Positions 1 through 40,324 of a stretch of DNA of 40,324 bases are shown piece by piece. The DNA comes from Balneolales bacterium. Lineage in GTDB: Bacteria > Bacteroidota > Rhodothermia > Balneolales > Cyclonatronaceae. Each line of letters starts with the position of its first letter. Within the stretch, counting starts at the first letter, position 1. The stretch covers positions 1-40,324 of the forward strand of contig JAFIET010000032.1 in the NCBI GenBank assembly GCA_020832405.1. The letters run 5' to 3'. Under the pieces are notes generated by a model, which ran no database searches, was not told where the DNA came from, and worked only from the letters and a program-made list of their open reading frames with translations. A program made the position numbers and the translations under genes.

Positions 1-270
1 TGGGCCTCCATCATCAGCCTTTCCTTCGCAATTATGAGTCAGAAGGTAGCGCAAAATCAGATGGGGCTTTACATGGGTTTGTTCAACCTCTCTGTAGTAC
101 TGCCGCAGCTCGTTTCCAGTTTTGCAATCGGTGAAATCGTGGAAGCGGTTGACGCAAAAAACATCCTGCTCATTATCTGCGCCGTCACGGTTGCGGCTTC
201 TGCCGTTTCATGGACCTTCGTGAAGGAGCCCGAAGACCGGATGACCGATAACCCCGTGCTTAAAGACTGA
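1..270 (+). CDS. MFS transporter, C-terminal fragment (5' end outside window)
   Basis: The reading frame is open from base 1 and stops at 268-270, so only the last 89 residues are visible. They hold one complete membrane helix pair: a segment around GLYMGLFNLSVVLPQL, then a second hydrophobic helix (NILLIICAVTVAASAVSW), and a short charged cytoplasmic tail ending in VLKD. The G-x-Y-M-G-L-F-N pattern followed by a proline-containing helix is typical of helices 11-12 of major facilitator superfamily sugar transporters such as the maltose/sucrose type. The substrate cannot be read from the fragment. A strong hairpin with a T-run follows 75 bp downstream, so this is the last gene of its transcript. 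Alternative: any other MFS subfamily. Confidence 0.75.
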   Translation, partial: WASIISLSFAIMSQKVAQNQMGLYMGLFNLSVVLPQLVSSFAIGEIVEAVDAKNILLIICAVTVAASAVSWTFVKEPEDRMTDNPVLKD

Positions 271-344
271 TTTTTGATTGATTGATAAATAGTTCGATGT
301 AGTATCATTTTCAACAATTATTGTTAGATGATATACATAGTTTC

Positions 345-380
345 AAAGGCAGCTTCCTGACCGGAGCTGCCTTTTTTTGT
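345..380 (+). terminator. Rho-independent terminator after the MFS gene
   Basis: A perfect 10-bp stem (AAAGGCAGCT at 345-354, AGCTGCCTTT at 365-374) with a 10-nt loop runs straight into a T-rich tract at 372-386. It lies 75 bp after the MFS stop codon and reads in the plus direction. Confidence 0.85.
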
Positions 381-507
381 TTTTTATTGGGTGAAGAAGC
401 AATTTCCCTACTCACATTACCGGCCCCATCTGAGCAAACGGTGTGCCATACCATGCCGCCTTAACTGCCTGGAATAAGGGCTGGCACCCATCATCCTGAA
501 AACAAAC

Positions 508-550
508 AAAGCCGCTGCAATCCTGAAGAAGGACTGCAGCGGCTTTTTTA
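508..550. terminator. Bidirectional terminator between MFS and the minus-strand peptide/protease transcript
   Basis: A 12-bp perfect stem (508-519 with 535-546) encloses a 15-nt loop. In the plus direction it is followed by six T. In the minus direction it is followed by a TTTGTTTGTTTT tract. It can therefore stop minus-strand transcripts from the S8 protease and small peptide, and back up the MFS terminator. Confidence 0.7.
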
Positions 551-562
551 AAAGAGGTTAAG

Positions 563-584
563 CCGGGTCAGTTTCCTGACCCGG
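563..584 (-). terminator. Hairpin downstream of the 45-aa peptide gene
   Basis: An 8-bp perfect stem (CCGGGTCA 563-570, TGACCCGG 577-584) with a 6-nt loop starts about 30 bp past the peptide stop codon on the minus strand. The trailing sequence is only moderately T-rich, so it may act as an RNA-stabilising 3' hairpin, with the stronger hairpin at 508-550 doing the termination. Confidence 0.45.
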
Positions 585-615
585 ACTTTCGGTTAACCCT
601 CTGCTTAAGCATAGC

Positions 616-753
616 TTAGCTTTGGGTTGACGGAGGCGGCAGGGATACCGGATCCCCCAGCGGCCCTGGTGGCAGTGACATTAAAACAGCGGAAGTAACA
701 TTATCAAAATCGGTGACCCGAATTTCGGGCTTTTCATAGGTTATCTTTTTCAT
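616..753 (-). CDS. Small 45-residue peptide with leader-like N-terminus and Pro/Gly-rich C-terminus
   Basis: An ATG at 753-751 opens a 45-codon frame ending with TAA at 618-616. The N-terminal half (MKKITYEKPEIRVTDF) is charged and has a YxxPxI pattern. The C-terminal half (LPPGPLGDPVSLPPP and four further residues) is rich in Pro, Gly and Ser. It has no signal peptide, membrane segment or cysteine. It starts 32 bp after the stop codon of the S8 protease and is followed by two hairpins, which suggests the last gene of that transcript. No Shine-Dalgarno is visible, as is common in this phylum. The layout resembles short Bacteroidota peptides that begin MKK-x-Y-x-K-P and the YxxP leader motif of lasso-peptide precursors, but no maturation enzyme is nearby. 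Function unknown; I do not recognise a named family. Confidence 0.6.
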   Translation of the reverse strand: MKKITYEKPEIRVTDFDNVTSAVLMSLPPGPLGDPVSLPPPSTQS

Positions 754-785
754 AAATCTATACTATTAAAGTGAAATTGGGTTGT

Positions 786-3700
786 TTATTTGATGAGTGT
801 CATTTTCCGGGTATCGGTGAAACTGCCTGCCTGCAGGCGGTAAATGTAAACACCGCTTGAGAGACGCCGGGCATCAAAAGGAACGGTGTGGAAACCGGCA
901 TTTTGGGTGCCGTTTACAAGTACCGCAACACGCTGCCCCTGAATGTTGAATACTTCGAGGCGCACTTCTGTATTCACCGGAAGCGAGTAGCTTATTTGAG
1001 TAAGCGGGTTGAACGGGTTCGGGTAGTTCTGCATGAGTGAGAAACTGCGCGGCTGCTCAGTAACCGGCTCAACAGAAGTCGGAACGCCATAGCTGATAAT
1101 CAGCTCAAAGCGGTCTTCCAGATCAAGGTTAACCAGCTCAGGGCTCTGTGCAATGCTCACAGCATCCATGTTGCGGGCGGTAAGCACGCGTTGCAGGTTT
1201 GAGTGGCTCGGCGTATTGATGAAGGTGTACGGATGGCCTTCCGCAAGCTCGTGTACGATGCCCGTGAGGTTATCGCGCACGCTTACGAAATAATCAGCTG
1301 CCCACCCATCAAAACCGTCAAGATTGAGGCTAAAGCTACCTGCATGGGTTGATGCAAATGAAATCGGAATCGCTAACTGCTCACCGTAGGCTAACTCGTG
1401 ATTTTGTAATACTTCAAGGCTGTTGCCTTCACCTCTGATGCCAAAGCTGAGTGCAGGCACCGTAAGTGATTGCGGACGCGCAACTGAAGTCTGAACCTCA
1501 TCATTCGTTCCCAATAGCGTAATTACTGCAAGGTCAGAGAGCTCTCCATTGCTTACTGAAAGCGCAAGGTATGGAACCAGCTGCTCATTATGCAGCTCAG
1601 CGCCCCTTTCAGTTACAGCATAGGTCTCACGGAAATCAATGAAACCAGTTACCCGGTTGGCAACTACCCGCGCCTGAAAACCTTCAAAGCCACGAATAAC
1701 GCCATCATGCGCAATCATACCTGCAAGGCCTGACATCGGGAAACCGAAGCTCGGACGGAATGTGCCGCTGCCGAGATTGGCTTCGTTATCATAAACGAAG
1801 ATAGTAGAGAACACGCGGTTCAAACCACCTTCAGCCACCAGCGCATTCCAATCGATATCGAACGGATACGGGTTGGCGGCCATATTCCAGCCTGCTTCGT
1901 TAACCGGCTCAACGGCAGTTGTTTCACCTTCTGTGCGGCTGAGAACTACCCGTACATTGCGGTTATTTCTGCGACCATCAACCGTAAGTGTTTTGGGCCA
2001 TGTTACCGGGCCACCGATTTCATTTCGGTCAAACATGTAAACAAGAACGCTGCGGCCTGCATTGTTGAAGCTTCTCACATCTGAACCTGAACCAACAACA
2101 TTGGTTGCATTATTTGGTGCGTACCATTCTTTGTCGGCTTCAACATAATAAAGTACGTTAGGTTCTGCATTCGGATTTGACGATGCAGAGCCCGGGTAAC
2201 CCTGTGTCCAGATGTCTGAAAACAACTCACCGTAGGTTGAGCCGCGCACGGGTGTTGAAACCAGTCTCCATCCTTCGGTTCCGCTAAACGTTTGTGTCCA
2301 GGTTCCGAAGAAGTTATATACCGTAAGTTCGGCTGAAAGGGTGAAGACAGGCTCGTTGAATGCATTGCTGCTGATGTGCAATCCACCTGTGTATTCAGCG
2401 GGATCGAGGCCTTCTGCGTCGAACGTTACGGTAATCTGTGCTGATTCACCGGGTGCAACTGTTCCGCTGCTGATATCAGCGGAAATCCACACCGCCGGAC
2501 TCTCCTGCAACCCTTCTTCATCAGGTAATGAACCATCAAAGCCGGGTCGTAAGTCGATGGTTGTGAACGGTGTGATCGTGAATTCGAGGTCCTTGGTACC
2601 GGTATTAAAGATCATGAAGGTTTGCTCAGCTGTTTCTGCGAAATCAGGATACAGTTCAAGCTCTTCAGACATCTCTGATTTATCGAGGCTGATCAGCGGG
2701 GCATCAAACACGTTAACCATCAGGTCAATAATGCCAACCGGTGTTGCCGGTGAATTCGTTGTAACACGAATTTCGCCGGGATAAGCACCTTCGGCGGTTT
2801 CTTCCGTGTTAGCGGTAACATTAACGATTACAGACTCCTCCGGCGCAAGGGTTCCGGTACGGACATCAAAGCTGAATAACCCGTCTTCGGTGAGGCCGAT
2901 TACGTTCACAATATGTGCAACATCGGAGAATCCTAAAGATGCAAGGGAAGCCGGTTCATCAATACCACATGCAGGGGCCTGGATATATGACGGAGCAGAT
3001 TCTCCGGCACCGTTAGCACCCGGGAACATATCGCTGATGGGTGATTCCGGAACTTCGATTTCAGCAACAATCGTAGCACCGGCAGGAATTTGAGCTGATA
3101 CGGGGATAGTAATAACCGACCCGTCGCTTGAGCTGTCAATCGGGAATGAGGACTCCCCTACAAGTGTCATATTACTATAGGTAAAATCACCATCAAGCAG
3201 ATAAACGCGCGCAAAACTTTGCAGCGGGCTTCCTGTTGCCTGAAATAATCCAAATTGCAAAGCTGTTACCTCAATACCACCTTCAATATCAAAGTCGGTA
3301 AGGGTGTATGTTCTCAAAAAGCGGTTAAGAGCAGTTGTGGTATCAGCACCGCAACGCACCCCTAAACCGGAAGGCACCTGGGAGTTTGAATGGGTGAGAA
3401 TCACTTCATTGCTCAGCAGGCCGCGCGTAAAGAAAGTCTGACCATTATTGGTTCGTGTTTCAGTACGTTCTATTGCGTTCAGCCCGGACTGCGTGAAGCT
3501 GTACTCGCCGGAAACCATTGCATAGTCATCGCTTTCGCTGCGTGCCCGCAGCTCAACTTCGGTAACTTCACCCTTTGGGGTTAAAATCCTCTCCTCAGCA
3601 TCAAGTGCATCACCGCCAACGCTGAAATCCATATCCGACTCGCCGTCGTTGGTAATGGTGAAGCTGAATAAGCCATTGTTTCCTACAAGCACGTTCACAA

Positions 3701-6700
3701 CAGCAGATGTTGGGTCGAGCGAGAGAAAACCGGGATTCACAGCACTGGCGCTAAGGCTTACCGTATGTGAACCATCGTTGGTATCAAAGCTAAGCAGAGC
3801 CGTTTTGCTGCCGTCGCTTGTGGGTGCGAACTCCACAACTATGGTTCGGCGGACACCGCTTTCAAGGCTGAACGGCTCAGCATTCACCACAAACTCGTCG
3901 CTGTTGGAAGTGATACTGTTCACATCAAGCGGGATTGAGCCCATATTGCGGATAGAGAAACTTCTGGTAATTGTGTTACCTACAAAAATTTCAGGGAAGC
4001 TCAGCACTTCTGTGCTCGCGGTAAATGCCGCAGCATCATCCACATCAAGAACTACCTGAACCGAAGCAGAAGGTGTTACCGGGTCGTTTGAAAGCACGGT
4101 TAGGGTATTGGAGTATGAACCTCCGGGATACCGGCGTGCATCAAGCGTGAGGTTTATGGTTTCAGAACTGCCTGGCTGTACGATACCGCTTGCCGGAGAT
4201 ACGGCCATAATATTCCGCGCATTACGGCTTAGCGTAATAGAACCATTCCAGGTTTGGGTTCTCGGAATTACACCTAAGGCACCGGGATCAGCATGTACCA
4301 AAGATATATTTAGTCCGGCGAGATTCAGCGGGGTGGGGATAGCAACCGGTGTTGTTACCGAATTTCCGCCGCCCGGCCAGTTAATCCGGTTTGGGCCAAT
4401 ATTCACAGTGCCCCCTACCTGAAGCACAACTGTACCAGCATTAACCGCAGCGCCGCTATGAAAAACAAGTGCCAGGGCACGTGCCGGGGCTGCCAAAAAG
4501 GTACTTGCACGGCTGAAGTTTGGTGTAACCGATACGACTTCACCAATCAGATCTGAATCAACCAATACACCGGCAAGCGATACGAGGGACAGCCCTGAAA
4601 AGCTTATGGGGTAATTCAGGCTTTCAAGTTCTTCATCCTGAAGTACAAACCCTTCAAAAGCTGCCATGATATCACGCTCTGATGGCTCTGCAGTTTCAGC
4701 GGTAAGGGTTCCGTTCAGGAAGGCCTCAATCACCGTTTTGTGCATAGTAGCAATCATGATGCCCTGATCTTCTGCCATTACCTCAAAATAGCGGGCAGCA
4801 AGTGCTTCACGGATTTCAGCAAACTCCGCAGCATTTGGGTCAAAAATCCGGGAGGAAGTAAAGCCGGGCAGGGTGTACAGGAGCGGACCGTCGCCGTCGT
4901 TGGTGATGTCGAACGCGGCATCGATAAAGCGCCCGCTGAGTCCGGATGCCGTAACAGACCCGGAACCAAGATTTACAACGGGGGCGTTGATACCTTCACC
5001 TGTTACATCTATTGTAATTATGCCATTATCAGCATCATCACTTTCAACAGTGATTATTCCGTCAAAAACGCCAATCGATGCGGGTGAGAAGGTCACATTT
5101 ACCGCCAGCGACTGTCCGAAATTCAGTGTTACAGGGTCAGAGAAATCTACGCTGAAGGTACCATGATCAGAAGTTACGGAGTTAACGGTAACCGGATCAT
5201 CATTGGAGTTGATCAGACGGAAGCTTTTTGTGGAGGTCAAGCCCTGAACCACAAAGCTGAAGTCAATTTCACTCACGTTGGCAGAAAAACTGCCGCCGCC
5301 AAATGAAGCAAGTGCAGCGCCGGCATTTATTCTGGTTCCGAGTTGACCAACAAAGTTCGGGTTGCGTGCGTCGATGTTATCGCCGGTGAAAACCATACGG
5401 TCGTAGATTTCCTGAGCGGTGAGGCCCGGCTGATAGGAAGCAATCAAGGCAGCCACACCTGCAGCATGCGGCGATGCCATAGAGGTACCGCTGAAAGCAG
5501 AATAGCCGCCTCCCCTTACGGTGCTAAGAACAGCCGAACCCGGCGCTGACATATCAATCCAGGGACCGTAGCAGCTAAAATTTGATTTCCGGTCGTTCTG
5601 GTCTGTAGAAGCGATAGCAATAACTTCAGGGTTTGATGCGATCGGCTGTGTTGGGGTAGCACAGGTACTGTTTCCTGCTGCGAAAAATACAACCCCACCC
5701 TGTACCGGACCTACTGCATTCCCTTCAGCGTCAAAACCGGCATTTTGAATAAAATAGAGAATAGCGTCGCGAAGTGCCTGTGAAGCCGCACCACCACCCC
5801 AGCTGTTGTTCGAGATAACGGCACCGTTATCTGCGCCATAAACAAAGCTTTGGGGGAAACCACCGGTGCTGTTGTTGTTGCCAAAGGTTCGGGCTGTCAT
5901 AATCTGCACCCCGGGGCCGCTTTCGTTACCTCCTGCTACACCCGCAACCCCGATACCATTACCGCTGCGGGCAGCAATTGTACCAGAAACGTGTGTACCG
6001 TGATCGTTGGCGTCTTGTATGTCGCTGTTATTATTGACAAAGTTCCAGCCATGAATATCACCGTCGAATCCGTTTTCCGGACCCGGAAACGGATTAACCC
6101 AGAGGCTTTCAACAAGATCCGGGTGTGCGAGATCGATACCTGAGTCAACCACCTTTACAATCACATCCTGACTTCCGGTAGTGAAATTCCAGGCCGGAAA
6201 CAGATTGATGTGAGCGCCCGGTGTTCCTCCGGTCTGCCCGGTATTGTTGTAGTGCCACTGCTGAGGCAGCAGGGGGTCATTGAAGTTTAAGATCTCATCA
6301 AGGCTGAGTGCTTCACCCATGTGATACCGCACATACACCCTTTCAGCTACCTCAATTTCCGGCAGGCTGCTATACAGGTTTGCAAGCTCAGCTTCTTCAA
6401 CATCTGATTCATAATACAGCTTAAACCAGCGGTCCAGACCATGACGGCGGTGCCTTTCAGCAAACCGCGGGTCGGTTACAAATACCTGCTCCATCGACAG
6501 AACATTAAACTGTTCGCTGAGCATATCAACTGCCGAAAGACCCGATAGCCGGGGGTTGTCAGCAAGTGCCGACCGGTTCAGTAAACCGGTAGCATCAGGC
6601 GCAAACTTGATCTTCAGATAACCTTTATGCCATTCGATCTGATCCTGCGCGGTTACTGATGCTGGTAAGGCCAGCATAATCACTGCAAGGCACAACACCA

Positions 6701-6734
6701 GCATCCTGCACATTGTAAACTTAGTTAGTTGCAT
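786..6734 (-). CDS. Giant secreted S8 (subtilisin-like) serine protease with T9SS type A sorting domain
   Basis: With the ATG at 6734 the product is 1982 residues and opens with a signal peptide (MQLTKFTMCR then a hydrophobic core ending in ASVTA-Q). An in-frame ATG at 6758 and a TTG at 6779 are alternatives. A ~120-residue propeptide-like region precedes the S8 domain (about 160-480), which has the full triad: Asp197 in VVDSGID, His245 in DHGTHVSG, Ser418 in SGTSMASPHAAG, and oxyanion Asn355 in FFAAGN. Several Ig-like repeats follow that resemble ASPM/SPD-2/Hydin or choice-of-anchor modules (recurring FxIxNxGxxPL and SNDPVTP patterns), interrupted by a helical insert near 640-750. A GWRLVSTPV...GWNMAANPYPF region leads to the last ~85 residues, a Por-secretion/T9SS type A domain (NYPNPFNPLTQISYSLP). 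The expected role is an exported or surface-anchored protease that crosses the outer membrane by T9SS. No T9SS machinery gene is in the window. Confidence 0.93.
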   Translation of the reverse strand: MQLTKFTMCRMLVLCLAVIMLALPASVTAQDQIEWHKGYLKIKFAPDATGLLNRSALADNPRLSGLSAVDMLSEQFNVLSMEQVFVTDPRFAERHRRHGLDRWFKLYYESDVEEAELANLYSSLPEIEVAERVYVRYHMGEALSLDEILNFNDPLLPQQWHYNNTGQTGGTPGAHINLFPAWNFTTGSQDVIVKVVDSGIDLAHPDLVESLWVNPFPGPENGFDGDIHGWNFVNNNSDIQDANDHGTHVSGTIAARSGNGIGVAGVAGGNESGPGVQIMTARTFGNNNSTGGFPQSFVYGADNGAVISNNSWGGGAASQALRDAILYFIQNAGFDAEGNAVGPVQGGVVFFAAGNSTCATPTQPIASNPEVIAIASTDQNDRKSNFSCYGPWIDMSAPGSAVLSTVRGGGYSAFSGTSMASPHAAGVAALIASYQPGLTAQEIYDRMVFTGDNIDARNPNFVGQLGTRINAGAALASFGGGSFSANVSEIDFSFVVQGLTSTKSFRLINSNDDPVTVNSVTSDHGTFSVDFSDPVTLNFGQSLAVNVTFSPASIGVFDGIITVESDDADNGIITIDVTGEGINAPVVNLGSGSVTASGLSGRFIDAAFDITNDGDGPLLYTLPGFTSSRIFDPNAAEFAEIREALAARYFEVMAEDQGIMIATMHKTVIEAFLNGTLTAETAEPSERDIMAAFEGFVLQDEELESLNYPISFSGLSLVSLAGVLVDSDLIGEVVSVTPNFSRASTFLAAPARALALVFHSGAAVNAGTVVLQVGGTVNIGPNRINWPGGGNSVTTPVAIPTPLNLAGLNISLVHADPGALGVIPRTQTWNGSITLSRNARNIMAVSPASGIVQPGSSETINLTLDARRYPGGSYSNTLTVLSNDPVTPSASVQVVLDVDDAAAFTASTEVLSFPEIFVGNTITRSFSIRNMGSIPLDVNSITSNSDEFVVNAEPFSLESGVRRTIVVEFAPTSDGSKTALLSFDTNDGSHTVSLSASAVNPGFLSLDPTSAVVNVLVGNNGLFSFTITNDGESDMDFSVGGDALDAEERILTPKGEVTEVELRARSESDDYAMVSGEYSFTQSGLNAIERTETRTNNGQTFFTRGLLSNEVILTHSNSQVPSGLGVRCGADTTTALNRFLRTYTLTDFDIEGGIEVTALQFGLFQATGSPLQSFARVYLLDGDFTYSNMTLVGESSFPIDSSSDGSVITIPVSAQIPAGATIVAEIEVPESPISDMFPGANGAGESAPSYIQAPACGIDEPASLASLGFSDVAHIVNVIGLTEDGLFSFDVRTGTLAPEESVIVNVTANTEETAEGAYPGEIRVTTNSPATPVGIIDLMVNVFDAPLISLDKSEMSEELELYPDFAETAEQTFMIFNTGTKDLEFTITPFTTIDLRPGFDGSLPDEEGLQESPAVWISADISSGTVAPGESAQITVTFDAEGLDPAEYTGGLHISSNAFNEPVFTLSAELTVYNFFGTWTQTFSGTEGWRLVSTPVRGSTYGELFSDIWTQGYPGSASSNPNAEPNVLYYVEADKEWYAPNNATNVVGSGSDVRSFNNAGRSVLVYMFDRNEIGGPVTWPKTLTVDGRRNNRNVRVVLSRTEGETTAVEPVNEAGWNMAANPYPFDIDWNALVAEGGLNRVFSTIFVYDNEANLGSGTFRPSFGFPMSGLAGMIAHDGVIRGFEGFQARVVANRVTGFIDFRETYAVTERGAELHNEQLVPYLALSVSNGELSDLAVITLLGTNDEVQTSVARPQSLTVPALSFGIRGEGNSLEVLQNHELAYGEQLAIPISFASTHAGSFSLNLDGFDGWAADYFVSVRDNLTGIVHELAEGHPYTFINTPSHSNLQRVLTARNMDAVSIAQSPELVNLDLEDRFELIISYGVPTSVEPVTEQPRSFSLMQNYPNPFNPLTQISYSLPVNTEVRLEVFNIQGQRVAVLVNGTQNAGFHTVPFDARRLSSGVYIYRLQAGSFTDTRKMTLIK

Positions 6735-6779
6735 GAATTGATTGATTTTAAGATACATGAATCTGTTTATTGCACACAA

Positions 6780-7398
6780 ATTTCCATACCCTTTGATGGT
6801 GCTTTTGTAACAGCAGTCCGGTTCTCACCTGTACTTAACAGGCATAACCTATGTTCATTCTTTTAAACCGTTAGATATTGCGCGGTAAATCAGAACTATC
6901 TGTTACTATGCTACTTCTCAGCCGGGTACCTTACCAGTTTTTGAGCAGGGGCCCTCAAAACCTGCTAACCCCCCTTTTATCCTGAGTTACAAGCTCAGTC
7001 GGGGGTTTTCCATTCTACAACACCATTTTAAGACACGGAGATCATCCCGGAAAATTAAGGTTTAATTTTACAGGAAGCATTTAAGGCCTTAATACCCGTT
7101 TAAACTTTAGGGTTGGTGCTGAGCGAATATGCACAGGGAAGTTGTAAATTACACCTGGCCAAACAAATCACTGATATTAATTTTAGTATATAAATAACAG
7201 CATTAACCACACTTGTTTTAACACACTCAATAAACCTATCTGCACATATTTTATACAAACAAATACTTACAGCTATACGACCATTAATAGATATTTTACC
7301 TAACCAAAGCCTGTAAAGCCGGCACTGTCCGGTATTATGTTACCGGGCTCTGTTTCAATTTTGAACAAATATACATGGCTGATTTACAGAAATCGGGG
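6780..7398. other. Intergenic region between the subtilase and the outer-membrane protein
   Basis: About 650 bp, AT-rich between 7080 and 7320, with no convincing open frame on either strand. It holds a nested hairpin at 6967-7008 and a weaker one at 7327-7348 (GTCCGGTA/TACCGGGC, loop 6 nt) that could end the outer-membrane protein transcript. A TATATTTG (-7-like) box reads minus at 7373-7366 but has no TTG at the right distance. The subtilase promoter presumably lies here, but I cannot place it. Confidence 0.5.
6967..7008. repeat. Nested inverted repeat (hairpin) upstream of the subtilase
   Basis: The outer arms AACCCCC (6967-6973) and GGGGGTT (7001-7007) enclose an inner CTGAG/CTCAG stem (6982-6986 with 6994-6998). 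In the plus direction it is followed by TTTT. No plus-strand gene ends here, so it may be a structured 5' leader of the minus-strand subtilase mRNA rather than a terminator. Confidence 0.4.
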
Positions 7399-9468
7399 CT
7401 AAAACCTGAAACGGGCAATGATTTCAACATTAGGATAGGTCGTTCGCCTTGCGCGGCTTTCAGCTGCCCTGAAGGCCTCCCTGAACTCTTCCGGATACTC
7501 CGTGTAAAGCCGCTGCCGAACCGATTGCAGCTGATACCAACCGTTCACATAAAGCTCGTTCCTGGCATAGAGCGGCAGCTTCATCTCCACTACCGGACCC
7601 CATTGTATTGTAGTCTGCCGGCCGGGTGCTGTGCGGCTTCTGTTTACCGGTGCTGCATCATCAGGCCCAAAAGTTTCTGCATTAACGGTTGCCCGCGGCA
7701 GGTAATCGAATTTCACGAAATAGCGGAGTCCCACGGATGTGCGAAGCGCGCCTGACTGATGCGTGAGTACGGCGCGGCTGTCCCAGGTGATGAGGGTATC
7801 GGTGGGAATTTCCCGGAACTCGCTCCAAAGCAGGCGGCCGATACGAAGCTCTGAGCGGCTTACGGAAAGCGAGGCTTCCCACTCCCGGTCGAGGCGCACC
7901 TCTGCTTCGCTCTGTACCCTGAACTCCCGCGATGCCTGATCGTTGTTGGGTCTTCCGGGCAGCTGAAAATCATCGACCGTATAATTGGCTCGAACCAGAA
8001 ACTGATGCCGGGTGCGCAGCCAGGGGGCTGGCGCCCATTCAACAGCAGGTGCAAACCTAAGAGACCGCCGCCAGTTGTTTTCGATACTGCGTTCCGAAAA
8101 CAGATAAACTGTGTGTGTGGCCTCACCGGCCAAAAGCATGCTCAGGCTGAACTGATCCGAAAACCGGTGCCGGTTGGAGAGCAGCAGCTGCCAGAAAAGC
8201 TCATCGCGGTCATCGCGGTTAATTTCGGGCGTATCGTAGTTGAAGATGCTTACCCGGCCGCTGAGCTGCGTGGTGTTAGCACGGCCTGCCTGCAAAAAGG
8301 CCGTACCAAACAGCTCGAAGCGCTGCTGTTCAAAGTTTGAATTTATGAGGATGTCCGTGCGCTGCCGCTCCGTTTCAACGCTTGCAAGGCTCTCCCCCCT
8401 GCTAAGCAGCCTCGCCTGTCGGCTGCCGATGCTGTACAAAAATCCGGCCCGTACATCGGCCGGGCCTTCATTATACCGGCCTTCAAACCGGATGGTGTAC
8501 AGCTGCCGGTTTATTTGGGTATCGAAGAGTTCCTCCTCAATGCCATCCACAAGCGCCTGATTGCGTACCGTGCGCACATTCAGAAGGGTGCTGAAATCTA
8601 CTCTTGCCTGAATGAGCTCCGATATCGGAAAAAAAGCAGTCGCCACTACATCGGTGGTGTCGTTGCGAACCGACTCGATGAAATCGGTCTGCTCCCGGTT
8701 AAAGAAACTGCTCGCCTGATAACTGTCCCGGATGTTCCGGGCCAGACCGACTTCGGCTTCGAGGCGGAAGTTTTCGATATCAAGAAGCGAACTTGTGCCC
8801 AGCCGCCAGTTTTGGAAGGTTCTCGGACTGATGTCGGCGTAGTCGGCATGCAGCCGGGCCTGTAGCAGGAAATCTCCCGCTTCAAAGGGTGCGCTTGAGG
8901 CCCGCAGCCCCAGCAACAGACCCTCATCGCGGATGCCGCTGCGTTCATCCTGCATGAAGCCGGCGAGCCCGGCAATTTCGTAACCCTCAAGCGGCATCCA
9001 GGCCGCACCGGCCATGGCCCAGTCCTGCCGGAGGTTGGTACTTGTGATGCGCACCGAGCGCGACTCAAGCAGCAATGCCCCCTGCTCATGAACCCGGAAG
9101 GCGCCGTTGAGGCGGGCAATATTTTCATCCTGAATATTCTGAGGCTCGCCTCTAAGCAGGTAAAAACGCGAATTAAAAACGTTGCCCAGCTCAAACGAAA
9201 AGGATTCGGTGGTTTGCTCAAAAGCCCCGCTATAGGTCCAGAAAAAAGAATCCAGCTGCCGGCGGAAACGGGCTTCGCCGCTCAGCCCAAGCCCCGGCCC
9301 TGAAGCGCTGCCCGGCACAAAACCCGGCTGAGGCGACTGCGCGAGAACAGCCCCGGCATCCTTCATCCCCAATGATAAAACCAGCCACAACACAGCCGTC
9401 AGCCAAAAAGGCCGGCAGCGGTGAAGCAGCGGATTACACTCAGATTTTGATGTAAGGGGGATGGGCAT
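7399..9468 (-). CDS. Outer-membrane beta-barrel protein, family not recognised
   Basis: The ATG at 9468 gives 689 residues and places a clean signal peptide at the N-terminus (hydrophobic FWLTAVLWLVLSLGM, then a small-residue cut region AGAVLAQ). The frame extends upstream to 9591, but those residues are not signal-like. The mature chain is a succession of amphipathic strands with alternating aromatic and polar residues and many Arg/Asp/Glu turn residues. It ends in EIIARFRF, with the terminal Phe that marks substrates of the BAM outer-membrane assembly machine. No plug, TonB box, OmpA or peptidase domain is visible. It stands alone, divergent from the RNA methyltransferase. A CAAAACTA at 9561-9568 (TAGTTTTG on the minus strand) could be its -7 box, but no matching -33 box was found. 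The role might be as a porin-like or surface structural protein; the specific function is unknown. Confidence 0.75.
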   Translation of the reverse strand: MPIPLTSKSECNPLLHRCRPFWLTAVLWLVLSLGMKDAGAVLAQSPQPGFVPGSASGPGLGLSGEARFRRQLDSFFWTYSGAFEQTTESFSFELGNVFNSRFYLLRGEPQNIQDENIARLNGAFRVHEQGALLLESRSVRITSTNLRQDWAMAGAAWMPLEGYEIAGLAGFMQDERSGIRDEGLLLGLRASSAPFEAGDFLLQARLHADYADISPRTFQNWRLGTSSLLDIENFRLEAEVGLARNIRDSYQASSFFNREQTDFIESVRNDTTDVVATAFFPISELIQARVDFSTLLNVRTVRNQALVDGIEEELFDTQINRQLYTIRFEGRYNEGPADVRAGFLYSIGSRQARLLSRGESLASVETERQRTDILINSNFEQQRFELFGTAFLQAGRANTTQLSGRVSIFNYDTPEINRDDRDELFWQLLLSNRHRFSDQFSLSMLLAGEATHTVYLFSERSIENNWRRSLRFAPAVEWAPAPWLRTRHQFLVRANYTVDDFQLPGRPNNDQASREFRVQSEAEVRLDREWEASLSVSRSELRIGRLLWSEFREIPTDTLITWDSRAVLTHQSGALRTSVGLRYFVKFDYLPRATVNAETFGPDDAAPVNRSRTAPGRQTTIQWGPVVEMKLPLYARNELYVNGWYQLQSVRQRLYTEYPEEFREAFRAAESRARRTTYPNVEIIARFRF

Positions 9469-9628
9469 CTTGCTGATAATTAGTGACGCCAAGTTAACCC
9501 AAAGGCCGGCGCATGGCAAATCAGCCGGACTATTAAACTCAGATGCATCCTTCATAAAAACAAAACTACACACGGCCCGACTCAGATTCATTTTGGATTT
9601 ATGCCGCCGAACTGACTATCATCCGCCC

Positions 9629-10465
9629 ATGACCGATACCAAAGCAAGCACGGGGTCGCTGCCGCTCAGCAAGGCGCTCCTCAAAAAATACAGAAGCCTT
9701 CACCAGAAGAAGTTCAGAAGTAAGTACCGCCTGTTTATAGCAGAGGGCGACCGAACCGTGCGTCAGTTTCTGCACCGGACGCAGCCGGGCATCGAATCGC
9801 TGCTGATTTCACCTGAGTACGAAGCCGAACCGCAGCTGCTGAAGCTTTGCGGGATGAAAGGCATTTCCGTTTTTTCCTGCACCGCGGGTGAATTTGCCGA
9901 ACTCAGTGACACCAAACAACCGCAGGGCATACTTGCCGTGTGCAAACAAGCTGATTTCGGCGAATTTGATGAAAAGCAGCTTCAGGGCGGAAGTGTTTAC
10001 CTGGCCCTCGATGACCTGCGCGACCCCGGAAATCTCGGCACTATTTACCGCACGGCAGCCTGGTTTGGCATCAGCGGCCTGCTTTTGGGCAAGGGCTGTG
10101 CCGACCTGTACAATCCGAAGGTAACGCGCAGCACGGCCGGGGCAACCGGAAGCCTGCCCGCCTGGGAAACAGACTTGTCGGCGATGCTTGAAAAACTCAG
10201 CACAAACGGCTGTCAAATTCTCCTCCTCGACCTCAGCAAAGATGCCCGGACCCTTCAGGAAGTGGCAGCCGAACAGGCTCTCCAAAAAAAAGAAAGCCGG
10301 CCACCACTTGTACTGGTGACCGGCAATGAAGCGCACGGAATAAGCCCGGAACTGAGGGGCAGGTATCCGGCAGTTTATATTCCTGGCATGGACGGAGATG
10401 TCGAAAGCCTCAATGCCGCTACGAGCACAGCCATCGCACTGTACGCACTCAGCAGAATGCGTTAG
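9629..10465 (+). CDS. TrmH/SpoU-family RNA 2'-O-ribose methyltransferase
   Basis: The 278-residue product from ATG 9629 has an N-terminal SpoU substrate-binding domain (about 20-105, with KYRLFIAEGDRTV). The SPOUT catalytic domain shows motif 1 DPGNLGTIYRTA (132-143), motif 2 VTGNEAHGIS (230-239) and motif 3 SLNAATSTAIALY (260-272). These motifs form the knotted SAM site and the catalytic Arg/Asn/Glu set of the family, which methylates a ribose 2'-OH in 23S rRNA or tRNA. The exact target (RlmB-, TsnR- or MRM3-like) cannot be assigned. The frame is open back to 9461, but the ATG at 9629 begins just before the conserved region and leaves room for a divergent promoter shared with the outer-membrane protein. 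Confidence 0.9.
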   Translation: MTDTKASTGSLPLSKALLKKYRSLHQKKFRSKYRLFIAEGDRTVRQFLHRTQPGIESLLISPEYEAEPQLLKLCGMKGISVFSCTAGEFAELSDTKQPQGILAVCKQADFGEFDEKQLQGGSVYLALDDLRDPGNLGTIYRTAAWFGISGLLLGKGCADLYNPKVTRSTAGATGSLPAWETDLSAMLEKLSTNGCQILLLDLSKDARTLQEVAAEQALQKKESRPPLVLVTGNEAHGISPELRGRYPAVYIPGMDGDVESLNAATSTAIALYALSRMR

Positions 10466-10516
10466 TTACGGGGGGATGGCGACCTGAGTCGGATCAGAAC
10501 TCCGGGCCGGGCAAAC

Positions 10517-11740
10517 TCAAATCCACGGGGACTGAGCCGAGGCGCGGGCAATCTTGGCTGCGTCGATAGCAATCACGAGCTCTTCGTTGGTCGGCACTAC
10601 ATAGATGGCGACTTTCGAGTCGTCGGTGCTGATGCGGGTAAGCTCACCCGGCTTCACGGCTTCGTTGCGGTCTTCATCAAGCTTCACCCCGAGAAAATCC
10701 ATGCCTTCGACCGCTTTCTTGCGAATCAGGGCTGAGTTTTCACCAATACCGGCGGTAAACAGAATGGCATCGCATCCGTTCATCGAAGCCATGTAGGAGC
10801 CGATGTACTGCTTTATTTTATAGCAAAAAACATCAATCGCCTGCTGACAGCGGCGGTCTCCTTTTTGGGCTTCATCAACGAGATCCCGCATGTCGGCAGC
10901 ATAGCCGCTGAGCCCGAGCAGGCCGCTGTGCCGGTTCAGCAGCGCATGAACACTGCTGAGCGGCAGCTCTTCCTTCTCTACCAGATAAAACAGAATACTC
11001 GGGTCGAGGTCGCCGCTGCGGGTGCCCATCACCAAACCTGAGAGCGGCGTAAAGCCCATGGAGGTATCAACCGATTTTCCGCCATCGATGGCGCAAATGG
11101 AAGCGCCGTTGCCGAGATGGCAGCTGATCACCTTGGTTTCTTTCACATCTTTGAGGATCAGCTTGTAATACTGACGGCTCACGAAATAATGTGAGGTGCC
11201 GTGGAATCCGTATTTCCGGATTTTATAGCGGCGGTAAAGCCGGTTGGGGATGCCGTACAGGTAGGCATGTGCCGGAAGCGAGTGATGAAATGCCGTATCA
11301 AAAACGGCCACATGCGGAATATCGGGCAGGGCTTCTTTTGCTGCCTGAATACCTTTCAGGTTTGGCGGATTGTGGAGCGGTGCAAGGTCGAAAGCCTGCT
11401 CGATGGCTTCCATCACATCCTCATCAATCAGAACCGAATCCTTAAACATATCGCTGCCATGCACAACCCGGTGCCCTACGGCCTTGATGTCGGAAGCCGC
11501 CTCAATAATTTTATTCTCGGGGCTAAGCAGGTAATCCAGAATTTCCTTCAGAGCTTCGGTATGGTTCTGGATGATTTTGGTTTCCCTTGTCTTTTTGCCG
11601 TCAGCCGGTTCATGCTTCACAATAGCCGTAACCGCACCAATGCGCTCTACGAGTCCGCGGCAAACGCCTTCTCTTGTTTCTGTGTGGATGAGGTCGTATT
11701 TCACGGAAGAACTTCCGCAGTTAATTACCAAAACAAGCAT
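10517..11740 (-). CDS. ackA: Acetate kinase
   Basis: A 407-residue product, the usual family length. It converts acetyl phosphate and ADP to acetate and ATP. Visible family motifs are the N-terminal NCGSSSVKYDL (residues 7-17), VGHRVVHGS, FDTAFH, YGFHGTSH, HLGNGASICAI and FTAGIGENS, which together build the ASKHA-fold nucleotide and acetate sites. The gene stands between the RNA methyltransferase (convergent, 51 bp apart) and dnaK, whose terminator lies in the 192-bp gap upstream. The usual partner phosphotransacetylase gene (pta) is not adjacent. Confidence 0.97.
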   Translation of the reverse strand: MLVLVINCGSSSVKYDLIHTETREGVCRGLVERIGAVTAIVKHEPADGKKTRETKIIQNHTEALKEILDYLLSPENKIIEAASDIKAVGHRVVHGSDMFKDSVLIDEDVMEAIEQAFDLAPLHNPPNLKGIQAAKEALPDIPHVAVFDTAFHHSLPAHAYLYGIPNRLYRRYKIRKYGFHGTSHYFVSRQYYKLILKDVKETKVISCHLGNGASICAIDGGKSVDTSMGFTPLSGLVMGTRSGDLDPSILFYLVEKEELPLSSVHALLNRHSGLLGLSGYAADMRDLVDEAQKGDRRCQQAIDVFCYKIKQYIGSYMASMNGCDAILFTAGIGENSALIRKKAVEGMDFLGVKLDEDRNEAVKPGELTRISTDDSKVAIYVVPTNEELVIAIDAAKIARASAQSPWI

Positions 11741-11861
11741 AATATTTATTTATTGGGAGGGTGAGGCATGTCTTTATTCTGAGTAACTGCCTGCACCCTG
11801 TATTCTGTTAAAAAAACTCATAGCTGCTGCCTAAATATACGACCCCTTCGGGCCGAAAAGC

Positions 11862-11895
11862 GAAAAGCCTTCCCTCCGAAGAGAAAAGGCTTTTC
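11862..11895 (-). terminator. Terminator after dnaK
   Basis: A 10-bp perfect stem (GAAAAGCCTT 11862-11871, AAGGCTTTTC 11886-11895), starting 37 bp past the dnaK stop codon. On the minus strand the T-rich arm is followed by GCTTTTCGG. Confidence 0.75.
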
Positions 11896-11932
11896 TGCAA
11901 TAATTCAGAAGATTTAGCGGGACAGGCCGGCT

Positions 11933-13855
11933 TTAATCTTTCTTCTTTTCTTCGTCGTCAACGACTTCGTAGTCGGCATCAACGGCTCCGTCGTCGGAGG
12001 CCTGCTGCTGCCCGGCATCAGCGCCCATATCGGCACCTGCGCCCGGCTGTGCGCCGGCTGCGGCCTGCATCTCCTGCGTTGCGTCGGCCCAGGCTTTGTT
12101 GAGGGCTTCCACTTTCGCATCGATGGCGTCCACGTTTTCTGATTTGTGGGCTTCTTTCAGCTCAGTGAGGGCATCGTTGATTTTCGCCTTGGTGCCTTCT
12201 GAGAGCTTGTCGCCAAATTCACCCAGCTGCTTCTCGGTAGAAAAGATGAGGGAATCAGCCTGATTCAGCTTGTCGATACGCTCGCGGATTTTCTTATCCT
12301 CGTCGGCATGTTCCTGAGCGGCCTGACGCATCTTCTCGATTTCAGCATCAGAGAGTCCGGAGCTGGATTCAATGCGGATTTTCTGCTCTTTGCCGGTCGC
12401 CTTGTCTTTGGCGCTCACGTTAAGCACGCCGTTGGCGTCGATATCGAAAGTTACTTCGATTTGAGGCATGCCGCGCGGTGCCGGCGGAATACCGTCGAGG
12501 TGAAACTTGCCGAGCGTGCGGTTATCGACTGCGCGGGTACGCTCACCCTGCAAAATGTGGATTTCAACCGAGGTCTGACTATCAGCGGCGGTTGAGAACA
12601 CTTCTTTCTTGCTTGTGGGGATGGTGGTGTTGGCATCGATCAGCTTGGTCATCACGCCGCCGAGGGTCTCGATTCCGAGCGACAGCGGGGTAACGTCGAG
12701 CAGTACCACATCCTTCACATCACCGGTGAGTACACCGCCCTGAATCGCAGCGCCAACGGCAACCACTTCATCAGGGTTAACGCCCTTGCTTGGCTCCTTG
12801 CCGAAGAACTCCTTCACTGATTCCTGAATTTTCGGAATTCGGGTTGAGCCGCCCACCAGGATAACCTGATCGATCTGGCTCTTGGAGATTTTCGCGTCGC
12901 GGATGGCTTTTTCGCAGGGCTCGAGGGTGCGCTTCACCAGATCATCAACAAGCTGCTCAAACTTGGAGCGGGAGAGGTCGATGTTAAGGTGTTTCGGGCC
13001 GCTTTGGTCAGCGGTGATGAACGGCAGATTGATGTTGGTTTTGGATGAGCTGGAAAGCTCGATTTTGGCTTTCTCCGCTGCATCTTTGAGACGCTGCATC
13101 GCCATGGCATCGTTGCTGAGGTCGATGCCGTCGCTGTTCTTGAATTCCTGAACCAGGAACTTGATGATGCGTGAGTCGAAGTCGTCGCCACCGAGGTGCG
13201 TATCACCGCTGGTTGATTTCACTTCGAAAACGCCGTCGCCGAGCTCAAGGATGGAGATATCGAAAGTACCGCCGCCAAGGTCATACACCGCGATGGTCTG
13301 GTTTTTGTCTTTTTTATCAAGACCGTAGGCAAGGGCCGCAGCCGTTGGCTCGTTGATGATGCGCTTTACTTCAAGTCCGGCGATTGCACCGGCTTCCTGT
13401 GTGGCTTTACGCTGCGCATCGTTAAAGTAAGCCGGAACCGTGATTACAGCTTCGGTAACTTTCTCGCCCAGGTATTCTTCAGCGGTCTGCTTCATTTTCT
13501 GAAGCACCATCGCGGAAATTTCCTGCGGGGCGTATTTGCGGTCGTCGATATTTACACGGGCAGTGCCGTCGTCGCCGCGCACTACATCGTAAGGGCTGTC
13601 GGCGATTTCGTTGCTTACTTCATCATACTTACGCCCCATGAAGCGCTTGATGGAAGCGATCGTTTTGGTCGGGTTTGTGATGGCCTGACGCTTAGCCGGG
13701 GCACCTACAAGGCGCTCACCGTCTTTGGTGAAAGCCACAACCGACGGGGTTGTTCTTCCTCCCTCTGCATTGGGGATTACGACGGGGTCGTTCCCTTCCA
13801 TAACCGATACGCACGAGTTAGTGGTACCGAGGTCAATTCCTATAATTTTTCCCAT
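11933..13855 (-). CDS. dnaK: Molecular chaperone DnaK (Hsp70)
   Basis: A 640-residue product, typical of DnaK. The ATPase domain has the phosphate-1 motif [11 protein letters not shown] (4-14), the phosphate-2 motif [12 protein letters not shown] and the adenosine motif [13 protein letters not shown]. The substrate-binding domain begins after [17 protein letters not shown] and is followed by the helical lid. A low-complexity Ala/Gly/Gln tail ends in the conserved acidic EEVD-like [13 protein letters not shown]. It refolds client proteins with DnaJ and GrpE, neither of which is in the window. It lies 31 bp downstream of the hsp20 gene on the same strand with no terminator between, so the two are probably co-transcribed from the promoter at 14358-14385. 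Confidence 0.98.
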
Positions 13856-13886
13856 GATGTTTAATTCGTGAGTTTAGGTGGTTTGT

Positions 13887-14318
13887 TTATTCAATGATAA
13901 TCGTATCGGATTCAGGTGTTTCAGCTTCGAGCGGCACCGTAACCGTGAGCACGCCGTTTCTAAAAGCGGCTTTAATGCCTGAGGGCTTTGCATTGCCGGG
14001 CATTGAAAAGGAACGGGTGAAAGATCCGGTACTGCGTTCCTGCCTGAGCACTTCCTGATTGGTGCTATAGGAAATCTGTCGCGAACCGGATATGGTGAGC
14101 GCATTGCCCGCAAGTGAAACTTTCACATCTTCCTTCTCCATGCCGGGCAGATCCACATATAAAGTGAGCGTATTGGGGTCCGCTACGGCATCAAGCCGTG
14201 GTTTGAAGCCACGATCCTGAGCAGCAGAAGTTAGCCCGATGCTGCCGGCAAAATCATGAACGTCTTTGCCAAGCTCATGAAGCCGCTTTTCCAGCTCTTT
14301 AAAGTTAAACTGAGACAC
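13887..14318 (-). CDS. Small heat-shock protein (Hsp20/alpha-crystallin family)
   Basis: A 143-residue product from a GTG start at 14318, chosen because a GAGG ribosome-binding site sits 7 nt upstream. After a variable N-terminus, the alpha-crystallin domain covers about 45-132, with YVDLPGMEKEDVKVSL and the signature A-x-x-x-NGVLTVTVP near the end. The C-terminus has TIIIE, which can supply the I-x-I anchor used for oligomer assembly. Such proteins hold unfolded clients for DnaK, and here the two genes are adjacent with a shared upstream promoter. Neither grpE nor dnaJ follows. Confidence 0.93.
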   Translation of the reverse strand: MSQFNFKELEKRLHELGKDVHDFAGSIGLTSAAQDRGFKPRLDAVADPNTLTLYVDLPGMEKEDVKVSLAGNALTISGSRQISYSTNQEVLRQERSTGSFTRSFSMPGNAKPSGIKAAFRNGVLTVTVPLEAETPESDTIIIE

Positions 14319-14357
14319 TTTGCATCCTCATTTAGGTTGAAGTTTGTGCTCATTCAA

Positions 14358-14385
14358 CAAACATAGTGCCAAAAAACAGGCTCAA
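14358..14385 (-). promoter_or_regulatory. Bacteroidota-type promoter of hsp20-dnaK
   Basis: On the minus strand a TTG (-33) at 14385-14383 is followed by 17 bp and then TATGTTTG (-7) at 14365-14358. This is an exact fit to the TTG-N17-23-TAnnTTTG consensus of the phylum's primary sigma factor. The predicted start of transcription lies about 40 bp before the GTG start of hsp20. No CIRCE (HrcA) element is seen. Confidence 0.7.
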
Positions 14386-14426
14386 CGGGCGGGCTGTCGT
14401 ATTGTCAAATGTTTTTTTGAGCCTGT
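14376..14426 (-). repeat. 10-bp inverted repeat overlapping the hsp20 promoter -33 box
   Basis: ACAGGCTCAA (14376-14385) and TTGAGCCTGT (14417-14426) are perfect inverted copies 31 bp apart. The copy nearer the gene contains the TTG of the -33 element. It could be an operator bound by a repressor or looped dimer, or, since a T6 tract follows on the minus strand, a second terminator for aroA. Confidence 0.5.
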
Positions 14427-14533
14427 CACTTTTGCCTCCAAATCAAAACGAAGGTGACAATGCTGCGGCCAGATCGCAGAGGCTGGGTAAATTAGCCTGC
14501 CGTTTCTGCCATTTATCCGCAAATACTGCCCGT

Positions 14534-14566
14534 AAAAAAAGCCCCGGCAAGCTGCACAGGGCTTTT
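14534..14566 (-). terminator. Terminator after aroA
   Basis: An 8-bp stem (AAAAGCCC 14537-14544, GGGCTTTT 14559-14566) gives a run of seven T on the minus strand, 25 bp past the aroA stop codon. Confidence 0.8.
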
Positions 14567-14590
14567 CCCAAGGGTGTCGGGATACCGGTG

Positions 14591-15898
14591 TCAGTCGGCA
14601 AGCAGGCTCAGGTCGCGGTAAAAGTGAGGGTAAGAAATGGCTGTACAGTCAGCTCCGGTGATTACGGAAGGGCCGCTGCCTTTCAGAGCAAGTATGGATG
14701 ATGCCATTGCGATACGATGATCGTGAAACGATGCGTGCTCGGCCGGTTCACATGGTCCGGCTCCGCCCCCGATCACCTCAAAGCCGTCTTTGTACTCAAC
14801 AACTTTAATACCTGCTTTGCGAAGCATTTCTGCGACGGCAGCTATGCGGTCGCATTCCTTAGCCCGGAGTTCAGAAGCATTGCGCACCTCCGATTTCCCC
14901 CTGGCAAAACCCATCGCTACAGCGAGCACGGGAATTTCGTCGATTGCATTCGGAATTTCAGTTTCCAGCAAACTTACCGGCCGCAGCTGTGCACTTTTTA
15001 TAGTGATGTCTGCTACCGGCTCACCCACAGCTTGCGAGGCCTGCATATTTGGAGGAAGCGTTACGCGAATATCGGCACCCATTCGTTGTAATATGCTGAT
15101 TACGGCACTTCTGGAAGGATTTACACCTACGCCGCGCAGCACAATTTCAGAGCCGGGAATAACGGATGCTGCTACCATCCAAAAGGCAGCTGCCGAGATA
15201 TCGTTGGGAACGGTAAGGTGCTGAGGCCGAACTTCAAATTCCCGCGATGATTTTAACACACGGGTACCATCAGCATTGAAATCCATCTCAAGGCCGAGCA
15301 TGCGTTCGGTATGGTCCCGACTTGGAAGTTTTTCCGTAACGCGGGTCTCGCCGTCGGCAAACAGCCCGGCAAGCAGCACACAGGATTTCACCTGAGCGCT
15401 GGGCATCGGCAGCGGATAATCGATAGCATGCAGGCCTTTGTGCGGGCGGAAAAGAATGGGCGCGCGGTTGCCTTCAGCGGTTTCAATTTCGGCCCCCATG
15501 AGCCCCAAAGGCTCTGTGATCCGCTTCATGGGTCGTGAGGAGAGCGACGCATCGCCAGTGAGCGTTACCGGCAGGCCTGCGCCGGCAACCATCCCGCTAA
15601 GCAGCCGCATGGTTGTGCCGGAATTACCGCAGTCGATTTCAGATTTTATCGGGGAGAAGGTCTTACGGCCTTTGGCACGGATCACAATGGTGTTTCCGTC
15701 TGTTTCGACCGGCACCCCAAGATCGCGCAGGCACTGAAGCGTACTTTGCGGGTCGGCAGCTTCGGAAAAATTGCGGATAACGGATTCCCCCCTGGCAAGG
15801 GTAGCAAACAAAGCGGCCCGGTGTGCGATAGATTTATCCGCGGGAAGGTCCGTTATTTCGCCCCTCAGGCATTTTGCCGGTTCTACAGTTTTGTTCAT
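14591..15898 (-). CDS. aroA: 3-phosphoshikimate 1-carboxyvinyltransferase (EPSP synthase)
   Basis: A 435-residue product, normal for AroA. It joins shikimate-3-phosphate and phosphoenolpyruvate to give EPSP in the sixth step of aromatic amino-acid synthesis. Visible motifs: DKSIAHRA (21-28), GNSGTTMRLLSG (91-102, PEP binding), SLSSRPMKR (118-126), the central LPSRDHTERML, and the C-terminal RAKECDRIAA and HDHRIAM. No other shikimate genes are nearby. A terminator follows and another candidate lies upstream, so it looks monocistronic. Confidence 0.97.
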   Translation of the reverse strand: MNKTVEPAKCLRGEITDLPADKSIAHRAALFATLARGESVIRNFSEAADPQSTLQCLRDLGVPVETDGNTIVIRAKGRKTFSPIKSEIDCGNSGTTMRLLSGMVAGAGLPVTLTGDASLSSRPMKRITEPLGLMGAEIETAEGNRAPILFRPHKGLHAIDYPLPMPSAQVKSCVLLAGLFADGETRVTEKLPSRDHTERMLGLEMDFNADGTRVLKSSREFEVRPQHLTVPNDISAAAFWMVAASVIPGSEIVLRGVGVNPSRSAVISILQRMGADIRVTLPPNMQASQAVGEPVADITIKSAQLRPVSLLETEIPNAIDEIPVLAVAMGFARGKSEVRNASELRAKECDRIAAVAEMLRKAGIKVVEYKDGFEVIGGGAGPCEPAEHASFHDHRIAMASSILALKGSGPSVITGADCTAISYPHFYRDLSLLAD

Positions 15899-15984
15899 GG
15901 GTATTGAGTTTACATTTTCAAAATCGCTGAGCGTCAGTTTCTGTATGAGAACATCAAGCTATGATTTGCTTGTTTCAGCTGCAT

Positions 15985-16018
15985 AAAAAACAAGGGGCAG
16001 AGCGTGTATTGCCGCCCG
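15985..16018 (-). terminator. Probable terminator after the SAM methyltransferase
   Basis: On the minus strand an imperfect GGGCGGCA / TGCCCC stem with a 10-nt loop is followed by TTGTTTTTT. It lies about 43 bp past the methyltransferase stop codon and ahead of aroA. Confidence 0.5.
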
Positions 16019-16060
16019 TCTGAATTTAAGCCGCTTAACCATCATACCAAAATACCCGTC

Positions 16061-16879
16061 TTAAATGCCTGCAGCCATTTTCCTGACAGCTCTTGTTGCA
16101 AAAAAAGAAGGCAGGTATGTATCAAGGGCTTTCTCCCCTCCCCTGTCATCCTCATAAAAATCAGTAATCACAAACCCCGCTTTCAGCTGTCCGCCAATCT
16201 GATCTGTGAGGCTGTGCCCGAATTCGAGCGTCTCCTGAGCCAAAAGCAAGGCGTTCAGCTTTTCATGTGAAAGGCTTTTCAAATCAGAATACGGCTGCGG
16301 GTACGTCAGTTTAAACGGCGGCCCTTCCGGCTCAAACTGGAAAATTACCGGATTTACCATGCCGGCCATGAGAACACCGCCGGGTTTCAGCACCCGAAAG
16401 CACTGCTGCCAAACCTTGTTCACATCCTCAGTAAAAACCACCGAACAGGGGTTAAAAATAAGATCAAACCATGCGTCAGGGAGTGCGGAGAGATCTGCCA
16501 TATCACCCTGAATGGTTTTGATGCCAAGCCCGTACTTGTCGCTCAGCCTGCGATCCTGACGCAGTTGATTTTCGGAATTATCAAAAATGGTGACTGCTGC
16601 GCCCGCGGCCGCAAGCAGCGGCCCCTGCTGTCCGCCGGCGGCGGCAAGCCCCAGAACACGGCAACCATTCAGTTCCGGAAACCAGTTGTGCGGCGCAAAC
16701 TTAACCGGCGTGAGCAGCACCTTCGGAAGGTCTGTACGGGCTTGCCTTATTTGCTCACCGCTAACGGGCACAGTCCAGCGGTTCTGTTCAGCCACATACC
16801 GATCCCAGACCATGCGGTTATGTGCAGCTACATCGGGTTTTAATGCCGAGTGTGAATCCGGGTCGGGTAAAGTATTCAC
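16061..16879 (-). CDS. Class I SAM-dependent methyltransferase
   Basis: 272 residues from a GTG at 16879, 11 bp after the stop codon of the TPR gene, so translation is probably coupled. The Rossmann core has motif I as VLGLAAAGGQQGPLLAAAGA, the acidic ribose-binding residue in VTIFDNSENQL, the QGDMADL region and a post-core FRVLKPGGVLMAG, all as in Methyltransf_11/UbiE-type enzymes. Motif I reads AAAGGQQG instead of the usual GxGxG. That variant, together with the N-terminal WDRYV...W..PVS, fits a subgroup of uncharacterised bacterial methyltransferases. The substrate cannot be inferred. An imperfect terminator follows before aroA. Confidence 0.85.
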   Translation of the reverse strand: MNTLPDPDSHSALKPDVAAHNRMVWDRYVAEQNRWTVPVSGEQIRQARTDLPKVLLTPVKFAPHNWFPELNGCRVLGLAAAGGQQGPLLAAAGAAVTIFDNSENQLRQDRRLSDKYGLGIKTIQGDMADLSALPDAWFDLIFNPCSVVFTEDVNKVWQQCFRVLKPGGVLMAGMVNPVIFQFEPEGPPFKLTYPQPYSDLKSLSHEKLNALLLAQETLEFGHSLTDQIGGQLKAGFVITDFYEDDRGGEKALDTYLPSFFATRAVRKMAAGI

Positions 16880-16890
16880 TCAGACGCCGC

Positions 16891-19881
16891 TCAGCGCAGC
16901 AGGGTTTGTGCGCGCTGTGCATAGCTGCTTCCGGGGTACTCTTCCCGGATGATTCGGCCGATCTGTTCGGCTTCGGTTCTGTTTCCAACTGCCAGGTTTG
17001 AGGTGATGGCACCGAGCATGGCTTCAGCTACCCAGCTGGTGTAGGCGCCAAAGAAGATGCGCACATTCCCGAATTCCCGCAGGGCATCGGTGTGCAGGTT
17101 CTGCCGCTGCAACGAGAGCGCATGCCTGAACTGTGCTTCCGCACCGGCTTCCCCCGTATTGCTGTCAGATACCTCTTTAAAAATTTCGGCTGCCTTGCGG
17201 AAATCCTGCTGCGCATAGGCTACCCTGCCAAGACCAAGTTTAACCAGTGCCTGATTGCCGCTGAGCCGCGATGCGGCTTCAAAACGGGCCTGCGCCTCCG
17301 ATACCTGCCCAAGGCCGAGTGCAGCCTTGCCAAGGCCTACGTTGGCTTCAAACTGCATTCTTCTGCTTCCCTCCAGCAGCATGCTGAAAGTCTGGCGCGC
17401 ACTGTTGAATTCCCCGCCTTCCAGGTAGAGGTTTCCAAGCTCGAGCAGGGCTACATCACTTTCACGGGCATTGGTGTACTCGTCGGTGATGGTCCGGTAG
17501 GCTTCCTTAGCCTTTTCGGTCTGTCCCAAAGCCCGGTGCGCTTCGGCTATGCGGAGAAGCGCCTCGGGTATACGCCGCTCGTTGTTGGTAACGCGGATGT
17601 ACTGACGGAAAGAGGTGATGGCTTCTTCGTAGTCAGCCGTTTCCAGTAATGAAAGCGCCTGCCGGAAGCGCAGCTGATCAGCAGTGCCTGCCTGCGGATT
17701 TCCGGCCAGAAATGCTTCCAGAATATCGTTGCTCGTATCAGGCATACCGGCTGACTGTTGCGCAAACTGAATGCCGTTTACCGCTTCAATAATCAGATCG
17801 CTTTGGGGGAAACGCTCAAGAACCCGCTGATAGGCTGCAATAGCCTGCTCAAATTCCTGCGCGTTAAAGTAAGCATTTCCAATATTGAACTGTGCCCGCG
17901 GTGCCCATTGGGAGCGAGGAAAGCGGCGTATCACATGCCCGAATTCCTCAGCGGCCTGTGTGTAGTTTCCGGAAAGCAGGTAGATGTAGCCTATACTGTA
18001 CTGCGCCTGCTCACGGAACGGACTTTGCGGGAAATCTTCGATGAGTTCCCGAAAGGTGCGCACGGCTTCGAAAGTGCGCTCATCCCGGTAGAAGCTTGTT
18101 GCAATCTGATACGTCGCATAATCGGCACTGCGATCGAATGCGAGTGATCTTTCATAAAATGCGATGGCATCATCAAAGCGGCGGAGGGCAAACTTGGCGT
18201 CAGCAATCCGGAGCTGAGCATCAATATCGTATGGGAAAACGGCAATATCGGGCTGACTAAAATTATCCAGAAAAGCAATCAGGGGCGGAATGGCCTGCTC
18301 AAAATCACCCATCATAAAATAACTCCAGCCCAGAGAGTAGCGGGCGGCGGCGGCAAATTCACCGTTGGGGAACTCCCTGATGTAACGGGCAAAGCGAATC
18401 GCTGCGGGGCCGAACTCTTCCATATTGAAATAGCTGTCGGCGCTCCAGAACAATGCTTCGCTGCCGAGGTCGGAAGTTGGGGTAGCCTGAAAGACGCTTT
18501 CAAAAACAGGCTGTGCTTCATCCCAGGCGCGGTTGCGGAACAGCACCCACCCTCTCTGAAACCTTGCCTGAAGCTGCACTTCCGGGGTTACGGTACCTGC
18601 CGCTTCAGCCTGCTGAAAGGCTTCGATTGCGCGGCGGTATTCGGCGTTGGCAAAGTAGGCTTCACCGAGCAGGCTGTAAACCTCGCCTGGTTTTTGAAGC
18701 GGCTGCAGGTTACGCACTACATACAGCAAGCGCTCAATGGCAGACACATGATCTCCAATTTCTGCAAGGATGAGTGCCCACTCGAAATAAGCCTGCTCAA
18801 CCCAGGGCCCTGTGCTGAAGCGGTTTGCGAAGGTTTCAAAGGTTTGGACAGCCAGATCGTACCGGCCGCTGAGTTTGTGGTTAACGGCCTTATAGTAAAG
18901 AGCACGCCGGGAAAGGTCGTCGTCAGCAGTTGAAACGGCCCGGTTGAAAGAATCTGCTGCCCAGTGAAAAACCTGCTGCCGGTGAAATACCCAGCCCAGC
19001 CCGTAATGAGCAAGGCGCACATCCCCCCCTTCATTCAGGCGTATGTACGTACGGTACCAGGTTGAAGCGCTTTCAAGATCACCCAGATAGCTGAAGCTTT
19101 CAGCCATAATCATAGCTGCTTTCGATTGCTGCTCGCGGTTTAACCTCGGGTAGGCAGTACGCAAGGAGTTTACGGCTTCTTCGAAACGCCCCTGCCGGTA
19201 ATAGGCTTCACCAAGTGCCGTTCCAACGCCTTCGGTAACAGCAGCAAGCGGATAACCGCGCCTAAGCAGTTCGAACATTTCGGCAGCAAGCTCATATTCT
19301 TCGCTGTCGAGATACAGCCGGCCGCGGGTGAAAAGGGCCTCCGCGGCACTTTCTGTATTCTGATGCTTTGTGTGGATTTGCTCAAGGAAATAGTGCGCAC
19401 GCTCAAAGTCAGAGAGCTCAACGTGGGTCTGCGCATTCCAGTAGAGCACCTGCCGTTCAAAAGGAGCGGGCAGGTTCAGAGCGAGTGCGCGCTCATAAAA
19501 AACCGAAGCCTGCCGAAAACTTCCGTCCTGAAAATTCCGGTGTCCGAGGTCAGCGTACAGGTTCCCCGCTTCGGCACTGTTAGGAAAGTCTGTTATAAAA
19601 CTGTCGAAAAAAAGCAGCGTGCGGTCAGGATCGAGCGCCGCCTGAGCCAGGGCCGTGTAATATCGGGCCGTTTTGAACTGCTGATCGGTATCAGGATGAG
19701 CTATGAAGCGGTCAAAAAAGGAAATAGCCTGCTCAAACTGACCGTTTTCGTAGAGGGTGATGCCTGTTGAGAGTGCTTCCTGAGCAGGAAGCTGATGATG
19801 CTGTGCACTTACCCAAACCGGAGCAAAGAATACGGCACAGCCCAAAAAAGTGACCAAAAAAACGCGATTCAGAGAATCCAA
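16891..19881 (-). CDS. Secreted tetratricopeptide-repeat protein (~1000 aa)
   Basis: The frame opens at 19962, but a good promoter (-7 box at 19925-19918) lies inside that extension. I therefore prefer the TTG at 19881, which follows an AAGG and directly starts a signal peptide (DSLNRVFLVTFLGCAVFFAP...SA-Q), giving 996 residues. The rest is an almost unbroken solenoid of 34-residue TPR units with the recurring pattern (A/Y)-x-x-G-x-x-x-Y-x-x-G-x-(F/Y)-x-x-A and ... FP-x-S in many repeats, as in YbgF/BamD-type and Bacteroidota periplasmic TPR proteins. It probably acts as a periplasmic scaffold for envelope complexes. Specific partners are unknown, and a SAM methyltransferase is encoded 11 bp downstream. 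Confidence 0.88.
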   Translation of the reverse strand: MDSLNRVFLVTFLGCAVFFAPVWVSAQHHQLPAQEALSTGITLYENGQFEQAISFFDRFIAHPDTDQQFKTARYYTALAQAALDPDRTLLFFDSFITDFPNSAEAGNLYADLGHRNFQDGSFRQASVFYERALALNLPAPFERQVLYWNAQTHVELSDFERAHYFLEQIHTKHQNTESAAEALFTRGRLYLDSEEYELAAEMFELLRRGYPLAAVTEGVGTALGEAYYRQGRFEEAVNSLRTAYPRLNREQQSKAAMIMAESFSYLGDLESASTWYRTYIRLNEGGDVRLAHYGLGWVFHRQQVFHWAADSFNRAVSTADDDLSRRALYYKAVNHKLSGRYDLAVQTFETFANRFSTGPWVEQAYFEWALILAEIGDHVSAIERLLYVVRNLQPLQKPGEVYSLLGEAYFANAEYRRAIEAFQQAEAAGTVTPEVQLQARFQRGWVLFRNRAWDEAQPVFESVFQATPTSDLGSEALFWSADSYFNMEEFGPAAIRFARYIREFPNGEFAAAARYSLGWSYFMMGDFEQAIPPLIAFLDNFSQPDIAVFPYDIDAQLRIADAKFALRRFDDAIAFYERSLAFDRSADYATYQIATSFYRDERTFEAVRTFRELIEDFPQSPFREQAQYSIGYIYLLSGNYTQAAEEFGHVIRRFPRSQWAPRAQFNIGNAYFNAQEFEQAIAAYQRVLERFPQSDLIIEAVNGIQFAQQSAGMPDTSNDILEAFLAGNPQAGTADQLRFRQALSLLETADYEEAITSFRQYIRVTNNERRIPEALLRIAEAHRALGQTEKAKEAYRTITDEYTNARESDVALLELGNLYLEGGEFNSARQTFSMLLEGSRRMQFEANVGLGKAALGLGQVSEAQARFEAASRLSGNQALVKLGLGRVAYAQQDFRKAAEIFKEVSDSNTGEAGAEAQFRHALSLQRQNLHTDALREFGNVRIFFGAYTSWVAEAMLGAITSNLAVGNRTEAEQIGRIIREEYPGSSYAQRAQTLLR

Positions 19882-19917
19882 AATCTGCCTTACTAAAGGT
19901 TGAATGAGGTGAATGGG

Positions 19918-19950
19918 CAAATATAACGTTTGTTGCAGCGGCTTTGCAAA
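19918..19950 (-). promoter_or_regulatory. Bacteroidota-type promoter of the TPR gene
   Basis: On the minus strand TTTG (19950-19947) is followed by 21 bp and TATATTTG (19925-19918), an exact TTG-N17-23-TAnnTTTG match. Transcription would begin about 30 nt before the TTG start at 19881, and this decides the start codon of the TPR gene. Confidence 0.65.
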
Positions 19951-20020
19951 ACAGCGGTACAACTAACTTGCTTCGCCCTTCAGCTAAACGTTTGCAGGCG
20001 TTGCCTCATATGCGGGCAGT

Positions 20021-20055
20021 AAAAAAAACGAAGGCTACTTCTGTGAAGACCTTAA
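20021..20055 (-). terminator. Probable terminator after the CBS/ACT-like gene
   Basis: On the minus strand the AAGG-CTTC arm (starting at the stop codon) pairs with GAAG-CCTT through a small internal loop, and eight T follow immediately (20028-20021). The stem is short, so strength is uncertain. Confidence 0.5.
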
Positions 20056-20720
20056 ATGCTGAGAAACCTCATAAACTGATCCGCCCGGTCGTGCAGGTCA
20101 TCATCGGTTTCAGTTTCTTTTGATTTGGAGGTGATGATGAATCCATAGCGGTTCAGCACTCTTAAAATGGGATCAATATCATCGGTATTCAGCTTTATGG
20201 AAACCCTGAAACGATCCGTTCCGGAAGCAGCGGGCTCAACGCCAATGCTCAGAATTTTCCCTCCTTCAAGCTCTGTAAGGCGCACAAGGTCGGTGAGGCA
20301 ATAATCAGCCGGTTCCATTTCAACCATAATGGTTGCCCCTTTAAAATCAGGGTTAAGCAGCCTGATAAGTGCAGCGTCAATCTCGTTTCGGAGCACAAAC
20401 CCCAGATATGACTCCTGATCATCAGACACTACGGCCGCCCGGCTATTGGCTTCAGACATCTGCCGGCAGGCATCCGAGATGTGCGTATTGGGATAAAGCG
20501 TGCAGGGTTTGCGTCTGATTTTCGGAAAAATGGTTTGATGGCGGTCTTTCTCGCTCAGGATATCTGCACGCTCAACGGTTCCGAGCAGTTTTCCGGTGGT
20601 GTAATCCACTACGGGCAGCACGTCGCAGTGCTGTACCCCCATGGCCATGAGGCCGTCTTCCACGGAGTTGGAAGCCCTGAGCGGTTCGTACAGGGGATTT
20701 AAAATTTCATGGATAAACAT
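20052..20720 (-). CDS. CBS-domain pair protein with C-terminal ACT-like domain
   Basis: 222 residues from ATG 20720. Two CBS motifs fill about 1-120 (DVLPVVDYTTGKLLGTVERADIL in the first, SRAAVVSDDQESYLGFVLRNEI in the second). From about 128 a betaalphabeta unit (ATIMVEMEPADYCLTDLVRL, GGKILSIGVEP) resembles an ACT fold, the arrangement of AcuB-like proteins. CBS pairs usually bind adenosyl ligands and ACT domains bind small metabolites, so a ligand-sensing regulator is likely; its target is unknown. It is the last gene after hflX (42 bp gap) on the same strand. Confidence 0.75.
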   Translation of the reverse strand: MFIHEILNPLYEPLRASNSVEDGLMAMGVQHCDVLPVVDYTTGKLLGTVERADILSEKDRHQTIFPKIRRKPCTLYPNTHISDACRQMSEANSRAAVVSDDQESYLGFVLRNEIDAALIRLLNPDFKGATIMVEMEPADYCLTDLVRLTELEGGKILSIGVEPAASGTDRFRVSIKLNTDDIDPILRVLNRYGFIITSKSKETETDDDLHDRADQFMRFLSI

Positions 20721-20762
20721 AATACCGGAAATAAAAAATGAGCCTTAAAAGAAGCGGTTCAA

Positions 20763-22061
20763 CTATACAAACTCGGGAGAAATCAAATCGTTCGGTTCCA
20801 GCATTTCTTCAAGCCTTGCAAGTTTGTCCTTTCGGATGCGGAAGCTGATTTCAATGTACTCATCATGATACTTCTTAAAAAACACTTCTGCAGCATCAAA
20901 AATAAAACTGATGGCCTTAAAATTTTGAAGGGAGATGTTCATCTCTGCTTTCACATAGTCAGTCAAAGCCTGCTGTTCGATGATTTGCTGCAGATCAGAA
21001 AGCCCGATTCCGCGACTCGCAGAGATAAAAACGGCATCCGGGTATTCCCTGCGCAAACCAGCCAGAACCTCTGCATCTTTAACCGCATCGGTTTTATTGA
21101 ATACAAGCAGGGTCGGTTTATGGTCGCTTTCAATGCCCTTAAGGGTTTCATCTACTACAGCTTTGTACTCAAGTACGGAGGGCGAGGAAGCGTCCATTAC
21201 GTGAAGCAACACATCCGCCTCTCTGATTTCATCAAGGGTTGATTTGAAACTATCCACAAGGTGGTGGGGAAGCTTCCGGATGAAGCCTACAGTATCGGAG
21301 AGCAGCACAGCAGTACTGCCGGTTTCAAACCGCCTGACGGTAGAATCGAGGGTGGCAAACAGCTTGTTTTCTGCCAGCACGGAGGTATTTGTAAGGGCAT
21401 TCAGCAGCGATGATTTTCCCACGTTTGTATAGCCTACCAGCGCAATGCGCATAATACTTTCACGGCCTTTTCGCTGCGTTTTACGCTGCTGATCGAGTTT
21501 CCCGAGCTTTTCTTTGAGTACGGAAATCCGCTTGCCTATAATCCGCCGGTCAGTTTCAATCTGTGTTTCGCCGGGGCCTTTGGTACCGATTCCGCCAGAT
21601 TGCCTGGAAAGGTGTGTCCAGAACCGGGTAAGCCTTGGCAGGATGTACTGAAGCTGTGCCAGTTCTACCTGTGTTTTGGCCGCCGCAGTTTGTGCCCGCG
21701 AAGCAAAAATATCGAGAATAAGCCCGCTTCGGTCGAGAATTTTGAGCTTGGTTTCCCTTTCGATATTCCGGGCTTGGGTAGGGGAAAGATCATCATCAAA
21801 AATGATCATATTGGCCTGCTTTTCGTTCGCAACAGATGCGATTTCCTGAAGCTTGCCCCGGCCTACATAGGTACCAACATCCGGCTTATCCCGGTTTTGC
21901 AGCACTTTATGCACAACATCTCCCCCTGCTGTGTTAACGAGCATTTGCAGTTCTTCAAGATATTCTTCGGCTTTTTGCTGCGGCACGTGGGCTCCGTAAA
22001 GCCCGGCAATCAGAACTTTTTCAGGTTGACTGCCTTTTTTTTGGTCTTCTGTAAAGCTCAA
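20763..22061 (-). CDS. hflX: GTPase HflX
   Basis: 432 residues from a TTG start at 22061. The N-terminal HflX domain includes GTYVGRGKLQEI (63-74), FDDDLSPTQARNIE and the GGIGTKGPGETQIETDRR linker (156-173). The G domain has G1 GYTNVGKSS (210-218), G3 DTVGF (256-260) and G4 NKTD (322-325). HflX binds the 50S subunit and rescues stalled or hibernating ribosomes, especially under heat stress. It follows the small membrane protein gene by 46 bp and precedes the CBS/ACT gene by 42 bp, so it is within a four-gene minus-strand run. Confidence 0.95.
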   Translation of the reverse strand: MSFTEDQKKGSQPEKVLIAGLYGAHVPQQKAEEYLEELQMLVNTAGGDVVHKVLQNRDKPDVGTYVGRGKLQEIASVANEKQANMIIFDDDLSPTQARNIERETKLKILDRSGLILDIFASRAQTAAAKTQVELAQLQYILPRLTRFWTHLSRQSGGIGTKGPGETQIETDRRIIGKRISVLKEKLGKLDQQRKTQRKGRESIMRIALVGYTNVGKSSLLNALTNTSVLAENKLFATLDSTVRRFETGSTAVLLSDTVGFIRKLPHHLVDSFKSTLDEIREADVLLHVMDASSPSVLEYKAVVDETLKGIESDHKPTLLVFNKTDAVKDAEVLAGLRREYPDAVFISASRGIGLSDLQQIIEQQALTDYVKAEMNISLQNFKAISFIFDAAEVFFKKYHDEYIEISFRIRKDKLARLEEMLEPNDLISPEFV

Positions 22062-22107
22062 ATAAGTGGTATTAAGAATGTTTGGCTAAACCCGGGCCCG
22101 GAACAGA

Positions 22108-22713
22108 TCAGGGTTTGATGTTGATTTTATTGAGAATACTTTCATCAGTGAGGGTGTATCTGAACCGGCGGCCCAGCTTATGATTCAGAATTTTCCGCAG
22201 CTCACCGGCTTTTTCAGCAGGTACCGTAACTTCAAGCCGGTTAAACTGAGCAAGCTCGAAGTATTCTGATGTTCGTTTATAGATGAACACAAAAGCCATG
22301 CCATCCTGTACTTCATTCTCAGCAAAATCGTGTACTTCATGCCAGGCAACCGTCTGAGACGGATCATTGATATTTTTCATAATTCCGTGATCGGTAATGT
22401 ACCTTCTTGACATAAAATAGCTTGCTACCATCCAGTTAAATGCCAGAAAGGTGTACAGGCCTGCCACAAAGTAATGATCGCTCATGCCATTATACCATGC
22501 AATAGCACCCAGCGCCAGAGAAAGGCACATAAAAAGCGTGGCAAAGAGAGGGAATCCGAAAAAACGGCCGGTATTCCAGCTCAGGCGCACGTTTCTGAGC
22601 CGCCATGCATTGCTGAGTGTAAACGCAGACAGAAAAAAAGAAGCTATGCTGAAAAAAATCAGCACGGATGTGAGTAAAAAATACAGCTGAGCTGAATATT
22701 CGCTAAACGGCAT
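22108..22713 (-). CDS. Small membrane protein with cytoplasmic C-terminal domain, function unknown
   Basis: 201 residues. There is one hydrophobic helix at about 8-35, a second at 52-72 and a third at 80-100, followed by a soluble ~95-residue domain (VAWHEVHDFAENEVQDG..FVFIY..). Its strand pattern resembles a bacterial PH-like domain and ends with a basic helix. It overlaps the BatA-like gene by 11 bp, which implies translational coupling and a joint function at the membrane. I do not recognise a named family. Confidence 0.6.
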   Translation of the reverse strand: MPFSEYSAQLYFLLTSVLIFFSIASFFLSAFTLSNAWRLRNVRLSWNTGRFFGFPLFATLFMCLSLALGAIAWYNGMSDHYFVAGLYTFLAFNWMVASYFMSRRYITDHGIMKNINDPSQTVAWHEVHDFAENEVQDGMAFVFIYKRTSEYFELAQFNRLEVTVPAEKAGELRKILNHKLGRRFRYTLTDESILNKINIKP

Positions 22714-24829
22714 CGGAGGGTTCTCCCGAAAACTTTTTCGTTACCAGACTTTCTGATAGTAATAAAATAAATCCTATTAAAACAAACCAATTCCAAATTT
22801 CGCGGCCTGTTCTGGCAGTTCCGATTTGTCCGGCAAGGTTTGTATCGCCGCTTCTGAGTTCAGTTACACGAACATTCGGAAAGTGTGCCGAAAACAAACT
22901 GTTAACAGCTTCCCTGCCTAACGTTCTGAGGTCTGACTCTGTTGTACGCTGGTTTACTGCTACCTCAAGCGTGTCGTTTCCGGACGCTATGCGCGCAATC
23001 CCCGGCTTCCAGCTGTCTGTTTCGGCTATCAGGCGTACCCCTCTGCCCTGCGTTGCAATTTCAGGCACAAGTACCTGATCTCCTATGGTGATGGAAGCCT
23101 GATTAAACTCACTTCGGGTGTGCCATTCAAAAGTTTCTCCAAGCCGGAAGGTATTAAGCCCGCCCCGCTCACCTGAAGCGGCATACAGCCCGAGCCGGTA
23201 AAAAAACGGTGCAAAAAGCGGATTCACCGAAAAAGCTGACCATTCGGGGCTTGTGTTTATTGCCGATACGAACAGCCTTCCTTCTCCCAGATTGTGCTGC
23301 ACCAAAAGCGGATCGCCTAAACTTGTGCGCAGTATTTGCTGAGCCGCACTCCCTCCGGCTACGCTATAGCGCCAGTAATGGAATATATTGGGAAGCTCAA
23401 TACGCACATCTTCTTCATCGGTGACGTCAAAAATATCATCGAGTACAGGGTGTCCCCTTACAATCATACCGAGCTGTGCTACGCTGCGAAAACGGCCCGG
23501 GTCTCCCAAAATGCCGGTGAAACGACCTGCATTTACACGTTCCAGAAAACGGTTGATGCGCTCCGGACTGCCCGCTTCACCCGGAAAAATGATGAGCCCG
23601 CCCCCCTGCTGTACAAAGGTGAGCAGATCAGGCCAGGTAAACTCGGGGATATCTGATACTCCTTCAAGCATGATGGCATCAGGTGTATTCTGCATGGCCT
23701 GTGTGAAGCCGTCCCAGCCCGTACGCTGCACCTCAACACGGCCAGCAGTACGCTGTGCTGCTTCGAAAACAGGCTTCAGCCAGGATACTGCCTGACTTCC
23801 CGGCCGGGACTCGTTAACAATGAGAACGGAACGGGTTTTCGGCAGTTCGAAAGCAAAGTAGCGGGTGTTATCGAAGCCGATCGGATCGCCTTCCAAAACG
23901 GCCCGGCCTGAAAAGGAACCCGATTCGGGCGGGATAACCTCAAACGACCACATACCCGTTTGCATGGGCTCGAGGTTGATCTGATACTGCCCGGCGATTT
24001 CCCCCATGCTTTCAAGCGATAAAAAATAGTTGATAACAGGCCGTTCTGCGTAATTAGTAACTTCCACATCAATAGTAAGCGGGCGCCCGCCTGCGGCAAT
24101 CTGACTGCGGCTGCTAATGCCCGTAATGCCCGCATTGGCGGCGGGCTGCTCGCCGGTGAGAATAGTGTTAAAGGGCATCAGGTTAAGACTGAACTGCGGC
24201 TCAATGCTCAGCTCCTGAAGCTGCGTAGCCAGATCGTCTGCCCCCCGGCCGATGTAATAGGCACTTCGGTTTTCACGGTCGGTAATGCCGGCCCGCCGGA
24301 TGAGCTGCTCCAGGCGCTGACCCGTAAAATTGCCGGCATTCACCGGTTCGAGCTGTTCCAGCAGCCGGCGTGCCTGCGCCTGACTCATTTCTTCAGCCAT
24401 GAGCAGCTCGCCGTGGGTATTGTAGATGAGAAAGCGGTCTTCAGCTGATGCAGCGTCAATCAGGCGGCCTGCTGCTGCTGCTGCCGTTTCCATGAGCGGG
24501 CCCCGCTCGTCAATTTGTGTCATTCCCGGGCCGTTTTCAAGCAAAATGAGGTACAGCACAGAACCGCTGCTGAAACTCAGCACAGATCCGGGTGAGAGCA
24601 TAGGGCGGGCAAGGGCAGCTGCAAGAAGCATAATGGCCGCGATACGAATAGCCAGTAAAATGCGTTTCTTGAGCTTAAGCTGTTTAATTGAGCTTTTCTG
24701 CAGCCGCTTAAAAAAAACAAGCGTCGAAAAAACCTGCTTCTTCGGTTTCCGGAAATTTATCAGGTGCAGAATAAGCGGTATGGCAATTGCCAGCAGGCCA
24801 AGTAAATAAAGAGGGGTAAGAAAACTCAT
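22703..24829 (-). CDS. BatA-like membrane protein with degenerate vWA and GATase-like domains
   Basis: 708 residues from ATG 24829. The N-terminus is the BatA/aerotolerance membrane module: helix 1 (LYLLGLLAIAIPLILHLINF, 7-26), the R-K-P-K-K turn, a basic stretch, and helix 2 (LLAIRIAAIMLLAAALARP, 58-76). A von Willebrand A-like region follows (about 90-190), but where MIDAS needs D-x-S-x-S it has ENGPGM, so metal binding is probably lost. A middle beta-rich segment leads to a class I glutamine-amidotransferase-like fold (VQQGGGLIIFPGE) without an obvious catalytic Cys. A C-terminal helix (FVLIGFILLLSESL) ends the chain. Proteins of this layout are common in Bacteroidota and of unknown function. 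The gene is coupled to the downstream membrane protein. Confidence 0.8.
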   Translation of the reverse strand: MSFLTPLYLLGLLAIAIPLILHLINFRKPKKQVFSTLVFFKRLQKSSIKQLKLKKRILLAIRIAAIMLLAAALARPMLSPGSVLSFSSGSVLYLILLENGPGMTQIDERGPLMETAAAAAGRLIDAASAEDRFLIYNTHGELLMAEEMSQAQARRLLEQLEPVNAGNFTGQRLEQLIRRAGITDRENRSAYYIGRGADDLATQLQELSIEPQFSLNLMPFNTILTGEQPAANAGITGISSRSQIAAGGRPLTIDVEVTNYAERPVINYFLSLESMGEIAGQYQINLEPMQTGMWSFEVIPPESGSFSGRAVLEGDPIGFDNTRYFAFELPKTRSVLIVNESRPGSQAVSWLKPVFEAAQRTAGRVEVQRTGWDGFTQAMQNTPDAIMLEGVSDIPEFTWPDLLTFVQQGGGLIIFPGEAGSPERINRFLERVNAGRFTGILGDPGRFRSVAQLGMIVRGHPVLDDIFDVTDEEDVRIELPNIFHYWRYSVAGGSAAQQILRTSLGDPLLVQHNLGEGRLFVSAINTSPEWSAFSVNPLFAPFFYRLGLYAASGERGGLNTFRLGETFEWHTRSEFNQASITIGDQVLVPEIATQGRGVRLIAETDSWKPGIARIASGNDTLEVAVNQRTTESDLRTLGREAVNSLFSAHFPNVRVTELRSGDTNLAGQIGTARTGREIWNWFVLIGFILLLSESLVTKKFSGEPSDAV

Positions 24830-25007
24830 GCAGAAAAATATTAATTTAGGCAGCAACCAGAGAAACCGGAAAAACCCTGAAAACCAGGCAGGGTTCAACC
24901 CTGTAATTACAGAACAGAACGAACGGGAACACGTTTTGAAGATACTAAAAACAACGAACAGCCAAATTTCATCCGCTTCATTATCAAAATTAATTCATCC
25001 TTTTAAC
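24830..25007. other. Divergent intergenic region between the BatA-like gene and the lipoprotein
   Basis: A 178-bp AT-rich spacer carries the start sites of both divergent genes. Its plus-strand frame stays open, so the lipoprotein gene could be extended to 24828, but no signal-like residues lie there. A TAATTTTG (-7-like) reads minus at 24992-24985 but has no TTG at the right spacing. No clear promoter assigned. Confidence 0.45.
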
Positions 25008-27722
25008 ATGTTGGTTAATCCACCGGTCTCATCACCCGTTCCATTCCTTTTTTTGCTCGTAATTCTGTTAACTGTACTAAATTCGTGCGGCAGGCTTTCT
25101 GATCAGCATTGGTCAGCTGCGGTTCCGGAAACTGCTGTGATGGTTTATGTTTTTGATGAAAATACCAGCCCTCAGGATGCGCTGAACGGTGATGCAGCAG
25201 GTTTTCTGAGGGAAACTGCGCTGCCAAATCTCACCAGTTTCGATGAACTCAACGCCGCTGCCGGCGCAGCGCTGCAGGTTAAGGCACTCATTCTGAGTCC
25301 GGCTGCAGCAAGTTCGCAGGCACCGGTATGGCTGATGCAGGGCGGCATATCGGGCCCGAACCTGGCCTCTTACTTCAGCAGGCCATTCACCCAAAACAGC
25401 TACCGTTTCAACGGTACCCGCGTGTACCGTCTGTTTCTTGCCAACGGTGATGTCTGGTTTTTATCACAACTCGGCAGCACCATTATTGTATCACCCAACA
25501 GCCGGGCACTGGAGGAATCTGTAAAAAGCTACACAGGCAGGCTGTCAGCAATGGTTTTCGACGGCGGGCAGCCTCCGGCTCAGTCGGCATCCGTGTATGT
25601 GAACTTTCCCGCATCGGATGCTTTTGCCATGCAACTCGGGCGGCCCATTTTCAGGCCGCTTATTGAAGGCGGATTTCAGGGGCTGCAGCCCGCCGCCCTA
25701 CGTGTACAAAACTCCGGCGGTGGCAGGCAAACTATTGAGCTGACGTCGCGCATACCGCTTAGCACGCCCCGTTCTGCGTTTGTACAAACCCTGGCCACCC
25801 CGCCTGTCACCCTGCGTATGGACCGATACATACCGCGTGATGCTGCCGTTTTCGGCATGTTTCAGGCAGAACGTATCGGTCGTTTCAGTGAATCAGCTGA
25901 GCAAACTGACGATACTGATCTCGACCGCCATCTTACTGCCCGCCCGCAGCTCGTTTCCGCCATTTCTTCCACCCTCGGGGAGCAGGCTGCATTTGCAGGA
26001 TTTTATACCCTGGGCTTTTCTCCTCTTGAAGAAACGGCCTGGCTGCGCCTGATCAGCGACCGCAGTTCGCTGCGCAATGAATTCGACCGCCTCGTAACCG
26101 ATGGTCTGGGTGTGCGGGCCGGAAACTTTTACTCCTTCCGAAGCCGCAAACTGGCACAGCTGCTTGGCGGCCCTCTCACTCCTTATGAGGCGTTTTCGGT
26201 CGGAATTCTGAATGATGTGATCGTTCTGGCACCACGAACCGGGCTAATTCAGCGCATTTCTACCGACATTAACCGCCGCAGGGTTTTGTTTTTTGATGAT
26301 GACTACCTGAGCCGGAAAAGGGATCACCCCGAGCGGATGAGTGCTTATTTTTACGCCGATAACAGCAATTTCCGCTCCTTTATTGAGCCCTATACCGATC
26401 CGGTTTCGAACGCGCTTACCTACCTGAATTACTTCGACCTGCTCAGCCTCTCCGTAGTTCAGGAACGGGATGAAATACGACTCGAAACGCGCCTGCAGCA
26501 GGTTGAGCGGCAATCTCTGCCGTTTGTGGACCGCTGGTTCTTCCCTGTTACCCGGGGTGAACTTACCGGACCTGTAACCGTTGGAAAACTGCAGCAGAGC
26601 AGCCGTAACGACATTGTTTTTGCCACTACAGCTAACCGTGTTGTAGCTCTTGCCGCAGACGGCACCGAAATCTTCACAGCATCTACCAACGATGACCGCC
26701 CGATAGGCTCTCCTGTACTCTACGACTGGTACGCCAACAATCAGACCGCAGTGCTCATTGCTGCCGGTAACAAAATATACGGATGGAACAACCGCGGGCA
26801 GCTGCTCCCCAACTTCCCTTTCGAGCTGGAAGAGGAAATTACGAGCCCTCTGCTGATTGAAGACATCAGCCGGAGCGGGCTTCCTGAAGCCGTCGTTGCT
26901 ACACGCGACCGCAAGCTGCACGTGCTCAGCGGGCGCGGCATTAACATCAGCGGCTGGCCGCAAACCACCAACACTACTATCGGGCATCAGCCTGTTTTTG
27001 CCCAGCTGGACGGGCGTCACGCCCTCATTGCACAGGCCGGAAATGCTGTTTTTGCCTGGAATCAGGACGGCAACCTGCGGGAAGGATTCCCGGTCTTTAC
27101 AGATGCCCCCCTCTATGGTTCACCGGTACTGCATCAGAACCAGCTGTTTACCGGCGGACAAAACGGGCGGCTATACGCTATCTCGAAAGGAGAATCATTC
27201 CTGGCTGAGCTGAGTCAGCCCGGCGACGGCAGCAGTACCCCTTCAGATGCCGTGTATCAGGTACGATCCATTGAAGTTGCATCAGGTAATGTGAGTGCCG
27301 GAATTATCCGTAACCTTCGGGTGCCTGTACTGGAAACTCCCGAAGAAAACGGCGGCAATCAGAGCTCATCCTCAAATCCGCAAACAGAGATGCAGCAGCT
27401 TATTAGCATTCAGAGCGGGAGCTCTGTTTTCCTCTATGATCTTCAGGGGAGGCTTCGCTTCAACCGATCGGTAGGCCGGCCTATTGATACCTCCTCACCA
27501 GTAACTATTGAAGACCTGAACCGTGACGGCCGCCCTGAAATTATTGTTACTGCCCAGTTTGGCCGCATGTTTGCGTGGACCATCGAAACCGGGGCTGCTT
27601 ATCAGGGGCTGCCTGCTACTTCTGTGAGGCACCCTTCAACAGCGAGACTTGGCTCAGACGGCCTCACTAACATCATCGCAGGTACAAGCAATGGCGTAAG
27701 CAGCTGGGCTATACGTAACTAA
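25008..27722 (+). CDS. Large lipoprotein with C-terminal beta-propeller-like repeats
   Basis: Start chosen at ATG 25008 (904 residues) because it begins a lipoprotein signal peptide: PFLFLLVILLTVLNSC, with Cys27 as the lipid-attachment site. The frame upstream to 24828 is unlikely to be coding. The first ~530 residues are a mixed domain resembling DUF3352-type secreted proteins (VPETAVMVYVF, later ADNSNFRSFIEPYTD). From ~550 there are 5-6 blade-like repeats of the FG-GAP/VCBS/PQQ type: GPVTVGKLQQSSRNDIVFAT, SPLLIEDISRSGLPEAVVAT, SPVTIEDLNRDGRPEIIVTA, each followed by an AW or YGW turn. It is probably anchored in the periplasm or at the surface. It ends at a bidirectional terminator. No enzyme motif is seen. 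Confidence 0.75.
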   Translation: MLVNPPVSSPVPFLFLLVILLTVLNSCGRLSDQHWSAAVPETAVMVYVFDENTSPQDALNGDAAGFLRETALPNLTSFDELNAAAGAALQVKALILSPAAASSQAPVWLMQGGISGPNLASYFSRPFTQNSYRFNGTRVYRLFLANGDVWFLSQLGSTIIVSPNSRALEESVKSYTGRLSAMVFDGGQPPAQSASVYVNFPASDAFAMQLGRPIFRPLIEGGFQGLQPAALRVQNSGGGRQTIELTSRIPLSTPRSAFVQTLATPPVTLRMDRYIPRDAAVFGMFQAERIGRFSESAEQTDDTDLDRHLTARPQLVSAISSTLGEQAAFAGFYTLGFSPLEETAWLRLISDRSSLRNEFDRLVTDGLGVRAGNFYSFRSRKLAQLLGGPLTPYEAFSVGILNDVIVLAPRTGLIQRISTDINRRRVLFFDDDYLSRKRDHPERMSAYFYADNSNFRSFIEPYTDPVSNALTYLNYFDLLSLSVVQERDEIRLETRLQQVERQSLPFVDRWFFPVTRGELTGPVTVGKLQQSSRNDIVFATTANRVVALAADGTEIFTASTNDDRPIGSPVLYDWYANNQTAVLIAAGNKIYGWNNRGQLLPNFPFELEEEITSPLLIEDISRSGLPEAVVATRDRKLHVLSGRGINISGWPQTTNTTIGHQPVFAQLDGRHALIAQAGNAVFAWNQDGNLREGFPVFTDAPLYGSPVLHQNQLFTGGQNGRLYAISKGESFLAELSQPGDGSSTPSDAVYQVRSIEVASGNVSAGIIRNLRVPVLETPEENGGNQSSSSNPQTEMQQLISIQSGSSVFLYDLQGRLRFNRSVGRPIDTSSPVTIEDLNRDGRPEIIVTAQFGRMFAWTIETGAAYQGLPATSVRHPSTARLGSDGLTNIIAGTSNGVSSWAIRN

Positions 27723-27771
27723 AGCTTCAAAAAAAAGCTGCTCATATCTGGCAGCAGATCTATTTCGCGAT

Positions 27772-27815
27772 AAAAAAAGGGGTGACGGTCATAAATCCGT
27801 CACCCCCTTTTTTTT
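27772..27815. terminator. Bidirectional terminator shared by the lipoprotein and epimerase genes
   Basis: A7-GGGG-TGACGG (27772-27788) pairs with CCGTCA-CCCCC-T8 (27797-27815) around an 8-nt loop, with one extra C. It is U-rich on both strands and lies midway between convergent genes (stops at 27722 and 27834). Confidence 0.9.
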
Positions 27816-27833
27816 ATATAAACAGCACTGATA

Positions 27834-28730
27834 TCAGGACTCCAAAAGCTGGTTTAAGGCTTTATACACGTTGGGGTAAGTAAACTGGAAACCGGCGTCG
27901 TGCAGCTTTCGGGGTACAGTACGCTGGCTTGCGACCAGTGCTTCGGCAGCATCGCCTACTACAAGCCGGAGGGCAAATTCCGGAACGGGGAACAATGAAG
28001 GCCGGCCCATCACACTGCCAAGCTGCTGGGCGAATTCTTTCATGGTAATGGGATCCGGGGCTGATAAGTTAAATGCCCCGTGCAGCTGTTCGTCTGAAAT
28101 GGCGAAATAAATGGCACGACACACATCCTCAACATGGACCCACGGGAAAAACTGACTTCCGTTACCAAGAGGACCGCCTATAAACATGCTGAAAGGCTGT
28201 TTCATTTTCTCCAGCGCACCGCCAGATTTATCGAGTACAATTCCGATTCTTGGTATGGCAAGCCGTACGCCATGTTTTCGTACTTCATCAGCCTCTTCCT
28301 CCCACTGAAGGCAAACGCGGGCAAGGAAGTCGTCTCCGGCAGAACTGCTTTCGTCGAGCACGGTATCGCCTCTTGAGCCATAGTAGCCTACAGCTGAGGC
28401 CGAAATCAGAACCTGCGGTTTTCTTGAGGCCTCACCAATCGCACATACAACAGCGCGCGTTGTTTTAACGCGGCTTTTGAGGATGCGGGATTTCACGACT
28501 TCATTCCAACGCTGGTCAAATAAGTTTTCACCTGCCAGATTTACCACCGCGTCAGACTCTTCGATTACAGCGGGCAGATTTTCATAAGAAGCAAGATGCG
28601 CTTTTTGATGATTTTTGCTGTGTTTGCCCGGATTCCGGGTGAAAATGGTAACCTCATGCCCCTGTTCCAGCAAAAAACTGACTAAGGCTGTACCTACGAG
28701 ACCGGTACCGCCGGTTATAGAAATATGCAT
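27834..28730 (-). CDS. TIGR01777-family NAD(P)-binding epimerase/SDR
   Basis: 298 residues. The N-terminus MHISITGGTGLVGTALV gives the GxxGxxG nucleotide-binding loop of an extended SDR. NLAGENLFDQRWNEVVKSRIL and the SASAVGYYG segment are signatures of the TIGR01777/SDR39U1/YfcH family. The C-terminal helical part (AFNLSAPDPITMKEFAQQLG, LFPVPEFALRLVVGDAAE) is the DUF1731 tail of that family. The physiological reaction is not established. It starts 13 bp after cdsA on the same strand and ends at the terminator at 27772-27815. Confidence 0.88.
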   Translation of the reverse strand: MHISITGGTGLVGTALVSFLLEQGHEVTIFTRNPGKHSKNHQKAHLASYENLPAVIEESDAVVNLAGENLFDQRWNEVVKSRILKSRVKTTRAVVCAIGEASRKPQVLISASAVGYYGSRGDTVLDESSSAGDDFLARVCLQWEEEADEVRKHGVRLAIPRIGIVLDKSGGALEKMKQPFSMFIGGPLGNGSQFFPWVHVEDVCRAIYFAISDEQLHGAFNLSAPDPITMKEFAQQLGSVMGRPSLFPVPEFALRLVVGDAAEALVASQRTVPRKLHDAGFQFTYPNVYKALNQLLES

Positions 28731-28743
28731 TGTTTACCCCGAT

Positions 28744-29565
28744 TCAGATGATGCCGGAAATACGAAGTATTTCCAGATAGAAAAAAACGGCTGGCGCCGC
28801 TAACAGTAACGCATCAAAACGGTCAAAAAATCCCCCGTGCCCGGGTAAAATATTGGAGGAATCTTTGGTATCGTACATCCTTTTGAGCTTACTTGCAGCA
28901 AGATCCCCAACCGGCCCGAAAACCGAAACCAGAATTACGGCAGGAATCATTAAAACAAAAGAAATAAACTCCGGTTTTGCCAGTGCAAATACGAATGCTA
29001 CACCGGCCAAAGCACCGACAAAACCTCCGGCGAACCCTTCCCAGGTCTTTTTAGGGCTTATTTTAGGTGCCAGCAGGTGTTTGCCAAAATTCTTGCCGGT
29101 AAAGTATGCAAAAACATCATTTCCCCAAACCATCATCACGACAGAGGCTGTAATTACAAACCCAGCCACAGGCTCTTCCGGAAAGATGCGGTCCCGCAAG
29201 AGAAGCAGGGTCATAATGCCTAAGGGCGCATAAAGCCCGCAAAAAATGGTGTGAACCAATGAACTGTATGAACGGTCAGGGCCTCTTACAATTTCGGAAA
29301 GAATAAGCAGTAAAAAGAGGGCAAGACCTGCCAGATACGCATTGGGCACATACGGAATGAGCATCACCCACAGACCTATAGCGTACATAAACGGCCTGCT
29401 TGGCCGGGTGCCGCCCTCGTTGAACATGCCTGCCATTTCCCATTGAATAATAATGGCGATGGCAATCATCATGGCTTTAAAAGACCAGCCGCCCAGCCAA
29501 ACAACGCCCATAAACAAGGGGGCAGCCACCAAAGCCAGTATTATTCGTTTTGTTAACTCAGACAA
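28744..29565 (-). CDS. cdsA: Phosphatidate cytidylyltransferase (CDP-diglyceride synthase)
   Basis: 273 residues from a TTG start at 29565. It forms CDP-diacylglycerol from phosphatidic acid and CTP, the branch point of phospholipid synthesis. About eight hydrophobic segments are visible, with the family motif SPKKTWEGFAGG and the C-terminal CDP-alcohol signature S-K-L-K-R...K-D...LPGHGGFFDRFD, which holds the metal-binding Asp residues. It follows the DUF2007 gene by 53 bp and precedes the epimerase by 13 bp, as part of the minus-strand envelope run. Confidence 0.95.
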   Translation of the reverse strand: MSELTKRIILALVAAPLFMGVVWLGGWSFKAMMIAIAIIIQWEMAGMFNEGGTRPSRPFMYAIGLWVMLIPYVPNAYLAGLALFLLLILSEIVRGPDRSYSSLVHTIFCGLYAPLGIMTLLLLRDRIFPEEPVAGFVITASVVMMVWGNDVFAYFTGKNFGKHLLAPKISPKKTWEGFAGGFVGALAGVAFVFALAKPEFISFVLMIPAVILVSVFGPVGDLAASKLKRMYDTKDSSNILPGHGGFFDRFDALLLAAPAVFFYLEILRISGII

Positions 29566-29618
29566 GCCTAACCCCCTGTTTCAGTTACACCTAAAGTTAT
29601 GAAGAAAAACAATGCTGA

Positions 29619-29900
29619 TTAATCTTCCCCGTCGGGAAATTCATCAATGAGTTCACCGTCTTCAAATTCACGGATTGCGGCACGGGCATCATCAGCTTTA
29701 TCGTCAGGCACATATACATACAGCAGTGAAAGCTGTGAGTGATTTACAGAATACGCAGAATCTTTTTTGGAAAGAATCTGCGCCTCAAAACCCCTGTCGT
29801 CGAGGAAGTTTTTCATCATTTCTGCTTCAAACTCCTGGTTGGTATCAAAAACACAGGTCCAGTCTTTAATCTCTGATGGTTTTGGATCATTGCCGAACAT
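29619..29900 (-). CDS. DUF2007-domain small protein
   Basis: 93 residues from ATG 29900, where AAGGAG lies 7 nt upstream. The frame extends to 29945 without such a site. The chain fits the DUF2007 fold (PII-like/signal-transducing): WTCVFDTNQEFEAEMMKNFL, GFEAQILSKKD and LYVYVPDDKADDARAAI, with an acidic tail ending in FPDGED. It overlaps the 3' end of the CPBP protease gene by 14 bp, which suggests coupled translation. DUF2007 proteins have no confirmed role. Confidence 0.82.
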   Translation of the reverse strand: MFGNDPKPSEIKDWTCVFDTNQEFEAEMMKNFLDDRGFEAQILSKKDSAYSVNHSQLSLLYVYVPDDKADDARAAIREFEDGELIDEFPDGED

Positions 29901-30846
29901 AGGGTTGCTCCTTTTGAAAGATGGAAAATTCTGATCGCTTACCATACAAATAAACCAAATAAACGGTAAGAATCAAACTTGAAGCAACGAGCCACAGGGG
30001 TGGAAGCATACTCGCTTCGGCAACTTCCAGCAGTTCAGGGTTGCTGTGAACTGCTGTTACCGTACCCGAATTGTGGATGAAGTGCATGAGCATAGCCGGG
30101 TAAACGGAGCCGCTTTTAACGGTCATCCAGCCCAGCATGATCCCGATAAATGTAAGAGGGATGAGCTGCGAGAGCCTGAGGTGGAAGAGTCCGAAAACGA
30201 GGCCGGTTACCAGAAGTGCACCCAGGATGCCGTAGGCGTTTTCGAACAGGCGGTGCAGGTAGGAGCGGAACATCACCTCTTCACAAACCGCCGGTACCAG
30301 ACCAATATTGAGCACCAAAAACCAGAGCGCGAATGACCCGGTAAGCAGCCCTTCAATCATCTGCACCTGCGCGTCTTCCATCTGAACGATGAAATCAGGC
30401 AGCGGTACCAGCTGATTGGCCCATCCCAGAAACCAGATGAACGGCTGAACGGCCACTACCAGCAGGGTTGCAACCAGGAAGGTGAAACCGGCATTGGCAG
30501 GCATTTTGAGCCGCATGGCATCGCGGTATTTCGATTTGGAAAAGGAAAGCCGGGCGACGAGCAGCGTTGCAAGCAGCAGCCCCACCACCTGACCCGCCGA
30601 GTTTCCGGCTATCAGCAGCCCCATGTTTTCGCCAAGGGCTTCCATATCAAAGCCATCAAGGCCCTGCGTAAGTACGATACCCACAATTGCAACCACACCG
30701 CCAACCACCTGAAAGATCAGAAAGGCAACAAAAATCCACATGAAAGCAACCAGCCAGTCCGGGAAGCCGTTGCGCTTAAACCAGGGCTGACGCACCTGTA
30801 CGATGTAGGGATTAAACTCCGGCTTGGTTTCCTTTGATGGCTCCAT
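29887..30846 (-). CDS. CPBP (CAAX/Abi) family intramembrane metalloprotease
   Basis: 319 residues with seven or so membrane helices. The three catalytic motifs are present: EEVMFR (Glu189/Glu190/Arg194), FGLFH (His222) and HFIHN (His255...Asn259). These motifs define type II CAAX-prenyl-endopeptidase-like proteins, which in bacteria serve in membrane-protein processing or peptide export and immunity. The start codon directly abuts the stop of the preceding membrane gene (TAA-ATG) with GAAGGAG 8 nt ahead, so it is translationally coupled. The nearest peptide gene in the window is 30 kb away. Confidence 0.9.
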   Translation of the reverse strand: MEPSKETKPEFNPYIVQVRQPWFKRNGFPDWLVAFMWIFVAFLIFQVVGGVVAIVGIVLTQGLDGFDMEALGENMGLLIAGNSAGQVVGLLLATLLVARLSFSKSKYRDAMRLKMPANAGFTFLVATLLVVAVQPFIWFLGWANQLVPLPDFIVQMEDAQVQMIEGLLTGSFALWFLVLNIGLVPAVCEEVMFRSYLHRLFENAYGILGALLVTGLVFGLFHLRLSQLIPLTFIGIMLGWMTVKSGSVYPAMLMHFIHNSGTVTAVHSNPELLEVAEASMLPPLWLVASSLILTVYLVYLYGKRSEFSIFQKEQPYVRQ

Positions 30847-31374
30847 TTAGAGAGCTCCTTCTTTTTTCTTAAAAATGGCGGTACCGGCCATACCGCTGAT
30901 CAGGTTTACCGTGCCCATTATCACCACACTAAACAGCAGGCCAAAAACAGAGAATCCGGATTCTTCCTGCTGTCTGCGCATTTCTTCGATGTTGTCAAGC
31001 GCCTCAGGATCGCCGTGTTCTTCAATAAATGCGGTAATTGTATCCAGAAACAGAGCCGCTGTGTTGATGCCGAAGAAGCCCCAGACTACTTCCATAAAAT
31101 TGAATACGATACCGAAAACAAGCCCGGCTGTAAATCCGATTACGGAACCGCGGCCCAGCTCGATATTTTCACCATAAGCAGCGATGTGCTGCCGCACGGT
31201 GACCAGACCCGGTGCAAACAGCAGGCCACAGCACCCCAGACAGCCGAAGATGATGCCGCTAAAGCCGGGCAGAATCAGCATCGATCCGTACAAAACGAGT
31301 GAAGCCGCAAGGGCAAGGCCTGCACCATTCAGGGCCGCAGATTCAAAAAAAGGATTGGGTTCACGTATTTCCAT
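30847..31374 (-). CDS. Membrane protein, function unknown
   Basis: 175 residues. Predicted helices at about 17-36, 38-56, 76-100 and 145-168 leave an acidic/Gln-rich soluble loop (EEHGDPEALDNIEEMRRQQEE) between the third and fourth. The N-terminal region GFSGIIFGCLGCCGLLFAPG with a Cys-Cys pair and glycine repeats resembles DUF4199/YIP1-like small membrane proteins, but I cannot assign it. It is immediately followed by the CPBP protease and is preceded by the DUF2085 gene by 13 bp. Confidence 0.6.
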   Translation of the reverse strand: MEIREPNPFFESAALNGAGLALAASLVLYGSMLILPGFSGIIFGCLGCCGLLFAPGLVTVRQHIAAYGENIELGRGSVIGFTAGLVFGIVFNFMEVVWGFFGINTAALFLDTITAFIEEHGDPEALDNIEEMRRQQEESGFSVFGLLFSVVIMGTVNLISGMAGTAIFKKKEGAL

Positions 31375-31387
31375 ATAAAAAATTAAA

Positions 31388-31837
31388 CTAAGATTTCGGT
31401 TTAACCGCAGTAAAAATTATGAGGATGAGGCTTGCTCCGGCAAACAGACCGGCTGCAAATCGGCTCGGGCCGGTATTCGTCCACCATCCTAAAAAGTTAC
31501 CGGTTACATCGGCTGTGTTCAAAAAAAAAGCAAGGCCGGCAACCAGAAGCGAGGCTTTAAGGGTGATGCGAAACGTTTCGGGTGCCAATGTACCCATCAG
31601 CGCGGCAGAAAAAAAACCGGCATAAATCCCGAGACATCTTGTGCAGACGGCCGTCACTTTTCCGTCTATGGTAAAGCTGCGATCAGCCTGCTGATGGCAA
31701 AGGTTTCGGAAGGCCTCATGGCTCAGCTGATGAAGCCAGCCGGCATCGGCAAACACAAAGCCGGTTGCCGTAAGCAATAAAAAACCGGATGCGAAGAGCA
31801 GCAGTAGCAGGCTTTGCGTCTGATTGAGGCTTGGCAT
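31388..31837 (-). CDS. DUF2085 family membrane protein
   Basis: 149 residues with four hydrophobic segments. The central CHQQADRSF...AVCTRCLGIYAGFF, with two CxxC/HQ pairs in the loop, is the DUF2085 signature. The Cys and His residues suggest metal binding or redox chemistry, but no function is known. It starts 29 bp after nadC and ends 13 bp before the next membrane gene. Confidence 0.85.
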   Translation of the reverse strand: MPSLNQTQSLLLLLFASGFLLLTATGFVFADAGWLHQLSHEAFRNLCHQQADRSFTIDGKVTAVCTRCLGIYAGFFSAALMGTLAPETFRITLKASLLVAGLAFFLNTADVTGNFLGWWTNTGPSRFAAGLFAGASLILIIFTAVKPKS

Positions 31838-31866
31838 AGGCAGTTCAGCGATTGTCGCCGGCAGAT

Positions 31867-32706
31867 TTATTCAAAAAGCAGGGAAATATCGAGGGCGTGC
31901 ACGGAATGTGTGATGCTGCCGACCGAGATGAAATCGACCCCGGTTGCTGCAACAGCCGGCAGGCGTTCGAGCGTCATGTTTCCGGAGGCCTCTGTTTGGG
32001 CCGCGCCGCTGATGAGTTTCACTGCATCCCGGAGTTCTTCGAGGTTCATGTTGTCGAGCAGGATGATGTCTGCAAGCCCCGTTGCAAGTGCCGTTTCGAT
32101 CTGGGATTGCTCCACTACTTCGATTTCAATTTTCTGGCTGCCGCCGTTGTGCGCACGATGCCGCGCACAGGCTTCGAGCGCCTCCCGTACACCGCCTGCC
32201 ACGGTGATATGGTTCTCCTTAATGAGGTACATATCATCAAGGCAGAAACGGTGATTGGTGCCGCCGCCCAGGCGTACGGCCCATTTATCGAGCCAGCGCT
32301 GCCCCGGCATGGTTTTGCGGGTATCGAGCAGCCGGGTTTGGGTGCCTTCAAGGGCAGCGGCAAAACGGCGGGTTTTGGTGGCAATGCCGCTCATCCGCTG
32401 CATGAAGTTAAGGCAGGTGCGTTCAGCGGTGAGCACAGAGCCCGCCGGACCTTTAATTTCAGCGAGCAAGTCTCCGCGGTTTACTTCCGTGCCGTCTTCC
32501 ACAAGGATGCGGAACTGTATAGCCGGATCAACGCGACCGGCGATAAATGCGGCCAGCTCGTTGCCGGCAAGCACGCCCCCTTCTTTGGCAACAAAATAAG
32601 CCTCCGCCTGCTCATTGCCCGTAAATACGGCCTGAGTCGTAACATCGCCCTTTCCGATATCTTCGCGGAGGGCAAGGTCAACGATGGCTTCTACAAGTGC
32701 ATTCAT
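31867..32706 (-). CDS. nadC: Nicotinate-nucleotide diphosphorylase (quinolinate phosphoribosyltransferase)
   Basis: 279 residues with the ATG at 32706, directly after the thioesterase stop codon (one base apart). The upstream extension to 32796 lies inside that gene. The enzyme converts quinolinate and PRPP to nicotinate mononucleotide in de novo NAD synthesis. Visible motifs: ALREDIGKGDVTT at the N-terminus, RTCLNFMQRMSGIAT, DTRKTMPGQRWLDKWAVRLG, GGGTNHRFCLDDMYLIKENH and ILLDNMN, as in the alpha/beta barrel of the family. nadA and nadB are not nearby. Confidence 0.95.
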   Translation of the reverse strand: MNALVEAIVDLALREDIGKGDVTTQAVFTGNEQAEAYFVAKEGGVLAGNELAAFIAGRVDPAIQFRILVEDGTEVNRGDLLAEIKGPAGSVLTAERTCLNFMQRMSGIATKTRRFAAALEGTQTRLLDTRKTMPGQRWLDKWAVRLGGGTNHRFCLDDMYLIKENHITVAGGVREALEACARHRAHNGGSQKIEIEVVEQSQIETALATGLADIILLDNMNLEELRDAVKLISGAAQTEASGNMTLERLPAVAATGVDFISVGSITHSVHALDISLLFE

Positions 32707-32707
32707 G

Positions 32708-33169
32708 TCAGTGCTGTTTGGCGTATTCTTGCATGAGCGACAGCATCCCTTCAGTGAAAGCGGCCGGTGGCGGACACGGGCGGCGGTTTTCCTCACTTAC
32801 AAACACGAGCACCACATGGGCGGTAAGCCGCGTTTTGCCGTCTTCACCAACAACTTCGTACCAGGTATTGAGCCGTGTTGATGGTTCTTCGAAAATCAGC
32901 ACGCGGATGGTGATGAGTTCATCATAAAAAACCGGGCGCTTATAGTCGATTGAAACATGTGCTACAGGCAGCATCACCCCCATCTCTTCCAGGTTGAGAT
33001 ACGAAATGCCCGCCTCACGGATCATTTCGGTGCGTGCCTGCTCGAAATACTCCAAAAACCGGCCGTGATACACATAGCCCATTTTATCGGTTTCGGCATA
33101 GCGGCTGCGCAGTTTCAGCTCATACACATAAAGAGGTTCTTTTTTCTCTGTAAACGGATCTGACTTCAT
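32708..33169 (-). CDS. Acyl-CoA thioesterase, YbgC/4-hydroxybenzoyl-CoA thioesterase family
   Basis: 153 residues with a hot-dog fold. RYAETDKMGYVYHGRFLEYFEQAR holds the active-site Asp28 in T-D-x-x-G-x-V-Y-H, the hallmark of YbgC-like acyl-CoA thioesterases, followed by SIDYKRPVFYDE. It hydrolyses acyl-CoA, and the location 6 bp after accA ties it to fatty-acid metabolism. The substrate cannot be read from the sequence. Confidence 0.9.
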   Translation of the reverse strand: MKSDPFTEKKEPLYVYELKLRSRYAETDKMGYVYHGRFLEYFEQARTEMIREAGISYLNLEEMGVMLPVAHVSIDYKRPVFYDELITIRVLIFEEPSTRLNTWYEVVGEDGKTRLTAHVVLVFVSEENRRPCPPPAAFTEGMLSLMQEYAKQH

Positions 33170-33175
33170 GCGGTG

Positions 33176-34135
33176 CTATGCTCCGGTTTCATCAACAACG
33201 CCCATGTTGGAGTACTTGTCGATCCGCTGATCCACAAGCTCCTGCGCTGACATTTTTTTGAGGCGGCGAAGGCTTTCGAGCAGCTGCTTTTTAAGTGCCG
33301 CGGCGGCTCCGTCGTAGTCGCGGTGTGCGCCGCCAACCGGCTCGGGGATAATGCCGTCAATAATTTTGAGATTCATCAAATCTGCTGCCGTGAGCTTGAG
33401 GGCTTCAGCGGCCTGCTCTTTGTATTCCCAGGTCTTCCAGAGGATGGAAGAGCATGATTCCGGCGAAATGACCGAGTACCAGGTGTTTTCCATCATGTAC
33501 ACTTCATTGCCCATACCGATGCCCAGTGCCCCGCCGCTTGCACCTTCACCAATCACAACCGTAACGATAGGTACTTTTAGCACGGCCATTTCACGCAGGT
33601 TTTCGGCAATAGCCTCGGCCTGCCCCCGCTCCTCTGCCTCAAGCCCGGGGAATGCACCGGGTGTATCGAGCAGGGTGATTACGGGGATGTCGAATTTCTC
33701 GGCCAGTTTCATCAGCCGGAGCGCCTTGCGGTAACCTTCCGGGTTCGACATCCCGAAATTGCGGTACTGCCGGCTTTTGGTATCCCGGCCTTTTTGCTGA
33801 CCAATAATCATCACCGAAATCCCATCGATAGTGGCAAAACCGCCCACGACGGCCTTGTCGTCGCTCATTTTGCGGTCGCCGTGCAGCTCAGAGAAATGCT
33901 CACATATTTTGTAGATATAATCCAGCGTGTAGGGCCGCTCAGGATGCCGGGCCAGCTGCACCCGCTGCCAGGGGGTGAGGTTTGAGAAAATGGAAACGCG
34001 CAGCTCATGAACCCGCTGCTGCAGCCGTTCGATTTCCGGACGAAGCACGTCGTTTTCCGGAATGCGGATGGCGTTCAGCTCTTCGATTTTCTTTTCGAGG
34101 TCAGCAATGGGTTTTTCAAAATCAAGGTAATTCAT
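33176..34135 (-). CDS. accA: Acetyl-CoA carboxylase carboxyltransferase subunit alpha
   Basis: 319 residues, the usual AccA length. Visible motifs are DLEKKIEEL at the N-terminus, [47 protein letters not shown] and [12 protein letters not shown], with the oxyanion-loop [10 protein letters not shown]. With AccD it transfers CO2 from biotin to acetyl-CoA to begin fatty-acid synthesis; accD is not in the window. An 87-bp gap separates it from the upstream sugar-transferase pair, so a promoter may lie there, though no TAnnTTTG box was seen. Confidence 0.97.
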
Positions 34136-34222
34136 AAAAATTCTGTTTTAAGGGAAGATAGTTGCATGGTTGCGCAATGGCTTTTCTTCACGGTATAAAC
34201 GGTTCGTGCTGAAAGGGCCGCT

Positions 34223-34954
34223 TCAGAGCCTGTTAATGAGATGGCGGAGTTTGAGCGCCCAAACCATCCAGACAGCCTCAAAAATTATAGATTTGGAAAT
34301 TTTTGACTGCCCGAAGGCACGGTCACGAAATATAATGGAAAGTTCGCTCACTTTAAATCCGGCTTTCCAGGCGCGGTAGTGCAGCTCAATCTGAAAAGAG
34401 TAGCCGTTTGATTTGATGCGCTCGAGCGAAATGGCTTCGAGAACGCAGCGATGGAAGCATTTGAAGCCTGCTGTGGTATCCTGCACGGGCAGCCCCGTAA
34501 CCCAGCGGGCGTACACATTTGCCGAATACGACAAAATGAGCCGGCTAAGCGGCCAGTTGATGATGCTGATGCCGTTGTGATAGCGGGAACCGATAACGAC
34601 ATCCCCCAGTCCGCTTTCGACGGCTTCAACCAGGCGCGGCACATCGTCTGGATCGTGGGAGAGGTCGGCATCCATCTCACAGATAAAACGATAGTTACGG
34701 GCCAGCGCAAACTGAAAGCCGGCCACATAAGCCGAGCCCAGCCCCTGCTTGTACTCCCGCTCAAGCAGGTGAATACGCCCGGGGTATTTGGCTGCTTCTT
34801 CCCGGATAATGCGGCGGGTGTCGTCGGGGGAGTTGTCATCCACAAATAAAAGATGCACCGCCCGCGGCAGCTTCATCATGCGGGGGATAAGCCGGCTCAC
34901 ATTTTCGGCCTCTTCGTAAGTCGGAATTACGACTATGGTGTCGGAAGTGCTCAT
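34223..34954 (-). CDS. Polyprenol/dolichol-phosphate mannose synthase-like GT2 glycosyltransferase
   Basis: 243 residues from ATG 34954, just after the stop codon of the sugar-transferase gene. An ATG at 34975 inside that gene is possible but less likely. GT-A fold: VVIPTYEEAENV, VDDNSPDDT and the metal-binding DADLSHDP, with QDTTAGFKCFHR and the C-terminal SKISKSIIFEAVWMVW. It transfers a sugar from a nucleotide sugar to a polyprenyl phosphate, giving a donor for outer-leaflet glycosylation. No long membrane extension is present, which fits the Dpm1-type soluble form. It is coupled to the adjacent phosphotransferase. Confidence 0.9.
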   Translation of the reverse strand: MSTSDTIVVIPTYEEAENVSRLIPRMMKLPRAVHLLFVDDNSPDDTRRIIREEAAKYPGRIHLLEREYKQGLGSAYVAGFQFALARNYRFICEMDADLSHDPDDVPRLVEAVESGLGDVVIGSRYHNGISIINWPLSRLILSYSANVYARWVTGLPVQDTTAGFKCFHRCVLEAISLERIKSNGYSFQIELHYRAWKAGFKVSELSIIFRDRAFGQSKISKSIIFEAVWMVWALKLRHLINRL

Positions 34955-34955
34955 C

Positions 34956-36374
34956 TCACTGTCCCTTCCCGGCAAGCATGGTTGCGATGGTATTTATGAG
35001 GATTTTGATGTCCATCTTGAGAGAAATATTCTCCACATAAAACAAGTCGTACTTGGTCTTTTCCTTCACATCATCAAAAGTTTCATCGTACTTCCACTTC
35101 ACCTGTGCCCACCCGGTAATGCCGGGCCGTACCCGAAGCCGGCGCGCATAAAGCGGAATCTGCGCCTTGAACTGCTTCACGAAATGCTCGCGCTCGGGCC
35201 GTGGACCTACGAGGGACATATCCCCCTTCAGCACATTCCAAAGCTGCGGCAGCTCATCGAGGCGGAGTTTGCGCAGCCAGTAGCCAACCGGCGTGATGCG
35301 TGGGTCGTTTTCCGTTGCCCAGGTCGGACCGGTTTTGGCTTCGGCATTTACAAACATGCTCCGGAATTTATACATCACAAACGGACGCCCGAAAAGACCG
35401 ACCCGCTCCTGCGCAAAAATTACCGGCCCGGGATCGGTAAAGCGGATCAGCAGGGCAACAACCATCATGACGGGCGCACTGATCACCAGAATTACGACTG
35501 AAAGCACGATATCCATCAGGCGCTTCACCGACTTCTCCCACGCAGGCATGGGGTCGGGCATCACTTCAATAAGCGGCAGGCCAAAAATCTGATTCGTCTT
35601 GTTCATCCCGCTTATAATCTGATAAAAATCGGGGATGAGCTTCACCGAAATGCTGGGCTTATCAATCAGGTCAAGTATGGTTATCAGTTTATCCCGGTTA
35701 GCGGGCTCAACGGCCACGATAACGTCTTCAATCTGATGTTCACTGATGATTTTATTCAGCTGCTGCACCTTGCCCAGCAGCAGGCTGCGGTCAATTTTGA
35801 TGTCTTCGTCTTTGGTTTGGCTCGAAGCATCAATAAAGCCGGCCACATCAAGCCCGGTTGTTTTATGGCGCATAATATCGGCATACACTTCTTTGGCCGT
35901 TTCACCCACCCCTATAATCACGGCTTTATGCAGTCCGTACCCTTTTGAGACCGCATACTTCTGAATGGTGCGCACAAGCAGCCGGTTTACGGATACCAGG
36001 CCGAAAATGAGCAGCCAGTACACCAGCGTCAGGTTTTTTGCCTGTGAGATGTTCTGAGGGTTCCAGTTGAGGTCGTCCGTAAACAGCAGGAAAAAGAAAA
36101 CGAGGATTCCGATGATGCTGATTTTGGCTACCCTGAGAATTTCATCAAACCGGGATGCCAGATAAAGGCGTTTGTAGAGTCCAAAAAACGCAAACATGGC
36201 GATCCAGTACAGGGTAATGATCAAACCCGGCAAAATGACCAGTGCCGGAGCAACGGTTTGATTTTCACCAAACCATTGAAGTTCAAAGCGAAGGTAATAA
36301 AAACAGAACCAGGCCAGGGCAACGGCAATAGCATCCCCAAGCAGGGTTATCAGTACGTCTTTACGGCGTTCCAA
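34956..36374 (-). CDS. Undecaprenyl-phosphate sugar phosphotransferase (WbaP/WcaJ-like)
   Basis: 472 residues from a TTG start at 36374. Four or so N-terminal helices (about 8-130) lead to a CoA-binding_3-like Rossmann domain (AVIIGVGETAKEVY, 151-164). The C-terminal sugar-transferase domain is complete: KRLMDIVLS (284-292), GPVIFAQERVGLFGRPF (316-332), YKFRSM (335-340), the catalytic RLDELPQLWNVLKGDMSLVGPRPE (Asp373-Glu374), and RPGITGWAQV. It moves a sugar-1-phosphate from a UDP-sugar onto undecaprenyl phosphate, the first step of capsular or O-antigen synthesis. The next gene also uses polyprenyl phosphate. Confidence 0.95.
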   Translation of the reverse strand: MERRKDVLITLLGDAIAVALAWFCFYYLRFELQWFGENQTVAPALVILPGLIITLYWIAMFAFFGLYKRLYLASRFDEILRVAKISIIGILVFFFLLFTDDLNWNPQNISQAKNLTLVYWLLIFGLVSVNRLLVRTIQKYAVSKGYGLHKAVIIGVGETAKEVYADIMRHKTTGLDVAGFIDASSQTKDEDIKIDRSLLLGKVQQLNKIISEHQIEDVIVAVEPANRDKLITILDLIDKPSISVKLIPDFYQIISGMNKTNQIFGLPLIEVMPDPMPAWEKSVKRLMDIVLSVVILVISAPVMMVVALLIRFTDPGPVIFAQERVGLFGRPFVMYKFRSMFVNAEAKTGPTWATENDPRITPVGYWLRKLRLDELPQLWNVLKGDMSLVGPRPEREHFVKQFKAQIPLYARRLRVRPGITGWAQVKWKYDETFDDVKEKTKYDLFYVENISLKMDIKILINTIATMLAGKGQ

Positions 36375-36809
36375 TCAGCAATCCGATTTATTAATGTGTG
36401 ATGTTGGCCGGTTACCCGATTCACGGCAGATCATGGAATCAGAGAAACTGCCACAGCGCGGTTGAATACCCGAAAACAGGACCTCAGCCGTGCCTGCTCC
36501 CAACAGGCAGGCAGAAAGCAGCTGCGACCGTGCCGGAAACACTTCGGTGCTAACCTCAATCTGATTCAGATATTGCGTGTTTTCGTACACCAGCTGAATA
36601 GTTGTATTTGTGGAATGAGTAGTGAAACGGTAAAACATCAAAAAAGATCATTTCAGGAATATGCTCTGCAACGCTGAATTAAGATCAGGAAACCTTAATT
36701 CCGGCTTGGCTAAATTTAGGCTTCATGGAAAAACAGACCGCCATTCCGCAGAATCTTGCTTAACTTAGACCTTTTTTGAACCGCTGAAAATAAGGAATTA
36801 CAGAGTAAA
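36375..36809. other. Divergent intergenic region between the sugar transferase and tgt
   Basis: 435 bp without a convincing gene. A minus-strand 88-codon frame ends at 36375 but has no family resemblance and looks like noise. I see no clean promoter box on either strand, though a TAAATTTA at 36713-36720 resembles a -7 element. Confidence 0.5.
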
Positions 36810-37937
36810 GTGTTTCAACTTCTAAGCAACGACTCAAAAACAAAAGCCCGGCTCGGCCGGCTTACTACCGATCACGGTATTATCGAGACGCCCATTTTCA
36901 TGCCGGTCGGCACGCTTGCAACCGTAAAAGCGGTGGAGCAGCAGCAGCTTGTTGATCAGGTGAAGGCGCAGATTATTCTGGGCAACACCTATCACCTCTA
37001 CCTGCGGCCCGGCAACAGCATCATGCGTGAAGCCGGCGGCCTGCATCAGTTCATGAAATGGGACAGACCCATCCTTACCGATTCGGGCGGCTATCAGGTG
37101 TTTTCACTCTCCGGCAACCGCAAACTTGAGGAAAGAGGGGTTACCTTCAAAAGCCACCTTGATGGTTCAAAGCATCAGTTCACCCCGGAAAGTGTGGTTG
37201 AAACCGAGCGCATTCTGGGCTCGGATATTATGATGGTGCTTGATGAGTGCCCGCCCTATCCTTCAACTTACGAGTACGCCCTCAACTCCATGAAACTCAC
37301 ACACCGCTGGGCGGCGCGCTGCAAAAAAGCCTTCGACGAGAGCGAGCCCCTGTACGGTCACCGGCAGTTTTTATTTGGCATCGCGCAGGGCAGCACCTAT
37401 AAAGATCTGCGGCAGGCATCAGCTGAAGCCATCGCTGAACTGGATTTTGACGGAAATGCCATCGGCGGCCTCAGCGTAGGCGAACCCAACGAACTGATGT
37501 ATGAAATGACGGATCACATCACAGACTTTCTTCCCGCCGAAAAAGCCCGCTACCTGATGGGCGTAGGTACCCCGGCTGATCTTATTCACGGTGTTGCCCG
37601 TGGGGTTGACATGTTTGACTGTGTGATGCCTACCCGCAACGCCCGAAACGGCACCGTTTTTACCCGCAACGGCATTGTGAACCTGCGCAACGCAAAATGG
37701 AAAACCCATCACGAGGTTTTGGATGAGAGCTTCCCGACAGACTTCAGCAGCAAGTACACCATGGCCTATCTGCATCATTTGGTTCGCTGCAACGAGATTT
37801 TAGGCATGACCCTCGCATCCCTCCAAAACCTGACTTTCTACCTCTGGCTGATGGCAGAAATCAGGGAACAGCTTGCTGCCGGAACCTTTCACAGCTGGTA
37901 CAAACCCATGATCGAACGTGTAACAACGCGCTTATAA
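36810..37937 (+). CDS. tgt: tRNA-guanine(34) transglycosylase
   Basis: 375 residues from GTG 36810, the usual length. It exchanges guanine for a queuine precursor at the wobble position of Asp, Asn, His and Tyr tRNAs. Catalytic residues are visible: Asp91 in TDSGGYQVFSLS and the nucleophile Asp270 in FDCVMPTRNARNG. The C-terminal zinc site is absent: where the family has C-x-C-x-x-C before Y-(S/T)-x-A-Y-L-H-H-L, this protein has F308-P-T310-D-F-S313. Bacteroidota members I recall share that change, so it is probably a lineage form. tgt stands divergent from the sugar transferase and converges with the next gene. Confidence 0.95.
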   Translation: MFQLLSNDSKTKARLGRLTTDHGIIETPIFMPVGTLATVKAVEQQQLVDQVKAQIILGNTYHLYLRPGNSIMREAGGLHQFMKWDRPILTDSGGYQVFSLSGNRKLEERGVTFKSHLDGSKHQFTPESVVETERILGSDIMMVLDECPPYPSTYEYALNSMKLTHRWAARCKKAFDESEPLYGHRQFLFGIAQGSTYKDLRQASAEAIAELDFDGNAIGGLSVGEPNELMYEMTDHITDFLPAEKARYLMGVGTPADLIHGVARGVDMFDCVMPTRNARNGTVFTRNGIVNLRNAKWKTHHEVLDESFPTDFSSKYTMAYLHHLVRCNEILGMTLASLQNLTFYLWLMAEIREQLAAGTFHSWYKPMIERVTTRL

Positions 37938-37948
37938 ATGATCCCGGC

Positions 37949-37990
37949 CTGAAGGATCCTGAGTGAACTTATTCATTCAGGATCCTTCGG
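37949..37990. repeat. Long hairpin between convergent tgt and glycosyltransferase genes
   Basis: A 19-bp near-perfect inverted repeat (37949-37967 with 37972-37990, two G-T wobbles) closes on a 4-nt loop CTTA. Its right arm covers the last codons and stop of the minus-strand glycosyltransferase. There is no T-run on either side, so it may act as a 3'-end stabiliser or mark a factor-dependent stop rather than a classic terminator. Confidence 0.65.
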
Positions 37991-40136
37991 AACTGCCCGA
38001 CAGATAGGCACTGAAATGTTTGTGCTTCCCTGTGAGATATTTGAACAGGATCTCAAAATCCTTCCATATTGAATAGCTTTGCAGATAATGCAGCTCCTGA
38101 CGCTGCTTTTCGTCATCGCGGAAAAGGCGGTCTTCATTCAGCTGCCTGAGGCCGGTAAGTCCGGGCTTATAATACACAAAACTGCCCTGCCTCTCCCTCA
38201 GAATCGGAGCCCCAACCAAACTGAACTCACCGGAAAAAACCTTCCGCATAAATTCAATGGTATTGAGCAGCCGGTTATTCTCATAGGGCGTAAAAAAACG
38301 GACATTTTGTGAAGTAGAGGAATCGATAAACAGATTGACGGTTTCCTGAGATGTTTTGCTGAGGGAAGCCTGAACCCTGAGAAAAACCCAGACAGGCGCC
38401 ATAACTGCCAGAAATAACGCAGAAAGCGAAAAATCAAAGACACGTTTGATCAGCCGGTTCCATGCATTCAGGGAAGGCAGCTCGAGATCAACCACCGGAA
38501 CATCATCAAAATACTCCACATTTGATTTACCGATGATGTAATCAAGAGAACCCGGCACAACCTTACACACAACCGCTGAATCGCGCAGCAGGCTCAGGGA
38601 TCGCAGCACATCCAGATGGGTGATTTTTTCCAGCATGAAAATCACCTGATCGGCACGGTAATTTTTTACCATTTCGGGTAGCTGCGAAATATGCCCGAGC
38701 ACAGGCACATCTTCTATGGTTTGAAGCGGCTCATCCTGACGCTGGGTTACAAGCCCGATAATATTGTAGTTCCAGTCCACCTCAGCCCGGATTTTCCTGA
38801 TGGCCGACTCCGTGTGTTCACCCATTCCTGCAACAAGCACCCGCACCGCCTGCATACGGTCTTTGGCTGATGAACCCTTATAAAAAAAGCGAGCGGCAAG
38901 CAGCCTGAACGATGGAAGTAATAACAGCAACACCAAAGTAGTAGCAAGCAATATGAGCCGGGAAAACGCAATATCCCGAAAGAAAAAGGTGATGCTCGCT
39001 ACCGTGAACAAAGAAAAGAGCAGCGCTTTAATCACATGACTCCAGGAGTGCTGGTTGCGGCTGTAGAGTCCGTAGTACTTGGCAAACCCCAGGTAAACCA
39101 AAGAATGAAGCAGATTTACACTCAGAAAGACGGGTTTGTAAGCGTCTAAGATTTCAACCGGGGCGATATCATACCGATACAGGAAGAACCCCACCATAAC
39201 GAGATTCAGGGTCAGCAGATCCGCCACCGGTCTTAAGGTGCGGTTGAACAGCGAAAAAATATAGGAAGCTGCTGATTTGAAGATGACCCCAATCAGGATG
39301 AAATATTTGAAAAAAATACTATAGCCGTAGCTGTAATGTTTTTCAAAAAACTGATACAGCACTTTATTGAAGGTGATAATATACCGGAGATTCTCCTTCT
39401 TCGTGCTTTCCCCTTTATAATGGATGATGCTCGTTTCAGGGATATAACGGATACTGTAGCCTTCTTTAATCGTGCGGTAGCACAGATCAATGTCTTCGCC
39501 GTACATAAAAAAGCGTTCATCAAAACCGTCAAGCTTTTGCAGTACATCTGTGCGGAAAAACATAAACGATCCTGACAACACTTCGATGTCTGAAGCTTCG
39601 TTCTCATCCCGCCCGCCCACGTAATAGGATGCAAACCTGGGATGGTTGGGGAATATTTTTGAAAGCCCAAGCACTTTGTACATGGCGTTCATAGGCGTAG
39701 GGATGGAGCGCCTTGATTCCGGGGCAAATGTACCGTCAGGATTCAGAATTTTACAGCCGCTCGCTCCGGTTTCAGGGCTGGATTCCATAAAATCATAAAG
39801 CACCTGAAGCGTATCTTCGCCAATCAGCACATCCGGATTTACTAAAAGGGTGTATTTACCTTTGGCCTGCCTGATTGCCTGATTGTTTGCTTTTCCAAAA
39901 CCCTTATTTTCCCGGTTTTCGATATAAGCGACCTGCGGAAAACGTTCTCTGAGAAATTCAACTGAACCATCGCTGCTGAAATTATCTACAACAAATATTT
40001 CCAGACTGAACTGATGCTGTGCTTTATAAACTGAATGCAGCAGATTTGACAGATACTCTTTGACATTGTAGTTAACAACGACAACAGAAATATCAACAGA
40101 ATCAAGACCGGGTGATGCAGTATCCTGCGCATTCAT
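37977..40136 (-). CDS. GT2 glycosyltransferase fused to a degenerate sugar-transferase module
   Basis: 719 residues. The N-terminal GT2 domain (about 15-260) has VVVNYNVKEYLSNLL, VVDNFSSDGSVEF, NPDV (100-103) and GEDIDLCYR (213-221), as in rhamnosyl- or WbbL-type enzymes. Helices around 280-420 follow, then a Rossmann-like segment (VRVLVAGMGEHTESAIRKI) like the CoA-binding_3 domain. The rest resembles a polyprenyl sugar phosphotransferase (KRVFDFSLSALF, SLVGAPI, YYKPGLTGLRQLNED), but the F-x-Q-E-R-V-G and L-D-E-L-P-Q catalytic blocks are missing. It is therefore probably a glycosyltransferase with a non-catalytic membrane module. Fused proteins of this type belong to exopolysaccharide or O-antigen assembly. 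It is followed by the hairpin at 37949-37990. Confidence 0.85.
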   Translation of the reverse strand: MNAQDTASPGLDSVDISVVVVNYNVKEYLSNLLHSVYKAQHQFSLEIFVVDNFSSDGSVEFLRERFPQVAYIENRENKGFGKANNQAIRQAKGKYTLLVNPDVLIGEDTLQVLYDFMESSPETGASGCKILNPDGTFAPESRRSIPTPMNAMYKVLGLSKIFPNHPRFASYYVGGRDENEASDIEVLSGSFMFFRTDVLQKLDGFDERFFMYGEDIDLCYRTIKEGYSIRYIPETSIIHYKGESTKKENLRYIITFNKVLYQFFEKHYSYGYSIFFKYFILIGVIFKSAASYIFSLFNRTLRPVADLLTLNLVMVGFFLYRYDIAPVEILDAYKPVFLSVNLLHSLVYLGFAKYYGLYSRNQHSWSHVIKALLFSLFTVASITFFFRDIAFSRLILLATTLVLLLLLPSFRLLAARFFYKGSSAKDRMQAVRVLVAGMGEHTESAIRKIRAEVDWNYNIIGLVTQRQDEPLQTIEDVPVLGHISQLPEMVKNYRADQVIFMLEKITHLDVLRSLSLLRDSAVVCKVVPGSLDYIIGKSNVEYFDDVPVVDLELPSLNAWNRLIKRVFDFSLSALFLAVMAPVWVFLRVQASLSKTSQETVNLFIDSSTSQNVRFFTPYENNRLLNTIEFMRKVFSGEFSLVGAPILRERQGSFVYYKPGLTGLRQLNEDRLFRDDEKQRQELHYLQSYSIWKDFEILFKYLTGKHKHFSAYLSGSSEGS

Positions 40137-40283
40137 AAATTAAAACAGTATGTGCTTAATATACCATGTTTCAGGTGTGAGCGGCTTTAAGATACAAGGA
40201 AGCGATAACAAATTACCAACGAGGTATCGTTTGTTAAGAAGGAATACAGGATTATTCTGAGTGATGATAACTTCTTTTCACAA

Positions 40284-40321
40284 AAAAAGCTCTGTACCGG
40301 ATATTAGGGACAGAGCTTTTT
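40284..40321 (-). terminator. Terminator of a minus-strand gene beyond the right edge
   Basis: A 12-bp perfect stem (AAAAAGCTCTGT 40284-40295, ACAGAGCTTTTT 40310-40321) has a 14-nt loop. Seven T follow on the minus strand, and five plus TT on the plus strand. No plus-strand gene ends before it, so it most likely serves a leftward gene lying past 40324. Confidence 0.7.
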
Positions 40322-40324
40322 GTT

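Follow-up and report, generated by a model that had tools for sequence, protein, structure and literature searches.

What does a 45-residue peptide do when its gene lies directly behind that of a giant exported protease in a Balneolales bacterium? The original prediction for the stretch of DNA analysed here (40,324 nucleotides, hereafter the window) described a complete ATG-to-TAA frame 32 bp past the protease stop, followed by two hairpins, and considered a ribosomally made precursor, a protease inhibitor or chaperone, or a free regulatory peptide. The frame is as described, lies on the reverse strand, and encodes MKKITYEKPEIRVTDFDNVTSAVLMSLPPGPLGDPVSLPPPSTQS at the end of the following unit:

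786-6779 (-): S8 subtilase exported by the T9SS, with Ig-like repeats; its gene lies upstream of the peptide gene and in the same direction (Pfam)
801-1025 (-): T9SS C-terminal sorting tail of the subtilase (Por_Secre_tail, 4e-8)
616-753 (-): 45-residue precursor-like peptide gene, of a 14-member family in three genomes, dN/dS 0.05-0.07
508-546 (-): intrinsic terminator at the end of the protease-peptide unit (terminator scan)

As for the two hairpins, the scan gives the intrinsic terminator, a strong one (546 to 508 in reading direction), and the region around the peptide gene has four terminator-like sites against 0.9 expected from shuffles. A GC hairpin and T-run, as read from the sequences, also lie just 3′ of most other family copies.

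The peptide ORF is a real gene, far beyond chance. The homologue search of related genomes suggested in the original prediction recovers, by profile, five copies in the same genome (G000), six in the congener G003, and three in G005. Between the window peptide and its G005 orthologue, differences are distributed 10/3/21 over the codon positions, with an excess at the third, and dN/dS is about 0.05-0.07 for the orthologue and paralogue pairs with a computable dS. With the frame conserved and under purifying selection, the objections on conservation that the original prediction raised against itself fall away. No copies were found in the other three of the six congener genomes searched (G001, G002, and G004), and nothing convincing outside the genus in more than 400 other genomes from the rest of the order and the sampled phylum. 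Order-level matches at E 0.02-0.1 were rejected for stops in frame or a missing motif, and two weak matches outside the genus, from a conserved-block profile against 394 phylum genomes, were rejected as chance because the ORFs have no leader. One family alignment (A3) used to scan genome contigs matched only the G003 MAG record, and another (A2) was too variable for such a scan. Pfam and NCBIfam give no match for the peptide, and phosphoglycerate kinase matches from a PDB profile search were rejected as chance.

The N-terminal consensus of the family is K-x2-Y-x2-P-x-[IL]-x5-D-x3-S-x-V-L-M-S, and the tail behind it is variable and mostly rich in Pro. K3, Y6, P9, D17, S21, V23, L24, M25, S26, and P28 are invariant or nearly so in the 14-member alignment, and any two members are on average 53% identical over K3-S26. 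To judge from the sequences, a conserved block with a variable tail is the pattern expected of leader and core; together with the conserved frame it supports the idea of a ribosomally made precursor. The parts of the peptide would be as follows, with offsets compared to those of linear polyphosphorylated peptides (LPP):

721-738 (-): Y6-E-K-P9-E-I11, putative RRE-binding motif, with Y6 and P9 invariant in 14/14 members
691-693 (-): Ser21 (Tyr+15), proposed last leader residue before a predicted cleavage, Ser in 13/14 and at the offset of LPP T-1
676-678 (-): Ser26 (Tyr+20), invariant, proposed phosphorylation site by analogy with substrates of HprK-like kinases
619-675 (-): Pro-rich variable C-terminal tail (putative core region), 38% identity versus 53% in the conserved block

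The YxxP motif pointed out in the original prediction is thus a fixed property of the family, and it fits the [Y/W]xxPx[L/V/I/F/A] of lasso and LPP leaders (PMC13381572). When small ORFs with a charged opening and [YW]xxPx[ILV] were sought in 202 kb of genus DNA, family members alone matched.

The genomic setting points to T9SS cargo. The protease upstream of the window copy has 1997 residues (Peptidase_S8 5e-40 and Por_Secre_tail 4e-8 in Pfam). Directly upstream of 11 of the 13 testable copies, at a gap of 27-176 bp, is a same-strand gene with a T9SS C-terminal tail, recognised by Pfam for seven of these genes and by eye for the others; the copy L039, at a contig edge, was left out. Two copies lie behind a Dpp5-type S9 peptidase, and in one of these cases the gene that follows the peptide is a DUF285 gene with a T9SS tail. 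With each set of orthologues counted once, a T9SS-tailed gene precedes the peptide at 9 of 10 testable loci, and even 9/11 would give p below 1e-9 on the assumption that such tails occur in 1-5% of genes, a fraction chosen in view of about 40 tail-like DNA matches in the own genome. The window copy and the copy on contig C36 share a duplicated 3′ block (69% DNA identity over 616-1459), so for this pair the link is partly due to the cargo tail and the peptide having been duplicated together; the copies C20, C162, and L037 have different spacings and cargoes, and co-duplication does not explain theirs. Other cargoes upstream of family copies are GLUG-repeat and DUF285 proteins with unrelated main domains, and the link is therefore with T9SS cargo, not with proteases. 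A position behind S8 genes, which the original prediction proposed to check in homologues, is shown for the window copy only, although the gene upstream of the G005 orthologue also has subtilase-like sequence. In G005, the window protease corresponds to two same-direction ORFs (L032:4088-5194 and 5258-8788, span 4088-8788), which may reflect a frameshift or stop, or a real split. About 260-280 bp downstream of two cargo-peptide pairs are homologous hybrid two-component regulators (L028:1206-5189 and L036:4343-8368) of ~1,330 residues and 27% identity, which are possible sensors.

The original prediction also called for RRE genes elsewhere in the genome, and PqqD (PF05402) is encoded on contig C158 of G000. 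Among the congeners, the peptide-bearing genomes G000, G003, and G005 all have PqqD, and G001, G002, and G004 have neither PqqD nor peptides; with n = 6 genomes (Fisher p 0.1, two-sided), this co-occurrence taken alone is no more than suggestive. Other members of the order encode PqqD without the peptides, and in some cases it belongs to a lasso-type cluster (L106). One family member in G003 has two same-strand PqqD genes (Pfam) behind it, at distances of 192 and 545 bp. This tandem PqqD/RRE pair (L037:5025-5662 and 5937-7043, on G003:C116) is an unusual arrangement, and after it comes a gene for a Rieske-type oxygenase that resembles glycine betaine monooxygenase. In G000 (L045) and G005 (L046), genes for an HprK-like kinase and a signal-peptidase-like protein (SpI; sigpep_I_arch 8e-12, below the curated cut-off) run divergently from PqqD, which lies about 30 bp before, and in tandem with, a MXAN_6640-type metalloprotease bearing a T9SS tail. 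In neither of these two genomes do the precursor genes adjoin the RRE locus; they lie at a distance from it or on different contigs. Neither the HprK-like kinase nor SpI was found in G003, an 89%-complete MAG. Among the ORFs beside the RRE, no NTP transferase or MsbA-like transporter was recognised by eye, and no asparagine-synthetase-like cyclase was seen beside the RRE or peptide genes.

Residues N44, D81, and F85 of the RRE align with N33, D70, and F74 of LppB, which in the crystal structure hold Tyr and Pro of the leader (PMC13381572); for this match, the offset between the paper numbering and the PDB chain was counted by hand. The RRE model has a pLDDT of 85, and its nearest structures are TbiB1-leader complexes. 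Recognition of the leader by the RRE is well supported at the level of sequence. In the kinase, His150, the P-loop, and Asp189 are retained and correspond to the BsfK motif established by mutagenesis (PMC10368454), and its model matches HprK and PEPCK. In SpI, Ser51, His89, and Asp108 are invariant and equivalent to S29, H68, and D93 of LppS. Phosphorylation, cleavage, and function of the peptide are what we infer.

LPPs are products of the lpp clusters of Bacillota (Popov et al., 2026, PMC13381572). They are defined by SpI, an RRE, an HprK-like kinase, an NTase, an MsbA-like transporter, and the precursor motif YxxPxVLxHQxIxFETxxS; the kinase phosphorylates Ser3 (Y+18) and SpI cuts after T-1 (Y+15) (PMC13381572). 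In 2026 they were described as restricted to Bacillota, with a role not known (PMC13381572). The genes described here resemble LPP in the discrete RRE with YxxP-binding Asn, Asp, and Phe (G000, G003, and G005), in the HprK-like kinase with intact catalytic motif and the archaeal-type signal peptidase with Ser-His-Asp (both in G000 and G005 and not found in G003), and in the locus without a cyclase. The precursors also have a YxxPx[hydrophobic] leader, a variable C-terminus, and a hydroxyl residue at Y+15 (Ser here) with a Ser shortly after. On the other hand, the host lineage is Bacteroidota-related, the precursors are scattered behind T9SS cargo genes, and no NTase or MsbA gene is at the locus; the full motif is not found, with HQ and FET missing and an extra VLMS in the leader, and the invariant Ser is at Y+20 instead of Y+18. 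The peptide family would work like LPP but is not classed as a member. The phosphorylated lasso peptides of the Bsf type from Bradymonas (PMC10368454) likewise have a YxxPxL leader, a discrete B1 RRE, an HprK-like kinase, and a Ser near Y+19, and in BsfA the kinase phosphorylates the Ser at Tyr+19 (PMC10368454). Unlike in the Bsf type, the B2 leader peptidase was not found here and none of the lasso cyclase signs were seen. The sactipeptide StsA (NF045558) has a weak leader resemblance (E 0.12, far below cut-off), and the SPASM domain (PF13186) of the corresponding radical SAM enzymes is absent from all six congeners. Literature on HprK with PqqD and signal peptidase, and on RiPPs with T9SS, yielded nothing direct.

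We favour, with a probability of roughly 0.58, the reading that the peptide is the precursor of an RRE-dependent, probably linear phosphorylated LPP-like RiPP with dispersed genes tied to T9SS cargo. Given the gene order, a T9SS-cargo transcript would carry the peptide gene at its end. A trans-encoded PqqD-type RRE, with its binding residues present, would bind the leader via Y6-x-x-P9-x-I11; the HprK-like kinase, with its catalytic residues in place, may phosphorylate the invariant Ser26, and the archaeal-type Ser-His-Asp signal-peptidase-like enzyme would remove the leader after about Ser21. The released Pro-rich core might then act at or outside the envelope beside its T9SS cargo, which is the weakest step. 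Against this reading count the co-occurrence in only six genomes, the kinase and SpI not found in G003, the RRE locus without NTase or MsbA, the precursors away from that locus, the missing full LPP motif, and the Ser offset of +20 instead of +18/+19. It is possible, if doubtful, that one central set of RRE, kinase, and peptidase acts on precursors from many dispersed genes. Each precursor would then be dedicated to a single T9SS surface protein and co-expressed with it, and the phosphopeptide would be a partner or tag of that exported protein.

Alternatively, the peptide may be an RRE-dependent RiPP precursor that receives another primary modification from an enzyme elsewhere in the genome, while the kinase and peptidase encoded next to the RRE act on something else. 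This would suit G003, with its six peptides, two RREs, no detected HprK-like kinase or SpI, and a Rieske oxygenase after the RRE pair, but it is unlikely because SPASM radical SAM proteins and lasso B2 were not found and the HprK-like kinase and SpI adjoin the RRE in G000 and G005. It is likewise improbable that the peptide remains unmodified and works as a small protein, perhaps with an envelope or regulatory role alongside T9SS cargo, the YxxP likeness and RRE co-occurrence being incidental: the T9SS adjacency (11/13) is strong and the co-occurrence sample small, yet YxxPx[IL] fits known RRE leaders, RRE genes lie directly behind one family member, and the YxxP-binding residues of the RRE are intact.

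A lasso peptide precursor is strongly disfavoured despite the YxxPxI leader, an RRE related to lasso B1, and genuine lasso-type clusters in the order (L106). The core is without the conserved ring Gly1 and Asp/Glu acceptor, and the B2 leader peptidase (PF13471, Transglut_core3) was not found in G000, G003, or the single-contig G005, which makes the lasso-type maturation hinted at in the original prediction unlikely. The dedicated subtilase inhibitor or chaperone, also raised there, is suggested by the 32 bp spacing behind the protease but is very improbable since the cargoes differ, with paralogues behind non-protease cargoes (GLUG and DUF285) and a Dpp5 peptidase.

Related arrangements occur in the wider Bacteroidota. 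HprK-like loci of other members (L124, L125, and L128) combine RRE and S24/S26 variously, and distant RRE/HprK loci have small ORFs with [YW]xxPx[LI] (YETPSL in L127; WIPPEL and WVKPEL in L128). The strict small-ORF pattern has 5 matches in 198 kb of RRE/HprK-type loci, where crude block shuffles give 1.0 on average. L127 (G099:C1, 6721-10243) encodes in one direction a YxxP peptide, a fimbrillin-like lipoprotein, PqqD, and an HprK-like kinase. Here again a YxxP peptide is paired with a surface protein, as a second case, and such pairing may be wider in Bacteroidota. L128 (G372:C227, 2522-9676) has two HprK-like genes, radical SAM genes, PqqD, an S24/S26 peptidase, and the WIPPEL/WVKPEL small ORFs, and is apparently an uncharacterised RiPP cluster in another Bacteroidota family. 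In G010, a PLP decarboxylase (L104:7793-9172) near a PqqD-like match has the N-terminus MEKLTFERPVIQKI, which resembles an RRE-binding leader motif.

The precursors lie far from their likely maturation genes, and cluster-based mining would miss them. An LPP-like enzyme set is present in a Bacteroidota-related genus, whereas LPPs were described as restricted to Bacillota, and it provides a compact system for testing. The attachment of the precursor genes to T9SS cargo genes is a concrete clue to function, pointing to the cell surface and secretion.
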